Shown here piece after piece: positions 1 to 64,000 of a DNA stretch of 64,000 bases; positions within the stretch are counted from its first letter, which is position 1, and every line of letters starts with the position of its first letter. The notes beneath the pieces are model-generated. The model was not told where the DNA came from. It did not search any database and saw only the letters and a list, made by a program, of their open reading frames with translations. The stretch covers positions 868,001 to 932,000 of the forward strand of contig NZ_CABVIR010000001.1 in assembly GCF_902498065.1 (NCBI RefSeq), in the 5' to 3' direction. This DNA comes from Pseudomonas fluorescens (GTDB lineage: Bacteria > Pseudomonadota > Gammaproteobacteria > Pseudomonadales > Pseudomonadaceae). The position numbers and the translations under genes are program-made.

Positions 1-1330
<1,330 letters not shown>

Positions 1331-1819
1331 ATGCGCAAACTGGACCGTACCGACATCGGCATTTTGAACAGCCTTCAGGAGAACGCCCGCATCACCAACG
1401 CTGACCTTGCTCGCTCGGTGAACCTGTCGCCGACGCCGTGCTTCAACCGGGTCAAGGCGATGGAAGAATTGGGGCTGATCCGCGAGCAAGTGACGCTGCT
1501 GGATGCCGATCTGCTGGGGCTGCACGTGAACGTGTTCATTCACGTCAGCCTGGAAAAACAGGTGGAGGAGGCGTTGCAGCATTTCGAGGAGGCGATCTCG
1601 GATCGCCCGGAAGTGATGGAGTGCTATTTGATGGCGGGTGATCCGGATTATCTGATCCGGGTGCTGGTGCCGACCATTCAGTCGCTGGAGCGCTTCATGA
1701 TGGATTTCCTCACCAAGGTTCCCGGCGTGGCCAACATCCGTTCGAGTTTTGCGCTCAAGCAAGTGCGCTATAAAACTGCGCTGCCGTTGCCGGCGAACGG
1801 GTTGACCCTGGCCAATTGA
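1331..1819 (+). CDS. bkdR: Lrp/AsnC-family transcriptional activator BkdR
   Basis: This 162-residue Lrp-type regulator has an N-terminal winged-helix (residues about 1-60, with [23 protein letters not shown]) and a C-terminal RAM ligand-binding/oligomerisation domain (about 70-150, including [16 protein letters not shown]). BkdR activates the bkd operon in response to branched-chain amino acids. The length matches the P. putida protein, and the divergent position next to bkdA1 supports orthology. The start is the first ATG, directly after the A-rich leader. No truncation is seen. Confidence 0.95.
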
Positions 1820-1851
1820 CCTGTCACCGATTCACTCAACACCACACACCT

Positions 1852-1920
1852 GCAGGAGCCTGGCTTGCTGGCGATGGCGGCTTCGGGATTGCCATCGCCA
1901 GCAAGCCGGCGCCTACAAGG
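1852..1920. repeat. REP-type inverted pair
   Basis: Two oppositely oriented copies of a GCAGGAGCCTGGCTTGCTGGCGATGG-like core flank a short spacer. This is a Pseudomonas REP pair sitting between the convergent ends of bkdR and the next gene. Confidence 0.75.
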
Positions 1921-1921
1921 G

Positions 1922-2785
1922 TCAGAGTTTGTTCAGGGGGATTTTCAGGTAAGTGATGCCGTTATCCTCGGGCGGCGGAAAATTCCCGGCGCGTACGTTT
2001 ACCTGAATCGCTGGCAACAGCAGCGTCGGCATGCCCAACCCCGCATCGCGCTGGGTGCGCATGGCGACAAACGCGGCTTCGTCGATGCCGTCGTGAACGT
2101 GAATGTTGCGCTTGCGCTGCTCGCCGACCGTGGTCTGGCATTGGGGCTCTCGCGCTTCAGGCGGATAGTCGTGACAAACGTAAAGCCGCACGCTGGCCGG
2201 AAACGCCAGCAACTTCTGGATCGAGGCAAACAACTGGCTGGCATTGCCGCCGGGGAAGTCGCAGCGCGCAGTGCCGACATCCGGCATGAACAACGTATCG
2301 CCCACCAGAATGACGCTGCTGTCGATCAAATAGGCCATGTCCGCCGGGGTATGACCGGGTACATGCAGCGCCGTGGCCTTGAGGTTACCGATCATGAACG
2401 ATTCGTCCGGGGCGAATAGATGATCGAACTGCGAACCGTCCACGGCAAATTCCGGCTCAAGGTTGAACAGGTTCTTGAATACCCCCTGAACCTTGCTGAT
2501 CGACTGACCAATCGCAATTCTACCGCCCAGCTCCCGACGCAGGTACGGCGCGGCGGACAGGTGATCGGCGTGGGCGTGGGTTTCCAGCAGCCATTGCACC
2601 TGCAGCTGATGTTCACCCACGAACGCGATGATTTTATCGGCCTGAGTGGTGGCGGTGCGCCCGGCAGCCGGGTCGTAGTCGAGCACCGGGTCGACGATCG
2701 CACACTGGCCGCCATCAGCTTCGTAGATCACGTAACTGTAGGTCGACGAGGCGGGGTCGAGGAAGGCTTCAATCAAGGCGGGCAT
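1922..2785 (-). CDS. persulfide dioxygenase-type MBL-fold hydrolase (BLH/ETHE1-like)
   Basis: This 287-residue cytosolic metallo-beta-lactamase-fold protein has the metal motif THAHADH at residues 69-75, with later ligands in HVPGHTP, GDTLF and the C-terminal CHDYPPE segment. ETHE1/BLH-family members use one iron to oxidise glutathione persulfide to sulfite. GTARCDFPGGNASQLF resembles the substrate loop of that family rather than glyoxalase II. The gene is divergent from a TauE/SafE exporter across 160 bp, which supports a sulfide/persulfide detoxification role in which the exporter removes the product sulfite. The precise substrate is inferred. No BigR- or FisR-type regulator is adjacent. 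Confidence 0.8.
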   Translation of the reverse strand: MPALIEAFLDPASSTYSYVIYEADGGQCAIVDPVLDYDPAAGRTATTQADKIIAFVGEHQLQVQWLLETHAHADHLSAAPYLRRELGGRIAIGQSISKVQGVFKNLFNLEPEFAVDGSQFDHLFAPDESFMIGNLKATALHVPGHTPADMAYLIDSSVILVGDTLFMPDVGTARCDFPGGNASQLFASIQKLLAFPASVRLYVCHDYPPEAREPQCQTTVGEQRKRNIHVHDGIDEAAFVAMRTQRDAGLGMPTLLLPAIQVNVRAGNFPPPEDNGITYLKIPLNKL

Positions 2786-2945
2786 GGCGACCGTTTCTTT
2801 TGGGACGGGTGTTCAGGGTAGTTTCATTTTCCCTGCGCTGACCAGCCCCGATCAATTCAATGCAGGAAAAAACCTGCGCGGGCTCTATCCTGTCAGTCAT
2901 CGATACCGGGCGTTCCCGGCCCTTTTCACGGACCACGAGCGTTTT

Positions 2946-3752
2946 ATGTTGCTGGCAAGCTTTTTTGGTGTGGTCATGGGCCTGGTCCTCGGATTGACCG
3001 GTGCCGGTGGCGGCATTCTTGCGGTTCCGGCACTGGTGCTGGGGCTGGGTTTTACCATGACTCAGGCGGCCCCCGTCGCCTTGTTTGCGGTGGGAAGCGC
3101 GGCGGCGGTCGGGGCGATTGACGGGTTGCGCCATGGCCTGGTGCGTTACCGTGCGGCACTGTTGATTGCATTGCTGGGGGCGATTTTTTCACCGGTCGGC
3201 ATCTACTTCGCCCACCAGTTACCGGAAAGGATCCTGATGATTCTGTTCAGCCTGCTGATGGTCATGGTGGCCTGGCGGATGCTGCGCCGCGAGCGCCAGG
3301 ACGAAGGCCCGAGCGACCACGGCCACGCCAATTGGGGCCAGAAAAACTGCATGCTCGATCAACAGACCGGGCGCTTTTCCTGGACGGCCAAGTGCACTGC
3401 GACTCTCGCGGCATTGGGCGCGGTGACCGGTGTGGTCTCCGGGCTGCTCGGGGTCGGCGGCGGTTTTCTGATTGTCCCGGCGTTCAAGCAACTGACCGAT
3501 GTGCAGATGCGCGGGATTGTGGCGACGTCCCTGATGGTGATCAGCTTGATTTCCGCCATCGGCGTGATCGGTGCGTTTCAGGCCGGGGTGCGGATCGACC
3601 GTCTGGGCGTAGCGTTCATCGTCGCGAGCATCGTCGGCATGATCATTGGCCGGCAGCTTGGCGCCCGATTTCCGGCCAGGGCCCTGCAAATCGGCTTCGC
3701 CAGCGTCTGCGTCGTGGTCGCTGCCTACATGCTGCTCAGAGCCGGACTCTAG
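2946..3752 (+). CDS. TauE/SafE-family anion exporter
   Basis: This is a 268-residue inner-membrane protein with about eight hydrophobic segments in two homologous halves. Each half opens with a glycine-rich re-entrant motif (LGLTGAGGGILAVPAL near residue 15 and SGLLGVGGGFLIVPAF near 165). TauE/SafE proteins export sulfite, sulfoacetate or related organosulfur anions. A polar loop (RRERQDEGPSDHGHANWGQ) separates the halves. I chose the ATG at 2946 because upstream in-frame starts would add a non-hydrophobic stretch overlapping the divergent promoter. Divergence from a persulfide dioxygenase-like gene suggests sulfite or thiosulfate as cargo (inference). Confidence 0.85.
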   Translation: MLLASFFGVVMGLVLGLTGAGGGILAVPALVLGLGFTMTQAAPVALFAVGSAAAVGAIDGLRHGLVRYRAALLIALLGAIFSPVGIYFAHQLPERILMILFSLLMVMVAWRMLRRERQDEGPSDHGHANWGQKNCMLDQQTGRFSWTAKCTATLAALGAVTGVVSGLLGVGGGFLIVPAFKQLTDVQMRGIVATSLMVISLISAIGVIGAFQAGVRIDRLGVAFIVASIVGMIIGRQLGARFPARALQIGFASVCVVVAAYMLLRAGL

Positions 3753-3927
3753 CCGTCTTACACCCAAAGTTCCGGGCCCTCGTCGCGGTCCGGTCTTACG
3801 TCGAAATTGCTGCACGCCACCCGCCACGCCAAAGCACTTCAATACCCCCTCCAAGGCAGCGTATGACGCCGCCGGTCAGCTTTCGATAATCGCCTCCGAC
3901 ATCCAGTCCCCCCGCTCGGAGCGCGTC

Positions 3928-5112
3928 ATGCACAACAATAAGAATTTCAAGCATCGTTACTTGCCAGCCTTGATCGCCGGCCTGTCGACCCTCGGTTTGA
4001 GCTCGATAGCCGAAGCCGAGATCATGCTGTACGACAAGGACCAGACCACATTTTCCACCGACGGCTACATCAATGCGTTTTACGTGAACAGTGATGTGGA
4101 CCGCGCCGGTGATCAATACGATCGTCGACAGGCGCGGGTCAAAATGGGCTTTCTGCCCAACTACCTGGGCTTCAACATGGGCAAGCAGGTCGATGATCTC
4201 AAGCTCGGCGCCCGGGCGTCGTTCTGGGTGACGATCAATGACAGCGAAACCAACGGCACCGACACAGCCATCGATGTGCGGCAGTTCTACGGCACGGTAG
4301 CCAACCCGGAATGGGGCGAGGTGCTGATCGGCAAGGACTTCGGCCTGTTTGCCCGTTCCAACATCCTGCTCGATGAATTGCTCGCCGGTTACGGTCAGGT
4401 TAGCGATACCCTGGGGTTGGTGGACGGTGGCGGAGTGTCGTTCGGCAACATCGGCAGCGGTTATCCGTACCCGTTCCCGACCTCGCAGATCACCTACCGC
4501 ACCCCGGTGATGGACGGCTTGCGAGTGGCGGTGGGGATCATGGACCCGGTGGACACCAACGACAGCAGCCCGACCGGCAAGGCCTATCAGGAAAACCCGC
4601 GCACCGAGAGCGAGGTCACCTATCAGTTCGACCTCGCCGGGGCGAAGATTTACAGCTGGGTCAACGGCAGCTATCAGACGTCGGAAAACACCGATTCCAC
4701 GGTGCAATCCGTGACCTCCAAAGGTGTCGGTTACGGCGTTCAAGCGAAAATGGGCGGTTTATCGCTGACCGGTTCCGGCTTCCAGGCCAAGGGCATCAAC
4801 CCGTTCTTCACCAACAACGCCGGCGAACCGACGTTGCGCAACGTCGACAGTGACGGTTACCTGTTGCAGGGCTCGTACAAACTGGGGAAAAACCGCCTGG
4901 CCTTGTCCTACGGCAAGACCAAGGACGACGGCAATGGTGTGGTCGGCAGCGGTGCGGACTACGAGACTCGCGGCATTGCGCTGTTTCATGACGTCAACGA
5001 CAACCTGAAGCTGGTGGCCGAGTACAACCAGTTCGAAATCAATGGCCACGACACCAGCGCGCAGAATGAAGACACCGACACCTTTGCAGTGGGGGCGGTG
5101 CTGACCTGGTAA
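3928..5112 (+). CDS. outer-membrane porin (DcaP/Porin_4-like)
   Basis: This 394-residue beta-barrel protein has a signal peptide (MHNNKNFKHRYLPALIAGLSTLGLSSIAEA) cleaved before EIMLYDKD. The repeated amphipathic strand pattern and the terminal aromatic residue (AVGAVLTW) are typical of outer-membrane barrels. The N-terminal TTFSTDGYINAFYVNSD and the conserved RQARVKMGF segment suggest the trimeric porin/DcaP-like group. In-frame starts lie further upstream, but the ATG at 3928 is the one that leads directly into the signal peptide. It stands alone between TauE and the nosP operon. The substrate is unknown. Confidence 0.8.
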   Translation: MHNNKNFKHRYLPALIAGLSTLGLSSIAEAEIMLYDKDQTTFSTDGYINAFYVNSDVDRAGDQYDRRQARVKMGFLPNYLGFNMGKQVDDLKLGARASFWVTINDSETNGTDTAIDVRQFYGTVANPEWGEVLIGKDFGLFARSNILLDELLAGYGQVSDTLGLVDGGGVSFGNIGSGYPYPFPTSQITYRTPVMDGLRVAVGIMDPVDTNDSSPTGKAYQENPRTESEVTYQFDLAGAKIYSWVNGSYQTSENTDSTVQSVTSKGVGYGVQAKMGGLSLTGSGFQAKGINPFFTNNAGEPTLRNVDSDGYLLQGSYKLGKNRLALSYGKTKDDGNGVVGSGADYETRGIALFHDVNDNLKLVAEYNQFEINGHDTSAQNEDTDTFAVGAVLTW

Positions 5113-5131
5113 CCGCTGACATTTAGATCAT

Positions 5132-5250
5132 CTGTGGCGAGGGAGCTTGCTCCAGCCGGGTCGCGAAGCGGCCCCCGATTCTGGTCGCGCATCGGCTGGT
5201 TTTTGGGGGCTGTTTCGCGACCCGGCGGGCGCAATCTCGCTCGCCACAAA
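5132..5250. repeat. REP-like inverted pair (TGTGGCGAGGGAGCTTGCTC type)
   Basis: TGTGGCGAGGGAGCTTGCTC and an inverted, degenerate copy ending CTCGCTCGCCACA bracket an inner inverted repeat (GGGTCGCGAA / TTTCGCGACCC). This variant differs from the GTGGGAGC type found elsewhere in the window. It fills most of the 260-bp gap between the porin and nosP. Confidence 0.65.
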
Positions 5251-5373
5251 AATCGAACACCCGGACAGATATCATCCCATCGAACCGCCTGACCGCTACC
5301 CAAGTAGCATACGTGGCAGCCCGTAGCCTTCGTACACTCCAACCTCATACATGCGCACCTGCGGGAGGCGACG

Positions 5374-6537
5374 ATGCAGCAGGTTCAGAGCGAAGGTGTC
5401 GTCAGTGCAATGTCCCAGTCGACCGATGCCGAACAGGTGGCTCAGGAACTGGCGCGGCAGCTGTTGCATCCGCATTTGGGGTTCGTGTTGTTTTTCTGTT
5501 CCGCCGAGTACGACTTGCAGGCGCTGGGTCAGGCCTTGCAACAGAGCTTCGGCGGTATTCGCCTGGTCGGCTGCACCAGCGCCGGTGAAATCACTCCGTT
5601 GGGCTACGGTCGCAACTGCGTGACGGCCGTGGGTTTCGACCATCGGCATTTTTCCATCGACGCCGAACTGATCTCCGAGATGGAGCGATTCAGCCTGATC
5701 GACGCCCAGCAAATGGTCGAACGTCTGGTCAGTGGCTGTCGCAGCAACACCCTGGCGCCTATCAAGGGCAACAGCTTTGCCCTGACCCTGCTTGATGGTT
5801 TGTCCAGTCGTGAAGAAATGGTCCTCGCGGCGCTGAGTGCGGCGTTGGGCGACATTCCGCATTTCGGCGGTTCGGCCGGCGACGACAATTACCTGACCCA
5901 TACCCACGTCTATTTCAATGGCGAGTTCCACAGTGGCGCGGCGGTGGTGGTGCTGGTCAACACCTGGCTGGATTTCGAAGTCTTCACCACCCACCACATC
6001 CTGCCGCGGGCGGAAAAACTGGTCGTCACCGGAGCCGACAGCGCTTCGCGCCGGGTTTTCGAACTGAATGCCGAACCCGCCGCCGAGGAGTACGCCCGGC
6101 ACATCGGCGTGCCCGTGGCCGAGCTCGATCACCGGGTCTTCGCCGCACACCCGCTGGCGGTGCGGATCAACGATCAGTATTACGTGCGGGCGATCCAGCA
6201 GGTGCATCCGGACCTGAGCCTGAGTTTCTACTGTGCGGTGGAAAACGGCATCGTCCTCACGGTCATGACGCCCGGCCCGATGCTGCCGAACCTGCAAAAT
6301 CTGTTCGAGGGTTTGCAGGACCGCCTCGGCGACCTGTTGCTGACCATCGGCTGCGACTGCTTTCTCAGGCGCATGGAACTGGAAGACGGCGGCAGCCTGG
6401 AGCAGATCGGCACGTTTTTGCGAGACCAGCGGGTGATGGGTTTCAACACCTACGGAGAACAGTTCAATGGCATGCACATCAACCAGACCTTCACCGGGGT
6501 TGCCATTGCCCGAGGCCGGTCCCCTGGACATCGCTGA
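5374..6537 (+). CDS. nosP: NosP-like FIST-domain sensor protein
   Basis: This 387-residue cytosolic protein has an N-terminal FIST domain (about 20-220: GFVLFFCSAEYDL, VGCTSAGEITPLGYG, HFGGSAGDDN) and a C-terminal FIST_C domain (about 225-375: GCDCFLRR, GFNTYGEQFNGMHINQTFTGVA). The P. aeruginosa FIST protein NosP binds haem and nitric oxide and inhibits the neighbouring kinase NahK. The same pairing is present here: the next gene is a NahK-type hybrid kinase that overlaps the nosP 3' end by up to 71 bp. A good ribosome site (GGGAGGCGACG) precedes the ATG. NO sensing is inferred from the family; the haem ligand was not identified by eye. Confidence 0.85.
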   Translation: MQQVQSEGVVSAMSQSTDAEQVAQELARQLLHPHLGFVLFFCSAEYDLQALGQALQQSFGGIRLVGCTSAGEITPLGYGRNCVTAVGFDHRHFSIDAELISEMERFSLIDAQQMVERLVSGCRSNTLAPIKGNSFALTLLDGLSSREEMVLAALSAALGDIPHFGGSAGDDNYLTHTHVYFNGEFHSGAAVVVLVNTWLDFEVFTTHHILPRAEKLVVTGADSASRRVFELNAEPAAEEYARHIGVPVAELDHRVFAAHPLAVRINDQYYVRAIQQVHPDLSLSFYCAVENGIVLTVMTPGPMLPNLQNLFEGLQDRLGDLLLTIGCDCFLRRMELEDGGSLEQIGTFLRDQRVMGFNTYGEQFNGMHINQTFTGVAIARGRSPGHR

Positions 6538-9100
6538 GCTTCAGGCAGAGATCGCCAGCCTGCGGCACGAAAACCAGAAACTGCAGCGCATCAATGGCGC
6601 GCTGATCGAACGGATCGAATCCGGTATCACTCGCGGCAACGACCCGTACGCGGCTTTCCAGCATTCGGTAGTGCTGGCCGAACAGGTGCGCGAGCGGACC
6701 GACGCCTTGAACCAGGCCATGGCCGAACTGAAGTCAGGCAACCATTTGCTCAGCGAAGCGCGCCTGCGTGCGGAAACTGCGCATCAACACTTGATTGACG
6801 CCATCGAAAGCATCTCCGACGCCTTTGTGCTGTTCGACGCAGAGCAGCGGATTGTGTTGTTCAACAGCCGCTTCAAGGCGTTCTGGGGCAACAGTCGGGT
6901 GCGGATCAACGCCGGCATGCGCCTGGCCGAGGTCAAGCGGCTGATGCTGTCCACCGGCCTGTTTACCGAAGAACCGCGCGGGCAGGCCGACGAAAATCTG
7001 CTGTTCCGTTTGCAGGACGGTCGCTGGCTGCAAGTCAGCGAACGGCCGACCCAGGAAGGCGGGAGGGTGATCCTCTTCACCGACATCACCGACGTCAAAC
7101 TCAGCGAAACCATGCGCCGCGAGCAGGCGGTGGCGCAGAAATCCCATTTGCTGCAACGGGCGGTCGACAACCTGTCCCAAGGCGTGGCGATGGTCAACGC
7201 CGACGGCATTCTGGAATTGTGGAACCGGCGCTTTCTCGAGCTCAGCGGCCTTGCGCCGGTGGCGGCGCATCGGCCGTTCGCCGAAGTGATCGCCGACAGC
7301 GAGTTGAACCTGCTGACCCCGGCCAGCCGCGACGGCAACGGGCGCCCGGTGCAGGAATGCGAGCAGCGCCTCTACGATGGCCGGGTCCTGGAAATCCGCA
7401 CGCATCCGCTGCCCACCGGCGGCTTCGTCAACACCTTCACCGACATCACCGAACGCTATCAGCACGCCGAAGCGCTGAGCGAAAGCGAGCGCTGGATTCG
7501 CCTGATCACCGACCACGTACCGGCGCTGATCGCCTACCTCAATGCCGATCTGGTCTACGAGTTCACCAACAAGGTCTACGAAGAATGGTACTGCTGGCCT
7601 CGCGGCGTGATGCTCGGGCAGAGCCTGCGCGAAGTGCACAGCGAACAGCATTACCAGCGCCTGGAGGCCTACGTGGCGCGGGCGTTGGCCGGTGAAAGCG
7701 TGACGTTCGAGTTCGCCGAAACCAACATCAACAACCAGGAGCGCTACATGCTGCGCTCCTATGTGCCCAATCGGCTGGCTACCGGGGAGGTGGTGGGGAT
7801 TTTCGTGTTGATCCGCGACATCACCGAGCGCCGCCGCACCGCCGAGGCGTTGCACCAGGCCTATCAGAACCTTGAACTGCGGGTGCGTGAGCGTACGGCG
7901 GAGCTGACGAACCTCAATGATCAGCTGCTGCGCGAGATCGACGAACGTCGTCGGGTTGAATCACGTCTGCGTGAAGCCAAGCTCGAAGCCGAGCAGGCCA
8001 ACCTGTCGAAGACCAAGTTTCTCGCCGCTGTCAGCCATGACTTGTTGCAGCCACTGAATGCCGCGCGATTGTTTACCAGCGCCTTGCTCGAACGGCGGGA
8101 GCCGGTGGCCAACGAGATTCTGGTGCGCAATGTCAGCAATTCCCTGGAAGACGTGGAGAATCTGCTCGGCACGCTGGTGGACATTTCGAAGCTCGATGCC
8201 GGGGTGATCAAGGCCGACATTGCGCCGTTCGCCTTGAGCGAATTGCTGGAAAATCTCGCTGCCGAGTACACCCAGGTGGCCCGCAGTGAAGGGCTGGAGC
8301 TGCATTTCATCCCCTGTTCGGCGCTGGTGCGCAGTGACATTCAATTGCTCGCACGGATCCTGCGCAACCTGTTGAGCAACGCGATTCGCTACACCTACAG
8401 TGGCCGTGTGGTGCTCGGTTGTCGGCGGCATCATCAGCGCCTGTCGATCGAGGTCTGGGACAGCGGCATGGGCATTGCGGACAACCGCCTGGAAGAGATT
8501 TTCCAGGAGTTCAAACGCGGTGATGTGCAACGTCCGGATCAGGATCGCGGGTTGGGTCTGGGGCTGGCGATTGTCGAGAAAATTGCCGGGATTCTCGGGC
8601 ACCGTATTCACGTGCGTTCGTGGCCGGGCAAGGGTTCGATGTTTTCCGTCGAAGTACCGCTGAGCGCTACGGCACCCAAGGCACTGCCGAACCTGCTGAT
8701 GAGTGAGCCGATGCTCGAGCGTCTGCGCGGCGCGCGGGTGTGGGTACTGGACAACGACGCGGCGATTTGTGCCGGCATGCGTACCTTGCTTGAAGGGTGG
8801 GGTTGTCTGGTGGTGACGGCGTTGTCGGAGCAGGACCTGGCGCGGCAAGTGGACAACTATCACGCCGAGGCGGATTTGCTGATTGCCGATTATCACCTGG
8901 ATGACGAGCAGAACGGTGTGGATGCGGTGGCGCGGATCAACGCCCGACGCGGCTCAGCCATTCCAGCGATGATGATCACGGCCAATTACAGCAATGAACT
9001 CAAATTGCAGATTCGTGAGTTGGGGCACACCTTGATGCACAAACCGGTGCGGCCGATGAAGCTGAAGACGGCGATGAGTCATTTGCTCGGCCGGCCTTGA
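6467..9100 (+). CDS. nahK: PAS-containing hybrid histidine kinase (NahK/ErcS' type)
   Basis: This 877-residue cytosolic kinase has no membrane segment. It has an N-terminal coiled coil (about 20-100), PAS domains (about 100-225, 230-330 and 335-460), a second coiled coil (about 460-520), a HisKA dimerisation helix with SHDLLQPLNAAR, a HATPase_c domain (NLLSNAIRYT, DSGMGI, GLGLGLAIV) and a C-terminal receiver with phospho-acceptor context LLIADYHLDDEQ. Relatives in P. aeruginosa (NahK/ErcS', PA1976) are controlled by NosP and feed the HptB/Gac and ethanol-oxidation networks. The ATG at 6467 gives a 71-bp overlap with nosP. In-frame TTG codons slightly downstream are alternative starts that would shorten the overlap. 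A paralogue (31477-33204) closes the far end of the same island. Confidence 0.88.
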   Translation: MACTSTRPSPGLPLPEAGPLDIAELQAEIASLRHENQKLQRINGALIERIESGITRGNDPYAAFQHSVVLAEQVRERTDALNQAMAELKSGNHLLSEARLRAETAHQHLIDAIESISDAFVLFDAEQRIVLFNSRFKAFWGNSRVRINAGMRLAEVKRLMLSTGLFTEEPRGQADENLLFRLQDGRWLQVSERPTQEGGRVILFTDITDVKLSETMRREQAVAQKSHLLQRAVDNLSQGVAMVNADGILELWNRRFLELSGLAPVAAHRPFAEVIADSELNLLTPASRDGNGRPVQECEQRLYDGRVLEIRTHPLPTGGFVNTFTDITERYQHAEALSESERWIRLITDHVPALIAYLNADLVYEFTNKVYEEWYCWPRGVMLGQSLREVHSEQHYQRLEAYVARALAGESVTFEFAETNINNQERYMLRSYVPNRLATGEVVGIFVLIRDITERRRTAEALHQAYQNLELRVRERTAELTNLNDQLLREIDERRRVESRLREAKLEAEQANLSKTKFLAAVSHDLLQPLNAARLFTSALLERREPVANEILVRNVSNSLEDVENLLGTLVDISKLDAGVIKADIAPFALSELLENLAAEYTQVARSEGLELHFIPCSALVRSDIQLLARILRNLLSNAIRYTYSGRVVLGCRRHHQRLSIEVWDSGMGIADNRLEEIFQEFKRGDVQRPDQDRGLGLGLAIVEKIAGILGHRIHVRSWPGKGSMFSVEVPLSATAPKALPNLLMSEPMLERLRGARVWVLDNDAAICAGMRTLLEGWGCLVVTALSEQDLARQVDNYHAEADLLIADYHLDDEQNGVDAVARINARRGSAIPAMMITANYSNELKLQIRELGHTLMHKPVRPMKLKTAMSHLLGRP

Positions 9101-9140
9101 GGCTCGCGATGTGTTGGGCAAGTCGAATCGTCGCACCGCC

Positions 9141-9204
9141 GCTCCCACAGGTTCTGCAGTGTTCCAACACAAATCCTGTGGGAGCGGGCTTGCCCGCGAT
9201 GGGG
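9141..9204. repeat. REP inverted pair
   Basis: GCTCCCACAGG and the inverted GTGGGAGCGGGCTTGCCCGCGA core form a short-spaced pair between the convergent nahK and agmR ends. Confidence 0.8.
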
Positions 9205-9224
9205 AGCGACTCGGTGTACCAGAA

Positions 9225-9890
9225 TCAACGCCGCAGATAAGACCCGAAATCAATATCCCCGGCACTCAGGATCGCCTGCACCCGGTTGTGCACATTGAGT
9301 TTGCGCAGGATCGCCGAGACGTGGGCCTTGACCGTGGTTTCGGCGATTTCCAGGGTGTAGGCGATCTGTTTGTTCGACTCGCCTTTGGTCATGCGCTCCA
9401 ACACCAGCAATTGCTTGCGGGTCAGGGCCTGGAGCAGTTCCGGCGGGAAACTCGGATTGTCGTTCATCCGGCGGTGGGTGCCGCTTTTTTGCGTGCGGAT
9501 GATGTCCGGCGGCAGGTAGACGTTGCCGTTGAGAATCTGCTGGATCGCCTCGGTCATTTGCACCCGTGGCGAGGACTTGGTGATGAAACCCACCGCGCCA
9601 TAGGTGATGGCTTGCAGCACGATCTGCTTGTCCTGTTCAGCCGAGACGATCACCACCGGAATGGTCGGTGCTTCGTTGCGCAGGTTGATCAGGCCGTTCA
9701 GGCCGTGCATGCCGGGCATGTTCAGGTCGAGCAGGATCAGGTCCAGGTCGTCGTGGTCCTGAGTCAGCGCCAGGGCGCTGTCGAGGTCGGCGGTTTCCAT
9801 GACTTCGCTGCCCGGAAAACCGTCGCTGATGACGTTATGAATGGCTTCGCGAAACAGCGGGTGATCGTCGGCAATCAGAATTTTGTACAT
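9225..9890 (-). CDS. agmR: NarL/LuxR-type response regulator AgmR (ErbR/PedR1)
   Basis: This 221-residue response regulator has a receiver domain (1-125, acidic pair DD at 8-9, phospho-acceptor D55 in LLDLNMPG) and a LuxR-type helix-turn-helix (about 150-215, [25 protein letters not shown]). AgmR/ErbR/PedR1 activates PQQ-dependent alcohol oxidation genes in Pseudomonas. No transmembrane kinase is directly adjacent, but the NahK-type kinase converges from the other side. It lies 56 bp downstream of the CxxCW gene on the same strand and may be co-transcribed with it. AAAGG sits a few bases before the ATG. Members of the NarL group typically bind inverted TAC/GTA half-sites, which matches the motif repeated through this island. 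Confidence 0.9.
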
Positions 9891-9946
9891 AGCCTTTCAC
9901 CTCATTATTTTGATTATGGTGTGGCAACAACACCCACGCGTAAAGG

Positions 9947-10504
9947 TCAGGGAAAAGGCTCGGGCCGGGCGGGCGTCACCGGCAGGTTCGCCGCTTGCCA
10001 GGCATCCAGGCCGTCGCGATACCAATACAGAGTCTTATAGCCCATGGCGGCGGCGCGTTTGACCGCGTTCCAGCTCAGCCAGCAATCGGAGCGGCAGTAG
10101 AAGACCAGCGGTTGCGCAAGATCGCCCGCGGTCAATGTGTTCAGGTTACGCGCAAAATAGCCCTGCCAGTCGGGCGTCAGGTCGCCATCGCCGGTATTGG
10201 CCAGCCAATGACTGCCGGGCAGGTTCTCATGGGGCTGGTCTTCGATGAAGCGACCTTGCAGCCATTGACGGCGATAGACGTCGATCAAGATCGGGCGTGG
10301 TGTCTGGGAGAGCAGGGTTTGCAGGGCTGGCGTATCGATAATGGACGCGCCTTGCAGTTGATTCGGGGTCGGACTGCGATAAAGGCCGATGCGATAGCCT
10401 TCGGCGGAGAACAGCGGTGTGTCAGCGTGTGCGACACCCAGCAACAGGCTCAGCGATAACACGGCGAGGGAAGGGCGCAGCAGAACACGTCGGGCACGCG
10501 GCAT
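9947..10504 (-). CDS. PQQ-dependent catabolism-associated CXXCW rhodanese-like protein
   Basis: This 185-residue secreted protein has a signal peptide (MPRARRVLLRPSLAVLSLSLLLGVAHA) and a rhodanese-like fold ending in the diagnostic CRSDCW motif (LVFYCRSDCWLSWNAVKRA) around residues 139-144. This family is confined to PQQ-dehydrogenase neighbourhoods. The CxxC pair suggests a thiol or disulfide role in the periplasm, but the function is unknown. I chose the ATG at 10504 because it begins the signal peptide. A TACYAA-type motif lies about 80-95 bp upstream. The downstream agmR is on the same strand. Confidence 0.85.
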   Translation of the reverse strand: MPRARRVLLRPSLAVLSLSLLLGVAHADTPLFSAEGYRIGLYRSPTPNQLQGASIIDTPALQTLLSQTPRPILIDVYRRQWLQGRFIEDQPHENLPGSHWLANTGDGDLTPDWQGYFARNLNTLTAGDLAQPLVFYCRSDCWLSWNAVKRAAAMGYKTLYWYRDGLDAWQAANLPVTPARPEPFP

Positions 10505-10582
10505 TGGTTCAGTCCTTATAGTTATGAGCCCATTACATGCCAGTCTCGGTGCATTGGGAATGCGACGATAGACAGGAAAACC

Positions 10583-10600
10583 AGTACTAAAGTAGTAATT
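10583..10600. promoter_or_regulatory. ped-island TACYAA motif, copy A
   Basis: AGTACTAAAGTAGTAATT is a near-palindromic TAC/GTA site upstream of the CxxCW gene. It is one of five similar sequences in promoter regions of this island (consensus TACYAARKNANNA) and a candidate site for AgmR or PedR2. Confidence 0.5.
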
Positions 10601-10626
10601 TTGCCATGTTTGATGGAGATCCAATT

Positions 10627-10719
10627 GTAGGAGCGAGCCTGCTCGCGATGAGGCCCTCACATCCGGCATTGATGTCGGCTGACACTCCGCCATCGCGAGC
10701 AGGCTCGCTCCCACAGGGG
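10627..10719. repeat. REP inverted pair
   Basis: GTAGGAGCGAGCCTGCTCGC and its inverted partner GCGAGCAGGCTCGCTCCCAC are separated by about 50 bp. The pair lies between the ABC permease end and the CxxCW promoter. Confidence 0.85.
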
Positions 10720-10730
10720 GATTTGGCTGG

Positions 10731-11522
10731 TCAGTTGCCTTTGCGTAAGGCAGCGTGTTGCGGGTTGAAGGTGAGCACGGCGAGCAGGGCAAACAACAAT
10801 GTCAGCCCCACACACACCGCCAGCGCCAACGGATTGAAGCGTTCATACAGTGCAAACCTCACCAGCTCCACCGCATGGGTAAACGGGTTCACGGCGCACA
10901 GCCAATACAACCACTCGCTCGACTCGCGCATCTTCCACAGCGGATACAGGGCCGACGACAGGAAAAACAGCGGGAAGATCACGAAATTCATCACCCCGGC
11001 GAAGTTTTCCAACTGACGGATGGCGTTCGACAGCAACAGGCCCAGCGCGCTGAGCATCAACGCCACCAGCAACAGCGCCGGCAAGGCGATCAACAGCCCC
11101 ATGGCCGGCGGTTGCACGCCGTACACCCAGGCAATCGCCAGAAAGGCGTACACCTGCAACAGCGAAATCAGCGACGTGGCCAACAATTTGCTGCACAGCA
11201 GAAACGTGCGGGGCAAGGGACTGGTGAGCAGCACGCGCATGCTGCCCATCTCCCGGTCGTAGACCATCGACAGCGAACCTTGCATGCCGTTGAACAGCAG
11301 AATCATGCAGGCCAAACCTGGAATGATGTAGACCTCGTAGGGAATGTAGGTGTCGTAGGGCTCAATGATCGCGATCCCGAGTGCTGCGCGAAAACCGGCG
11401 GCGAACACCAGTAGCCACAGCAACGGCCGGACAAGCGCGCTGAGAAACCGCGTGCGCTGCAACACAAAACGCAGCCATTCACGCAGCACGATGCCGCTGA
11501 AGCATTGCCAGTAAGCATTCAT
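10731..11522 (-). CDS. pedC: ABC-2 type permease of the PQQ-alcohol dehydrogenase system (PedC-like)
   Basis: This 263-residue inner-membrane protein has six predicted membrane segments (about 25-45, 60-85, 105-130, 140-165, 170-190 and 230-252) and the ABC-2 permease signature around FNGMQGSLSMVYDREMGSMRVLLTSPLP. ABC-2 permeases are exporters. The PedC-type family is found with PQQ alcohol dehydrogenases, and its cargo is unknown. The start codon overlaps the stop of the ATPase gene (ATGA), so the two are translationally coupled. Confidence 0.88.
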   Translation of the reverse strand: MNAYWQCFSGIVLREWLRFVLQRTRFLSALVRPLLWLLVFAAGFRAALGIAIIEPYDTYIPYEVYIIPGLACMILLFNGMQGSLSMVYDREMGSMRVLLTSPLPRTFLLCSKLLATSLISLLQVYAFLAIAWVYGVQPPAMGLLIALPALLLVALMLSALGLLLSNAIRQLENFAGVMNFVIFPLFFLSSALYPLWKMRESSEWLYWLCAVNPFTHAVELVRFALYERFNPLALAVCVGLTLLFALLAVLTFNPQHAALRKGN

Positions 11523-12250
11523 CGCACGGCTCCCGAGGTGGTCAAACGCGCGAAAGCCGAACCGAGGTCGCCGCCGTGTTCCAGGCTCAGGGCATCGGCT
11601 TGTCCACTGGCGACCAAGCGTCCTTGATGGAGAATCAGCAAGTCATCGCTCGGTTGCACCTCGTCCAGCAAATGGGTGGTCCAGAGCACACTGAGGTGTT
11701 GCTCGCGACACAAGCTGCGGATGTGTTGATTGAGCGCTAATCGACTGGCCGGATCGAGGCCGACGCTGGCCTCATCGAGCAGTAACAGGCGTGGCTCATG
11801 CAGCAGCGCACGGGCGATTTCCACCCGGCGACGATGGCCACCGTTCAGTTCGCGAACCCGTTCGCGACGGCGTTCGGTCAGCGTTTGCCGGGCCAGTTCG
11901 GCGTCGACCCGCAGGCTGGTCTGGCGGCGTGACATTCCATGCAGCGCGGCGTGATAACGCAGGTTTTGCTCGACGCTGAGGTCCAGGTCCAGGGTGCTTT
12001 GCTGAAACACCACACCCAGTTGCCTCAGCGCCGGGCGCGGCGCATTACGCAGCGAACAGCCGCCGACAACAATGTCGCCACGCTGCAAGTCATACAACCG
12101 CGTCAGCAGGGCGATCAGCGTCGATTTTCCTGCACCGTTGGGCCCCAGCAGCGCTGCAAAACGACCGGGCGCCAGGCTGAAACTCACCTGGCGCAACGCC
12201 TCCCGCGCGCCATAGGCAAAGCTCACGTCGCTGACTTCCAGTGCGTTCAT
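11519..12250 (-). CDS. ABC transporter ATP-binding protein, PQQ-alcohol dehydrogenase system
   Basis: This 243-residue cytosolic ATPase has Walker A GPNGAGKST (about residues 38-46), a Q-loop in VVFQQST, a signature-like LNGGHRRRVEIARAL, Walker B LLLLDEASVGLD and an H-loop in LWTTHL. It is the partner of the ABC-2 permease. The signature reads LNGGHRR rather than the usual LSGGQ-RR, a modest deviation. The ATG at 12250 overlaps the stop of the beta-propeller gene by 4 bp. An in-frame start seven codons earlier is possible but less likely. Confidence 0.9.
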   Translation of the reverse strand: MNALEVSDVSFAYGAREALRQVSFSLAPGRFAALLGPNGAGKSTLIALLTRLYDLQRGDIVVGGCSLRNAPRPALRQLGVVFQQSTLDLDLSVEQNLRYHAALHGMSRRQTSLRVDAELARQTLTERRRERVRELNGGHRRRVEIARALLHEPRLLLLDEASVGLDPASRLALNQHIRSLCREQHLSVLWTTHLLDEVQPSDDLLILHQGRLVASGQADALSLEHGGDLGSAFARLTTSGAVR

Positions 12251-13206
12251 GGCGTGACCACCACGCCCCACGGATAACGCCCGACCTTCACCGATTTGCT
12301 CACTTTGAGGCTGTCGACATCGATCACCGACACATCGCCGCTGACCCCATTGGTTGCCAACAATTGCTTCTGATCCGGGGTAAACGCCATCTGCCAGACG
12401 CGGCGGCCGACCAGCAGGTAATCAAGGATTTCCAAGGTCTTGGCATCGATCACCGCCACATGATTGGCCGGACCGAGCGCGACGAAACCATACTTGCCGT
12501 CGGCGCTGAGCTTGATGCCCACCGGTTGCACCTTGTCCGGGTGCACGCCTTTGATCTGGAAGGTCAGGGTCTTGAGCACCTGCCGGGTTGCGACGTCGAG
12601 GACCGTCACCGTGCCGCCGATTTCCGCCGAGGCCCACAGTTGTTTGCCATCGGGTGTGAACTCGACGAAACGCGGGCGCTGATCCACCAGCGTGCTGTCG
12701 GCCAGGGTCTGGGTGCTGGTGTCGATCCAGTGCAGCATGTTAGTGGTTTCGCTGGTGTTCACCGCCCATTTGCCATCGGGGCTGACCGCCATGCCTTCGG
12801 GTTCGACGCCGACGTTGATCTGGCCCAGCACCTTGGAGGTTTCGGTGTCGATCACGGTCACCAACGCATCGTCCTCGTTGGAAACGTAGAGCCAGCGATT
12901 GTTCGGGTGCAGGGCGAATTGCTCGGGGTCCTTGCCCGAGGGCAGTTCTTTGATGATTTTGCGCGTGGCCACGTCCATGACCTGCACCCGGTCCGAATCG
13001 CTGGCGCAGATGTACAGCAGCTTGTTGTCGTGGGACAACAACAGGCCGCGCGGGCGCTGGCCGACGGGCAGGGTGTCGGTGACTTGCAGGGTCTGCATGT
13101 CGATCAGGCTCAGGGTGTTGTCTTTCTCGTTCGAGACCCAGGCGGTGCTGGCCGCGGCGTGCCCGGCAGCGAGCAGCAGGGCACATGAAAGCAGGGTGCG
13201 GCGCAT
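12247..13206 (-). CDS. YVTN-family beta-propeller protein, PQQ-ABC system
   Basis: This 319-residue secreted protein has the signal peptide MRRTLLSCALLLAAGHAAA followed by about seven propeller blades carrying YVTN-type repeats (LYVSNEDDALVTVIDTETSKVLG, LLATNGVSGDVSVIDVDSLKV). It matches the PQQ-ABC-repeats family that travels with the ABC-2 exporter. The periplasmic role is unknown; it could be a partner scaffold or adaptor. It overlaps the ATPase start by 4 bp and lies 35 bp after the binding protein, so all belong to one transcription unit. Confidence 0.88.
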   Translation of the reverse strand: MRRTLLSCALLLAAGHAAASTAWVSNEKDNTLSLIDMQTLQVTDTLPVGQRPRGLLLSHDNKLLYICASDSDRVQVMDVATRKIIKELPSGKDPEQFALHPNNRWLYVSNEDDALVTVIDTETSKVLGQINVGVEPEGMAVSPDGKWAVNTSETTNMLHWIDTSTQTLADSTLVDQRPRFVEFTPDGKQLWASAEIGGTVTVLDVATRQVLKTLTFQIKGVHPDKVQPVGIKLSADGKYGFVALGPANHVAVIDAKTLEILDYLLVGRRVWQMAFTPDQKQLLATNGVSGDVSVIDVDSLKVSKSVKVGRYPWGVVVTP

Positions 13207-13241
13207 GGCAGATTCCTTATTGTTGTCGTTGTTGTGGACGA

Positions 13242-14426
13242 TCAGGGAAAGCGGCAGCTGACTTCGGGCTTGTCGTAACCGAGGCTGTCCATTTCATTGA
13301 AAGGGTGCAGAAAGCCGTCCTGCGGCGAGGTGCTGACCAGCGCCCGTGGCTGGACGATGGGGATCGGCTGGCGCAACTGGCCGTTCCACGGGCGATAACT
13401 GAGCTTGCGACCCTTGAAACCATCCAGCGGCAATTGATCGCTGATTTCCAGGTTGCGGATCGCCATCGGATCGGTCTGACGCAGTTTGCTCACGGCGCTG
13501 GCGATACTGCGCACGGCCATCCACGCGGCAAAATCGCGGTCGTTCATCCAGCGCCCGGCCATGGCTTCGAAGCGCTTTTGCAATTGGGCGGCGCCGTAGG
13601 TTTCCACGGTCTTGTGCCAACCCACCGGGGTCAGGCCTTGAGTGCCGGCCACCGGGCGCGGATACCAGGTCTGGTAGGGCACGTATTCGCCGAAGTCACC
13701 GCGCTCATCGGCCACCAGCACCACGTCGTACTCCGCGGTCTGGGTGAACAGGGGCATGTCGGCCTGGGCGCTGCGGCGCTGGTCGTTATCGAAACTCCAG
13801 GCTTTTTCCGCGACCAGTTGCACGCCGAAGCGCTTCGCCGCGCGACGCAGGGCGGCGGCATAGGCTTGATCGTCGGCGGTCGGGCCGACGATCAGCAGCG
13901 CCCGCTGCCATTTGCGCACCACCAGAAACTGCGCCAGCGCATCGGCCAGCATCGCCCGGCTTGGCAGCGTGTGCAGCACGTTTGGCAAGCAGTCGGTGGT
14001 GCGCAAGCTGTCATCCGGGCTACCGGCGTTGAACAGCAAACTGTCAGGCAGAGCCGCGCTGAGTTGGCGCAGGCTGGCCACTGGCGCGTTCACCACAAAC
14101 AGGCGCAGACCTTGCGCGTGTTGAGCCTTGGCCGCTTCAAGCAAGGCCTCCGGGCTGTCGGCGTTGACGCTGGCCAGGCTGTAACTGTGATTGAGAAAAC
14201 GCCCGGTGCTGTTGCTGTCTGTGATCGCCAGTTCGGCGCCACGCCCTCCGGCATCGATCGGCTCGGGAATCACGTTGGACAGTAGCGGCCCCGGATCAGG
14301 GCGATAACCCAGGTAGCCGATCTGCACCTGCAAGGGCGCGTCGGCCGCCTGACTCTGGGTCGCCAGCCCCGCAGCGCAGGCAATCGCCAGCAGGTAGATC
14401 AGGGCGTAAGGGGCAAGCTGGCGCAT
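13242..14426 (-). CDS. ABC transporter substrate-binding-like protein, PQQ-alcohol dehydrogenase system
   Basis: This 394-residue periplasmic-binding-protein-like product has a signal peptide (MRQLAPYALIYLLAIACAAGLATQSQA). Its two-lobe architecture resembles branched-chain amino-acid binding proteins (type I PBP), with LLIVGPTADDQAYAAALRRAAKRFGVQ in the first lobe and VVLVADERGDFGEYVPYQTW in the second. It heads the operon that encodes the propeller, ATPase and permease. Association of a binding protein with an ABC-2 exporter is unusual, and the ligand is unknown. The start at 14426 gives the cleanest signal peptide. A TACYAA motif lies 77-94 bp upstream. Confidence 0.85.
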   Translation of the reverse strand: MRQLAPYALIYLLAIACAAGLATQSQAADAPLQVQIGYLGYRPDPGPLLSNVIPEPIDAGGRGAELAITDSNSTGRFLNHSYSLASVNADSPEALLEAAKAQHAQGLRLFVVNAPVASLRQLSAALPDSLLFNAGSPDDSLRTTDCLPNVLHTLPSRAMLADALAQFLVVRKWQRALLIVGPTADDQAYAAALRRAAKRFGVQLVAEKAWSFDNDQRRSAQADMPLFTQTAEYDVVLVADERGDFGEYVPYQTWYPRPVAGTQGLTPVGWHKTVETYGAAQLQKRFEAMAGRWMNDRDFAAWMAVRSIASAVSKLRQTDPMAIRNLEISDQLPLDGFKGRKLSYRPWNGQLRQPIPIVQPRALVSTSPQDGFLHPFNEMDSLGYDKPEVSCRFP

Positions 14427-14502
14427 AAGGCACTCCACGACGGTTAGCGCCAGCATAGGAAGCCTGAGGACAGGATGAAATATGCAGAAAGTACCAGTGA
14501 GG

Positions 14503-14520
14503 CAGTACCAAGGTAGTAAC
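14503..14520. promoter_or_regulatory. ped-island TACYAA motif, copy B
   Basis: CAGTACCAAGGTAGTAAC lies in the gap between the divergent ABC binding protein and the pedS2 unit. Its TAC/GTA halves are almost perfectly inverted. It could serve either direction. Confidence 0.55.
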
Positions 14521-14583
14521 TCGCCGTGGGCGGCGCGGTTTTAGCATGGACAACAACGGCCATCATTCTGGAGAAGATCGATC

Positions 14584-14706
14584 ATGCGTATTCTCAAAGC
14601 GCTGCTCCTGCCGTTGCTGCTGATCCTGAGCCTGATCGGCATCGACAAACTCCACGGCCCGCGCCCCGCGTCGCTGCCGGTTTTGCCCGCGACGCCGGGG
14701 CGCTAG
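14584..14706 (+). CDS. 40-residue membrane peptide upstream of pedS2
   Basis: This small open frame encodes MRILKALLLPLLLILSLIGI, then DKLHGPRPASLPVLPATPGR. It is a basic N-terminus, one strongly hydrophobic helix (residues 4-20) and a proline-rich tail. The stop TAG ends at 14706 and the pedS2 ATG starts at 14709, so only two bases separate them. This spacing suggests translational coupling. The composition fits a single-pass membrane peptide or an uncleaved signal anchor with a periplasmic tail. Function is unknown; partnership with the PedS2 sensor is an inference from position. Confidence 0.6.
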   Translation: MRILKALLLPLLLILSLIGIDKLHGPRPASLPVLPATPGR

Positions 14707-14708
14707 GC

Positions 14709-15971
14709 ATGTCAGCGCTGTGGCGGATCAACCTGTGGGTCTGCGGATTCTTCACTCTGGTCACCCTGGCGTGCATGGGCTTGCTGGTGCATCAGGCGCT
14801 GGCGGATGTGGAGCGTGAGCTGCAATCCGCCGAGGCGGTGGTCGAATATTTGAGCGAAACCGCCGAGCGTGATCCCGTCAGCCTGCAACCACGGCTGACG
14901 CAAAGTCTGCGTCACGTGCGGGTGCACTGGCTCGAACCGGGCGAGGCGGCACACCCTTCGATGCAGGACGGGCTGGACGCCTGGCTCGGGCGATTGCTGT
15001 TTGCCGAGGCACGGCACGGCGTGCGGGTGCTGGATCTGCAGGATGGCCGACGCGTGCAGATCGCGGTCGACCCACGGGATGAAATCGATGAGGTCTGGGA
15101 TTCCCTCCAACAATTACTGAGCCTGTGTGGCCTGGCGTTATTGTCGAGTCTGTTGACCATCCGCTGGGCCGTGCGCCGGGGCATGGGGTTGCTCGACGAG
15201 TTGCTGCGCGCGTTGCGGCAGGTCTCCGGCGGCCAGCTCAAGGTGCGATTGCGTGCGCAGGGGCTGCCGGAAGCGCGGCAACTGGCGACGCATTTCAACC
15301 GCATGACCGAAGCACTGGAACAGGCACGCGCCGACAACACGCAACTGACCCAGACGTTACTGGCGGTGCAGGAACAGGAGCGCACTCATCTGGCGCAGAC
15401 CCTGCACGACGATCTCGGTCAATACCTGGCGGGGATTCGGGCTCAGGCCTGTCTGTTGCGCTTGGTCGCTGATCAGCCTGACACCGTGGAGCGCACGGTG
15501 CGTGAGCTGGAACACAACTGCGAACACCTGCAACAAGGTTTCAGAGCGCTGGTGCACGACCTCTATCCGGTGGTGTTGCAGCACCTGCCGCTGGCCGAAG
15601 CCCTTGGGTTGCTGGTGGAACAATGGCAAGCCCGACAAGGGATCGATTGCCGGTTACGGGTCAGCGCGCACTTGCCGACGTTGTCCGCGCCGGACAAGAC
15701 CCACCTCTACCGTCTGTTGCAGGAAGCCTTGACCAACGTTGCCCGTCACGCCGGTGCCAGCGAAGTGCGGGTGCGTCTGCACCATCGCGGCGGGCAGTTG
15801 TGCTTGCTGGTGCGTGACAACGGTTGCGGCGCACTCCAGCCGCAGCGACGGGGAGTCGGTTTGTATTCGATGTTCGAGCGCGCCCGCAGTCTGGGCGGCG
15901 ACCTACGCATTATCAGCCACCCCGGCGCCGGTTGGGCGCTGGCCTTGAGCATGCCTTTGGAGGCTTCATGA
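14709..15971 (+). CDS. pedS2: sensor histidine kinase PedS2
   Basis: This 420-residue inner-membrane kinase has TM1 at about 8-30, a periplasmic domain at about 32-134, TM2 at about 135-153, a HAMP domain (to about 205), and a HisKA_3 box TLHDDLGQYL with H233 as the likely phosphorylation site. The HATPase follows, with LLQEALTNVARHAGAS and DNGCG. PedS2 in P. putida controls the switch between the Ca enzyme PedE and the lanthanide enzyme PedH. Just before TM2 lies an acidic run, DPRDEIDEVWD (residues 121-131), that could bind a trivalent metal (inference). The stop overlaps the pedR2 start (ATGA). Confidence 0.9.
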   Translation: MSALWRINLWVCGFFTLVTLACMGLLVHQALADVERELQSAEAVVEYLSETAERDPVSLQPRLTQSLRHVRVHWLEPGEAAHPSMQDGLDAWLGRLLFAEARHGVRVLDLQDGRRVQIAVDPRDEIDEVWDSLQQLLSLCGLALLSSLLTIRWAVRRGMGLLDELLRALRQVSGGQLKVRLRAQGLPEARQLATHFNRMTEALEQARADNTQLTQTLLAVQEQERTHLAQTLHDDLGQYLAGIRAQACLLRLVADQPDTVERTVRELEHNCEHLQQGFRALVHDLYPVVLQHLPLAEALGLLVEQWQARQGIDCRLRVSAHLPTLSAPDKTHLYRLLQEALTNVARHAGASEVRVRLHHRGGQLCLLVRDNGCGALQPQRRGVGLYSMFERARSLGGDLRIISHPGAGWALALSMPLEAS

Positions 15972-16609
15972 ACATTCTGCTGGTGGATGACCATGCGGTG
16001 GTCCGTCAGGGCTACGCGAGTTTGTTGCGCGCGTTGTTGCCGGCGATGGAAGTGCGTGAAGCCGCAACGGGTGAAGAGGCGCTGACCAAGGTTCAGGAAG
16101 CCGTGCCGAATCTGGTGATCATGGATTTCGGTTTGCCGGGAATCAGCGGGCTGGAAACCACGCGCCGGTTGCGACAGCGTCTGCCGCAATTGCGCGTGCT
16201 GTTTTTCAGCATGCACGATGAGCTGCCGTTGGTACGCCAGGCGCTGGACGCGGGCGCCTCGGGTTACCTGACCAAAAGCTCGGCCCCGGATGTGTTGATC
16301 GAGGCCGTGCGGCGCATCCTTGCCGGCCACGCCTATATCGAACAACCGCTGGCCACTCAATTGGTCTGTCACCCGCAACAGGACGACGCCAGTGATCCGC
16401 GTTTGCAGAGCATGACCCAGCGTGAGCTGGAAATTTTCGTGATGCTTGCCAAAGGCACTCCGGCCCGGTTGATTGCCGAGCAGTTAAGCATCAGCAGCAA
16501 GACCGTCTCCAATCACCTGACGTTGCTCAAGAGCAAATTGCAGGTCAGCTCCCATGCCGAACTGGTGCATCTGGGGATTGATATGGGGGTGGTGCGCAAG
16601 GCGATGTGA
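15968..16609 (+). CDS. pedR2: NarL/LuxR-type response regulator PedR2
   Basis: This 213-residue regulator has a receiver domain (1-120: DDHAVV, phospho-acceptor D53 in VIMDFGLPG, the K in YLTKSS) and a LuxR helix-turn-helix (about 145-205: MTQRELEIFVMLAKGTPARLIAEQL). In P. putida, PedR2 activates pedE when no lanthanide is present and relieves repression of pedH when it is. The 4-bp overlap with pedS2 shows the pair is translated together. It is distinct from AgmR: the two share the architecture but differ in sequence. Confidence 0.9.
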   Translation: MNILLVDDHAVVRQGYASLLRALLPAMEVREAATGEEALTKVQEAVPNLVIMDFGLPGISGLETTRRLRQRLPQLRVLFFSMHDELPLVRQALDAGASGYLTKSSAPDVLIEAVRRILAGHAYIEQPLATQLVCHPQQDDASDPRLQSMTQRELEIFVMLAKGTPARLIAEQLSISSKTVSNHLTLLKSKLQVSSHAELVHLGIDMGVVRKAM

Positions 16610-16629
16610 CTCTATCCACCGCAGAACCC

Positions 16630-16720
16630 TGTGGGAGCGGGCTTGCTCGCAATGAGGGCCTTCCATCCACAATTGATGTCGACTGACAGGCCGCCATCGC
16701 GAGCAAGCTCGCTCCCACAG
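16630..16720. repeat. REP inverted pair
   Basis: GTGGGAGCGGGCTTGCTCGC and the inverted GCGAGCAAGCTCGCTCCCAC occupy most of the gap between the convergent pedR2 and pentapeptide-repeat genes. Confidence 0.85.
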
Positions 16721-16728
16721 GAGAGGGG

Positions 16729-17379
16729 TTACTTGTTCCATGTCGTTGGGCAACCGGTGCAACCCTCCATATTTGCATCCTGAAAATTCGCATAATGCTG
16801 GCGCGAACCATTGAGGTTCGCCTGCTCCAGGTTGCTTTCGCCAAACTTGGCTTCCTGCAGATTGGCATCGCGCAGATCCGCGCCTTTGAGATCAGCCTTG
16901 CTTAACCAGGTCATTTCCAGATCGGCCGCCCGCAGGTTGGCGTTGTGCAGTTTGGCGCCGGAGAGGCGGGCGAATTGCAGGTAGGCGCCGCTGAGGTTGG
17001 CGTCCTGAAATTGTGCGCCCTGGGCAAACAGGCCCCAACCCTGGATCGCCATCAACGAGGCACCGCTGAAGTCGGCCAGGCGCAGGTTGCTCTGTTGCAG
17101 GCTGGCGCGGGTCAAGTTGGCGCCTTGCAGTTGGGCTTTTTCCAGATTGGCGAGGTCGAGGCGGGCGTGGCGCAAGTCGGCATCGCGCAGGTCGGCGCCG
17201 CTGAGGTTCATGTTGCGCAGGTCCTGATTGCTCAGGTTGGCGCCTTTGAGGTTGGCGCCGGGGCATTGGCTGTGCTCGGCGAGGGTGCAGCCGTTGATGA
17301 TCAACGGGGCTTCGTCGCCGTCATCGGTGGCGTAAGCCGTGGCAACGCTTAATAGAAGCAGTAGAGGCAGACAGTTCAT
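16729..17379 (-). CDS. secreted pentapeptide-repeat protein
   Basis: This 216-residue protein has a signal peptide (MNCLPLLLLLSVATAYA) and about 25 tandem A(D/N)Lxx repeats (NLKGANLSNQDLRNMNLSGADLRDADLRHA and onward), which form a right-handed quadrilateral beta-helix. Two Cys residues sit near the start (GCTLAEHSQCPG) and two near the C-terminus (MEGCTGCPTT), likely disulfides. It lies downstream of pedE on the same strand, and a homologue occupies the same position in the P. putida ped cluster. Function is unknown; a periplasmic scaffold or stabilising partner is possible. Confidence 0.85.
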   Translation of the reverse strand: MNCLPLLLLLSVATAYATDDGDEAPLIINGCTLAEHSQCPGANLKGANLSNQDLRNMNLSGADLRDADLRHARLDLANLEKAQLQGANLTRASLQQSNLRLADFSGASLMAIQGWGLFAQGAQFQDANLSGAYLQFARLSGAKLHNANLRAADLEMTWLSKADLKGADLRDANLQEAKFGESNLEQANLNGSRQHYANFQDANMEGCTGCPTTWNK

Positions 17380-17400
17380 GGCGAAGTCTCTGGGGCCCTT

Positions 17401-17500
17401 GTGGGAGCGGGCCTGCTCGCGAGGGTCGTCAACGAAGACGCGGGGCGTCTGGTGCCCCGTGGCAGTCTCAGGTCCATCGCGAGCACGCTCGCTCCCACAG
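17401..17500. repeat. REP inverted pair
   Basis: GTGGGAGCGGGCCTGCTCGC and the inverted GCGAGCACGCTCGCTCCCAC are separated by about 60 bp, between pedE and the pentapeptide-repeat gene. Confidence 0.85.
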
Positions 17501-17526
17501 AGGTTGGCGGTGGGTGGGGTAGTGGT

Positions 17527-19419
17527 TTACTTCTGTGCGGTCTGGTTATCCCAGCTCGGAATCTTGAACACCCAGAACGACCCGCCCTGAGCCACCGGTT
17601 TGGTCAGCTCGGCCATGTCGCCACCCCACAACGGCACCGCGCCGCCATAGCCGACAGTCACGCCGATATACTGCTCGCCGTCCTGTTCCCAGGTGACCGG
17701 CGGCGAGACGATGCCGCTGCCGGTCTGGAACTTCCACAGCTCCTTGCCGGTTTTCGCGTCGAAGGCCTTGAAGAAACCGTCGCCGGTACCGGTGAATACC
17801 AGGTTGCCTTTGGTCGCCAGCACGCCGGCCCACAGTGGCAGCGCCTCCTTGTGCTCCCACACCACTTTGCCCGTAGTCGGGTTCATCGCACGCAAGGTGC
17901 CGACGTGATCGTCGTACATGCGTTTGATGCGGAACCCCATGCCCAGATAGGCCGAACCTTTTTTGTAGTTGACCTCTTCGGTCCAGTATTCCTCTTTCCA
18001 TTGGTTGCCCGGAATGTAGAACAACCCGGTGTCCTGGCTGTAGGCCATCGGGTTCCAGTTTTTGCCGCCAAGGAACGGCGGCGAAACTTCAACCGGTTTG
18101 CCTTTGGTTTCGCCCGGCAGCGGTTTCGCCGGACGCTGGCCTTCGTTCTCGACCGGGCGCCCGGTCTTCAGGTCAATGTGGCTGGCCCAGGTGATGTTGT
18201 CGACGAAGGGGAAGGCGTTCTGCAATTTGCCGTTGTTGCGGTCGACCACGTAGAAGAAACCGTTACGGTCCGCGTGGCCGGTGGCCTTGACCGTTTTACC
18301 GTCCTTGTCCTTGTAGTCGAACAGCACCAGCTCGTTGTTGCCGGAGAAATCCCAGGCATCGTTCGGCGTGTGCTGGTAGAACCATTTCACTTCGCCGGTG
18401 CTTGGATCGACGCCGACCTGGCCCGAGGTATAGAGGCTGTCGTAATCGTGCGGGTTGCCGTCCTTGGAAGTGCGCGCCCAGGTGTTCCACGGACCAGGGT
18501 TGCCGGCGCCGACGATGATGGTGTTGGTTTCCGGATCGAAACTGGCGCTTTGCCAAGGGGCGCCTCCGCCGTGGCTCCAGGCTTCGACCTTGCCGGTTTC
18601 GGTGGTCGGATCGTTCGGCCAGGACGGCGCCTTGACGTCGCCGGTCGGGGTGCTGTCCTTGCCGTTCAAGCGGCCCATGTGGCCTTCGACAAAGGGGCGC
18701 ATCCACACTTCTTCGCCGGTGTCCGGGTCGCGGGCAAACAGTTGCCCGACCACGCCGAACTCATCGCCGGAACTGCCATGAATCAGCAGCACCTTGCCGC
18801 TGGTCTTGTCTTTGATCAGCACTGGCGCGCCGGTCATGGTGTAGCCGGCGGCGTGGTCGCCGAATTTCTTGTTCCACACCACTTTGCCGGTGTTCTTGTC
18901 CAGCGCGATCAGGCGTGCGTCGAGGGTACCGAAGTAGATCTTGTCGCCATAAATCGCCGCCCCGCGATTGACCACATCGCAGCACGGACGAATGTTGTCC
19001 GGCAGGCGATGGTTGTAAGTCCACAGGCGCTTGCCGGTCTTGGCGTCGAGGGCAAACACCCGCGAGTACGAACCGGTGACGTACACCACGCCGTCACTGA
19101 CGATGGCCTGGGATTCCTGGCCGCGCTGTTTCTCGTCGCCAAACGAATAGGACCAGGCGGGCGTCAGTTTGAATACGTTCTTGTCGTTGACCTTAGCGAG
19201 CGGGCTCCAGCGCTGGGCGTTGGTGCCCATGCCGTATTGCAGAACGTCCTTGGTGGTCAGGTGATCGTTGGCAATGTCTTCCCAGCTCACGTTGTGCGTC
19301 GGCTTCGCCGGTTCGGTCGCGGCTTGGCCGGCAGCGCTCAGGGACAGGCTGCTCACCAGCAAAAAGGCTTGCACGGCGAGGGTCAAAGGGGAAAGGGCGG
19401 GTAGCGATCTTATTGTCAT
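17527..19419 (-). CDS. pedE: PQQ-dependent alcohol dehydrogenase, calcium type (PedE/ExaA)
   Basis: This 630-residue periplasmic quinoprotein oxidises primary alcohols and aldehydes and passes electrons to a cytochrome c. It has a signal peptide ([33 protein letters not shown]) and the eight-bladed propeller with W-motifs. The vicinal cysteines are in RPCCDV, and the catalytic base is D357 in AWDFSGNNE. The residue two positions after it is Ser (S359), not Asp. In this family Asp there marks lanthanide enzymes, so this is the Ca-type enzyme. It is divergent from cytochrome pedF over 254 bp, which contain a TACYAA motif and a GGGAA-TTCCC palindrome. Confidence 0.95.
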
Positions 19420-19503
19420 GGTTGCAGTTCCCAGTGGAGGTTTTGGCCTGCACAGGGTGGTGCGTTCGACGGGGTGGCGAATACGGAAAAAGTCCCGCTG
19501 TTG

Positions 19504-19520
19504 CCGGGAAGATTTCCCAG
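19504..19520. promoter_or_regulatory. CCGGGAARATTTCCC palindrome upstream of pedE
   Basis: CCGGGAAGATTTCCCAG lies 85-101 bp before the pedE start. It is almost the same as the palindrome in front of pedH (22958-22974). It is a candidate shared operator or transcript-start element of the two alcohol dehydrogenases. Confidence 0.45.
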
Positions 19521-19555
19521 ACGGCACCTGATTTGGGTGTGCGCCACAAGCCCTA

Positions 19556-19570
19556 CTACCAAGGGATTAG
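19556..19570. promoter_or_regulatory. ped-island TACYAA motif, copy C
   Basis: CTACCAAGGGATTAG lies between divergent pedE and pedF, preceded by a second CTA (CCCTACTACCAAGG). It is a candidate AgmR or PedR2 site. Confidence 0.5.
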
Positions 19571-19673
19571 ACGGCGGCCACCAAAGCAGCATGGGGCTTG
19601 CGCGAAACGCTTCCTAAGATGGTTGCCATAGCCTCTGCCAAGAGGTTTTGCGTGCAATCCTGAGGGCATAACA

Positions 19674-20135
19674 ATGACAACAAAACGCAACGCCTTGCTC
19701 GTTGCCGGACTGCTGGCCGGCTTTATCAGTGCGGGTTCGGTCTGGGCCCACGGCAACGTGGTGCCACAAGCCGTCGAAACCAAGGGACTGACCCCGATCA
19801 AGGACGCCGGCGTGCAGGTCGATGGTGATGGGTGGGCGGCGGTGAACCCTTACCGCACTTCCCCGGAACACGATAAAGCCATCGAGATCGGCTCATCGGC
19901 CTACAACCAGAACTGCGCGGCCTGTCATGGCCTGGAAGCCAAATCAGGCGGCATCGCCCCCGATTTGCGCATGCTCGATGTCGGCGAGGCCGGTGATGAA
20001 TGGTTCGTCGAACGGGTCCGCCACGGCGCCGTAAGGGACGGTCGGGTGTACATGCCGAAGATGGCCGATTACCTGAGTCAGGAAGCCCTGTGGGCAGTGC
20101 GCACTTACCTGGACAGCGTTCGCGTCGAGGAGTAA
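19674..20135 (+). CDS. pedF: cytochrome c550 PedF
   Basis: This 153-residue periplasmic c-type cytochrome has a signal peptide (to about residue 25, GSVWA), a single haem-binding CAACH (C81, C84, H85) and a likely distal Met in VYMPKM. It is the electron acceptor of PQQ alcohol dehydrogenases in Pseudomonas. It is divergent from pedE, and the binding-protein gene follows after 3 bp, so it heads a pedF-pedG-SoxYZ-hydrolase unit. TGAGGGC serves as ribosome site. Confidence 0.92.
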   Translation: MTTKRNALLVAGLLAGFISAGSVWAHGNVVPQAVETKGLTPIKDAGVQVDGDGWAAVNPYRTSPEHDKAIEIGSSAYNQNCAACHGLEAKSGGIAPDLRMLDVGEAGDEWFVERVRHGAVRDGRVYMPKMADYLSQEALWAVRTYLDSVRVEE

Positions 20136-20138
20136 TGC

Positions 20139-21017
20139 ATGCGCCTGCTCGCTCTGTTGATCAGTGCTGTGCTGCTGTGCTGCCAGGCGGTGCAGGCGCA
20201 GGTCCGTACCTATGACGAAATGATCGCCGCCGGGGAACTGAAGGTGGCGGTCTACAAAGACTTCGCCCCCTACAGTTTCGAAGACGCCGGCCAGCCCCGT
20301 GGCGTCGATGTCGAACTGGCCGAAGCCTTGGCCAAAGCCCTTGGCGTGCACTTGAAACTGATCTGGGCGCCCGCCGGCGAGAAGCTCGACGACGACCTGC
20401 GCGACTACATCTGGCGCGCCAGTCAGTTGCACGATCTGCAACTGGCCGACCTGATGATGCGTGTGCCCTACGACCAGGATTACGCGCGCAAGCGCAACGA
20501 ACTGGGTGAACTGGAAAACGGCCATGTGGTGATGTTCGGTCCGTACCAGAACGAACAATGGCAAGTCGCTTATGACCGCCGTCGGCTGGAGTCGGTAGGC
20601 AGTGTCGCGGTGTTCGAGCACCACCCGATCGGCGTCGAAGTGGACAGCGTGCCGTCGTTCTACCTGACCTCGGTATTCAACGGCATGCTCGCCGGAAAAA
20701 CCCGCCACTACCCCGGCGTGCCCCAGGCGTTCGCGGCCATGAAGGCCGGTGAAGTCGACGCGGTCATGGCGATGCGCGGCGAGATCGACTGGCAGGTTCA
20801 CGAGGCGGCGGACCCGCAACTCGCGCTGGCGGAAAACGCCTATCCGAACATGGGCAAGCAACTCTGGGAGATCGGCATGGCGGTGCACGAAAGCAATCGT
20901 CAATTGGCCTATGCCGTGGAAGAAACCCTGGAAACCCTGATCCGTGAAGGCTCGGTCAAAGCCATTTATGCCCGATACGGCCTGCGCTATGACGTCCCGG
21001 AGATGTATCAACAGTGA
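20139..21017 (+). CDS. pedG: quinoprotein dehydrogenase-associated periplasmic binding protein (PedG)
   Basis: This 292-residue type II solute-binding-protein fold has a signal peptide (MRLLALLISAVLLCCQAVQA) and the typical opening AGELKVAVYKDFAPYSFEDAGQPRGVDVELAEALAKALG. The ligand and partner are unknown. Members adjacent to XoxF/PQQ systems (XoxJ-like) have been proposed to assist enzyme maturation instead of transport, and the absence of an adjacent importer permease supports this. It sits 3 bp after pedF, and its stop overlaps the GTG start of the next gene by 4 bp. Confidence 0.85.
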   Translation: MRLLALLISAVLLCCQAVQAQVRTYDEMIAAGELKVAVYKDFAPYSFEDAGQPRGVDVELAEALAKALGVHLKLIWAPAGEKLDDDLRDYIWRASQLHDLQLADLMMRVPYDQDYARKRNELGELENGHVVMFGPYQNEQWQVAYDRRRLESVGSVAVFEHHPIGVEVDSVPSFYLTSVFNGMLAGKTRHYPGVPQAFAAMKAGEVDAVMAMRGEIDWQVHEAADPQLALAENAYPNMGKQLWEIGMAVHESNRQLAYAVEETLETLIREGSVKAIYARYGLRYDVPEMYQQ

Positions 21018-21775
21018 ACTGGAGCGCGTGTTGCCTGTTGGCCTGCTGGCTACCCTTGGCCGCGCACGCGGCAGCCATCGAACCGGGCAAAGACCCGGTA
21101 CCGTCGGTCATGTGGGCCTTCTATCACAAGCAAATGCTCGGCGATGCGCCGTTCGTGTTCGACGAGCGGGTCAAGCTGCTGGCGCCGCCGTTCGCCGAAG
21201 ATGCCCGGCAAGTGCCGCTGGAAATCGACGCCCGGGCGTTCAAGGGCGAGGTGGTGAAAATCCTTGCGTGGGCCGAACTCAATCCGTTGCCAAAAATTGT
21301 TGATTTTCAACCGCTGGATCGCGTGCTGCCGTGGCTGTCGATCCGCATCCGTATCGAACAAGCCACGCCGTTGCGTGCAGCGGTGCTGACCCGCGATGGG
21401 CTGTGGCATGTCGGCTCGACCCTGATCGATGCGGCGGGCGGTGGATGCACGGCGCCCAGCGTGGTGCGCAGTCAACCGGGCTGGGAAGAGCATATCGGCG
21501 AAGTGCTTGGCGGGCGTTATCCCCGTGGTGAATTCAGCCGCTTGCGCTTGCAGGTGGCGCACCCGATGGACAACGGCATGGTCGGCGGCATCCCGGAATT
21601 TTTCATTAACCATGCCGAGCTGCGCGATCACAACGATCAGTTGCTGGCCCGCCTCGAACTGTTTCCCGCCGTCAGCGAAAACCCCAGCCTGGCGTTCGAC
21701 ATCGAAGGGGCAGGGCAGACGCGCTTGTTGCTGCGCGACAACAGCGGCAACGAATTCGATGCGGCCATACCCTGA
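21014..21775 (+). CDS. quinoprotein-associated SoxYZ-like carrier protein
   Basis: This 253-residue secreted protein has a signal sequence (to about residue 20) and fuses a SoxY-like domain (about 60-150) to a SoxZ-like domain (about 155-253, AHPMDNGM then FINHAELRDHNDQLL). The SoxY-type swinging-arm cysteine appears as AGGGCTAP with C145. In SoxYZ of sulfur oxidisers this Cys carries the sulfur substrate covalently. Here the fusion sits among PQQ dehydrogenase genes with no other sox genes, so its cargo is unknown. The start codon is GTG, overlapping the upstream stop. Confidence 0.85.
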   Translation: MNWSACCLLACWLPLAAHAAAIEPGKDPVPSVMWAFYHKQMLGDAPFVFDERVKLLAPPFAEDARQVPLEIDARAFKGEVVKILAWAELNPLPKIVDFQPLDRVLPWLSIRIRIEQATPLRAAVLTRDGLWHVGSTLIDAAGGGCTAPSVVRSQPGWEEHIGEVLGGRYPRGEFSRLRLQVAHPMDNGMVGGIPEFFINHAELRDHNDQLLARLELFPAVSENPSLAFDIEGAGQTRLLLRDNSGNEFDAAIP

Positions 21776-21791
21776 CTCAAAGGAGCGCGCG

Positions 21792-22730
21792 ATGCGCTGG
21801 ATGCTGCTGTTGTTCATGAGCCTGAGCCTTCCTGCGCTGGCCGATCTCGACTATTCACTCACGCCCCGGCAGATCGCCGCAGACACTTGGCTGCTGGAGG
21901 GCAGCACCGACAATTTCGCCAAGGGCAACGGTGGCAACATCGTCAATACCGCGTTCATCGTCACCGAACGCGGTGTGGTGGTGATCGACACCGGGCCGTC
22001 CAGGCGATACGGCGAAGCGATGCGCAAAGCGATTGCCGCGACCACCGACAAACCGGTGATCCAGGTGCTGCTGACCCATCATCATCCCGATCATGTGCTG
22101 GGCAATCAGGCCTTCAGCGACGTGCCGATCGGCGCGTTGGGCGGTACAGCCGAGCTGTTGAAGCAGCAGGGCGACGCCATGGCCGAGAACATGTACCGAC
22201 TGGTGGGCGACTGGATGCGTGGCACCGAAGTGGTGTTGCCGACCGAGACGCTGACACCGGGCGTGCGAACTTTTGGGAATCACGATCTGCGCCTGCTGAG
22301 CCTGGGTGGGCACACGGGCGCTGATCTGGCTATTCTCGACCAGAAAACCGGCGTGCTGTTTGCCGGGGATCTGGTGTTTTATCAGCGGGCGCTGACCACG
22401 CCCAACAGTCCGGGATTGTCGGTGTGGCTGGCGGACATTGCGACGCTGCAAGGCTTGCCGTGGACGCTCATCGTCCCCGGCCACGGCCCGTTAGCCACGG
22501 ACGCAAAACCCTTCGAGCAAATGCGCGACTACCTTGGCTGGCTCGATCAACTGATGCGTGAGGGCGCCGCCAATGGTAGCGACATGGGCGAGATGATCCG
22601 CAGCCCGATTCCCGAACGGTTCGCCGGGATCAGCCTGAGTCGTTATGAGCTGATTCGCAGTGTCAGTCATCTCTACCCTCGCTACGAGCGCGAACAGATG
22701 ACCCGAGTCGACTCCGCCGCAAGCAAATGA
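21792..22730 (+). CDS. quinoprotein relay system zinc metallohydrolase (MBL fold)
   Basis: This 312-residue periplasmic metallo-beta-lactamase-fold protein has a signal peptide (MRWMLLLFMSLSLPALA), metal motif THHHPDH (residues 95-101), a third-ligand region SLGGHTGAD, the bridging Asp in FAGDLVF and the last His in VPGHGPL. It belongs to the family tied to the SoxYZ-like carrier and PQQ enzymes. It might hydrolyse a thioester or similar adduct from the carrier, but this is unproven. A strong ribosome site (AAAGGAG) precedes the ATG. It ends the pedF operon. Confidence 0.87.
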   Translation: MRWMLLLFMSLSLPALADLDYSLTPRQIAADTWLLEGSTDNFAKGNGGNIVNTAFIVTERGVVVIDTGPSRRYGEAMRKAIAATTDKPVIQVLLTHHHPDHVLGNQAFSDVPIGALGGTAELLKQQGDAMAENMYRLVGDWMRGTEVVLPTETLTPGVRTFGNHDLRLLSLGGHTGADLAILDQKTGVLFAGDLVFYQRALTTPNSPGLSVWLADIATLQGLPWTLIVPGHGPLATDAKPFEQMRDYLGWLDQLMREGAANGSDMGEMIRSPIPERFAGISLSRYELIRSVSHLYPRYEREQMTRVDSAASK

Positions 22731-22743
22731 CCAACACGCAACC

Positions 22744-22836
22744 CTGTGGGAGCGAGCCTGCTTGCGATAGCGGTGTAGCAGTCAATAAAGATATCGACTG
22801 TCAGGCCCTCATCGCGAGCAGGCTCGCTCCCACAGG
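22744..22836. repeat. REP inverted pair
   Basis: GTGGGAGCGAGCCTGCTTGC and the inverted GCGAGCAGGCTCGCTCCCAC are separated by about 50 bp, upstream of the pedH promoter. Confidence 0.85.
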
Positions 22837-22882
22837 GGACTGGTGTCGATCACAAAAACCGGTGTTCATCTCATCCGACCCG

Positions 22883-22897
22883 CTACTAAGGAACTAG
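22883..22897. promoter_or_regulatory. ped-island TACYAA motif, copy D (pedH promoter)
   Basis: CTACTAAGGAACTAG is located 107-121 bp before the pedH start. It has inverted CTA/TAG ends and belongs to the same five-member set. Confidence 0.5.
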
Positions 22898-22957
22898 CAA
22901 TCTCAGCACTGCGGGCAATTGTTGCAACGGCGGCCGCGCCCAAGAATCTGCACCAGA

Positions 22958-22974
22958 CCGGGAAAATTTCCCGG
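22958..22974. promoter_or_regulatory. CCGGGAAA-A-TTTCCCGG palindrome upstream of pedH
   Basis: This perfect 8-bp inverted repeat with a single central base lies 30-46 bp before the pedH ATG. It could be an operator or an RNA hairpin close to the ribosome site. A near-identical sequence lies upstream of pedE. Confidence 0.5.
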
Positions 22975-22978
22975 GTAT

Positions 22979-22986
22979 AACAAAAA
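22979..22986 (+). promoter_or_regulatory. candidate Crc/Hfq CA motif in the pedH leader
   Basis: AACAAAAA matches the AANAANAA consensus for Hfq/Crc translational repression in Pseudomonas and lies about 18 bases before the pedH ATG. It suggests catabolite repression of pedH (inference). Confidence 0.4.
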
Positions 22987-23003
22987 CCGCAGAGGCAGCC
23001 GTC

Positions 23004-24782
23004 ATGACCCAACCCGCACGTCGCCAACCCTTCGTCTTGAGCCTGTTGCTCAGTGCCATGCTGTTGTCCGGCACGGCATTGGCCGCCGTCACCGACCAGG
23101 ACATTCTCCAGGACCCCAAGAACCCGGAGCAGATCGTCACCAACGGTCTGGGCGTCCAGGGTCAGCGCTACAGCCCGCTCGACACCCTCAACGTCAACAA
23201 CGTGAAGGACTTGCGGCCGGTCTGGGCCTTCTCCTTCGGCGGCGAAAAACAACGCGGTCAGCAAGCACAGCCGATGATCAAGGACGGCGTGATGTACATG
23301 ACCGGTTCTTACTCGCGGGTGTTCGCGGTGGACGCGCGCACCGGCAAGAAGCTCTGGCAATACGATGCCCGCCTGCCCGATGACATCCGCCCGTGCTGCG
23401 ACGTGATCAACCGGGGCGTGGCGCTGTACGGCGACCTCGTGTTCTTCGGCACCCTTGACGCCAAACTCGTGGCCCTGAACAAAGACACCGGCAAAGTGGT
23501 GTGGAGCAAGAAAGTCGCCGACCACAAGGAAGGCTATTCCATCAGCGCAGCGCCGTTGGTGATCAACGGCAAGCTGATTACCGGTGTGGCCGGTGGCGAG
23601 TTCGGGGTGGTCGGCAAGATCGAAGCCTATGACCCGAAAAACGGCGACTTGCTGTGGAGTCGCCCGACCGTCGAAGGCCACATGGGCTATGTCTACAAGG
23701 ACGGGAAAGCGGTAGAGAACGGTATTTCCGGTGGCGAAGCCGGCAAGACCTGGCCGGGCGATCTGTGGAAAACCGGCGGCGCGGCACCTTGGCTCGGCGG
23801 TTACTACGACCCGGAAACCAATCTGCTGCTGTTCGGCACCGGCAACCCGGCGCCGTGGAACTCGCACCTGCGTCCTGGCGACAACCTTTATTCATCCTCG
23901 CGTCTGGCGCTGAACCCGGACGACGGCACGATCAAATGGCACTTCCAGAGCACGCCCCACGACGGCTGGGACTATGACGGCGTGAACGAGTTGGTCTCGT
24001 TCAACTACACCGAAGGCGGTAAAGAAATCAAAGCCGCCGCGACCGCGGACCGTAACGGTTTCTTCTATGTGCTGGACCGCACCAACGGCAAATTCATTCG
24101 TGGCTTCCCGTTCGTGGACAAGATCACCTGGGCCACCGGGCTGGATAAAGACGGCCGGCCGATCTACAACGAGGCCAGCCGTCCGGGCGCACCGGGCACC
24201 GAAGCCAAGGGCAGTTCGGTGTTCGTCGCCCCGGCGTTCCTCGGCGCGAAAAACTGGATGCCGATGGCCTATAACAAGGACACCGGGTTGTTCTACGTAC
24301 CGTCCAACGAGTGGGGCATGGACATCTGGAACGAAGGCATCGCCTACAAGAAAGGCGCGGCGTTCCTTGGTGCCGGTTTCACCATCAAACCGTTGAACGA
24401 AGACTACATCGGCGTGCTGCGCGCCATCGACCCGAAAACCGGCAAGGAAGTCTGGCGCCACAAGAACTTCGCGCCGTTGTGGGGCGGGGTGCTGACCACC
24501 AAAGGCAACCTGGTGTTCACCGGCACGCCGGAAGGTTTCCTCCAGGCGTTCAACGCCAAGACCGGCGAGAAAGTCTGGGAATTCCAGACCGGCTCTGGCG
24601 TACTGGGTTCACCCGTGACCTGGGAAATGGACGGCGAGCAGTACGTCTCGGTGCTGTCCGGTTGGGGTGGCGCTGTTCCGCTGTGGGGCGGTGAAGTGGC
24701 CAAGCGCATCAAGGACTTCAACCAGGGCGGCATGCTCTGGACCTTCAAGTTGCCAAAAGACCTCGTGGTGGCCAAGCACTAA
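23004..24782 (+). CDS. pedH: PQQ-dependent alcohol dehydrogenase, lanthanide type (PedH)
   Basis: This 592-residue periplasmic quinoprotein has a signal peptide (to about residue 27, GTALA), vicinal RPCCDV cysteines and the propeller W-motifs. The active-site segment is GWDYDGVNE, with catalytic D323 and a second Asp at D325. The extra Asp two residues after the catalytic one is the established marker of lanthanide-dependent enzymes such as XoxF and P. putida PedH. Compared with PedE it is about 38 residues shorter and lacks part of the loop before the catalytic Asp. It forms its own transcription unit behind a TACYAA motif and a palindrome. Confidence 0.96.
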
Positions 24783-24803
24783 CCCCAAGTCCACCGCATA
24801 ACC

Positions 24804-24900
24804 CTGTGGGAGCGAGACCGGCTTGCCGGCGATAGCGGACTATCAGTCAACAAAGATGTTGAATGTGCTGGCCTTATCGCGGGCAAGCCCGCTCTCACTG
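24804..24900. repeat. REP inverted pair (mixed type)
   Basis: GTGGGAGCGAGACCGGCTTGCCGGCGA (with an internal insertion) and an inverted GCGGGCAAGCCCGCTCTCAC form a diverged REP pair between pedH and pedI. Confidence 0.75.
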
Positions 24901-24921
24901 GGGGATTTGTCGGCAAACCTA

Positions 24922-24936
24922 CTACCAAATAACGAG
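24922..24936. promoter_or_regulatory. ped-island TACYAA motif, copy E (pedI promoter)
   Basis: CTACCAAATAACGAG, preceded by CCTA, lies 102-116 bp before the pedI start. It matches the 5' half of the set well and the 3' half weakly. Confidence 0.4.
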
Positions 24937-25037
24937 AACCCCCCTGCCAACGGCGCATTCGTTCGGCACGCGGGGCTCTCTACTATCGGTTCATCGCCTG
25001 TTTGCCCGACAGGCATCGACCCAGACAGAGGCTCACC

Positions 25038-26558
<1,521 letters not shown>

Positions 26559-26582
26559 CCCCCGCAAAAACACCACCAAAAC

Positions 26583-26675
26583 CTGTGGGAGCGGGCTTGC
26601 CCGCGATAGCGGTCTGACATCCAACATCCATGTTGAATGTGCTGGCCTCATCGCGAGCAGGCTCGCTCCCACATT
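26583..26675. repeat. REP inverted pair
   Basis: GTGGGAGCGGGCTTGCCCGC and the inverted GCGAGCAGGCTCGCTCCCAC are separated by about 50 bp in the gap between pedI and pqqA. Confidence 0.85.
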
Positions 26676-26776
26676 GGTTTTGTGTGTATTTGAAGACCGC
26701 GCAAACACCCCCTACCAACGCACCCCACGACCTCCTTCGAAAGTAGCATTCGGGCGCCTGCCGCCTCGTGCATTAA

Positions 26777-26798
26777 TGGCTTTACCGGAATCGTCCGG
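26777..26798 (+). promoter_or_regulatory. pqqA leader element: TGGCTTTACC and CCGGA-atcg-TCCGG hairpin
   Basis: The 10-mer TGGCTTTACC (26777-26786) recurs exactly upstream of ercA (30291-30300). It partly overlaps a small hairpin, CCGGA-atcg-TCCGG (26785-26798), 21 bases before the pqqA ATG. Function is unknown; a promoter or leader role is inferred. Confidence 0.35.
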
Positions 26799-26818
26799 CA
26801 CAAGAAGAGGATTGACCC

Positions 26819-26890
26819 ATGTGGACTAAACCCGCGTTTACCGATCTGCGCATTGGCTTCGAAGTGACGATGTATTTCGCCAACCGCTGA
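26819..26890 (+). CDS. pqqA: PQQ precursor peptide PqqA
   Basis: This 23-residue peptide begins [20 protein letters not shown] and ends ANR. The conserved E15 and Y19, separated by VTM, are the residues cross-linked by PqqE to form the PQQ skeleton. The AGAGG ribosome site is well placed. It is 55 bp ahead of pqqB and the first gene of pqqABCDE. It is too short for usual gene-length cutoffs. Confidence 0.97.
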
Positions 26891-26945
26891 TCGTCCACCC
26901 GGCCAGCCGCTGAGTTGGCCGGGCCTGCCTTCTGGAGCATCGCCC

Positions 26946-27860
26946 ATGCACATCCGCGTTCTCGGTTCCGCCGCTGGCGGTGGTTTTCCGCAATGGAACT
27001 GCAACTGCCGCCAGTGCGCCGGCGTGCGCAATGGCAGCCTGCGCGCGCAACGTCGCACGCAGTCCTCCATTGCCCTGAGCGACAACGGTGTGGACTGGGT
27101 GCTGTGCAATGCTTCCCCGGATATCCGTGCGCAACTCGAGGGTTTCGCGCCGCTGCAACCGGCCCGCCGCCTGCGCGACACGGCGATTGCCGGCGTGGTC
27201 CTGATGGACAGCCAGATCGACCATTGCACCGGCCTGTTGAGCCTGCGCGAAGGCTGCCCGCATTCGGTGTGGTGCACCGAGCGGGTGCATGAAGACCTGA
27301 GCAGCGGTTTCCCGTTGTTCACCATGCTCAAACACTGGAATGGCGGCTTGCAGTGGCAACCCGTGGGGCTGGACCGCGAGCCATTCAGCATCGCGGCCTG
27401 CAAGCATTTGCAGTTTCGGGCGATTCCACTGGTCAGCAACGCGCCGCCGTATTCGCCCAATCGTGGCAATCCGCAACCGGGCGACACCATTGGCCTGTTC
27501 ATCGAAGACCTGCGTACGGGCGCGTCGTTGTTCTATGCGCCGGGCCTGGGTCAGATCGACGATGAGGTGTCGAGCTGGATGCAACGCGCCGATTGTTTGT
27601 TGCTGGACGGTACGTTGTGGCGCGATGACGAAATGCGCGTGTGTGAAGTCGGCCAGAGCCTGGGCAGTGAAATGGGCCACCTGCCGCAAAGCGGACCGGG
27701 CGGCATGCTTGAAGTGCTGGAGGGTTTCAACCGCCAGCGCAAGGTGCTGATCCACATCAACAACACCAATCCGATCCTCGATGAAGACTCGGCTGAGCGG
27801 GCGTTGCTGGAGCGGCGCGGGATCGAAGTGGCCTATGACGGCATGAGTATTGAGTTGTAG
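26946..27860 (+). CDS. pqqB: PQQ biosynthesis protein PqqB
   Basis: This 304-residue MBL-fold protein hydroxylates the cross-linked PqqA intermediate during PQQ synthesis. The family start [28 protein letters not shown] carries the structural zinc cysteines. The metal-site region is [15 protein letters not shown], and the C-terminal HINNTNPIL is conserved. Its length is typical. A 124-bp gap with a REP pair separates it from pqqC. Confidence 0.97.
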
Positions 27861-27870
27861 CCGCGGGCCC

Positions 27871-27947
27871 CATCGCTGGCAAGCCAGCTCCCACAAGGTT
27901 CTGCGGTGTACACAAAAACCTGTGGGAGCTGGCTTGCCAGCGATGAG
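27871..27947. repeat. REP inverted pair inside the pqq operon
   Basis: CATCGCTGGCAAGCCAGCTCCCAC and the inverted GTGGGAGCTGGCTTGCCAGCGATG form a compact pair between pqqB and pqqC. Its position inside an operon may affect transcript stability. Confidence 0.85.
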
Positions 27948-27984
27948 GCCAGACCAGACACAGCAGCTTTCCCGGAGCCCCGCA

Positions 27985-28737
27985 ATGACTGACACCCCAA
28001 TGACCCCCAGCGAATTCGAAGCCGCCCTGCGCGCCAAAGGCGCGTACTACCACATCCATCACCCGTTCCACCAAGCCATGTACGCCGGTCGCGCCACTCG
28101 CGCGCAGATTCAAGGCTGGGTCGCCAACCGTTTCTACTACCAGATCAACATTCCGCTCAAGGATGCCGCCATCCTGGCCAACTGCCCGGACCGCGACGTG
28201 CGCCGCGAATGGCTGCAGCGAATTCTCGACCACGACGGTGTGCCCGGCAGCGAAGGCGGCATTGAAGCCTGGCTGCGCCTCGGTGAAGCGGTGGGCCTGG
28301 ACCGTGAACAGATCCTGTCCCAGGAACTGGTATTGCCCGGCGTCCGTTTTGCCGTGGACGCCTACGTCAATTTCGCCCGTCGTGCCTGCTGGCAGGAAGC
28401 GGCCAGCAGTTCGCTGACCGAGCTGTTCGCACCGCAGATCCACCAGTCGCGGCTCGACGCCTGGCCCACGCATTACCCGTGGATCGACGTCGCTGGTTAT
28501 GACTATTTCCGCACGCGCCTGAGTCAGGCGCGGCGTGATGTCGAGCACGGTTTGCGCATCACCCTGGCGCATTACGTCACCGTCGAAGGGCAGCAGCGGA
28601 TGCTGGAAATCCTTCAGTTCAAACTCGACGTGCTGTGGAGCATGCTCGACGCCATGAGCATGGCCTACGAGCTGCAACGCCCGCCGTATCACACGGTGAC
28701 CACCGAACGCGTCTGGCATCGGGGGATCGCACTGTGA
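27985..28737 (+). CDS. pqqC: pyrroloquinoline-quinone synthase PqqC
   Basis: This 250-residue cofactor-free oxidase catalyses the final ring closure and oxidation to PQQ. Conserved segments are [55 protein letters not shown] and [17 protein letters not shown]. The ATG at 27985 starts [19 protein letters not shown], the normal N-terminus. The stop overlaps the GTG start of pqqD by 3 bp. Confidence 0.97.
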
Positions 28738-29006
28738 GCCTGATCAAACGTGCGCAGTCACCGACCTTGCGCCAGGGGTTTCGCTTGCAGTGGGAGCCGC
28801 GTCAGGACTGCCATGTGCTGCTGTACCCCGAAGGCATGATTAAACTCAACGCCAGTGCCGGGCAGATTCTCGATCTGCTGGACGGTCAGCGCAGCGTGGC
28901 GGCGATCATTGATTTACTCTCCGCGAGTTTCCCCGGTGTGCCGGGGATCGATGAGGACGTGCTGGCGTTTCTGGAGGTGGCCCATGCTCAGTTCTGGATC
29001 GAATGA
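28734..29006 (+). CDS. pqqD: PqqA-binding chaperone PqqD
   Basis: This 90-residue peptide chaperone presents PqqA to the radical SAM enzyme PqqE. It has the family opening [41 protein letters not shown] and the helical tail. The start is GTG at 28734, overlapping the pqqC stop. The frame ends inside the pqqE start region (23-bp overlap), so the three genes are tightly coupled. Confidence 0.95.
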
Positions 29007-30126
29007 TTTGCCGCCGGGGCCGCCGCTGTGGCTGTTGGCGGAGCTGACTTATCGTTGTCCGTTGCAATGCCCGTATTGCTCCAATCCACTGGATTTCGCC
29101 CAGCAAGGCGCGGAGTTGAGTACCGAAGAGTGGATTCGCGTGTTCCGTGAGGCGCGCGAAATGGGCGCTGCGCAACTGGGCTTTTCCGGTGGCGAGCCGT
29201 TGGTGCGCCAGGATTTGGCGGAGTTGATCAAAGCCGCACGGGACATGGGTTACTACACCAACCTGATCACCTCGGGCATCGGTTTGACCGAGCAGAAAGT
29301 CCATGATTTCAAAGTCGCCGGGCTCGACCATATCCAGATCAGCTTTCAGGCCGCCGACGAAGCGGTCAACAACATGCTCGCCGGCTCGCGCAAGGCATTC
29401 GCACAGAAGCTCGCCATGGCCCGTGCGGTCAAAGCCCAGGGTTACCCGATGGTGCTGAATTTCGTCACCCATCGGCACAACATCGACCGCATCGACCGCA
29501 TCATCGACTTGTGCCTGGAGCTGGAAGCGGATTTCGTCGAACTGGCCACGTGTCAGTTCTATGGGTGGGCCGAGCTCAACCGCGTGGGCCTGTTGCCGAC
29601 CCGCGAGCAATTGCAGCGCGCCGAGCGCATCACCAACGAATACCGTGAACGGCTTGAGGCGCAGGGTCATCCATGCAAACTGATCTTCGTCACCCCGGAT
29701 TACTACGAAGAACGCCCCAAGACCTGCATGAACGGCTGGGCCAATCTGTTTCTCGACATCACCCCGGACGGCACGGCGTTGCCCTGTCACAGCGCCCGGC
29801 AGTTGCCGGTGACGTTCCCGAATGTGCGCGAACACAGCATCGAGCACATCTGGACCGACTCCTTCGGTTTCAACCGCTTTCGCGGCGACGACTGGATGAA
29901 GGAACCGTGCCGCTCCTGCGATGAAAAGCACAAGGACCTGGGAGGATGTCGCTGCCAGGCGTTCATGCTGACCGGCGATGCCGCCAATGCCGACCCGGTG
30001 TGCAGCAAGTCGCCGCACCACGGTGTGATCCTCAAGGCACGCGAGGAAGCCGATGCGCCGGGGCTGGGGATGGAACATTTGATCTTGCGTAACGAGAAGG
30101 CATCGCGGCTGATCTATCGCGGATGA
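28984..30126 (+). CDS. pqqE: radical SAM PqqA peptide cyclase PqqE
   Basis: This 380-residue radical SAM enzyme joins Glu and Tyr of PqqA. The SAM cluster is CPLQCPYC (C25, C29, C32), followed by [10 protein letters not shown]. The C-terminal SPASM domain has cysteine clusters at [39 protein letters not shown] and VCSKSPHH. The ATG at 28984 overlaps pqqD. No pqqF protease gene is present in the window, so PqqA processing must depend on a protease encoded elsewhere. Confidence 0.96.
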
Positions 30127-30143
30127 ATCAATCAACACAAATC

Positions 30144-30237
30144 CCTGTGGGAGCTAGCCTGCTAGCGATAGCGGTTTGTCAGGCAATACAGATGTTAAAT
30201 GTGCCGACCCCATCGCGAGCAGGCTCGCTCCCACAGG
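30144..30237. repeat. REP inverted pair
   Basis: GTGGGAGCTAGCCTGCTAGCGA and the inverted GCGAGCAGGCTCGCTCCCAC lie between pqqE and ercA. The left copy has TAG variants in both halves, which keep the stem paired. Confidence 0.85.
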
Positions 30238-30306
30238 GATCTGCGGTGTACCCATAGGTCTGATTGCATTCGCAGCCGGATGGGTTAGTGTGGCTTTACC
30301 TTCCAA

Positions 30307-30314
30307 AACAATAA
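30307..30314 (+). promoter_or_regulatory. candidate Crc/Hfq CA motif upstream of ercA
   Basis: AACAATAA, continued by AAAAAC, matches AANAANAA and lies 16-23 bases before the ercA ATG. It suggests catabolite repression at the translation level (inference). Confidence 0.4.
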
Positions 30315-30329
30315 AAAACAGGCTTTCCA

Positions 30330-31493
30330 ATGAGCCAGAGTCTCAGTCAGCTACGTAAATTCGTTTCCCCTGAAATCATCTTTGGTGCCGGTTGCCGGCA
30401 CAACGTCGGCAACTATGCCAAGACCTTTGGTGCGCGTAAGGTCCTGGTGGTCAGCGATCCCGGTGTGATCGCCGCCGGTTGGGTCGCCGATGTCGAGGCC
30501 AGCCTGCAAGCCCAGGGCATCGATTACTTCCTGTACAGCGACGTTTCACCCAACCCGCGCGTCGAGGAGGTCATGCTCGGTGCCGAGTTGTACCGGGAAA
30601 ACCATTGCGACGTGATCGTCGCCGTCGGTGGCGGCAGCCCGATGGATTGCGGCAAGGGCATCGGCATTGTCGTCGCTCACGGCCGCAGCATCCTCGAGTT
30701 CGAAGGGGTGGACACCATTCGCGTGCCCAGCCCGCCGCTGATCCTGATTCCGACCACCGCCGGCACCTCGGCGGATGTCTCGCAATTCGTGATCATCTCC
30801 AACCAGCAAGAACGCATGAAGTTCTCCATCGTCAGCAAAGCGGTGGTGCCGGACGTGTCGCTCATCGACCCGGAAACCACCCTGAGCATGGACCCGTTCC
30901 TGTCGGCCTGTACCGGCATCGACGCGTTGGTGCATGCCATCGAAGCCTTTGTGTCTACCGGCCACGGACCCCTGACCGACCCCCACGCGCTGGAAGCCAT
31001 GCGTCTGATCAACGGCAACCTGGTGCAGATGATCGCCAACCCGAGCGACATCGCCCTGCGCGAGAAGATCATGCTCGGCAGCATGCAGGCCGGGCTGGCG
31101 TTCTCCAACGCGATCCTCGGCGCGGTGCACGCCATGTCCCACAGCCTGGGCGGCTTCCTCGACTTGCCCCATGGGCTGTGCAACGCGGTGCTGGTGGAGC
31201 ACGTGGTGGCCTTCAATTACAGCTCCGCGCCGGAACGGTTCAAGGTGATTGCCGAGACGTTCGGCATCGATTGCCGAGGCCTCAATCACCGGCAGATCTG
31301 CGGGCGTCTGGTTGAACATCTGATCGCGCTGAAACACGCCATCGGCTTCCACGAAACCCTCGGTTTGCACGGCGTCAGCACGGCGGACATCCCGTTCCTG
31401 TCGCAACATGCCATGCACGATCCGTGCATCCTGACCAACCCGCGCGAATCCAGTCAGCGTGATGTCGAGGTCGTCTATGGCGAAGCCCTCTGA
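30330..31493 (+). CDS. ercA: iron-containing alcohol dehydrogenase ErcA
   Basis: This 387-residue group III Fe-dependent alcohol dehydrogenase has a Rossmann-like N-terminus (GARKVLVVSDPGVIAAGW), the nucleotide site VGGGSPMDCGKGI, and metal-site residues in SACTGIDALVHAIEAFVS, HAMSHSLGGFLDLPHGLCNAV and MHDPCILTNPRE. ErcA in P. aeruginosa (PA1991) is required for normal exaA regulation, so a signalling role is possible beyond catalysis. The 3' end overlaps the ercS start by 17 bp, so the two genes are coupled. Confidence 0.92.
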   Translation: MSQSLSQLRKFVSPEIIFGAGCRHNVGNYAKTFGARKVLVVSDPGVIAAGWVADVEASLQAQGIDYFLYSDVSPNPRVEEVMLGAELYRENHCDVIVAVGGGSPMDCGKGIGIVVAHGRSILEFEGVDTIRVPSPPLILIPTTAGTSADVSQFVIISNQQERMKFSIVSKAVVPDVSLIDPETTLSMDPFLSACTGIDALVHAIEAFVSTGHGPLTDPHALEAMRLINGNLVQMIANPSDIALREKIMLGSMQAGLAFSNAILGAVHAMSHSLGGFLDLPHGLCNAVLVEHVVAFNYSSAPERFKVIAETFGIDCRGLNHRQICGRLVEHLIALKHAIGFHETLGLHGVSTADIPFLSQHAMHDPCILTNPRESSQRDVEVVYGEAL

Positions 31494-33204
31494 CGAACAA
31501 CAACGTGCGCTGGCCGGGTTACTCGGATTAGGCAGTCACTCGGCGCGCAAGAGCCATTACCCGGAACTCGCCGCACGGCTGGACGAGTTGGAAGCTGAGC
31601 GTAATCGCTACAAATGGCTGTTCGAAAACGCCGTCCACGGGATCTTCCAGGCCAGCCTCATGGAAGGCATGCGTGCCGCCAACCCGGCCCTGGCGCGGAT
31701 GCTTGGCTATCAGGACCCGCAAGAGGTGCTGTTTTCGCTGGCCGACCTGGCGAGCAACCTGTTTGTCGGCGGCGCTCAAGAGTTGGAGAAAATCCGTGAA
31801 ATGCTCCAGCGCGAGCGCAGCTTGCACGGCTATGAAACCCAGTTGCGGCGCAAGGACGGCACCAGCCTCGACGTGCTGATGAACCTGCTGCTCAAACCCG
31901 ACCAGGAAGGGCTGGTGGAGGGTTTTGTCGCCGACATCACCGAACGCAAATTCGCCCAGCAGCGCCTGCAACAACTCAATGACGAACTGGAACAGCGGGT
32001 CGCCGCGCGCACCGACGAATTGCTGGAAGCCAACCGCAACCTGCAACAGCAGATCACCCAGCGTAAACAGATTGCCCAAGACTTGCGCGATGCCCGGGAC
32101 GCCGCCGAGGCCGCCAATCGCAGCAAGGACAAATACCTCGCCGCCGCCAGTCATGACCTGCTGCAACCGCTCAACGCCGCACGTTTGCTGATTTCGACCT
32201 TGCGTGAGCGCAAGCTGCCGGACGTCGAACAGGTGCTGGTCGAACGCACCCATCAGGCCCTGGAAGGGGCAGAAGATTTGCTCACCGATTTGCTGGACAT
32301 CTCCCGGCTCGATCAGGCCGCGGTCAAACCGGATGTCGCGTTGTACCGCCTCGATGAATTGCTCGGGCCGCTGGTGTCCGAGTTCCGGTCAGTGGCCGAT
32401 GCGGCCGGGTTGCGTTTGCGCGTGCACATGGGCGATTTCGCCATTCGCACCGACCTGCGCCTGATGACCCGCATCATGCGCAACTTCCTCAGCAATGCTT
32501 GTCGCTACACCGATCAGGGCAGCATTTTGCTCGGGGCCCGGCGGCGCGGCGACTGGCTGCGTCTGGAAGTCTGGGACACCGGGCGCGGGATCCCGGCGGA
32601 TCGCCTCGACTCGATCTTCCTCGAGTTCAATCAACTGGACGTCGGCCGCGCCGCCGACCGCAAAGGTGTGGGGCTGGGGCTGGCGATCGTCGAGCGCATC
32701 GCCAAGATCCTCGACTACCGGATTCAGGTGCATTCGCTGCCGGGACGCGGCTCGATGTTCAGTATTGAGGTGCCGATTTCCCATGAGGTTCCGTTGCCCA
32801 TCAGCCTCGCGGCGCCCCAGCCGGGCACCGGCAATCCGTTGCCGGGCCGGCGCTTGCTGGTGCTGGACAATGAAGTGAGCATTCTGCAAAGCATGAGCGC
32901 ATTGCTCGGGCAGTGGGGCTGCGAAGTGGTCGTCGCCACCGACGAAACCTCGGCACTGGCCGCGTTGCAGGGCCAGGCGCCGGAACTGATTCTGGCGGAC
33001 TATCACCTCGATCACGGGGTGGTGGGGTGTGAGGTGGTGCGGCATTTACGCGAGCATTTCAGCCAGACCATTCCGGCGGTGATCATCACCGCGGACCGCA
33101 CCGACCAGTGCCGGCGCTCCTTGCAGCGACTGGATGCGCCGTTGCTGAACAAACCGGTGAAACCCGGCAAGTTGCGCGCAGTGTTGAGTCAGTTATTGGG
33201 GTAG
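31477..33204 (+). CDS. ercS: PAS-containing hybrid histidine kinase ErcS
   Basis: This 575-residue cytosolic kinase has a coiled coil (about 25-45), a PAS domain (about 45-165: YKWLFENAVHGIFQASL, FVADITERK), a second coiled coil, a HisKA helix (SHDLLQPLNAARLL), a HATPase (NFLSNACRYT, DTGRGI, KGVGLGLAIVERI) and a C-terminal receiver (LLVLDNE; LILADYHLDHG). It is paralogous to the NahK-type kinase at 6467-9100 but shorter by about two PAS domains. It starts at the ATG at 31477, inside ercA, preceded by GAGG. The last 16 bases overlap the convergent epimerase gene. Confidence 0.9.
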   Translation: MAKPSDEQQRALAGLLGLGSHSARKSHYPELAARLDELEAERNRYKWLFENAVHGIFQASLMEGMRAANPALARMLGYQDPQEVLFSLADLASNLFVGGAQELEKIREMLQRERSLHGYETQLRRKDGTSLDVLMNLLLKPDQEGLVEGFVADITERKFAQQRLQQLNDELEQRVAARTDELLEANRNLQQQITQRKQIAQDLRDARDAAEAANRSKDKYLAAASHDLLQPLNAARLLISTLRERKLPDVEQVLVERTHQALEGAEDLLTDLLDISRLDQAAVKPDVALYRLDELLGPLVSEFRSVADAAGLRLRVHMGDFAIRTDLRLMTRIMRNFLSNACRYTDQGSILLGARRRGDWLRLEVWDTGRGIPADRLDSIFLEFNQLDVGRAADRKGVGLGLAIVERIAKILDYRIQVHSLPGRGSMFSIEVPISHEVPLPISLAAPQPGTGNPLPGRRLLVLDNEVSILQSMSALLGQWGCEVVVATDETSALAALQGQAPELILADYHLDHGVVGCEVVRHLREHFSQTIPAVIITADRTDQCRRSLQRLDAPLLNKPVKPGKLRAVLSQLLG

Positions 33205-34067
33205 GCGCGGTATTGCAGGCTGAAACCCAGCTCGGCGGACTGACCTTGCTCCAGCAACACCAGACCCGGCCGACCGGGCAAGTGGTGCGCATTGACCGGA
33301 TGGCTCACCGGTTCGATGCAGAAAAACGCCAGGTCCACCGGGCAGTAGAGCAGGTAGTAATCGCTGCCGCTGGCCTGGCATTCCAGTTCATAACCGAGGT
33401 CGGGTTGCTGGATCAGGCAATGCCCATCCCATTGGCAGAATCCATTGTCGACCAGCGTGTCGGGCAGGGCCTTGAGGTGCTGGAAGTCCCAATCGGCGGG
33501 CAACGAGCTCAGTCGTGTGGGCAGTTTGGCAGCGTCGCATAACCAGACTTTCCCGGCTTTTGCCTGCAACTGCGTGTCGGCAGTGCGCGGCAGATACGGG
33601 TGCAGCCCCAAACCGTGCCACGCCGCGTACTCGGCCAGATGGGTGACGTGCAATTCGATACTCAGTTTGCCCTCGCTCAAATGAAACCGCTGCCGGGCGC
33701 GATAGGCGAACGGCGTGGTGCTGTCGAGTTGCAGCACCACTTCATCACGGGTTTGCGAAACCAACTGCCACGGCTGCTGCCAGGCGCTGCCGTGAATCGG
33801 CAGCGGATCGGTGAGGCTGTTGGGCTCAAGCGCAAGCCAGCCGTGCGGACGATCGAAACCACCGTCGGAAATGCGGTTGGACCATGGCACCAGAGGAAAA
33901 CAGCCGAGTTTGCCGGGCAGGCCGGTGTTCAGCGCGTGCGTATCACTGCGGCGCAACAGGGGCTGCCCCGAACTGTTGACGGTCCAGTTGACGATGCTGC
34001 CGCCGAGTTCGGGGGCGAGGGTGAGGTGAGTGAATTCGTCTTCGAGTTCGAGCAGTGTTGGCGTCAT
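33189..34067 (-). CDS. aldose 1-epimerase (mutarotase)
   Basis: This 292-residue galactose-mutarotase-like protein interconverts anomers of sugars. Family features are GSIVNWTVNSSGQPLLR, PLVPWSNRI, HGSAWQQPW and HGLGLHPYLPR, with the catalytic His pair at HGSAW and HGLGLHP. It is the last gene of a unit with uronate dehydrogenase and a sugar lactonase. Uronate dehydrogenase acts on one anomer of the pyranose, so anomer supply is a plausible job (inference). Its end overlaps the ercS end by 16 bp in convergent orientation. Confidence 0.88.
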   Translation of the reverse strand: MTPTLLELEDEFTHLTLAPELGGSIVNWTVNSSGQPLLRRSDTHALNTGLPGKLGCFPLVPWSNRISDGGFDRPHGWLALEPNSLTDPLPIHGSAWQQPWQLVSQTRDEVVLQLDSTTPFAYRARQRFHLSEGKLSIELHVTHLAEYAAWHGLGLHPYLPRTADTQLQAKAGKVWLCDAAKLPTRLSSLPADWDFQHLKALPDTLVDNGFCQWDGHCLIQQPDLGYELECQASGSDYYLLYCPVDLAFFCIEPVSHPVNAHHLPGRPGLVLLEQGQSAELGFSLQYRAYPNN

Positions 34068-34102
34068 GTTGACCCGCGATAGGAATGAGTACGGGGATAA
34101 TG

Positions 34103-34137
34103 TGTAGGAGCCGGCTTGCTGCGGGCGGCTCCTACAG
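34103..34137. repeat. short REP-like hairpin
   Basis: GTAGGAGCCGGCTTGCTGCGG is followed by an inverted GGCTCCTAC. It is a compact REP variant between the epimerase and lactonase genes. Confidence 0.6.
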
Positions 34138-34152
34138 GTAACGCGTTTTCAA

Positions 34153-35040
34153 TCAGGGGTTGAAGCGAGGTTCCGGCAGGCCTTTCACGCCCGGATCAAG
34201 GGCGAACACGCCGCCCGCCAGTGACTGTTCGTCATGGTCGTCACCGGGGCGGATCGAGGTCACGAACAGAGTGTCCAGCCGACTGCCGCCGAAAGCGCAC
34301 ATGGTCGGTTTTTTTACCGGTACGGTGAGGGAGCGGTCCAGGCGTCCGTCGGGGGTGAAACGGTGTATCAGCCCGGCGTCGTTGGCGCAGATCCAATAGC
34401 AGCCTTCGGCGTCCACGGCGGCGCCATCGGGGCGACCGCAGAAGTGATTCATGTCGACGAACACCCGACGGTTGGTCGGTGTGCCGCTGTCGATGTCGTA
34501 ATCGAAGGCCCAGATTTGCTGGACCGAAGGATGCGAGTCCGACAGGTACATCGTGCGGCCATCGGGGCTGAAGCCGAGGCCATTGGGCACGATGAATCCA
34601 CCCAGTTGCGCACCGAGCGGCCCGCGTTCTCCGGCGCTGTAGCGATACAACGCGCCCTCGGCCGCATTGGCGCCCATGTTCAGTACCATGCTGCCGGCCC
34701 AGAAACGTCCTTGACGGTCGCAGCGACCGTCGTTGAGGCGCATGTCCGTTCGGGAATGATCAACAGGCGCCAGCAGTTCGCTGTCGAGGCTGCCGTCGTT
34801 GTGCGTTTGAAGGCGGAAGAACCCGCTTTCCATCCCAGCGACCCAGCTGCCATCGCGGTGACGCGCGATGCAGGCGAGCATTTCCGGTGCCGTCCAGGCC
34901 TCGACATGGCCGGTTTCGGCACTCCAGCGTTGCAGGCCCCCGGCGGGAATATCGACCCAGTACAGGGCGTTTTCCTCAGGAACCCAGACCGGGCTTTCAC
35001 CGACCCCGTTACGGGCATCGACAATCAATTCGGCTTGCAT
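34153..35040 (-). CDS. SMP-30/gluconolactonase-family sugar lactonase
   Basis: This 295-residue six-bladed propeller lactonase has metal-binding positions typical of SMP-30: the Glu in NGVGESPVWVPEENALYWVDIP, the Asn in IVPNGLGFSPDGRTMYLSDSH, and the Asp in GRPDGAAVDAEGCYW. It lies 53 bp downstream of uronate dehydrogenase and probably opens the galactaro- or glucaro-lactone that enzyme makes. The specific lactone is inferred from context. Confidence 0.88.
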   Translation of the reverse strand: MQAELIVDARNGVGESPVWVPEENALYWVDIPAGGLQRWSAETGHVEAWTAPEMLACIARHRDGSWVAGMESGFFRLQTHNDGSLDSELLAPVDHSRTDMRLNDGRCDRQGRFWAGSMVLNMGANAAEGALYRYSAGERGPLGAQLGGFIVPNGLGFSPDGRTMYLSDSHPSVQQIWAFDYDIDSGTPTNRRVFVDMNHFCGRPDGAAVDAEGCYWICANDAGLIHRFTPDGRLDRSLTVPVKKPTMCAFGGSRLDTLFVTSIRPGDDHDEQSLAGGVFALDPGVKGLPEPRFNP

Positions 35041-35093
35041 GGCAACTCATTCCCTGGGCTTTTTGTTGTGGGGATCAAGTGAAACAGGAGGCT

Positions 35094-35912
35094 TCAGTCA
35101 CCGAACGGGCCGGACGCGACAAAGGCACCCCCCTGATAAACCATGGCCGGATCATCCGCAGCCGGCATCGGTTGGGCTTCGACTTTTTCGCGGAACACTT
35201 CAGACGTGTCCCTTGGTGCATAACCCAGCGCGGTGGCGTAGCGGTTGTCCCACCAGACGTTCTTGTTATCGGAAGCGCCGTAGACCACGGTATGGCCGAC
35301 GTTCGGGGCGTACAGGGCGCATTCGATCAAATGAGTCAGGTCGCCGAAGCTCAGCCAGGTGCTCATCATCCGACGGTTTTGCGGTTCCGGGAACGAGGAG
35401 CCGATGCGGATGCTGACGGTCTCGATGCCGTAGCGGTCGAAATAGAAGCTGGCCACGTCTTCGCCGTAGCACTTGGACAAACCGTAGTAACTGTCCGGGC
35501 GGCGAGGGGAGCGGGCGTCGATCACTTCATCCTGTTTGTAGAAACCGATGACATGGTTGGAACTGGCGAAAATCACCCGCTTCACGCCATGGCGGCGCGC
35601 CGCTTCGTAGATGTGGAATACGCCGCAGATGTTGGCGCCCAGGATGTCTTCAAACGAATGTTCCGTCGAGACGCCGCCAAAGTGCAGGATGGCGTCCACG
35701 CCTTCGACCAGATGATGCACGGCTTGCTTGTCCGCGAGGTCGCAGGTCACAACTTCTTCGCGGTCATCGATGGCGGGGGCGATGTCGGCGATGTCCGACA
35801 GGCGAATCACCTTGGCGTAAGGACGCAGGCTTTCGCGCAGCACTTTACCGAGGCCACCGGCGGCACCGGTCAACAGCAGGCGATTGAAAGGGACTTGGGA
35901 AGTGCTGGTCAT
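35094..35912 (-). CDS. udh: uronate dehydrogenase
   Basis: This 272-residue short-chain-type NAD-dependent dehydrogenase oxidises D-galacturonate or D-glucuronate at C1 to the aldaric acid lactone. It has the nucleotide motif LLTGAAGGLGKVL (about 13-25), the acidic NAD-binding LSDIADIAP, NICGVFHIYEAAR, and the catalytic SYYGLSKCYGED with Tyr and Lys. The overall sequence fits the Pseudomonas Udh family. It is the first enzyme gene of a porin-udh-lactonase-mutarotase unit. A FadR-type operator lies 46-56 bp upstream of the start. Confidence 0.93.
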   Translation of the reverse strand: MTSTSQVPFNRLLLTGAAGGLGKVLRESLRPYAKVIRLSDIADIAPAIDDREEVVTCDLADKQAVHHLVEGVDAILHFGGVSTEHSFEDILGANICGVFHIYEAARRHGVKRVIFASSNHVIGFYKQDEVIDARSPRRPDSYYGLSKCYGEDVASFYFDRYGIETVSIRIGSSFPEPQNRRMMSTWLSFGDLTHLIECALYAPNVGHTVVYGASDNKNVWWDNRYATALGYAPRDTSEVFREKVEAQPMPAADDPAMVYQGGAFVASGPFGD

Positions 35913-35957
35913 GGAAATTCCTGGGCGCGAAATTATTGTTGTTGAGTTTGTTGTAAG

Positions 35958-35968
35958 TTGTCGTACGA
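35958..35968. promoter_or_regulatory. FadR/GntR-type operator upstream of udh
   Basis: TTGTCGTACGA fits the TNGTNNNACNA consensus of FadR-subfamily GntR regulators and sits within a longer palindromic GTCGTACGAC. A related site lies in front of the oprD-type porin. No GntR gene is in the window. Confidence 0.55.
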
Positions 35969-36056
35969 CCGTGTCGAAGTATCGTTAGGGTTTCCGGGTC
36001 TTGTCAACGCGACTTTTGTGGAAATTGACGGAGGGTAACCGCCACGAACGCTATCC

Positions 36057-36088
36057 CTGTAGGCGCCAGCTTTCTGGCTCCTACAGGT
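36057..36088. repeat. short REP-like hairpin
   Basis: CTGTAGGCGCCAGCTTTCTGGCTCCTACAGG forms a compact stem between the porin and udh. It may act as an attenuating or stabilising element within the transcript. Confidence 0.6.
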
Positions 36089-36110
36089 TTTGGGCCCGCC
36101 GGGAAACGTC

Positions 36111-37409
36111 TTACAACAACGAAATCGGGTAGCTGATGAATATGCGATTTTCATCGAACTCGTTGTTGCTGAAGTCTTTGCGAATGGTCGCGTTGCGCCA
36201 TTTTACGTTGAGGTTCTTCAGCGCGCCGCTCTGCACGGTGTAAGCCAGCTCCGTTTCGCGGCCCCACTCCTTGCCGTCGGTGATGGCACCGGTGTGTACA
36301 TTATCACCGCTGATGTAGCGGTTCATCAGGGTCAGGCCGGGAATGCCGAGGGCGACGAAGTTGTAGTCGTGACGCAACTGCCAGGATTTTTCCTTGGCGT
36401 TGTCGTAGCTTGAGTTGTAACTGTCGTTGGCCAGTGTGCCGCCGCTGGTGCCGTTGACGCGCATCCAGACGCTGTCACCGGTCAGCTTTTGCAGGCCGAC
36501 GTAAAAGGTGTTGCCGCCGTATTTGGCGGACAGCATCGCGAACGTGGTTTTGTTGTCCAGGTCGCCCGCCAGGGCACTGCCATCTTCCTTGCCGTTGAAG
36601 AAACCGAGGTTGGCGCCAAGTGTCCAGTCGCCGATGGGTTGGCTGTGGCTGAGGTTGAAGTACTGCTGCTGATAAATGTCGCTGAGTTCCGAGTACCAGA
36701 CGCCGACCTGAGTGCGTTTCTCGTTGAACTGGTATTCAGCACCGCCGAAGTTGAAACGGTCCGAGGTGAACGCGGCTTTGCCGTTCATGGACATGTCTTC
36801 CATGCTCGCATCGTTGCGCGGGCTGTTCTGGCGGAACTGGCCGCCGTAGAGCGTCAGGCCGCTGATTTCGGTAGAGGTCACCTGGCCACCGCGGAAGGTT
36901 TGCGGCAGGGAGCGGCCGTCATCCGAGCGCAGGACGGGCAGTACCGGCATCCATTCGCCGACCTTCAATTCGGTTTTCGAGATCTTGCCTTTGAGCGCCA
37001 CTCCCATCCGACCGAAGTTGTCGGCAGGGCGACCGTCATCGTGAATCGGCAGCAGTTGCGTGCCGCCGGTGCCTTTGCCGCCATCGAGCTTCTGCGAGTA
37101 CAGGCCCAGCACATCCACACCAAAACCGACCGGGCCTGGCGTGAACCCGGACTTGGCGTCGAGGATGAAGCTTTGCGTCCACTCTTCAGCCTTGCCCTGG
37201 GGGTAGGTCGGATTGGTGTAGTTGCGGTTGAAGTAGGCGTTACGCAGGTTCAGCGTGGCCTTGGCGTCATCGACGAAGCCTTCGGCGTGGCTGGTCACAG
37301 GCATCGCCAGTACGGCCAGGCTGCTGCAACCAATGAGGCTCAGGGTATGACGGCGTGCGAAGGTAGGGCGAGAGGTGCTGGTGGAGGAGTTACGGGCGAG
37401 TTTGCTCAC
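36111..37409 (-). CDS. OprD-family outer-membrane porin
   Basis: This 432-residue specific porin has a long twin-basic signal region (SKLARNSSTSTSRPTFARRHTLSLIGCSSLAVLAMPVTSHA) followed by the OprD-type mature start EGFVDDAKATLNLRNAYFNRNY. Other OprD features are GFTPGPVGFGVDVLGLYSQKLDGG, LKVGEWMPVLPVLRSDDGRSLPQTFRGG and the C-terminal ENRIFISYPISLL. I chose the GTG at 37409 because AGGGA sits 8 bases before it; in-frame upstream starts overlap the operator. Position upstream of udh suggests uptake of uronates or aldarates. Confidence 0.88.
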   Translation of the reverse strand: MSKLARNSSTSTSRPTFARRHTLSLIGCSSLAVLAMPVTSHAEGFVDDAKATLNLRNAYFNRNYTNPTYPQGKAEEWTQSFILDAKSGFTPGPVGFGVDVLGLYSQKLDGGKGTGGTQLLPIHDDGRPADNFGRMGVALKGKISKTELKVGEWMPVLPVLRSDDGRSLPQTFRGGQVTSTEISGLTLYGGQFRQNSPRNDASMEDMSMNGKAAFTSDRFNFGGAEYQFNEKRTQVGVWYSELSDIYQQQYFNLSHSQPIGDWTLGANLGFFNGKEDGSALAGDLDNKTTFAMLSAKYGGNTFYVGLQKLTGDSVWMRVNGTSGGTLANDSYNSSYDNAKEKSWQLRHDYNFVALGIPGLTLMNRYISGDNVHTGAITDGKEWGRETELAYTVQSGALKNLNVKWRNATIRKDFSNNEFDENRIFISYPISLL

Positions 37410-37454
37410 TGTGACGTTCCCTAAGTTTCTTGTTGTTTTTATGTTTGTTATACG

Positions 37455-37465
37455 TCGTCGTACAA
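37455..37465. promoter_or_regulatory. FadR/GntR-type operator upstream of the OprD-type porin
   Basis: TCGTCGTACAA matches TNGTNNNACNA. A weaker relative, GTTGTACGATGA (37512-37523), lies 47 bp further upstream. Together with the udh site it suggests common control by one GntR-family regulator. Confidence 0.5.
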
Positions 37466-37600
37466 CAAGGGGGCGATTATTTGCGAGTGTTTCGAGTTGT
37501 GTCAATCGGAAGTTGTACGATGACCTGAGGCAATTCGACGAGCGGGTTGATCATGTCGCAGGTATGCGGTTTGTCGACAAAGGTCATTTCACCGCTGCCG

Positions 37601-37656
37601 CTGCAGGAGCCCGGCCTGCCGGCGATGGCGATCTCAGGCATGCCATCGGCGGCAAG
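37601..37656. repeat. REP-like pair, diverged
   Basis: GCAGGAGCCCGGCCTGCCGGCGATGGCG is followed by an inverted CATGCCATCGGCGGCAAG. It is a diverged REP element between the porin promoter and copD end. Confidence 0.5.
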
Positions 37657-37664
37657 GAGGGTGT

Positions 37665-38522
37665 TTACCCCGTGATCATCGGGGGCATGGTGCCCAGGAG
37701 TGAAACCGCCGCCACCGCGCCGATTCCCAGCAACCATTCCAGAATCACGCTGGTTTTGAGCGTCGCCAGGCGTTCTTCGCAATCCTTGATCCGCAGCCGA
37801 TTGAACAGCGCGAGACCCAGCATGGCGATGACCAGCACCACCTTGATCAGCAGAATCAACGCAAAACCGGAGAGCAACGGGGTCGGCCAGAACTGCCCGG
37901 TCAGTACCCGCACATTGATCAGCCCGGTAATCACCAATCCCGCCACCAGCGCATAACCGACACCGCTGAAGCGTTGCAGTATTTCGCGGACAGCATGGCC
38001 AGCCGGTTGCCGCAGGATCATCACCAGCAACAACAACCCCCCGAGCCAGGCCCCGACGCAGGTCAGGTGAATGATTTGATTGAGAATCAGCAACTGGCCG
38101 CTGAGACCATCGAGCATCGCGCCGTGACCGACCGGCGCCAATGTCGCCAACAGCAGGCCGCCAAGGGCCAGACGCAAGGGCGGGTTCGAGTGAAGTGGCG
38201 TGAGCAGCACAACCATCAGCAAACCATTGAGCAGCAGATGCCAGCGCCAGACCTGACCGAAAAACGTATTGCCCAGCACCAGGCGCAAGGTCGATGGATC
38301 GAGCGCGGCGTCCCACGCACCGGCCATGCTGGCGGTGATCAGCAGCAGCCAGGCGATGCCGCTGATCAAGGCGACCAGCGCAAGCCAGCGGCTGACTCGC
38401 GCCAGAGGTGTGTCCAGCAATGCTTCACGACCCAACAGCAGCGGCCTGAATACCCAGACCCCGAACAGCATCAGCACCACGGTGAAATGCAGGAAGCGGC
38501 ACAGCACCATCGCGCTCGTCAT
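37665..38522 (-). CDS. copD: copper resistance protein CopD (inner membrane)
   Basis: This 285-residue protein has about eight hydrophobic segments and the CopD-type His motifs CRFLHFTVVLMLFGVWVFRPLL, FFGQVWRWHLLLNG, APVGHGAM and NQIIHLTCVGAWLGGLLLL. CopD is thought to move copper across the inner membrane together with CopC. The start is 3 bp after the copC stop, so they form an operon. No copAB or copRS genes are nearby. Confidence 0.9.
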   Translation of the reverse strand: MTSAMVLCRFLHFTVVLMLFGVWVFRPLLLGREALLDTPLARVSRWLALVALISGIAWLLLITASMAGAWDAALDPSTLRLVLGNTFFGQVWRWHLLLNGLLMVVLLTPLHSNPPLRLALGGLLLATLAPVGHGAMLDGLSGQLLILNQIIHLTCVGAWLGGLLLLVMILRQPAGHAVREILQRFSGVGYALVAGLVITGLINVRVLTGQFWPTPLLSGFALILLIKVVLVIAMLGLALFNRLRIKDCEERLATLKTSVILEWLLGIGAVAAVSLLGTMPPMITG

Positions 38523-38525
38523 GAA

Positions 38526-38891
38526 TTACTGGCCAACCTTGAAGCTGTAGGCCCCTTCGCTTTTGTGGGTATCGACCGACACCGCGTGCCATTCCACTTT
38601 GTAAGCACCCGCCGCCAATGGCGCGGCCGGGGTCACGATCAAGGTCTTTTTATCGCTGCCTTGGGTGGCCAGGCTTTTCACCGGCACGTCGGCGCCATCC
38701 TTGCTGAGGGTGACTTTGCTGAACGTCGCTTCGACGCCTTCGGAAAACACCAGGCGCAGCTCCGAGGGCGCGCTGACGGTGCTGTCGGCCGCTGGGGCCT
38801 GCTCTTTCAGATGGGCGTGGGCAAAGACCGATGAGGCGGCGAGCAGCGAGCCGAGCAGGGCTGCGGTGGTCAGGGTTTTCTTGAAAAGCAT
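38526..38891 (-). CDS. copC: periplasmic copper-binding protein CopC
   Basis: This 121-residue periplasmic protein has a signal peptide (MLFKKTLTTAALLGSLLAASSVFA). The mature protein starts with His (HAHLKEQAPA), giving the N-terminal histidine brace typical of Cu(II)-binding CopC. The second His/Asp pair appears in VDTHKSEGAYSFKV. It lacks the Met-rich Cu(I) loop of plasmid-type CopC, so it is the short chromosomal form with a single Cu(II) site (inference). Confidence 0.92.
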   Translation of the reverse strand: MLFKKTLTTAALLGSLLAASSVFAHAHLKEQAPAADSTVSAPSELRLVFSEGVEATFSKVTLSKDGADVPVKSLATQGSDKKTLIVTPAAPLAAGAYKVEWHAVSVDTHKSEGAYSFKVGQ

Positions 38892-39037
38892 CGCGGGTAC
38901 CTCAGAGGCAGGTTCGAAGAAGGCGGGCAGTTTAACTGCGAGCGCCGGCGGGCGGGTGTAGGAAGTTTCGGTTTAGGCTGTCGCCGCGATGTAGAGCGGA
39001 TGCTAGTCTTGAGCAACGCTGTTGTCAGGGAGCCCTC

Positions 39038-39658
39038 ATGGGCAATCACAAGATCGAGATTCGCCGCAGTAACGTCGAAAAAATTCTGCTCGGGGCCGAA
39101 AAGGTCTTCGCCGAAAAAGGTTTCGGCGGCACCGCCATGGCCGACATTGCCGCCGAAGTGCAACTGCCGCGCTCCAATCTGCATTACTACTTCAGCACCA
39201 AGACCGAGTTGTACAGCGCCGTGTTGTTCGATTTGCTGGAGGTCTGGAAGCAGGACGCGTTGTGTTTCGAGATGTTCGATGACCCGCGCGTGGTGCTCAG
39301 CAGCTACATCCGCGCCAAGATGAACCATTCACGCAGCCGGCCTTACGGCTCGAAAGTCTGGGCCAACGAAATCATCCACGGCGCGCCGACGCTGGGTGAG
39401 AAACTCGACGTCAGCCTGTACGACTGGGCCAAGATGAAAGAAGCGAAAATTCGCCAGTGGGTGGACGACAAACGCATCCTGCCGGTGGAGCCTTCCAGCC
39501 TGCTGTACATGATCTGGGCGTCGACTCAGCATTACGCGGACTTTGATCATCAGGTGAATATCCTGAATGATCACCAGCCGCTGTCGGACATGCAGTTTGA
39601 GCGGGCGGTGCAGACGGTGACGAGTGTGATTTTGCGCGGGATCGGTCTGGAGCCTTAA
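39038..39658 (+). CDS. TetR-family regulator, RutR-like
   Basis: This 206-residue repressor has an N-terminal helix-turn-helix (residues about 10-60: ILLGAEKVFAEKGFGGTAMADIAAEVQLPRSNLHYYF) and a RutR-type C-terminal ligand domain (MIWASTQHYADFDHQVN). RutR binds uracil and controls pyrimidine use. It faces the end of the pyrimidine-catabolic preA gene, so control of the pyd genes is likely. The 44014-44564 gap contains inverted repeats that could be its operators (inference). Confidence 0.85.
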   Translation: MGNHKIEIRRSNVEKILLGAEKVFAEKGFGGTAMADIAAEVQLPRSNLHYYFSTKTELYSAVLFDLLEVWKQDALCFEMFDDPRVVLSSYIRAKMNHSRSRPYGSKVWANEIIHGAPTLGEKLDVSLYDWAKMKEAKIRQWVDDKRILPVEPSSLLYMIWASTQHYADFDHQVNILNDHQPLSDMQFERAVQTVTSVILRGIGLEP

Positions 39659-39681
39659 AATCTCGAGTGGTGCTGCCGGCC

Positions 39682-39750
39682 TCATCGCGAACAGGCTCGC
39701 TCCCACATTGGAATGCATTTCAAATGTGGGAGCGAGCCTGCTCGCGATGG
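39682..39750. repeat. REP inverted pair
   Basis: ATCGCGAACAGGCTCGCTCCCAC and the inverted GTGGGAGCGAGCCTGCTCGCGA lie 16 bp apart between the convergent regulator and preA genes. Confidence 0.85.
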
Positions 39751-39773
39751 CGTCAGTTCAGGCGCCGAAGATT

Positions 39774-41048
39774 TCAGACCGCAACGTGATACGGATTCCT
39801 CGGATCATGATTCCAGTCCAGAAACGGCTTGCCGTTCTCCATCGGCACCATCTCGATGCAATCCTGCACCGGGCAGGTGATCTGGCACAAATTGCAGCCC
39901 ACACATTCGTCATCGATCACTTCGTATTTATGCGTGCCGTCTGCCTGCTTGAGACTGGCCACCGCCTGATGGGACGTGTCTTCGCAAGCGATATGGCAAC
40001 GCCCACAGCCGATACACGCTTCCTGGTCAATCTTCGCGATCACCTGATAGTTGATGTCCAGGTACTTCCAGTCCGTAGTATTGCCCACCGCCCGTCCGGA
40101 AAATTCCGACACGCTGGCGTAACCCTGACTGTCCATCCAGCGTGACAAGCCGTCCTTCATTTCTTCGACAATCCGAAAGCCATGCAGCATCGCCGCGGTG
40201 CATACCTGCACCGAACCGCTGCCCAGTGCGATGAATTCCGCCGCATCGCGCCAGTTGCCGATGCCGCCGATACCCGATATCGGCAGGCCTTGAGTCTGCG
40301 GATCGCGTGCGATCTCGGCGACCATGTTCAACGCAATCGGCTTCACCGCAGAACCGCAATAACCGCCATGGGTGCTTTGGCTGCCGACGGTGGGGTTGGC
40401 GACCATACGTTCCAGGTTGACGCTGGTGATCGAGTTGATCGTGTTGATCAGCGACACCGCATCGGCGCCGCCGCGATGGGCCGCACGGGCAGCGACGCGG
40501 ATGTCGGTGATGTTCGGCGTCAGCTTGACGATCACCGGCAGCGAGCAATACGTCTTGCACCAGCGCGTGACCTGTTCGACATACTCTGGCACCTGACCGA
40601 CCGCCGCGCCCATGCCCCGTTCCGGCATGCCGTGGGGGCAGCCGAAGTTCAGTTCGATGCCGTCGGCGCCGGTGGCTTCCACCAGCGGCAGGATGTGTTT
40701 CCACGATTCTTCGACGCAGGGCACCATCAGCGACACGATCAGCGCACGGTCCGGCCAGTCCTTTTTCACCTGGGTGATTTCCCGCAGATTGATCTCCAGG
40801 GAACGGTCGGTGATCAGCTCGATATTGTTGAAGCCCAGCACTTCACGGTTGGCGCCGAAATGCGCCGAGTAGCGCGACGACACATTGACCGCCGCCGGGT
40901 CTTCACCCAGGGTTTTCCAGACCACGCCGCCCCAGCCGGCCTCGAAGGCGCGGACCACGTTGTAGGCTTTGTCAGTCGGCGGCGCGGAGGCCAGCCAGAA
41001 CGGGTTGGGGGATTTGATGCCGGCGAAGACAATCGAAAGATCAGCCAT
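39774..41048 (-). CDS. preA: NAD-dependent dihydropyrimidine dehydrogenase subunit PreA
   Basis: This 424-residue flavoprotein reduces uracil and thymine to the 5,6-dihydro forms. The N-terminal FMN barrel carries IKSPNPFWLASAPPTD, GIELNFGCPHGMPERGMG, the CPHG catalytic loop and SQSTHGGYCGSAVKPIAL. The C-terminal ferredoxin domain has CIGCGRCHIAC and CVGCNLCQITCP, enough for two 4Fe-4S clusters. It begins immediately after the preT stop. Confidence 0.95.
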   Translation of the reverse strand: MADLSIVFAGIKSPNPFWLASAPPTDKAYNVVRAFEAGWGGVVWKTLGEDPAAVNVSSRYSAHFGANREVLGFNNIELITDRSLEINLREITQVKKDWPDRALIVSLMVPCVEESWKHILPLVEATGADGIELNFGCPHGMPERGMGAAVGQVPEYVEQVTRWCKTYCSLPVIVKLTPNITDIRVAARAAHRGGADAVSLINTINSITSVNLERMVANPTVGSQSTHGGYCGSAVKPIALNMVAEIARDPQTQGLPISGIGGIGNWRDAAEFIALGSGSVQVCTAAMLHGFRIVEEMKDGLSRWMDSQGYASVSEFSGRAVGNTTDWKYLDINYQVIAKIDQEACIGCGRCHIACEDTSHQAVASLKQADGTHKYEVIDDECVGCNLCQITCPVQDCIEMVPMENGKPFLDWNHDPRNPYHVAV

Positions 41049-42416
41049 TTACGCGGCCTCCACGTTGAGCATCAATTGAGCGTTGATCGCCTCGGCAGCC
41101 AGCTTGCCGTGCTGCACGGCTTGCACGGTGAGGTCCTGATCTAGGCTGGTGCAGTCGCCACCGGCATACACGCCGGGAATGCTGGTGCGCAGGTGCTCGT
41201 CGACTTGAATTCGATCGCCAGAACGCTTGAGTTCGCGAGCCAGCGGATCGCCAAGCGCGCTCGAGTCGAAAGCCTGGCCGATGGCTTTGAAAATCGCATC
41301 GGCCGCCAGTTCGAAGGTTTCGCCGGTGGTTTGCAGGCGACCTTCCACCAAGTGTGTGCGAGCGAAACGCATGCCGCGTACTTGGCCTTGATCGTCGAGC
41401 AGCACTTCTTCGGGTTGCGCCCAGGTCAGCAAACGCACCTGATGGGCTTTGGCGATGTCCTGTTCGTGGTGAGTGGCGCCCATGTCCTCGACGCCACGGC
41501 GGTACACCAGATTCACATCATGTGCCCCGAGGCGGGCCATTTGCACGGCCATGTCGATGGCGGTGTTGCCGGCGCCGAGCACGATGCAATGATCCGCGAG
41601 GGGCAATTGGCTCAGGTCATCCGCCTGGCGCAATTCGCGGATGTACTCGGTGGCGGCGAGCAGGCCGGGTGCCTCTTCGTGATTCAGCCCAAGCTGTTTG
41701 CTGGCGTTGAGACCGAGGCCGAGGAACACCGCGTCGAATTGCTGATGCAGTTCGCTGAGGGTCAGGTTTTCACCGAGTTTTTGCCCGTGACGGATTTCGA
41801 TACCGCCGATCTGCAACAGGAAATCCAGCTCCTTCTGTGCGTAGTCGTCCACCAGTTTGTACTTGGCGATCCCGTATTCGTTGAGGCCGCCAGCCTTTTC
41901 CCTGGCTTCGAAAATCACCACGTCATGCCCGTGCATGGCGCTGCGATGAGCGCAGGACAAACCGGCCGGGCCGGCACCGACCACGGCGATGCGCTTGCCG
42001 GTGGCTGCGGCGCGACGGAAGGGGTGTTCGCTGAAGTGCGCGTTGTCCACGGCGTAGCGTTGCAATAGGCCGATCAGTACCGGCGCGCATTCATGGGCGT
42101 TGTTGCGCACGCAGGCTTGCTGGCAAAGGATTTCCGTCGGACAGACCCGGGCGCAACTGCCGCCGAGGATGTTCGCCGAGAGGATTTTCTGTGCGGCGCC
42201 TTGCACGTTGTCCTGATGGATATTGCGGATGAACGAGGGGATATCGATCTCACTCGGACAGGCATTCACGCACGGCGCGTCGTAGCAATACAGACAGCGC
42301 GAGGCTTCCAGATGCGCCTGGCGGTCGTTGAGCGGCGGCGCCAGATCGGTGAAATGGCCGGCGAGGGCGGCCGCATTCTCATAGGGATGCGGGAGGTGGG
42401 TCAGGGTCTTGATCAC
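41049..42416 (-). CDS. preT: NAD-dependent dihydropyrimidine dehydrogenase subunit PreT
   Basis: This 455-residue FAD/NAD-binding partner of PreA is related to glutamate synthase small subunits. Fe-S cysteines appear in CLYCYDAPCVNACP and CARVCPTEILCQQAC (about 42-115). They are followed by FAD-binding VVGAGPAGLSCAHR and NAD-binding VLGAGNTAIDMAV, and the C-terminal PGVYAGGDC. The start codon is GTG (42416). It transfers electrons from NADH to PreA. Confidence 0.94.
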   Translation of the reverse strand: MIKTLTHLPHPYENAAALAGHFTDLAPPLNDRQAHLEASRCLYCYDAPCVNACPSEIDIPSFIRNIHQDNVQGAAQKILSANILGGSCARVCPTEILCQQACVRNNAHECAPVLIGLLQRYAVDNAHFSEHPFRRAAATGKRIAVVGAGPAGLSCAHRSAMHGHDVVIFEAREKAGGLNEYGIAKYKLVDDYAQKELDFLLQIGGIEIRHGQKLGENLTLSELHQQFDAVFLGLGLNASKQLGLNHEEAPGLLAATEYIRELRQADDLSQLPLADHCIVLGAGNTAIDMAVQMARLGAHDVNLVYRRGVEDMGATHHEQDIAKAHQVRLLTWAQPEEVLLDDQGQVRGMRFARTHLVEGRLQTTGETFELAADAIFKAIGQAFDSSALGDPLARELKRSGDRIQVDEHLRTSIPGVYAGGDCTSLDQDLTVQAVQHGKLAAEAINAQLMLNVEAA

Positions 42417-42485
42417 GGTGTTGGCCTCACGGTTATTGAGGTGATGCCTCTGGTGGGCATTGGTTTGTACGGTGTCTGAACGGGC

Positions 42486-42558
42486 CTCATCGCCAGCAGG
42501 CTGGCTCCCACATTTGGAATGCGTTTACCCTGTGGGTGCCAGCTTGCTGGCGATGAGG
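42486..42558. repeat. REP inverted pair
   Basis: CATCGCCAGCAGGCTGGCTCCCAC and the inverted GTGGGTGCCAGCTTGCTGGCGATG lie between preT and dihydropyrimidinase. Confidence 0.8.
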
Positions 42559-42573
42559 TCGAAGGTCTCGATC

Positions 42574-44112
<1,539 letters not shown>

Positions 44113-44209
44113 GAAGCTAGTATGAGTTCAAGGATTGAGCAAGAATATTTTTTATAAGCATATATCTGTTTTAAGTAGTTGATAAATAAGAACTAAAACG
44201 ATTAATCAC

Positions 44210-44237
44210 CAAAATGGTGAGACCTCTCACCATTTTG
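44210..44237. promoter_or_regulatory. 12-bp perfect inverted repeat, CAAAATGGTGAG-acct-CTCACCATTTTG
   Basis: Two perfect 12-bp arms around a 4-base centre lie in the middle of the hydA/permease gap. There is no T-run after it, so it is more likely an operator than a terminator. It is a candidate site for the RutR-like regulator. Confidence 0.55.
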
Positions 44238-44564
44238 ACGCACTTGACAGGTTCTAAAAATAGACGAGATTTCTTATGTGAAATCAGCCGCTTGAGAATG
44301 GTCTATGGTTGATGCGCAAGTTTGAAAAAAAGATCAACGCACCAGATTGAGTCCTGACGGTTCGGACAACTTGCCTGGCCTTTAGCCTCAGTGCACAGAC
44401 AAGTGACCGATTACTCATCGCAGATAGATATAAAACTGATAAACATCAGTAGGTTGCAAAGTTTTTATGGAACTGCCCGATGCGCAATCGGGGTGCCCGG
44501 CACGTTTATTGATGCCACCAGCCCCTGATGAGCAAAAAATAATTCAAAGAACAGTGGAGCGGCC

Positions 44565-46049
44565 ATGCAACAGATCAGATCACAAGTGACCGAGCGCGAC
44601 GGCTTGTTCGAGCTAGAAGCCGGCAGCGATGTCCTCGACAGTCCCCGATACAACCACGACATGGCACCGACCAAGGTGCACGAACGATCCTGGAACAAAT
44701 GGCACATCACCGCGCTGTGGGTCGGTATGGCGATCTGCGTGCCGACCTACACCCTCGGCGGGGTGCTGACCGCCTACTTCGGCCTGAGCGTCGGTGAAGC
44801 GCTGCTGGCGATTCTGTTCGCCAACATCATTGTGTTGATCCCGCTGACACTGAATGCTTTCCCCGGCACCAAGTACGGCATTCCGTTTCCGGTGTTGCTG
44901 CGTTCTTCCTTCGGCATCTTTGGTTCCAATATTCCTTGCCTGATTCGTGCGTTGGTGGCGTGTGGCTGGTTCGGCATCCAGACGATGTTCGGCGGGCTGG
45001 CGATTCACTTGTTTCTGGGCTCGGTGTTCGAGGGCTGGAAATCCCTCGGTGGCACCGGCGAAGTCATCGGTTTCATGATCTTCTGGGCGCTCAACCTGTG
45101 GGTGGTGATTCGCGGCGCCGAGTCGATCAAATGGTTGGAAACGCTCTCGGCACCGTTGCTGATACTGGTGGGTGTTGGCTTGTTGGTATGGGCCATGCCG
45201 AACGTGTCGATGAGCGAATTGCTGGCGATCCCGGCCAAACGTCCGGAAGGTGCCAGCGTGGTCAGCTATTTCGCTGCCGGGCTGACCGCGATGGTCGGGT
45301 TCTGGGCGACGTTGTCGCTGAACATTCCCGACTTCAGTCGCTATGCGAAGAGCCAGAAAGATCAGATTGTCGGGCAGATTATCGGTTTGCCGCTGACCAT
45401 GTTCCTGTTCGCCTCGCTGGGCGTGGTGATGACCGCCGCGTCGGTGAAACTGGTGGGCGTGACCGTGTCCGATCCAGTCACCTTGATCGGGCATATCCAG
45501 AGCCCGGTCTGGGTCGCGCTGGCCATGGCGTTGATCATTATCGCCACGCTGTCCACCAACACCGCGGCCAACATTGTGTCCCCGACCAACGACTTCCAGA
45601 ACATCGCGCCGAAGGTGATCAACCGCACCAAAGCGGTGTTGCTCACCGGGCTGGTGGGGCTGTTGCTGATGGGGCATGAATTGCTGAAGAAGCTTGGGCT
45701 GATTGTCTCGGACATGAGCCTGGAAACCGTCTATTCAAATTGGCTGCTGGGTTATTCGAGCCTGCTCGGGCCGATCGCCGGGATCATGGTGGTGGACTAT
45801 TTCCTGATCAAGAAACAGCAACTGGATCTGGCTGGTTTGTATCGCGATGACGTGTATCCGGCGTGGAACTGGTTCGGTTTCATCGCGTTCGGGGTGCCGG
45901 TGGTACTGACGTTGTTGTCGTTGGGCAGCGATGCATTCAGCTGGTTTTACAGTTACGGCTGGTTCACGGGCTCGGCGCTGGGCGGGCTGATTTATTACGG
46001 GTTGTGCTCGATGCGGCCCAGCCCGTCTGTTGCGAAATCTGCGGTGTGA
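44565..46049 (+). CDS. NCS1-family nucleobase permease
   Basis: This 494-residue inner-membrane protein has about twelve hydrophobic segments and NCS1 signatures: NHDMAPTKVHERSWNKW, PFPVLLRSSFGIFGSNIP, RALVACGWFGIQTMFGG and LSLNIPDFSRYAKSQ. NCS1 proteins import uracil, allantoin, hydantoin or related compounds. Its position beside the pyd genes suggests uracil, dihydropyrimidine or a similar substrate. Confidence 0.92.
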   Translation: MQQIRSQVTERDGLFELEAGSDVLDSPRYNHDMAPTKVHERSWNKWHITALWVGMAICVPTYTLGGVLTAYFGLSVGEALLAILFANIIVLIPLTLNAFPGTKYGIPFPVLLRSSFGIFGSNIPCLIRALVACGWFGIQTMFGGLAIHLFLGSVFEGWKSLGGTGEVIGFMIFWALNLWVVIRGAESIKWLETLSAPLLILVGVGLLVWAMPNVSMSELLAIPAKRPEGASVVSYFAAGLTAMVGFWATLSLNIPDFSRYAKSQKDQIVGQIIGLPLTMFLFASLGVVMTAASVKLVGVTVSDPVTLIGHIQSPVWVALAMALIIIATLSTNTAANIVSPTNDFQNIAPKVINRTKAVLLTGLVGLLLMGHELLKKLGLIVSDMSLETVYSNWLLGYSSLLGPIAGIMVVDYFLIKKQQLDLAGLYRDDVYPAWNWFGFIAFGVPVVLTLLSLGSDAFSWFYSYGWFTGSALGGLIYYGLCSMRPSPSVAKSAV

Positions 46050-46059
46050 GTTCGAGCCT

Positions 46060-46152
46060 CATCGCGGGCAAGCCCGCTCCCACAATTGATTGGGAGTGCA
46101 CAACATTTGTGTTCGACCTCAATCCCTGTCGGAGAGGGCTTGCCCGCGATGA
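46060..46152. repeat. REP inverted pair, diverged right copy
   Basis: ATCGCGGGCAAGCCCGCTCCCAC is followed by a degenerate inverted GTCGGAGAGGGCTTGCCCGCGAT, between the permease and ureidopropionase genes. Confidence 0.75.
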
Positions 46153-46215
46153 CGGCCTCGAACACACCCGAGAATTGCCTGAAAAAACCTATAACAACAG
46201 CCTGAGGAGATCACC

Positions 46216-47499
46216 ATGAACGCGGCCGTAGACGTTCTGCAATCCACCCATCAGCACATCAACCGCGACCGCTTGTGGCAGTCGCTCATGGACTTGGCCA
46301 GGCTTGGCGCCACGGTCAAGGGCGGCGTCTGTCGCCTGGCCCTGACCGATCTCGACCGCCAGGCCCGAGACATTTTCGTCGGGTGGTGCGAGGAGGCCGG
46401 TTGCACCGTCAGCATCGACGCCGTCGGCAACATCTTCGCCCGTCGCCCTGGTCGCAACCCGAACCTGCCGCCGGTGATGACCGGCAGCCACATCGACACC
46501 CAACCCACCGGCGGCAAATTCGACGGCTGCTTCGGCGTACTCGCCGGGGTCGAGGTGCTGCGCACGCTTAACGACCTGGGCGTGGAAACTGAAGCGCCAC
46601 TGGAAGTGGTGGTCTGGACCAATGAAGAAGGCTCGCGTTTCGCACCGTGCATGATGGGCTCTGGCGTGTTTGCAGAAAAATTCACCCTCGAAGAAACCCT
46701 GGCCAAGGTCGACGCCGAAGGCATCACCGTCGGTGAAGCACTGAACGCCATCGGCTATGCCGGGCCACGAAAAGTCAGCGGTCACGCGGTCGGCGCCTAT
46801 TTTGAAGCCCACATCGAGCAAGGCCCGATCCTTGAGGACGAACACAAAACCATCGGCGTGGTGATGGGCGCCCTCGGGCAGAAATGGTTCGACTTGAAAT
46901 TGCGCGGCGTCGAAGCCCATGCCGGCCCGACCCCGATGCACCTGCGCAAGGATGCATTGGTCGGCGCTGCCGTCATCGTCGGTGCGGTCAACCGTGCCGC
47001 CCTTGGCCACCAGCCTCACGCGTGTGGCACCGTCGGCTGCCTGCAAGCCTATCCCGGCTCACGCAACGTCATCCCCGGCGAAGTGCGCATGACCCTGGAT
47101 TTCCGTCATCTGGAACCGGCAAGACTCGACTCGATGATCGCCGAAGTCCGTGAAGTGATCGAAACCACCTGCGAGGAGCACGGCCTGACTTTCGAACTGA
47201 CACCCACCGCCGACTTCCCGCCGCTGTACTTCGACAAGGGGTGCGTCGAAGCGGTACGCGGTGCGGCCCAAGGGCTTGGCTTGTCGCACATGGACATCGT
47301 CAGCGGAGCAGGGCACGACGCAATCTTTCTCGCTGAACTCGGCCCCGCCGGGATGATTTTCGTGCCATGCGAAGGCGGCATCAGCCACAACGAAATCGAA
47401 AACGCCGCGCCGGATGACCTGGCGGCCGGGTGTGCGGTGTTGTTGCGCGCGATGCTGGCGGCTTCGGCAGCGATTGCTGGGGGCCAACTGGCGGCTTGA
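46216..47499 (+). CDS. beta-ureidopropionase, M20-type (N-carbamoyl-beta-alanine amidohydrolase)
   Basis: This 427-residue metal-dependent amidohydrolase (HyuC/AllC group) has zinc-site segments GSHIDTQPTGGKFDGCFGVLAG, WTNEEGSRFAP, the lid-domain substrate region GNPxxR-like CLQAYPGSRNVIPGEVRMTLDFRH, and SGAGHDAIFLAELGPAGMIFVPCEGGISHNE. It completes the three-step reductive pyrimidine route to beta-alanine or beta-aminoisobutyrate. It follows the permease by 166 bp and is on the same strand. Confidence 0.9.
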   Translation: MNAAVDVLQSTHQHINRDRLWQSLMDLARLGATVKGGVCRLALTDLDRQARDIFVGWCEEAGCTVSIDAVGNIFARRPGRNPNLPPVMTGSHIDTQPTGGKFDGCFGVLAGVEVLRTLNDLGVETEAPLEVVVWTNEEGSRFAPCMMGSGVFAEKFTLEETLAKVDAEGITVGEALNAIGYAGPRKVSGHAVGAYFEAHIEQGPILEDEHKTIGVVMGALGQKWFDLKLRGVEAHAGPTPMHLRKDALVGAAVIVGAVNRAALGHQPHACGTVGCLQAYPGSRNVIPGEVRMTLDFRHLEPARLDSMIAEVREVIETTCEEHGLTFELTPTADFPPLYFDKGCVEAVRGAAQGLGLSHMDIVSGAGHDAIFLAELGPAGMIFVPCEGGISHNEIENAAPDDLAAGCAVLLRAMLAASAAIAGGQLAA

Positions 47500-47641
47500 A
47501 AATCAAAAGATCGCATGCCGCCCTCAACCGATGCCGTTGTTGAGTGAGGGGGTATGCACTAGCAGTTCTGATAGTAGGCAAAGGCTGCAAAAACTTCGAA
47601 GCTTTGGTTCCTGCTGTCGGATCTTGCATGGAGCTCTGCCA

Positions 47642-48658
47642 ATGCCTACGTCAACCGGTAAAACCTTGTGCCTCTACGGGTACGATCCTCTGGATCGTCA
47701 GACCACATGCGCTCCATTCGATCAAGAGGCTATCCAGCGTTTCCATTGCAAAGCCCGCCTGGCTACTGAGGTTCAAGATGCGGTGCAACGCAGTATCGTG
47801 CAATGCGAAGACCGGTTGTTGGCGGAGCGAAAGTATGAGGGGGCCAAGGTGGAAATCGCTTTGCTGGCGACGGATCTTCAGCGTTCGGTATTACACGCAC
47901 TCGACGCGACTTCGACTCGCCTCTTCGTCTATACGCCATACGGTTATCGTCCAATGGTAAATGGCGTGCTCGGTTTGCTGGGGTTCAATGGCGAATGTCC
48001 GGATCGGGTGACTGGGCATTATCATTTGGGAAATGGCTATCGGCAGTTCAATCCGGTGTTAATGCGGTTAAACACGCCTGATAGTTGGAGTCCGTTTGGG
48101 AAGGGTGGGTTAAATGCGTATGCCTATTGTGAGGGGGAGCCAATACTGCGAAGTGATCCTGATGGCCATTCTTTTGGGTCTGTTTTTACTAAACCTTTAA
48201 AAAATATTTTCACGTCTCGACAATCGTCGAGTTCTGTATTTAAGAAATTGCTCGCTGCAGAAGTTGTGTATTTGGACGGTAGGCCCATAAAAACTCTTGG
48301 TGGTTTTTCTGGTGATGAAAATACGCTGTTCAGGGTTGACCTTAATAAGAATCAGTATAGAAAGCTTAGTAAGGTAAAGTTGAGAGTGGATAGGCACACG
48401 GCACAAATGGAAAGAGAGAATTTTAGTTTAGTTACGAAGTCTGATTCTGATGGGCCTGGGTCGGTCCCACCCCCAGATGGCGTAGGGCAAACTAATATTT
48501 CAGTAAGATTTAAGTATCTGTTCGGGAATGCTAATAATCTGCCCATGCGCCAATTGTTAGGCTCGATAGAGAGAATGGACGATGCCGTGGCAGCAAATAG
48601 AATGCTCTCGAAACCTCCTGTTTCTCCCGCCCGGACAGTTGGCAGTATTCGACAGTAG
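47642..48658 (+). CDS. orphan Rhs-core protein with variable C-terminal domain
   Basis: The first about 173 of 338 residues form the Rhs-associated core: LCLYGYDPLDRQT, LFVYTPYGYRP, LLGFNGECPDRVTGHYHLGNGYRQFNPVLMRLNTPD and YAYCEGEPILRSDPDG. The tail (residues about 175-338) is unrelated, lysine/asparagine-rich and encoded by visibly AT-rich DNA (48165-48600). Polymorphic-toxin systems use this arrangement, with the toxin domain after the DPDG-type border. The upstream Rhs repeats are lacking, so this is the short Pseudomonas form. I do not recognise the tail, and no small immunity gene follows. I chose the ATG at 47642 as it starts the conserved core. Confidence 0.75.
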   Translation: MPTSTGKTLCLYGYDPLDRQTTCAPFDQEAIQRFHCKARLATEVQDAVQRSIVQCEDRLLAERKYEGAKVEIALLATDLQRSVLHALDATSTRLFVYTPYGYRPMVNGVLGLLGFNGECPDRVTGHYHLGNGYRQFNPVLMRLNTPDSWSPFGKGGLNAYAYCEGEPILRSDPDGHSFGSVFTKPLKNIFTSRQSSSSVFKKLLAAEVVYLDGRPIKTLGGFSGDENTLFRVDLNKNQYRKLSKVKLRVDRHTAQMERENFSLVTKSDSDGPGSVPPPDGVGQTNISVRFKYLFGNANNLPMRQLLGSIERMDDAVAANRMLSKPPVSPARTVGSIRQ

Positions 48659-48779
48659 TTTCTGTGGCTACGTGAGAGGATTGCAAGGTCGAACAAGTGC
48701 TTTGCACTATCGAAGACTGCAGCGGTCCACATCTTCACACAGCATCACGAGGTGGTGCGGACACATCAGTGGAGAGCCA

Positions 48780-50276
48780 ATGAGCCAGGACGTCCTGACC
48801 ACCGAAACCAATCGCCGCCAGTTGCAACAGATCATCGCCGGTTTGTCCGACGGGGTGATTCTGCTGGAACTCGACCAGACCATTCTGTGGGCCAATGACG
48901 CCGCCCTAGCCATGCACGGCGTCAGCCGGATCAGCGAGTTGGGCGCGAACGCCACGGAATATGCCCGGCTTTTCGCTTTGCGCTATCGCAATAACCACCC
49001 GGTAACGGCCGACAATTACCCGATCAACCGAGTTGCTCGTGGCGAGACCTTCAGCGATGTAATGGTGGAAGTAACGTCGACAGCCGACGAGGACCGCACC
49101 TGGGTCCACAATGTGCGCAGCATGGTGCTGGCGACCAGTAGCGGGGAGCCGGAGTCGCTGGTGCTGATCATTAACGATGTCACCGAGTGGGCCAGTGCCG
49201 AGCAGCGTTTTGAAAGGACCTTCAACGCCAACCCGGCCCCGGCGGTGATCTGCCGCCTCAGCGATTTGCGTTACATCAAGGTCAATGCGGGTTTTCTGGA
49301 AATGACCGGGTATGCCCGCGATCAAGTCATCGGCGTTTCGACCTATGAGCTCGACATCCTTGAAGGCGCCGAGAAGAAAGACCTGGCGATCGAGCGTTTG
49401 CGCGAACACGCGACCATCCCGCAAATGCAGGCTGAGCTGAAGTTGCCCGACGGTAGCAGCAAGCAGGTGATTGTTGCGGGTCAGCCGCTGGAGCTGAACG
49501 CCGAAGACTGCATGCTGTTTTCTTTCGTCGACATGGAGCCTCGACACAAGGCTGAAGTGGCCCTGCGCCAAAGCGAGGAACGTTTCGCCAAGGCTTTTCG
49601 ACTGACCCCGGTGCCCACCCTCGTGTGCGGTGCTGACGATCAGGTGGTGATCGACGTCAACGAAGCCTTTCTCGATACGCTCGCGTACCCCAGCGAAGAA
49701 GTGTTGGGCAAGACGCTCGCGGAAATCGATTTCATCCACGACACGGGCGCCCGTACACGGCTGTTTGCGGTGCTGGAGAAAACCGGCAGCCTGGATCGCA
49801 TCGATGTGCGTATCCGTAAAAAAAACACTGACCTGATCGATTGCGCGATTTCTGCCGACACGGTGAACATTCAGGACAACCCTTGTTACCTTCTGGTGTT
49901 GATGGACATTACCGAGCGCAAACGCACCGAACTGGAGTTGCTGGCGGCGATCGAGGAAGTCATGAAAGACGCATCCTGGTTCAGCCGCACGTTGATTGAA
50001 AAACTCGCCAATGTGAAAAGCGTCAGTTCGCCGAAATTGCCCAGTGTGTCGTTTACCGATCTGACGGCCCGGGAGCGTGATGTGCTGGAGCTGATTTGCG
50101 CAGGCCTGGCCGACAAGGAGATCGCTGCGCGCCTGAAACTCGCGCCGAACACGGTACGCAATCACGTAGCAACGGTGTATTCCAAGCTCGATGTGCACAG
50201 CCGCAGCGAGGCGATCGTCTGGGCGCGTGAGCGTGGATTGTTCTCAGGCACGGCGCGAAACAGGGGGCAGCGCTAA
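48780..50276 (+). CDS. PAS-domain LuxR-type transcriptional regulator
   Basis: This 498-residue soluble protein has three PAS domains (about 10-135, 140-255 and 265-390; marker segments IIAGLSDGVILLELDQTILWAND, FNANPAPAVICRLSD and KAFRLTPVPTLVCGADD) and a short linker. The C-terminal LuxR helix-turn-helix (about 430-490) reads LTARERDVLELICAGLADKEIAARLKLAPNTVRNHVATVYSKL. There is no kinase or receiver domain, so it likely senses a ligand or redox signal directly. The signal and targets are unknown. The start at 48780 is the first ATG within the conserved PAS region. Confidence 0.85.
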   Translation: MSQDVLTTETNRRQLQQIIAGLSDGVILLELDQTILWANDAALAMHGVSRISELGANATEYARLFALRYRNNHPVTADNYPINRVARGETFSDVMVEVTSTADEDRTWVHNVRSMVLATSSGEPESLVLIINDVTEWASAEQRFERTFNANPAPAVICRLSDLRYIKVNAGFLEMTGYARDQVIGVSTYELDILEGAEKKDLAIERLREHATIPQMQAELKLPDGSSKQVIVAGQPLELNAEDCMLFSFVDMEPRHKAEVALRQSEERFAKAFRLTPVPTLVCGADDQVVIDVNEAFLDTLAYPSEEVLGKTLAEIDFIHDTGARTRLFAVLEKTGSLDRIDVRIRKKNTDLIDCAISADTVNIQDNPCYLLVLMDITERKRTELELLAAIEEVMKDASWFSRTLIEKLANVKSVSSPKLPSVSFTDLTARERDVLELICAGLADKEIAARLKLAPNTVRNHVATVYSKLDVHSRSEAIVWARERGLFSGTARNRGQR

Positions 50277-50460
50277 GGTGCAAATGCACTAATTGAGGTG
50301 GTGCAAATTCATGTTTTGACAGGGGGCGACGGCGCATAGGCTGAGAGTGTGCGAGCGGGTCCGAGGAATATCCGCACGCGCCTTTTCAAGTCGCCTAAGG
50401 ATCAGCCATGCCGTACAAGTGCATCCCCCTTGCAGTACCTTGCCACGAGGGTCAATCGCA

Positions 50461-50712
50461 ATGATTCACCTGGCGCAACTGCGGCTGCAACTGGAACGCA
50501 GCTTTTCTCCCCTGGCCTGTGAGTGCACGATCACCGGTGATCATTCGTTGACGGTGAAGCTCTACCATCCGGTGTCGGGGCAGGTGGATCTGGTGGTCAG
50601 CGGGTTAAACGTGACAACGCTCAAGACCAGCGAAGCGGTTGCAGCGCTCATTGAGGAACTGCGCTACGAACTGGAATGCAACACACTGCATCGACCCGAT
50701 CCCGTGTGCTAG
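50461..50712 (+). CDS. DUF1652-family protein
   Basis: This 83-residue small soluble protein begins MIHLAQLRLQLERSFSPLAC, contains CECTITGDHSLTVKLYHPVSGQVDLVVSG, and ends with an acidic helix (VAALIEELRYELECN). This pattern is the Pseudomonas-restricted DUF1652 family, whose function is unknown. In-frame upstream starts exist but do not match the family N-terminus. Confidence 0.75.
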   Translation: MIHLAQLRLQLERSFSPLACECTITGDHSLTVKLYHPVSGQVDLVVSGLNVTTLKTSEAVAALIEELRYELECNTLHRPDPVC

Positions 50713-50839
50713 TTGTGTCGGTTTTGACTGCTGACCGGACGTGAACACCCGCAAAATCAGCTTTTCTATGGCCACCCGTGAACTTTTTGGCAGGGTTTTG
50801 TTGTCACAAACTTGTCGATCACTTTCCGCGGGTCATCCT

Positions 50840-51055
50840 ATGAAAAGTCTTGGGAAACGCGTTTTCACACCGTTTGCATTCTGTGTCGTCATTCTCGGTG
50901 GCTGTGCCAGTCCGCCGCCACCTCCACCCGCTGCACCACCTCCACCGCCTGTGCGCACCTGTCAGACCATGGATAAAACCGATGTCATGGGTGACATGAA
51001 GGCTGAGGGGGAGGTAACGCGGGTGACTACCACGACCCGCTGCGTCACTCAGTGA
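50840..51055 (+). CDS. small proline-rich lipoprotein
   Basis: This 71-residue protein has a basic, hydrophobic signal (MKSLGKRVFTPFAFCVVI) ending in the lipobox LGGC. It is followed by a proline tract (ASPPPPPPAAPPPPPVR) and a short threonine-rich tail. The Asp-free +2 position (Ala) predicts outer-membrane sorting. The proline tract suggests a flexible or peptidoglycan-spanning linker. I recognise no functional family. The ATG at 50840 gives the best signal peptide. Confidence 0.7.
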   Translation: MKSLGKRVFTPFAFCVVILGGCASPPPPPPAAPPPPPVRTCQTMDKTDVMGDMKAEGEVTRVTTTTRCVTQ

Positions 51056-51070
51056 GCCAAACGTCTGATC

Positions 51071-51153
51071 CCTGCAGGAGCAGGCTTGCTGGCGGTGGCG
51101 GCGCATCAGTCAACATTGATGTCGCCTGTCGCCAGCAATCCGGCACCTGCAGG
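51071..51153. repeat. REP inverted pair, diverged
   Basis: CTGCAGGAGCAGGCTTGCTGGCGG and the inverted GTCGCCAGCAATCCGGCACCTGCAG lie between the convergent lipoprotein and SDR genes. Confidence 0.7.
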
Positions 51154-51179
51154 TCTGCGTCAGCGCCGAGTATTTCCAA

Positions 51180-51947
51180 TCAGGACAGGAAGCCGCCATC
51201 CACGTTCAGCGAAACGCCGGTGGTGTAGCTCGATGCATCACTGGCCAGATAAAGCACTGCACCGGCCATTTCGCTTGGATCCGCCACACGCTTGAGCGGA
51301 ATCTGCTGCAGCGCAGTGTTCAAGATCGCTTCGTTCTTCACCAGCGCCGAGGCAAATTTGGTGTCGGTCAGGCCAGGCAGCAGGGCGTTGCAGCGAATCC
51401 CGAACTGCGCGCATTCCTTGGCAAATACCTTGGTCATGTTGATCACCGCAGCCTTGGTCACCGAATAGATGCCCTGGAAAATCCCCGGCGAGATGCCGTT
51501 GATCGACGCCACGTTGATGATGCTGCCACCCCCGTTGTCACGCATCAGCTTGCCGGCTTCAACGGACATGAAAAAGTAGCCGCGGATGTTGACGTCGACA
51601 GTTTTCTGGAACGCGCTGAGGTCGGTGTCCAGCACGTTGCAGAACTGCGGGTTGGTCGCCGCGTTGTTGACCAGGATGTCCAGGCGGCCGAACTGTTCGC
51701 GGATGCCGGCGAAGACCTGGCTGATCTGTTCCATTTCACCGATGTGGCACGCGACGGCGGTGGCTTTGCCGCCCGCAGCGATGATGGCGTCGGCTACGTG
51801 TTGGCAGCCGTCGAGTTTGCGGCTCGAAACGATGACGTGGGCGCCTTGCTGGGCCAGGAGTTTGGCGATGGCTTCACCGATGCCGCGGCTGGCGCCGGAG
51901 ACGAAAGCGATCTTGCCGTCGAGGTCGAACAACTGAGTCTTGGACAT
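51180..51947 (-). CDS. short-chain dehydrogenase/reductase
   Basis: This 255-residue classical SDR has the cofactor motif VSGASRGIGEAIA (about 16-28), the structural NNAAT (about 94-98), catalytic Ser in INVASINGISPG, and Tyr-Lys in YSVTKAAV (about 160-167). The C-terminal SDASSYTTGVSLNVDGG is typical of the 3-oxoacyl reductase-like group. The substrate is unknown. It is downstream of a phosphotransferase gene on the same strand (38-bp gap), a pair seen with acyl-CoA metabolism. Confidence 0.88.
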   Translation of the reverse strand: MSKTQLFDLDGKIAFVSGASRGIGEAIAKLLAQQGAHVIVSSRKLDGCQHVADAIIAAGGKATAVACHIGEMEQISQVFAGIREQFGRLDILVNNAATNPQFCNVLDTDLSAFQKTVDVNIRGYFFMSVEAGKLMRDNGGGSIINVASINGISPGIFQGIYSVTKAAVINMTKVFAKECAQFGIRCNALLPGLTDTKFASALVKNEAILNTALQQIPLKRVADPSEMAGAVLYLASDASSYTTGVSLNVDGGFLS

Positions 51948-51985
51948 GGGATTCCCTTATGAAAAGTCTTATTAGAGGGCCTGGA

Positions 51986-53053
51986 TCAGAGGCTGGATTT
52001 CTGAATGACCTGCAAACTCATCTGCTCCAGCAGTTTGTTCATGTGAATGAACTGTGCGAAGCGTTTGTCCTGGGTCTGACCATGGAAGAAGCGGTAGTAG
52101 ATCTGCTGCACGATGCCGGCCAGGCGGAATAGGCCGTAGGTGTAGTAGAAATCGAAGTTGTCGATCTGGATGCCGGCGCGTTGGGCGTAGTAATCGACAA
52201 ATTCGCGGCGGGTCAGCATGCCCGGTGCGTGGCTCGGCTGGCGCCGCATCAGTTGCACCGGCGCCGGGTCGCCGGCTTCGATCCAGTAGGCGAGGGTGTT
52301 GCCCAGATCCATCAGCGGATCGCCAAGGGTGGTGAGTTCCCAGTCGAGCACGCCGATGATCTGCATCGGGTTGTTGGGGGCGAGGATCACGTTATCGAAG
52401 CGGTAGTCGTTGTGCACGATGCTCGAGGTCGGGTGATCGGCCGGCATCTTGTCGTTGAGCCAGGCTTTTACCGCTTCCCACTGCGGCGCGTCCGGGGTCA
52501 GGGCTTTTTCGTAGCGATCGCTCCAGCCTTTGATCTGCCGCGCGACGTAACCTTCAGGTTTGCCGAGGTCACTGAGCCCATAGGCCTTGTAATCGACCTG
52601 GTGCAATTCAACGAACTTGTCGATGAAGCTCTTGCACAGGGCTTCGGTTTTCGCCGAATCGAGGCCCAGTTCCGGCGGCAGTTCGGAGCGCAGGATGATT
52701 CCGTTGACCCGTTCCATCACGTAGAACTCGGCACCGATCACCGACTCGTCGGTGCAGTGCACGTAGGCTTTGGGGCAATACGGGAAGCCGTCGCGCAATT
52801 GATTGAGAATGCGGAATTCGCGCCCCATGTCGTGGGCAGACTTGGCCTTGTGGCCAAACGGCGGCCGACGCAGGACAAACTCCTGTTCGGGGTATTCCAG
52901 CAGGTAGGTGAGGTTGGATGCACCGCCAGCAAACTGGCTGATTTGCGGCAAGCCACTGAGGCCTGGAATGTGGGCCTTGAGGTACGGATCGATCAGGCTG
53001 GCATCGAGTTCTTCGCCGGAGCGGATACGGGTGGACTGGTCAGTAAGCGCCAT
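51986..53053 (-). CDS. phosphotransferase family protein (ACAD10-N/APH type)
   Basis: This 355-residue APH-like kinase has LTYLLEYPEQEFVLRRPPFG at the nucleotide-binding end, the catalytic IVHNDYRFDNVILAP (HxDxxxxN) and the metal-binding IIGVLDWELTTLGDPLMDL. Relatives are fused or adjacent to ACAD10/11 acyl-CoA dehydrogenases and phosphorylate hydroxyacyl groups. That activity is inferred here, as no acyl-CoA dehydrogenase lies adjacent in this window. Confidence 0.85.
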   Translation of the reverse strand: MALTDQSTRIRSGEELDASLIDPYLKAHIPGLSGLPQISQFAGGASNLTYLLEYPEQEFVLRRPPFGHKAKSAHDMGREFRILNQLRDGFPYCPKAYVHCTDESVIGAEFYVMERVNGIILRSELPPELGLDSAKTEALCKSFIDKFVELHQVDYKAYGLSDLGKPEGYVARQIKGWSDRYEKALTPDAPQWEAVKAWLNDKMPADHPTSSIVHNDYRFDNVILAPNNPMQIIGVLDWELTTLGDPLMDLGNTLAYWIEAGDPAPVQLMRRQPSHAPGMLTRREFVDYYAQRAGIQIDNFDFYYTYGLFRLAGIVQQIYYRFFHGQTQDKRFAQFIHMNKLLEQMSLQVIQKSSL

Positions 53054-53196
53054 GCTTATCCCTTCTGCTTATTCTGGAGGCCTGAGACTATTGGCTAATC
53101 TAATGCGCGTACCCGGCACCGACAACCACGATCCGCCCTTATAGGTGAGCGTGTTGCCGGCCAATCATTGCTTTTGATACACCTGTTTGAATGTTG

Positions 53197-54162
53197 TCAC
53201 AGCGCTGCCTGATTTGCAGTGGTCGGCAGAGTGACCGGGGTGAGCACCGGTTCGCCGGAAAAGAACGCCATGAGGTTGCGCCCGACCAGTTCGACCGTGC
53301 CCTGGGTCGCTTCCGGAGACAGTCCCGCGACGTGCGGCGTGAGAACAACGTTGCCCAAGGCTTTCAAGGCGTCCGGCACCTGAGGTTCGTGGTCGAAGAC
53401 GTCCAGTGCCGCGCCGGCAATGCGTCGCTGTTCCAGTGCGCTGATCAAATCGGCGGTCACCACGACACTGGCACGAGCGATGTTGATGAGGAAACCGTTG
53501 GGACCCAAAGCGTCCAGCACCGGGCGATTGATCAGGTTTCTGGTGCCGAGCCCGCCGGGTGTGGCCACCACCAGGAAATCCGAGACGCGGGCCAGTTCGG
53601 TGGGCGTCGAACAGAAGCTGTATGGCACATCGCTGCGATGCTGGCGGTTATGGTAGCTGACCGTCATGTCGAAGCCGTTGGCAGCGCGTTTGGCGATGGC
53701 CATGCCGACGGCACCGAGGCCGAGGATTCCCAGGCGTTTGCCGGCGAGGGAAGGGCGCATGATTTTCGGCCACTCGCCCCGTCTGACGGCGGCGTCGCAA
53801 CGCGGGATATCGCGCACCAGCGAAAGCAGCATCGCCATCGCGTGGTCGGCAACCGAAGAAGCATTGACTCCAGCGCCGTTGGTGACGGTCAGGCCCCGGT
53901 CGGCGGCGGCTTGCAGGTCGATGTTTTCGTAGCCCGCCCCGATGACGCAAATGATCTTGAGCGCCGGCAGCGCGGCTATTTCGTCAGCGTACAAACCCAA
54001 CGGGCCGCGGGTCAGGACCGCATCGATCCGCCCGCCATGGGTGGCAATGGCCTCGGCGCGCTCGGCGGGGGTGGGCGCCAGAATCAGGTGAAAACCCTGA
54101 TGCTCCAGAATCGGCAAGTAATCATTGATGGTTTCAACCAGTACCAGAACGGTTGCGGGCAT
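53197..54162 (-). CDS. D-isomer-specific 2-hydroxyacid dehydrogenase (GhrB-type)
   Basis: This 321-residue NAD(P)-dependent oxidoreductase has the cofactor motif LGILGLGAVGMAIAKRAA and the catalytic triad regions NIARASVV (Arg), DVFDHEPQ (Glu) and LTPHVAG (His). It probably reduces glyoxylate or hydroxypyruvate. VISYHNR-type residues after the nucleotide site (VSYHNRQHR) suggest NADPH preference, an inference. The ATG at 54162 gives the standard length; an in-frame start 25 codons earlier looks non-conserved. Confidence 0.88.
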   Translation of the reverse strand: MPATVLVLVETINDYLPILEHQGFHLILAPTPAERAEAIATHGGRIDAVLTRGPLGLYADEIAALPALKIICVIGAGYENIDLQAAADRGLTVTNGAGVNASSVADHAMAMLLSLVRDIPRCDAAVRRGEWPKIMRPSLAGKRLGILGLGAVGMAIAKRAANGFDMTVSYHNRQHRSDVPYSFCSTPTELARVSDFLVVATPGGLGTRNLINRPVLDALGPNGFLINIARASVVVTADLISALEQRRIAGAALDVFDHEPQVPDALKALGNVVLTPHVAGLSPEATQGTVELVGRNLMAFFSGEPVLTPVTLPTTANQAAL

Positions 54163-54373
54163 TGCTATGCTCCTGTGGTCGTCGTTGCGTTGGGCGCAAA
54201 ATAGTTTCAGGGTGCTGATCCCCGAGCTGCTTGGCAATGGTCGTCAATCGCAGAGCGGTACTTGCTTAGTCTGGACTGCTTCCCGGAAGAAGCAAATTCA
54301 CGGTTCAGGGTGGCCGGAGGCCGTGTCACGTCATTGTGCAGCACACTGTAAATTCAGTGTGCTGCCGCAAGTG

Positions 54374-54814
54374 TCACTGGGCAGTTGGCATTTGTTGTGC
54401 CTTGTTTTGTTCCGCCAGCGCTATCGCTTTGAAATCGTAGGTCGGATAAAACTCGGTTCTGTAAGTTCCCCACGCTGTATTTTCGAGTGCAAGGTTTACT
54501 TCCGCCAGACGAGAGGCCGGAAGACGGAGTGTGACGACTTGCCCGATGCCCATCATTATGTTCCAGCTAACAACTTCAACGCCGGCAGGTGGAAATGTTT
54601 TATAAAATCCTTGCTTGGTTAGCTGAGCTTTTAGTTCACCCAATGGTCTCGACTGATCATGTTTTAAAAACACGGTGAGCATGACAGCATTATCTGGGGT
54701 GGCAACGGCAGTTTTTGCAAGGGGGGCGGTTGGGGATTGCGCACTGGCGACTCCGCAGAAGGCCGAGGATATCAGCAGTGTAGATATCAGTACTGTTTTA
54801 ATTGTTTTTTGCAT
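54374..54814 (-). CDS. secreted protein of unknown function
   Basis: This 146-residue product has a signal peptide (MQKTIKTVLISTLLISSAFCGVASA) and a mature part with VMLTVFLKHDQSRPLGELKAQLTKQGFYKTFPPAGVEVVSWNIMMGIGQVVTLRLPA. I recognise no family. The mature part has the look of a small alpha/beta domain. I preferred the start at 54814 because GGAA precedes it by 8 bases; two in-frame ATGs (54835 and 54829) would add seven or five residues. The DNA is AT-richer than the window average. It lies 104 bp downstream of another small secreted protein on the same strand. Confidence 0.65.
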   Translation of the reverse strand: MQKTIKTVLISTLLISSAFCGVASAQSPTAPLAKTAVATPDNAVMLTVFLKHDQSRPLGELKAQLTKQGFYKTFPPAGVEVVSWNIMMGIGQVVTLRLPASRLAEVNLALENTAWGTYRTEFYPTYDFKAIALAEQNKAQQMPTAQ

Positions 54815-54918
54815 GTTGAAATTCCGCATTTTCATTCGGGGGATTTAATTTGGTTAAACGATAGTGCTATTAAAGCGAGGTTGGCGGCGTCCGTTTATGT
54901 CCGACGGGTTGGCCGGTT

Positions 54919-55439
54919 TCATCGTGTGATGTTCAGGTCGGACTTCATACTCGACTTTGTATCCACTGTGCCAGTGTACGGGGCATGAACTACATAGATG
55001 CGCACAAGTGGGTTGTTGGCGACCATGTCGCGGGGCACTTCGCGAGAATAAGTGAATTCACTTCGATCTAATTTTTCCAGTCTTCTGACAACGGTTTTGG
55101 TTGGCCCGATATCGGGTACCAGAATATGGGTTTTATAATCGCCGGTGACAAAGAAGTAACCTCCACCGCCATTGTTGTACTTTGACTCCCCCGTATCGGT
55201 GTAAAAAAACTCATAGCGATTGCGCTCGGGATCCCACGTCGATATTCCCACCACGCCAGGATAATTAGCTTTTACGTCCGTTTGTGGCGCTCCCTCTATA
55301 TAGACCTTGGTTGTCAGCCATCGAGGAGAGGATGCCAGTTCTCGAACGTCGATGGTCGAAGCTTGCTGCGCAAAGCTACCGAGGGGGCAAAGCAGTGCCG
55401 TTAGAAGCAGGCATGTAGAAGTAAATTTTTTTTCTGCAA
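54919..55439 (-). pseudogene. small secreted protein with frame break at an A8 tract near the start
   Basis: The long frame reads KKFTSTCLLLTALLCPLGSFA|QQASTIDVRELASSPRW and on to DLNITR, a signal peptide plus an unrecognised mature domain. That frame has no ATG, GTG or TTG before an upstream stop until deep in the mature part. A TTG at 55439 sits 8 bases after a perfect AAGGAG, but eight consecutive A's follow, and it runs out of frame to a stop after 12 codons. One added A, or a -1 slip, would join the two frames to give 173 residues. It may be a frameshifted gene, a phase-variable gene, a slippage-expressed gene or a base error. Confidence 0.55.
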
Positions 55440-55455
55440 ACGGATAACTCCTTGT

Positions 55456-55890
55456 CTATTGGTCGCTCGCCATCAATCAATGATCGAGATTAAAAGCGCA
55501 AAAACTATAAGCCTGGAGTGGGGAGGTGTTCAATAGTTTGGTAGTTGTTTGTAACAATTGGGTATTTTGTTAATGCAGGTAATATTCTGACGCATATGTT
55601 TTTATGACTTTGCTGTCGGATTTTTCCTACCTGCCTGCCTACCTGCCGGCATTGCAGGGCGATAGATGTTGCTCGTATTTGCTTCATCTGTTGGCTGAAA
55701 TATTTTTATACATGACGAAGAGTGGTGATGCAGTGATTGCTTATGTAGTATTTATGTTTGTCATGCCTGAAGTTTGCATGGGGCTGACAATAAATAATCA
55801 CAAAGTTTGCAAGGGGGGCGGTTATAAACATCCATTGATGCGAGGGGGTTGATGGAGTACTAAAAAAGGTTAATGGTGTGAGGAGCGGAT
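55456..55890. other. 435-bp AT-rich gap without a convincing gene
   Basis: Only short open frames without ribosome sites or codon bias are seen. The stretch is markedly AT-rich and contains short T and A tracts. No terminator, repeat or RNA gene could be assigned by eye. Confidence 0.5.
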
Positions 55891-56475
55891 TCAAACTCGG
55901 GTCAGAGAGCTCACTGCTGCTTCAAGGATTTCATCGGATAACGGCTCGCCTTGAGTGGCGCGGGCCAAGGTCAGGGCGCCGACCATCAGCGAGAACTGCA
56001 CCAGCGCTTGCTGATGATCGCGGGCGTCATCGCCGGTGTTCATCAGGGGCGCGAATGTGCCGAGCAAGGAGTCGAGACCTTCCATGAACGTTTGGCGCAG
56101 GCCGCTTTCGGCGGTTTCGTGGCACATGTCCCCGGCAAACGCCGCCACCGGGCAGCTGTCGCCCGGATTGTCGCGGCTGGCAGCCGACAGATAGGATTTG
56201 ATCAAGGCCTGGCGGGCTGTGTTCTTGTCTTCATTGGCGGCGATCCAGTCTTTCCAGCGATCTGCCGATTGCTGGAACGCGCGGCTACTGGCCTCCTGAG
56301 CCAAGGCTTCCTTGGACTCGAAATGCCCATAGAAGCCACCATGGGTCAGGCCCGCTGCCGCCATGACATCGATAACGCTGATGCCGTGCACGCCCCGTTC
56401 GCGAAACAGCCGCGTAGCCGCCTCGACGATAATCTCGCGGTTGAGTTCGGCTTGCTTGCGGGAAACACGGGGCAT
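55891..56475 (-). CDS. TetR/AcrR-family transcriptional regulator
   Basis: This 194-residue repressor has an N-terminal helix-turn-helix (about 10-60: REIIVEAATRLFRERGVHGISVIDVMAAAGLTHGGFYGHFESKEAL) and a C-terminal ligand domain with two cysteines in DSCPVAAFAGDMCHET. This C-terminus matches the group that controls small redox and electrophile-response genes. It is 28 bp downstream of a tautomerase gene on the same strand, which it may control. Confidence 0.85.
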   Translation of the reverse strand: MPRVSRKQAELNREIIVEAATRLFRERGVHGISVIDVMAAAGLTHGGFYGHFESKEALAQEASSRAFQQSADRWKDWIAANEDKNTARQALIKSYLSAASRDNPGDSCPVAAFAGDMCHETAESGLRQTFMEGLDSLLGTFAPLMNTGDDARDHQQALVQFSLMVGALTLARATQGEPLSDEILEAAVSSLTRV

Positions 56476-56503
56476 TGGCGGCTCACAAAGTTAAGGATGG
56501 AGA

Positions 56504-56887
56504 TCAGAGGGCGTACTGGGCGATGCCGTTGCCGAACGACCAGTTCTCTTTTTTCACTTCGACCAGATTAATGAAAATGTCCTCCAGGCGCACCGCCAGT
56601 TCAGTGTTGAGGCTCTCGGCGATGGTTTTGTAGAGCAGTTTCTTCTGGTCGACGGTTCGGCCTTCGCTGAGGGTGATCTGAATCACCACCAGCTTGTCGG
56701 TGCGGTTGATCCCCAGGTATTGCGGGTCAAAGATGAAGTGTTGCTCGTCGTGTTCGGCGAGGATCTGGAAATTATCGTTTTCCGGTACGCCAATGGCGCT
56801 GTGCATGGCGGCGTAGATCAACTGCCCGATGCGTTTGGCGTGGGTGGGGTCCTGATGCTTTTTGATGTCGACGCGAACCAGTGGCAT
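56504..56887 (-). CDS. tautomerase-superfamily protein
   Basis: This 127-residue protein has the N-terminal catalytic Pro (MPLVRVDIKKHQDPTHAKRIGQLIYAAM), which becomes Pro1 after Met removal. It is longer than 4-oxalocrotonate tautomerase (about 62 residues), fitting the fused cis-CaaD/MSAD-like or 'tautomerase_2' group. It also contains FDPQYLGI and ITLSEGRTVDQKKLLYKTIAESL. The substrate is unknown. It is upstream of the TetR gene. Confidence 0.8.
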   Translation of the reverse strand: MPLVRVDIKKHQDPTHAKRIGQLIYAAMHSAIGVPENDNFQILAEHDEQHFIFDPQYLGINRTDKLVVIQITLSEGRTVDQKKLLYKTIAESLNTELAVRLEDIFINLVEVKKENWSFGNGIAQYAL

Positions 56888-57257
56888 GGGAGGTCTCCGG
56901 AAGGAAAGCAGGTTTGATCAAAATACATGACGGATAACCTTTATCAAGAAAGTTTTTTTGTGTGGCGATGAAACGTCGTGACGCAGCTCCTGAAGACAGC
57001 CCGAATCCCTGCAGGAGCGAGCTACCGGTCACTGTGATGCTGAATCTGCTGCCGCCATCGCGACCAAGCTCGCTCCTACAGGGATTTATGTCGTCCCCAA
57101 CGATCTGATCCGCATAACCATTCCTCAGCTAAGTCTTTGCTTCTGCTCATTAATCCCGGACAATCGCGCCCCTGTTTCGGCCAGGGCGCTGCCTGTCGGA
57201 TTTTTCCGACTCGTCCTGACCGGGTAGCAACTGACCGGAATGCGGAGATCCCACCGG
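56888..57257. other. 370-bp gap upstream of the serine-type transporter
   Basis: No gene is seen here. The gap holds a REP pair (57008-57081) and a small hairpin, GTCGGA-tttt-TCCGAC (57195-57210), 48 bp before the transporter start. The hairpin could be a leader element. Confidence 0.5.
57008..57081. repeat. REP inverted pair, diverged
   Basis: CTGCAGGAGCGAGCTACCGG and the inverted CGCGACCAAGCTCGCTCCTACAG flank a short spacer in the tautomerase-transporter gap. Confidence 0.7.
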
Positions 57258-58538
57258 ATGAATGATCAGGCCAATAGCGTCAACGAACGCTATGTAGCGG
57301 CGAACCCCGTCAGCCTTGAAAGCTGGAATCGCCATGACACCACCTGGATGCTCGGCCTGTTTGGCACGGCCATTGGGGCAGGCACGCTGTTTTTGCCGAT
57401 CAATGCGGGTCTGGGCGGTTTCTGGCCGTTGTTGATCCTGGCGCTGCTGGCGTTCCCCATGACGTTTTACGCGCACCGTGGCCTGACCCGCTTCGTGTTG
57501 TCCGGTCGTGAAGGCGCGGACATCACTGAAGTGGTGGAAGAACATTTCGGCATCAAGGCCGGTGCGCTGATCACCTTGCTGTATTTCTTCGCGATCTTCC
57601 CGATCCTGCTGATTTACAGCGTGGCCCTGACCAACACCGTGGGCAGTTTCCTCGAACATCAACTGCACATCATGCCGCCACCGCGCGCCGTGCTGTCGTT
57701 CGTGCTGATCCTCGGCCTGCTGGCGGTGGTGCGTTGCGGCGAGCAGGTGATCGTCAAGGCGATGAGCCTGATGGTCTATCCGTTCATCGTGGCGTTGCTG
57801 TTTCTGGCGGTGTTCCTGGTTCCACACTGGAACGGCGGCATCCTCACCACGGCATCGACGTTGCCTGAGCCGTCGGCGCTGCTGCACACCTTGTGGCTGG
57901 CGATTCCGGTGATGGTGTTCTCGTTCAACCACTCGCCGATCATCTCGGCGTTCGCGGTGGACCAGAAGCGGCGCTACGGCGAGCACGCCGAAGAGCGCAG
58001 CTCGCAGATCCTGTCCCGCGCGCACGTATTGATGGTGGTGATGGTGCTGTTCTTCGTGTTCAGCTGCGTGCTGACCTTGTCGCCGGCGCAACTGGCGGAA
58101 GCGAAGGCGCAGAACTTGTCGATTCTGTCGTACCTGGCCAACCACTTCAGCAACCCGACCATCGCGTTTGCGGCACCATTGATTGCCTTTGTGGCGATTT
58201 CCAAGTCGTTCCTGGGGCACTACATCGGTGCCAGCGAAGGTCTGAAAGGCCTGATCGTGAAGAGCGGCAAGCGTCCAGCGCCGAAGACCCTGGACCGTAT
58301 GACCGCGGCGTTCATGCTGGTGGTGTGCTGGATTGTGGCGACGCTGAACCCGAGCATTCTGGGAATGATCGAAACCCTCGGCGGCCCGATCATTGCGGCG
58401 ATTCTGTTCCTGATGCCGATGTATGCAATCCGCAAAGTGCCGGCGATGGCACGTTTCCGTGGTCAAGCGTCCAATGTGTTTGTGACGGCGGTTGGTCTGG
58501 TGGCTATTTCGGCGTTGATTTATTCGCTGAGTGCTTGA
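57258..58538 (+). CDS. HAAAP-family amino-acid transporter (serine/threonine type)
   Basis: This 426-residue inner-membrane permease has about eleven hydrophobic segments and the family opening WNRHDTTWMLGLFGTAIGAGTLFLPINAGLGG. Other HAAAP (SdaC/TdcC-like) segments are FFAIFPILLIYSVALTN, MVFSFNHSPIISAFAVDQKRRYG and SKSFLGHYIGASEGLKGL. It is likely a proton- or sodium-coupled serine importer. No serine deaminase lies adjacent. The ATG at 57258 starts MNDQANS; an upstream in-frame ATG adds six residues. A terminator follows at 58569-58602. Confidence 0.85.
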   Translation: MNDQANSVNERYVAANPVSLESWNRHDTTWMLGLFGTAIGAGTLFLPINAGLGGFWPLLILALLAFPMTFYAHRGLTRFVLSGREGADITEVVEEHFGIKAGALITLLYFFAIFPILLIYSVALTNTVGSFLEHQLHIMPPPRAVLSFVLILGLLAVVRCGEQVIVKAMSLMVYPFIVALLFLAVFLVPHWNGGILTTASTLPEPSALLHTLWLAIPVMVFSFNHSPIISAFAVDQKRRYGEHAEERSSQILSRAHVLMVVMVLFFVFSCVLTLSPAQLAEAKAQNLSILSYLANHFSNPTIAFAAPLIAFVAISKSFLGHYIGASEGLKGLIVKSGKRPAPKTLDRMTAAFMLVVCWIVATLNPSILGMIETLGGPIIAAILFLMPMYAIRKVPAMARFRGQASNVFVTAVGLVAISALIYSLSA

Positions 58539-58568
58539 TTTCTGCTGTTTGCTTGGTTGATGAAATTA

Positions 58569-58602
58569 CGGCTGATCCGCGTTGCGGGTTGGCCGTTTTT
58601 TT
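58569..58602 (+). terminator. rho-independent terminator after the HAAAP transporter
   Basis: A 12-bp stem (CGGCTGATCCGC with GCGGGTTGGCCG, including G-U pairs) and GTT loop are followed by seven T's. Confidence 0.85.
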
Positions 58603-58720
58603 GTTTGGCACACGGGTTCGAGGATGATTTGACCTGATCCAGAACAGCTGTCCCCCGAGATAAAAGGCTAAGCTGCGGCTGCATCGGCGCGGCGTAGAGC
58701 GCTGTCACTGGAGACGCTTC

Positions 58721-60391
58721 ATGGCTCGTGCCCCTGGCGCATCGGCGCAACCCCGTGCCGATACACCCCACCGTTGGCTGGACATAATGGCCGGCCTGTC
58801 GATTGCCGGTCTGTTGCTGCCCGAGGCGGTCGCCTATTCAAGCATTGCCTCGTTACCGCCACAGGCCGGGGTGATTGCCTTGTTTGCCGGGCTGCTGTGT
58901 TACGGACTGTTCGGCACCAGCCGGTTTGCCATTGTTTCCGCAACCTCGTCGTCAGCGGCCGTTCTGGCTGCCGCCACCGCCACGCTGGCCAATGGCGATT
59001 CTGCCTTGCGCATGACCTTGGCGATCGGTCTGGTACTGGTGACCGGTGGTTACTTCCTGTTGGCCGGGTTATTCAAACTCGGCAGCGTCACTTCATTTAT
59101 CGCCAAACCGGTGCTGCGCGGCTTTGCATTGGGGCTGGCCGTGACCATCATCCTCAAGCAAGTGGCGAGCATCGTCGATGTTCGCTTGAGCACCGGCAAC
59201 GTGATCCGCTTCCTGCCGCAACTGCTGGAGCAGTGGCCGCAGTGGAATAAAGTCGGGGCATTGGTCGCGGCGGTGGCATTGCTGTTGTTGTGGCTGTGCG
59301 CGCGGGTCAAGCGTTTGCCCGGCGGCTTGCTGGTGGTGGCGCTCGGCATCGCGGCGGGCCAATGGCTGAACCTGCCGGCCTACGGGGTCAAACTGATCGG
59401 CGTTATCGATTTGAGTCTTGAGGTACCGCAGCTCCCGGTGTTGCCGTTCACCGACTGGTTGCGCCTGGGTGAACTGGCGTTCGCCATGGTGATGATTCTG
59501 TATGCAGAGTCTTTCGGCTCGATCAGTTCGTTCGCACTCAAACACGGCGACCGCGTCTCTTCCAACCGCGATCTGCTGGCCCTCGGTGCGGCCAATCTTC
59601 TATCGGGGCTGTTTCATGGCATGCCCGCAGGCGCCGGTTACTCGGCGACATCGGCCAATGAAGCGGCGGGCGCCAATTCGCGACTGGCCGGGGCGGTGGC
59701 GGCGGGGGTGGTGTTGCTCATTGTCCTGACGGTGTTGCCGTGGATCGCCCTGACTCCCGAGCCGGTGCTGGCCGCCATCGTCATTCATGCCTTGGCCCGC
59801 GGCTTGAGCCTCCAACCGTTGGGCCGGTATTTCATCTGGCGCCGCGACCGCCTGCTGGTGATCTGCGCGGTGGCAGCGGTGCTGGTGCTGGGCGTGCTGG
59901 ACGGTTTACTGCTGGCGGTGGCGATCAGCGTGGTGCTGATGCTCAAGCAGATGTCGTCGGCTGATATCCAGGTATTGGGGCAAATGGCGGGAGGTCACGA
60001 TTTTGTTGATCTGCATCGACATCCCGAGGCGAAGGAAATCCCCGGTGTGCTGATCGTGCGGCCCAGCGAGGCGCTGTTTTTCGCCAACGTGGAACGCATT
60101 CTCGGCGGTGCATTGCGCTTGGCGCGGCACGCGGAGCCACCGGTGCATACGGTTATTCTGAGTCTCGAAGAGTCGCCCGACCTGGACGGCACCAGCATCG
60201 AAGCACTGGAGGCGTTCTTCATGCAGGTGCGCGCCGAGGACAAACTGCTGATTCTGGCGCGGCTCAAGCATCAGGCAAAAGGGGTGCTGGCGAAGTTGCC
60301 GATTCAGGAACTGGAGCAGGTGATTCTCAGTGGGCTGAGTGTCGATGGCGCAGTTCAACAAGCCCTCAAGCCAACCACATTACCTGTGTGA
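58721..60391 (+). CDS. SulP-family anion permease with STAS domain
   Basis: This 556-residue inner-membrane protein has the SulP membrane core (about 20-410: DIMAGLSIAGLLLPEAVAYSSIASLPPQAGVIA, FGTSRFAIVSATSSSAAVLA, FHGMPAGAGYSATSANEAAGANS) and a cytosolic STAS domain (about 440-550: IPGVLIVRPSEALFFANVE, SPDLDGTSIEALEAFF). SulP members move sulfate, bicarbonate or other anions; the substrate is not assignable here. It ends 17 bp before a bidirectional terminator shared with acnB. Confidence 0.88.
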   Translation: MARAPGASAQPRADTPHRWLDIMAGLSIAGLLLPEAVAYSSIASLPPQAGVIALFAGLLCYGLFGTSRFAIVSATSSSAAVLAAATATLANGDSALRMTLAIGLVLVTGGYFLLAGLFKLGSVTSFIAKPVLRGFALGLAVTIILKQVASIVDVRLSTGNVIRFLPQLLEQWPQWNKVGALVAAVALLLLWLCARVKRLPGGLLVVALGIAAGQWLNLPAYGVKLIGVIDLSLEVPQLPVLPFTDWLRLGELAFAMVMILYAESFGSISSFALKHGDRVSSNRDLLALGAANLLSGLFHGMPAGAGYSATSANEAAGANSRLAGAVAAGVVLLIVLTVLPWIALTPEPVLAAIVIHALARGLSLQPLGRYFIWRRDRLLVICAVAAVLVLGVLDGLLLAVAISVVLMLKQMSSADIQVLGQMAGGHDFVDLHRHPEAKEIPGVLIVRPSEALFFANVERILGGALRLARHAEPPVHTVILSLEESPDLDGTSIEALEAFFMQVRAEDKLLILARLKHQAKGVLAKLPIQELEQVILSGLSVDGAVQQALKPTTLPV

Positions 60392-60408
60392 GCGAGCCTT
60401 TCGGACAT

Positions 60409-60447
60409 AAAAAAACGCCGCTCATCTCACGATGGGCGGCGTTTTTT
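60409..60447. terminator. bidirectional rho-independent terminator
   Basis: An A7 run, an 11-bp stem (CGCCGCTCATC / GATGGGCGGCG, one G-U pair) with loop TCAC, then T6. It serves both the SulP gene (+) and acnB (-). Confidence 0.92.
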
Positions 60448-60461
60448 ACAGCGTTGTAACG

Positions 60462-63071
60462 TTAGGCTTGAACGACCGGGATATTGGCGTTCGCAGCAGC
60501 CTCACGGAACTCGGCGATCTGGTCGAAGGACAGGTAGCGGTAAACATCAGCCGCCATGCTGTCGATCTTGCCAGCGTATTCCATGTACTCCTCGACGGTC
60601 GGCAGGCGACCCAGGATGGACGCAACGGACGCCAGCTCGGCCGAAGCCAGGTAGACGTTCGCGCCGTCACCCAGACGGTTCGGGAAGTTACGAGTCGACG
60701 TCGACACCACAGTGGAGTTCGGCTCTACACGTGCCTGGTTACCCATGCACAGCGAGCAGCCTGGCATTTCCATGCGTGCGCCGGCTTTGCCGTAGATGCC
60801 GTAGTAGCCTTCTTCGGTCAGTTGGTGAGCGTCCATTTTGGTCGGCGGCGACAGCCACAGACGGGTTGGCAGCTGACCTTTGACCTGATCCAGCAGTTTA
60901 CCGGCAGCGCGGAAGTGACCGATGTTGGTCATGCACGAACCGATGAACACTTCGTCGATCTTCTCGCCAGCAACGCTGGACAGCAGGCGGGCGTCGTCCG
61001 GATCGTTCGGCGCGCAGAGCACAGGCTCTTTGATGTCGGCCAGGTCGATTTCGATGACTTCAGCGTATTCGGCGTCAGCATCGGCAACCATCAACTCAGG
61101 GTTGGCAACCCAGGCTTCCATCGCTTGAGCACGACGTTCCAGGGTGCGCGCATCGCCGTAGCCTTCGCCGATCATCCAGCGCAGCAGGGTGATGTTGGAG
61201 TTCAGGTACTCGGTGATCGATTCTTTCGACAGCTTGATAGTGCAACCGGCAGCCGAACGTTCAGCCGAGGCGTCGGACAGCTCGAAAGCCTGCTCGATGC
61301 TCAGGTTGTCCAGGCCTTCGATTTCCAGGATGCGGCCGGAGAAGGCGTTCTTCTTGCCTTTCTTCTCGACGGTCAGCAGGCCGGCCTGAATCGCGAAGTA
61401 AGGAATGGCATGAACCAGGTCACGCAGGGTGACGCCCGGTTGCATTTTGCCTTTGAAGCGCACCAGGATCGATTCCGGCATGTCCAGCGGCATAACGCCG
61501 GTGGCCGCAGCAAACGCAACCAGACCGGAGCCGGCCGGGAACGAAATGCCCATCGGGAAACGGGTGTGCGAGTCACCACCGGTACCGACGGTGTCCGGCA
61601 GCAGCATACGGTTCAGCCAGCTGTGGATGATGCCGTCGCCCGGACGCAGGGAAACGCCGCCGCGGGTCATGATGAAGTCTGGCAGGGTGTGGTGGGTGGT
61701 CACGTCGATCGGCTTGGGGTAAGCCGCGGTGTGGCAGAAGGACTGCATCACCAGATCGGTCGAGAAGCCCAGGCACGCCAGGTCTTTCAGTTCGTCACGG
61801 GTCATAGGACCGGTGGTGTCCTGAGAGCCGACGGTGGTCATTTTCGGTTCGCAGTACGTACCTGGACGAACACCTTTGCCTTCTGGCAGGCCGCACGCCT
61901 TGCCGACCATTTTCTGTGCCAGGGTGAAGCCCTTGCCGGTGTCGACAGGTGCTTCTGGCAGTTTGAACAGATCGGTAGGGCCCAGGCCCAGCTCGGCACG
62001 CGCCTTGTCGGTCAGACCGCGACCAATGATCAGCGGAATACGGCCGCCGGCACGAACTTCGTCCAACAGAACCGGGGTCTTCATTTCGAAGGTGGTCAGG
62101 ACTTCGTCGGTGCCGTGTTTGCAGACTTTGCCAGCATGCGGATACAGGTCGATCACATCGCCCATGTTCATGTTGGTCACGTCGAATTCGATCGGCAGTG
62201 CGCCAGCATCTTCCATGGTGTTGTAGAAGATCGGAGCGATCTTGCTGCCGAAGCAGAAGCCGCCAGCACGCTTGTTCGGCACGTAAGGAACGTCGTCGCC
62301 GAAGAACCACAGCACCGAGTTGGTCGCCGATTTACGCGAAGAACCGGTACCGACCACGTCACCGACGTAGGCGATAGGGAAGCCTTGACCGCGCATTTCT
62401 TCGATCTGCTTCATCGGGCCAGTAACGCCCTGGACGTCAGGCACGATGCCTTCGCGGGCCATTTTCAGCATGGCGAGGGCGTGCAGCGGGATGTCCGGGC
62501 GGGACCAGGCGTCCGGAGCAGGGGACAGGTCGTCGGTGTTGGTTTCGCCGGTGACCTTGAACACGCGCAGGCTGATCTTGTCGGCCAGGACAGGGCGGTT
62601 GCGGAACCACTCGCCGTCAGCCCAGGACTGGATAACGCCTTTGGCGTGTTCGTTGCCGTTGCGGGCTTTTTCCGCGACGTCGTGGAACGCATCGAACATC
62701 AGCAGGGTGTGCTTGAGCTGAGCGGCAGCGACAGGGGCCAGTGTGGCGTCGTCGAGCAGGTCAACCAGGGTCACGATGTTGTAGCCGCCCTGCATGGTGC
62801 CGAGCAGTTCTACAGCGCGTTTCTTGTCGATCAGAGGGGAAGTGGCTTCGCCTTTGGCCAGGGCAGACAGGAAACCGGCCTTTACATAGGCCGCTTCGTC
62901 CACGCCAGGTGGAATGCGATTGGTGATCAGGTCAACGAGGAAAGCTTCTTCGCCAGCCGGGGGATTCTTCAGCAGCTCAACCAGGCCTGCAGTTTGTTCG
63001 GCGTTAAGCGGCTGGGGAACGATACCCAGTGCTGCGCGCTCTTCGATATGTTTGCGGTAGGCTTCAAGCAC
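60462..63071 (-). CDS. acnB: bifunctional aconitate hydratase 2/2-methylisocitrate dehydratase AcnB
   Basis: This 869-residue TCA-cycle enzyme interconverts citrate and isocitrate and also handles 2-methylisocitrate. It has the AcnB-specific N-terminal HEAT-like domain ([43 protein letters not shown]), the swivel domain, and Fe-S ligand segments with [13 protein letters not shown] and [18 protein letters not shown]. The start is GTG at 63071 (VLEAYRK), which matches the family N-terminus. An upstream ATG in frame would add 16 non-conserved residues. The gene ends 15 bp from the shared terminator. Confidence 0.96.
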
Positions 63072-63191
63072 AGTTATTACCCTCATCAGTGGTCCCAAAT
63101 GGGTGTCCGGGACGCTCATCCCGAAATTGCCGTACTCATGCGCTGCGTGGCGTTGTGGGCCACTTAGCCAGAATTACCGACAATTCCTTAC

Positions 63192-63332
63192 AGAAGCTGC
63201 TTTCAAAGTTTTACGCCTGCAGAACGGGGAGCTGATGAGGGTTGGCGTTGGGCTTTTCCCCGCTGGAAAAACCCTTCGCCAACACCGCTCTGAAGGAACG
63301 ACTGTGCTCGTGACGCTTTGAAAACAGCTTCT
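63192..63332. repeat. 141-bp nested inverted-repeat element upstream of acnB
   Basis: The ends AGAAGCTGCTTTCAAAG (63192-63208) and CTTTGAAAACAGCTTCT (63316-63332) are inverted with 16 of 17 positions matching. The pairing can extend inward with G-U pairs to about 24 bp. Inside lies a second hairpin, GTTGGCG-tt-GGG-c-TTTTCC with GGAAAA-a-CCC-tt-CGCCAAC (63241-63283). The folding potential suggests a structured leader or small RNA, or a decayed miniature transposon. It is not a REP. No flanking target duplication is seen. Confidence 0.6.
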
Positions 63333-63397
63333 AACGGACATTGGCGCCTTAAAAGGCTGGCTGATTCTACGGCAAAAAAAATATAAAGGTAAGTTAG

Positions 63398-63415
63398 CCC
63401 CTCAAGATTGAGGGG
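63398..63415. promoter_or_regulatory. palindrome CCCCTCAA-ga-TTGAGGGG upstream of DUF1289 gene
   Basis: Perfect 8-bp arms lie 65-82 bp before the DUF1289 start, within an outer GTTAGCCC/GGGCTAAC pair. It could be an operator or a leader hairpin. There is no T-run on the plus strand. Confidence 0.5.
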
Positions 63416-63479
63416 TGATCAATGTTAGACAAAGGGCTAACATGCCGGCCTGTTCTGCTTTCCCGTGTTCTCCTGACCT

Positions 63480-63950
63480 ATGCCCAATCAGACCATCAAG
63501 ACCCCCTGCGTCGGCCTTTGCTCCACTGTTTACGGTGACCTGGTCTGCCGTGGCTGCAAGCGTTTCCACCATGAAGTGATCAACTGGAACGGTTACAACG
63601 AGGAGGAGAAGCGCGCGGTATGGCTGCGGCTCGAGCAGTTGTTGTCCCAGGTGATGGCCAGCAAGCTGGAGGTTTTCGATCCCCAACGCCTGCGTCTGCA
63701 ACTGGAGCAGCGCAAGATTCGCTTTGTGCCGCATCAGTCGGAATATTGCTGGGCCTATCAGTTGATCGCCCGAGGCGCGCGGGTGATCAACAATCTGGAG
63801 GCCTACGGGATGGTGTTGATGCCGGAGTTTCGCGACTGGAACCTGCCGGAGTTGCGCGATGCGATTGATCGGGAGTTCTTTTTGCTCTCGGAGGCGCATT
63901 ACCAGCGGTACATTGCGCCGGGTTTCCTCAAAGACGCTTTCGGCGGCTGA
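63480..63950 (+). CDS. DUF1289-family protein
   Basis: This 156-residue soluble protein has the DUF1289 cysteine module at its N-terminus (TPCVGLCSTVYGDLVCRGCKRFHHEVINWNGYNEEEKRAVWLRL), with Cys positions that could bind a metal or Fe-S cluster. The C-terminal half (residues 65-156) is an additional helical domain of unknown role, longer than the minimal about 60-residue DUF1289 proteins. It is divergent from acnB. Confidence 0.85.
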   Translation: MPNQTIKTPCVGLCSTVYGDLVCRGCKRFHHEVINWNGYNEEEKRAVWLRLEQLLSQVMASKLEVFDPQRLRLQLEQRKIRFVPHQSEYCWAYQLIARGARVINNLEAYGMVLMPEFRDWNLPELRDAIDREFFLLSEAHYQRYIAPGFLKDAFGG

Positions 63951-63953
63951 AAA

Positions 63954-63981
63954 GCATCGCGGGCAAGCCCGCTCCCACAGG
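63954..63981. repeat. REP element (partner beyond or near window edge)
   Basis: CATCGCGGGCAAGCCCGCTCCCACAGG is a single REP core directly after the DUF1289 stop; an inverted partner may lie beyond the window. Confidence 0.8.
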
Positions 63982-64000
63982 GATTAGCAGTGAACGCATA

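Follow-up and report, generated by a model that had tools for sequence, protein, structure and literature searches.

A fused SoxY-SoxZ-like carrier and its MBL-fold partner accompany PQQ alcohol dehydrogenases and may form a periplasmic sulfur-servicing unit

The DNA analysed here is a stretch of 64,000 nucleotides from Pseudomonas fluorescens (contig NZ_CABVIR010000001.1), referred to below as the window; coordinates are those of the window unless otherwise indicated. On its plus strand are pedF, encoding a cytochrome c-550 (19674-20135; TIGR04494), pedG, encoding a periplasmic binding protein of the SBP_bac_3 family (20139-21017), a gene for a fused SoxY-SoxZ-like carrier (21014-21775; GTG start, 253 aa), a gene for an MBL-fold protein of the family named 'quinoprotein relay system zinc metallohydrolase 1' (21792-22730), and pedH (23004-24782; TIGR03075). 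The carrier and hydrolase genes are therefore placed between pedF/pedG and a PQQ alcohol dehydrogenase gene, whose product contains an adjacent Cys pair (RPCCDVIN) and the Asp of GWDYDGVN, which we take to be the mark of the lanthanide-type enzymes. The gene for a calcium-type PQQ alcohol dehydrogenase, pedE, is on the minus strand (17527-19527, start site uncertain); the TIGR03075 match in this region is at G000:C1:885641-887299 (minus), which corresponds to window positions 17641-19299. The plus-strand frame opposite pedE had no family match in the profile scan and is spurious. Also on the minus strand is the gene for a rhodanese-like PQQ-associated CXXCW protein (9947-10504; TIGR03865, PQQ_CXXCW).

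An earlier note on this sequence described the carrier gene as translationally coupled to the binding-protein gene. This is borne out by the pedG stop codon (TGA, 21015-21017), which shares the sequence GTGA with the carrier start codon (GTG, 21014-21016). The hydrolase coding sequence begins at an ATG (21792), 16 bases past the carrier stop codon, and is preceded by AAGGAG (21780-21785). It is apparent that the locus is an ordinary Pseudomonas ped cluster, in which the carrier and hydrolase genes correspond to PP_2677/PP_2678 of KT2440. The same named families, in the same order (pedF-pedG-carrier-hydrolase-pedH), are listed for KT2440 in the available text of PMC12997753, and no difference from the window pair was seen by comparison with that published listing rather than by alignment. 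The two genes have been named and discussed, with their function left open, in the available portions of PMC12997753 and PMC11237559, so the gene set itself is not a discovery. The statement in the earlier note that the biochemistry is not established is thus fair, but the genes were already on record. What is new here is the co-occurrence of carrier, hydrolase and PQQ alcohol dehydrogenase in 44/44 genomes, the invariance of the arm cysteine and a clade with altered metal ligands.

The carrier scored 198.5 bits against TIGR04557 (fuse_rel_SoxYZ; cut-off 140), with profile positions 1-226 of 226 aligned, and was matched by both the SoxY and the SoxZ models of Pfam. With the models for true SoxY and true SoxZ it stayed below the cut-offs, reaching 43.1 bits against 125 for the former and 30.2 bits against 76 for the latter. 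The arm cysteine is C145, in the motif GGGCTAP; it aligns with the arm Cys of the solved SoxY chain 4uwq (E 1.3e-10) and weakly with that of 2nnc (E 0.013), in agreement with the original description of a fusion that retains the swinging-arm cysteine. In the AF2 model (pLDDT 86.7) the protein forms two beta sandwiches with low-confidence blocks at 141-160, and C145 sits in this interdomain loop. The arm Cys was kept in 53/53 aligned carriers, that of the window included, and in all 163 carrier rows (161 distinct) of a larger alignment, outside which the weak carrier matches at loci L190 and L193 were placed. The signal-peptide-like start of the protein, judged by eye, suggests that it is secreted. 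For both the carrier and the hydrolase, dN/dS values of 0.05-0.21 were obtained (eight Pseudomonas comparisons each), which indicates that the two genes are under purifying selection in Pseudomonas.

In the Sox pathway, SoxYZ consists of two subunits and the arm is C-terminal. The window carrier resembles the SoxYZ-SoxB system in its arm Cys and in having both a SoxY and a SoxZ domain, but it is a single chain, has its Cys in an interdomain loop and comes from a genome without a SoxB match. The search for SoxB covered the whole source genome, and the SoxC model reached only 32.8 and 22.1 bits there (cut-off 420). The earlier claim that sox genes are lacking stands as far as these two are concerned; the SoxA model had no match in the source genome, nor in any of the control genomes. 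Among the genomes with a fused carrier described below, SoxB was missing from 24/44 and present in 20/44. As judged from gene content, the carrier module is independent of the Sox pathway, and the MBL-fold protein may stand in SoxB's place.

A comparable arrangement is described, in the available text of PMC11237559, for sulfide-oxidising symbionts, in which SoxYZ-S2/SoxYZ-S4 fusions and soxH are found by PQQ-ADH or xoxF genes. The fused carrier, SoxH-like partner and dehydrogenase neighbour are as in the window; those symbionts, unlike the source genome, also encode SoxB.

The MBL-fold protein scored 425.6 bits against TIGR04558 (cut-off 300) over its full length. The motif THHHPDH, reported as intact in the earlier note, is present together with further His, Asp and His residues, so that all seven metal-site positions (HHDHHDH) are intact, as they are in 80/80 Pseudomonas loci. 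The protein is described here as a putative zinc hydrolase. The solved folds nearest to its AF2 model (pLDDT 93.1) were 8d2z (Z 31.3) and 6uxu (Z 29.8), aligned to model residue 301. It has the MBL fold and ligand pattern in common with glyoxalase II (hydroxyacylglutathione hydrolase) and the B1/B2 metallo-beta-lactamases but scores far under the cut-offs of these families (for the glyoxalase II model TIGR03413, 33.9 bits against 200.8). Glyoxalase II and persulfide dioxygenase were absent among the 50 matches listed in each of two fold comparisons, which excludes neither.

Co-occurrence was determined in 398 Pseudomonadota genomes. The TIGR04557 cut-off was exceeded in 65 genomes, 21 of which were left out; in these the match reads through a stop, and they were for that reason taken, though not case by case, to have neighbouring soxY and soxZ genes. 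This gave 44 genomes with a fused carrier and 354 without. Hydrolase 1 or 2 was found above the cut-off in 44/44 fused-carrier genomes as against 1/354 others, and a PQQ alcohol dehydrogenase in 44/44 as against 51/354, when the best five candidates per genome at most were scored for hydrolase 1 and the best six at most for hydrolase 2 (E limit 1e-60 for each), and the best three at most for the dehydrogenase (E limit 1e-120). By these sequence matches, the pairing of carrier and hydrolase is obligate in the sampled genomes and is linked to PQQ alcohol dehydrogenases, and the notion of a carrier with a hydrolase-family partner in an alcohol-oxidation setting is upheld. The best 80 matches of a scan of genome contigs were all from Pseudomonas, so the taxonomic breadth of the pair rests on the survey genomes and named plasmids. 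SoxYZ fusions are mentioned from viral genomes in the available text of PMC11237559; the phage collection contained no match at E 0.001.

These results bear on whether the pair has a function at all. A remnant module, now functionless and hitch-hiking with pedH, would fit the minimal phenotype that section 15 of PMC12997753 gives for RB-TnSeq mutants grown on short-chain alcohols when rare earths are absent, but the low dN/dS values, the invariant arm Cys and the retention of a hydrolase in all 44 fused-carrier genomes make it very improbable. In the carrier neighbourhoods, PedG- or MoxJ-type proteins and the dehydrogenase were linked to the carrier, and response regulators and sensor kinases were recurrent. 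The latter would suit a sensor, in which the two-component systems of ped learn of sulfur or aldehyde stress from the state of the carrier Cys, which is then reset by the hydrolase. We give this little credence, as no single regulator family was linked throughout these neighbourhoods and ped regulation is described without the carrier or hydrolase in the available text of PMC12997753.

The pair accompanies dehydrogenases of two kinds, which we take from their motifs to be PedH-like and XoxF-like. Among genomes with retrieved dehydrogenases, a lanthanide-type enzyme was found in 42/43 with the carrier and in 21/23 without it, so a role as lanthanide-specific partner is not discriminating; one genome (G054) has the carrier pair with only Ser- or Thr-type enzymes among those retrieved. 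The carrier-less set comprised 30 genes, mostly frames of <700 aa, from 23/51 genomes; the other 28 were left out, their frames being either unlisted or listed at a greater length, which is quinohaemoprotein-like. From carrier genomes, the dehydrogenases of the retrieved neighbourhoods and 30 chosen ones, rather than all, were used. The adjacent CC pair was present in every aligned dehydrogenase except one row, which is gapped there; as it occurs in the carrier-less genomes too, it does not discriminate as the reason for the module. The CXXCW gene, which the earlier note had pointed out near the module, was found in 35/50 carrier neighbourhoods, with the motif invariant in 36/36 rows, and its product is likely a third member of the module. 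In a La proteome, PedE, PedH and PP_2673 of the ped cluster are named as changed in the available text of PMC7188995.

In a clade of Burkholderiales-like genomes and Azospirillum, 'zinc metallohydrolase 1' uniformly has three ligands changed, HHDHHDH having become NHDYHGH, with the gene order and the carrier arm Cys both retained. The same two cysteines were gained in 23/23 distinct burkholderial partner copies. Neither pattern was seen in 17/179 hydrolase rows, of which two were truncated and the rest were other, more altered proteins, mostly from matches below the TIGR04558 cut-off; L267 was left out of one row count as a duplicate of L075. The CXXCW gene was not found in 24 carrier neighbourhoods of a Burkholderiales-like order (0/15, 0/4 and 0/5). 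Its loss was rejected as the cause of the altered hydrolase, since the last of these groups (0/5), in which the type-1 loci are intact, is without the gene as well. Among clusters present in >=4/19 loci of the altered clade, judged by sequence ends and lengths, no extra thioredoxin-type partner was seen. Since an entire clade has three of the metal ligands altered, it is hard to see zinc hydrolysis as a universal release step, and the release by the hydrolase envisaged in the earlier note can scarcely hold in general.

The gained thiol pair would suit a part in maturation or redox upkeep, in which the carrier acts with its MBL partner and the CXXCW protein, beside the MxaJ/XoxJ-like PedG, to make or mend the adjacent Cys-Cys bond of the dehydrogenase or to aid PQQ and metal insertion. 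The linkage to PedG- or MoxJ-type proteins, the invariant CXXCW motif and the near-universal CC pair point the same way, and the idea is put forward in section 15 of PMC12997753. The dehydrogenases of carrier-less genomes have the same pair, however; P. aeruginosa is described in the available text of that paper as being without these genes, yet its ExaA has the disulfide; and a hydrolase-type dinuclear site would have no obvious part in disulfide formation. We consider maturation possible but doubtful.

The earlier note envisaged, among its candidates, an aldehyde, formyl or acyl cargo carried on the Cys and released by the hydrolase. In such a relay the dehydrogenase product would be bound to C145 in thiohemiacetal or thioester form, and the hydrolase would set the acid free in the manner of glyoxalase II. 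The intact site of the window hydrolase, its weak similarity to GloB and the S-formylglutathione hydrolase (fghA) genes found in 12 clustered neighbourhoods are in keeping with this. The fghA genes, however, suggest that a glutathione route already exists at those loci, the partner's metal site is changed across a whole clade, and SoxYZ relatives carry sulfur. The unit accompanies both PedH-like and XoxF-like enzymes, which makes the product of alcohol oxidation an improbable cargo. Counting for the relay, a direct role of the fusions in sulfur metabolism is argued to be unlikely, and one in carbon metabolism favoured, in the available text of PMC11237559. Nothing clearly points to such a cargo, and the relay is regarded as improbable.

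The reading that we tentatively prefer, at somewhat less than even probability, is that carrier and hydrolase act together in the periplasm to service soluble PQQ alcohol dehydrogenases, sulfur species being loaded on C145 and then discharged, which spares the quinoprotein. Sulfite, thiosulfate or persulfide would attach covalently to C145 on the mobile arm. In Pseudomonas and most lineages the zinc-type MBL protein would hydrolyse the arm free, as SoxB does in Sox, and the CXXCW protein would probably pass sulfur to the arm or reduce it. With the arm cleared, sulfur species would, we propose, be unable to add to the electrophilic quinone or upset the adjacent Cys pair. In the Azospirillum/Burkholderiales-like genomes the ligand-changed partner would presumably clear the arm in another way or only bind it. 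The cargo, reaction and protective benefit are all inferred. The SoxYZ ancestry and fold, the invariant arm Cys in a loop modelled at low confidence, the co-occurrence, the CXXCW neighbours and the purifying selection count in favour. So do published proposals, in the available portions of these papers, that such fusions shield methanol dehydrogenase from thiosulfate (PMC11237559) and, as one hypothesis, that PQQ is protected against sulfur nucleophiles (PMC12997753, section 15); PMC11237559 also cites a report of sulfate release from SoxY by SoxH in Sulfurimonas CVO, where SoxB is absent. Against it count the minimal RB-TnSeq phenotype, the lanthanide-type enzymes of carrier-less genomes, the altered ligands, the lack of a CXXCW gene in the 24 neighbourhoods of one order and the arguments of PMC11237559, including that SoxH is improbable as a sulfate-releasing enzyme where the host has SoxB, which 20 of the 44 genomes do. 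Taken together, the data confirm the original observation and partly support its interpretation.

An extension of the sulfur-servicing reading, which we consider unlikely though conceivable, is that quinoprotein dehydrogenases have a sulfur-clearing system of their own, built around the carrier, whose arm can be discharged by either of two interchangeable chemistries. In Pseudomonas and most other lineages a dinuclear zinc site would hydrolyse the cargo from the arm Cys; in Azospirillum-Burkholderiales there would instead be thiol exchange by an ex-hydrolase with a rebuilt NHDYHGH site, with a conserved Cys pair in the burkholderial part. The altered clade, in which a Cys-keeping carrier is paired with a partner of changed metal site, represents a natural test, and the database name 'zinc metallohydrolase' is doubtful for these partners. 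The genes accompany many of the alcohol and methanol dehydrogenases of rare-earth biology and biotechnology, and a role for them was not demonstrated in the literature searched. If sulfur clearing is indeed their function, the pair would set when quinoproteins work in sulfur-rich settings.

The locus proved to be organized as the earlier note had described it. The carrier, a fused SoxY-SoxZ-like protein, is encoded on the forward strand at 21014-21775, and its GTG start overlaps the pedG stop codon (GTGA), which makes translational coupling of the two genes plausible. It matched the family TIGR04557 ('quinoprotein dehydrogenase-associated SoxYZ-like carrier') over its full length with 198.5 bits (cut-off 140), and fell far under the cut-offs for true SoxY (43.1 bits versus 125) and true SoxZ (30.2 bits versus 76). 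Its C145 aligned with the arm cysteine of solved SoxY chains. Judged by eye, the N-terminus looks like a signal peptide ending in AHA; three of the four cysteines of the protein lie within it, so that C145 is predicted to be the sole cysteine of the mature carrier. The hydrolase (21792-22730, same strand) begins at an ATG preceded by AAGGAG, and matched TIGR04558 ('quinoprotein relay system zinc metallohydrolase 1') with 425.6 bits (cut-off 300). pedF and pedG are situated upstream of the pair and pedH downstream.

The arrangement is already known from three publications. The review PMC12997753 lists PP_2677 and PP_2678 under the same names as the carrier and hydrolase; it states that these genes and the rhodanese-domain PP_2666 are missing from P. 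aeruginosa, whereas methylotrophs and further Proteobacteria that have lanthanide- and PQQ-dependent alcohol dehydrogenases (ADHs) conserve them. According to the same review, their RB-TnSeq effects were minimal without rare earths, and the roles offered are disulfide or cofactor upkeep, or shielding of PQQ from sulfur nucleophiles. PMC11237559 describes SoxYZ-S2/S4 fusions with soxH adjoining PQQ-ADH or xoxF, resembling the fused carrier and hydrolase beside pedH, and suggests that they protect methanol dehydrogenase from thiosulfate. PMC12875217 lists the same genes in another Pseudomonas. No measured function for the pair was seen in the open-licence literature searched.

The distribution of the pair was determined in 398 Pseudomonadota genomes. 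The carrier cut-off was passed by 65, of which 44 contained an uninterrupted fused frame. Hydrolase 1 exceeded its cut-off in 16 genomes and hydrolase 2 in 31; the 45 genomes with either or both (two had both) comprised all 44 fused-carrier genomes and one other. All 16 hydrolase-1 matches were 80-174 bases from a carrier match. Hydrolase 2 had 30 matches in carrier genomes: 26 were no more than 500 bases away from a carrier match, and three of the remaining four lay at most 500 bases from a PQQ-ADH match. It is apparent that carrier and hydrolase form an inseparable unit in this sample. PQQ-ADH was found in 95 genomes, including all 44 with a fused carrier (Fisher p 3e-32, uncorrected for kinship; 24 genera), whereas SoxB was present in 20 of the 44 and not found in 24. 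The unit therefore goes with quinoproteins and not with Sox. Carrier, hydrolase 1 and pedF are also borne by plasmid pPAN1 of Paracoccus pantotrophus. The one exceptional genome, G364 (C8:202149-202994), was alone in having hydrolase 2 over cut-off without a fused carrier over cut-off. In G054, of the same genus as the window, carrier and hydrolase (locus L082) adjoin a Ser-type (calcium-type) ADH, and no lanthanide-type ADH was present among the ADHs fetched.

The arm cysteine was kept in 53 of 53 carriers of a first alignment, the window's included, in all 163 rows (161 distinct; 80 from Pseudomonas) of a larger one, and in every one of 13 plasmid carriers (two of these loci also appear in the larger alignment). 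The carrier was modelled with AlphaFold2 (16 sequences; pLDDT 86.7) as two beta sandwiches. The arm cysteine of SoxY is at a free end, whereas the model places C145 in a loop between the domains, the ten-residue blocks across 141-160 having mean pLDDT values of 54 (the block with C145) and 67. The best Foldseek matches were SoxY chains of 4uwq and 2ox5; unrelated antibody chains also matched, owing to the immunoglobulin-like fold. For the hydrolase, the model (pLDDT 93.1) was nearest to 8d2z (Z 31.3, rmsd 2.1, 269 aligned), followed by the chlorothalonil dehalogenase 6uxu (Z 29.8) and then B2 and B1 metallo-beta-lactamases, a predicted likeness of fold that is no proof of function.

Seven hydrolase positions, H98, H100, D102, H103, H176, D195 and H233 (numbering begins at codon 21786; numbers counted from the ATG are lower by 2), presumably form the metal site, their roles being assigned from the MBL family pattern. 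Among 179 aligned rows, 137 read HHDHHDH, 25 NHDYHGH and 17 otherwise. The site is intact in the window hydrolase and at 80 of 80 Pseudomonas loci. The hydrolase-1 cut-off was passed by 20 of the 110 genomes of family f11 of the genome collection, and all 20 read NHDYHGH (19 loci, L258-L276, and G246 via L087). G328 (f20), G400 (f90) and all five Azospirillum plasmid records had the same reading. Of 22 plasmid records found, 13 loci were examined, and the remaining eight of these were intact. In the 398-genome sample, four of the 16 hydrolase-1 genes were altered (G019, G231, G246, G328). Kinship labels and gene content suggest that the altered genomes of the collection are Burkholderiales. 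NHDYHGH homologues occur at L073, L074, L075, L087, L178, L258-L276, L277 and L299-L302, and those in annotated Azospirillum records are still called 'zinc metallohydrolase 1'.

In the tree, the 25 altered rows (one duplicate, one Azospirillum) were joined in one change, with branch support of 93/94 and recovery in 94% of 200 bootstrap trees; a single origin is thereby suggested at a level short of firm. The altered hydrolases are not decaying at random, since all 24 distinct rows, with pairwise identities of 39-87%, have the same three replacements, the carrier is still adjacent with its cysteine kept, and comparisons between Azospirillum species gave dN/dS values of 0.07-0.45. In the aligned region, each of the 23 distinct burkholderial copies has two cysteines and no more, at positions 50 and 140; the residues found there in intact relatives are mostly Gly and Val, Leu or Met, and the pair occurs in none of the five Azospirillum copies. 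No mention of the altered site or the cysteine pair was seen in the open-licence literature, where few queries were apt to reveal it. Separately, L184, L188, L191, L192, L194 and L195 contain two nearby MBL-fold frames, one with HxHPDH and the other with a changed metal site, and no carrier match inside the short locus.

A rhodanese-like CXXCW protein was found in 35 of 50 neighbourhoods, its motif invariant in 36 of 36 rows; it was not found in any of 24 neighbourhoods of the burkholderial order. A conserved protein that looks secreted (about 113-120 aa, with about four cysteines and a FACM...CACS motif), encoded at L056:9241-9582 and at 16 further loci, adjoins second-type carriers, toward which it is usually oriented; one member searched per library gave no NCBIfam or Pfam match. 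An ABC transporter near the carrier at L042, L044-L046, L048, L049, L051 and L053, weakly similar to sulfonate/nitrate importers (SsuA, SsuC), is a possible sulfur link.

The earlier note had proposed a relay in which an aldehyde, formyl or acyl group, or a sulfur adduct, is carried on C145 and released by the hydrolase. A relay-like unit was borne out; aldehyde or acyl cargo found no clear support. Release by zinc hydrolysis is plausible in Pseudomonas and hardly so as a trait of the whole system, given the NHDYHGH clade. From the carrier's descent from SoxYZ, the rhodanese-like neighbour, and the ligand change and thiol gain of the partner in one branch, we infer sulfur or thiol chemistry in preference to acyl transfer. 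Against this stand the minimal published phenotype, the missing CXXCW protein in the burkholderial order, a lanthanide-type ADH in 21 of 23 carrier-less genomes examined, and the argument, in PMC11237559, that the fusions serve carbon rather than sulfur metabolism. With the altered hydrolase clade, proposals for the function of the carrier-hydrolase unit become easier to test.
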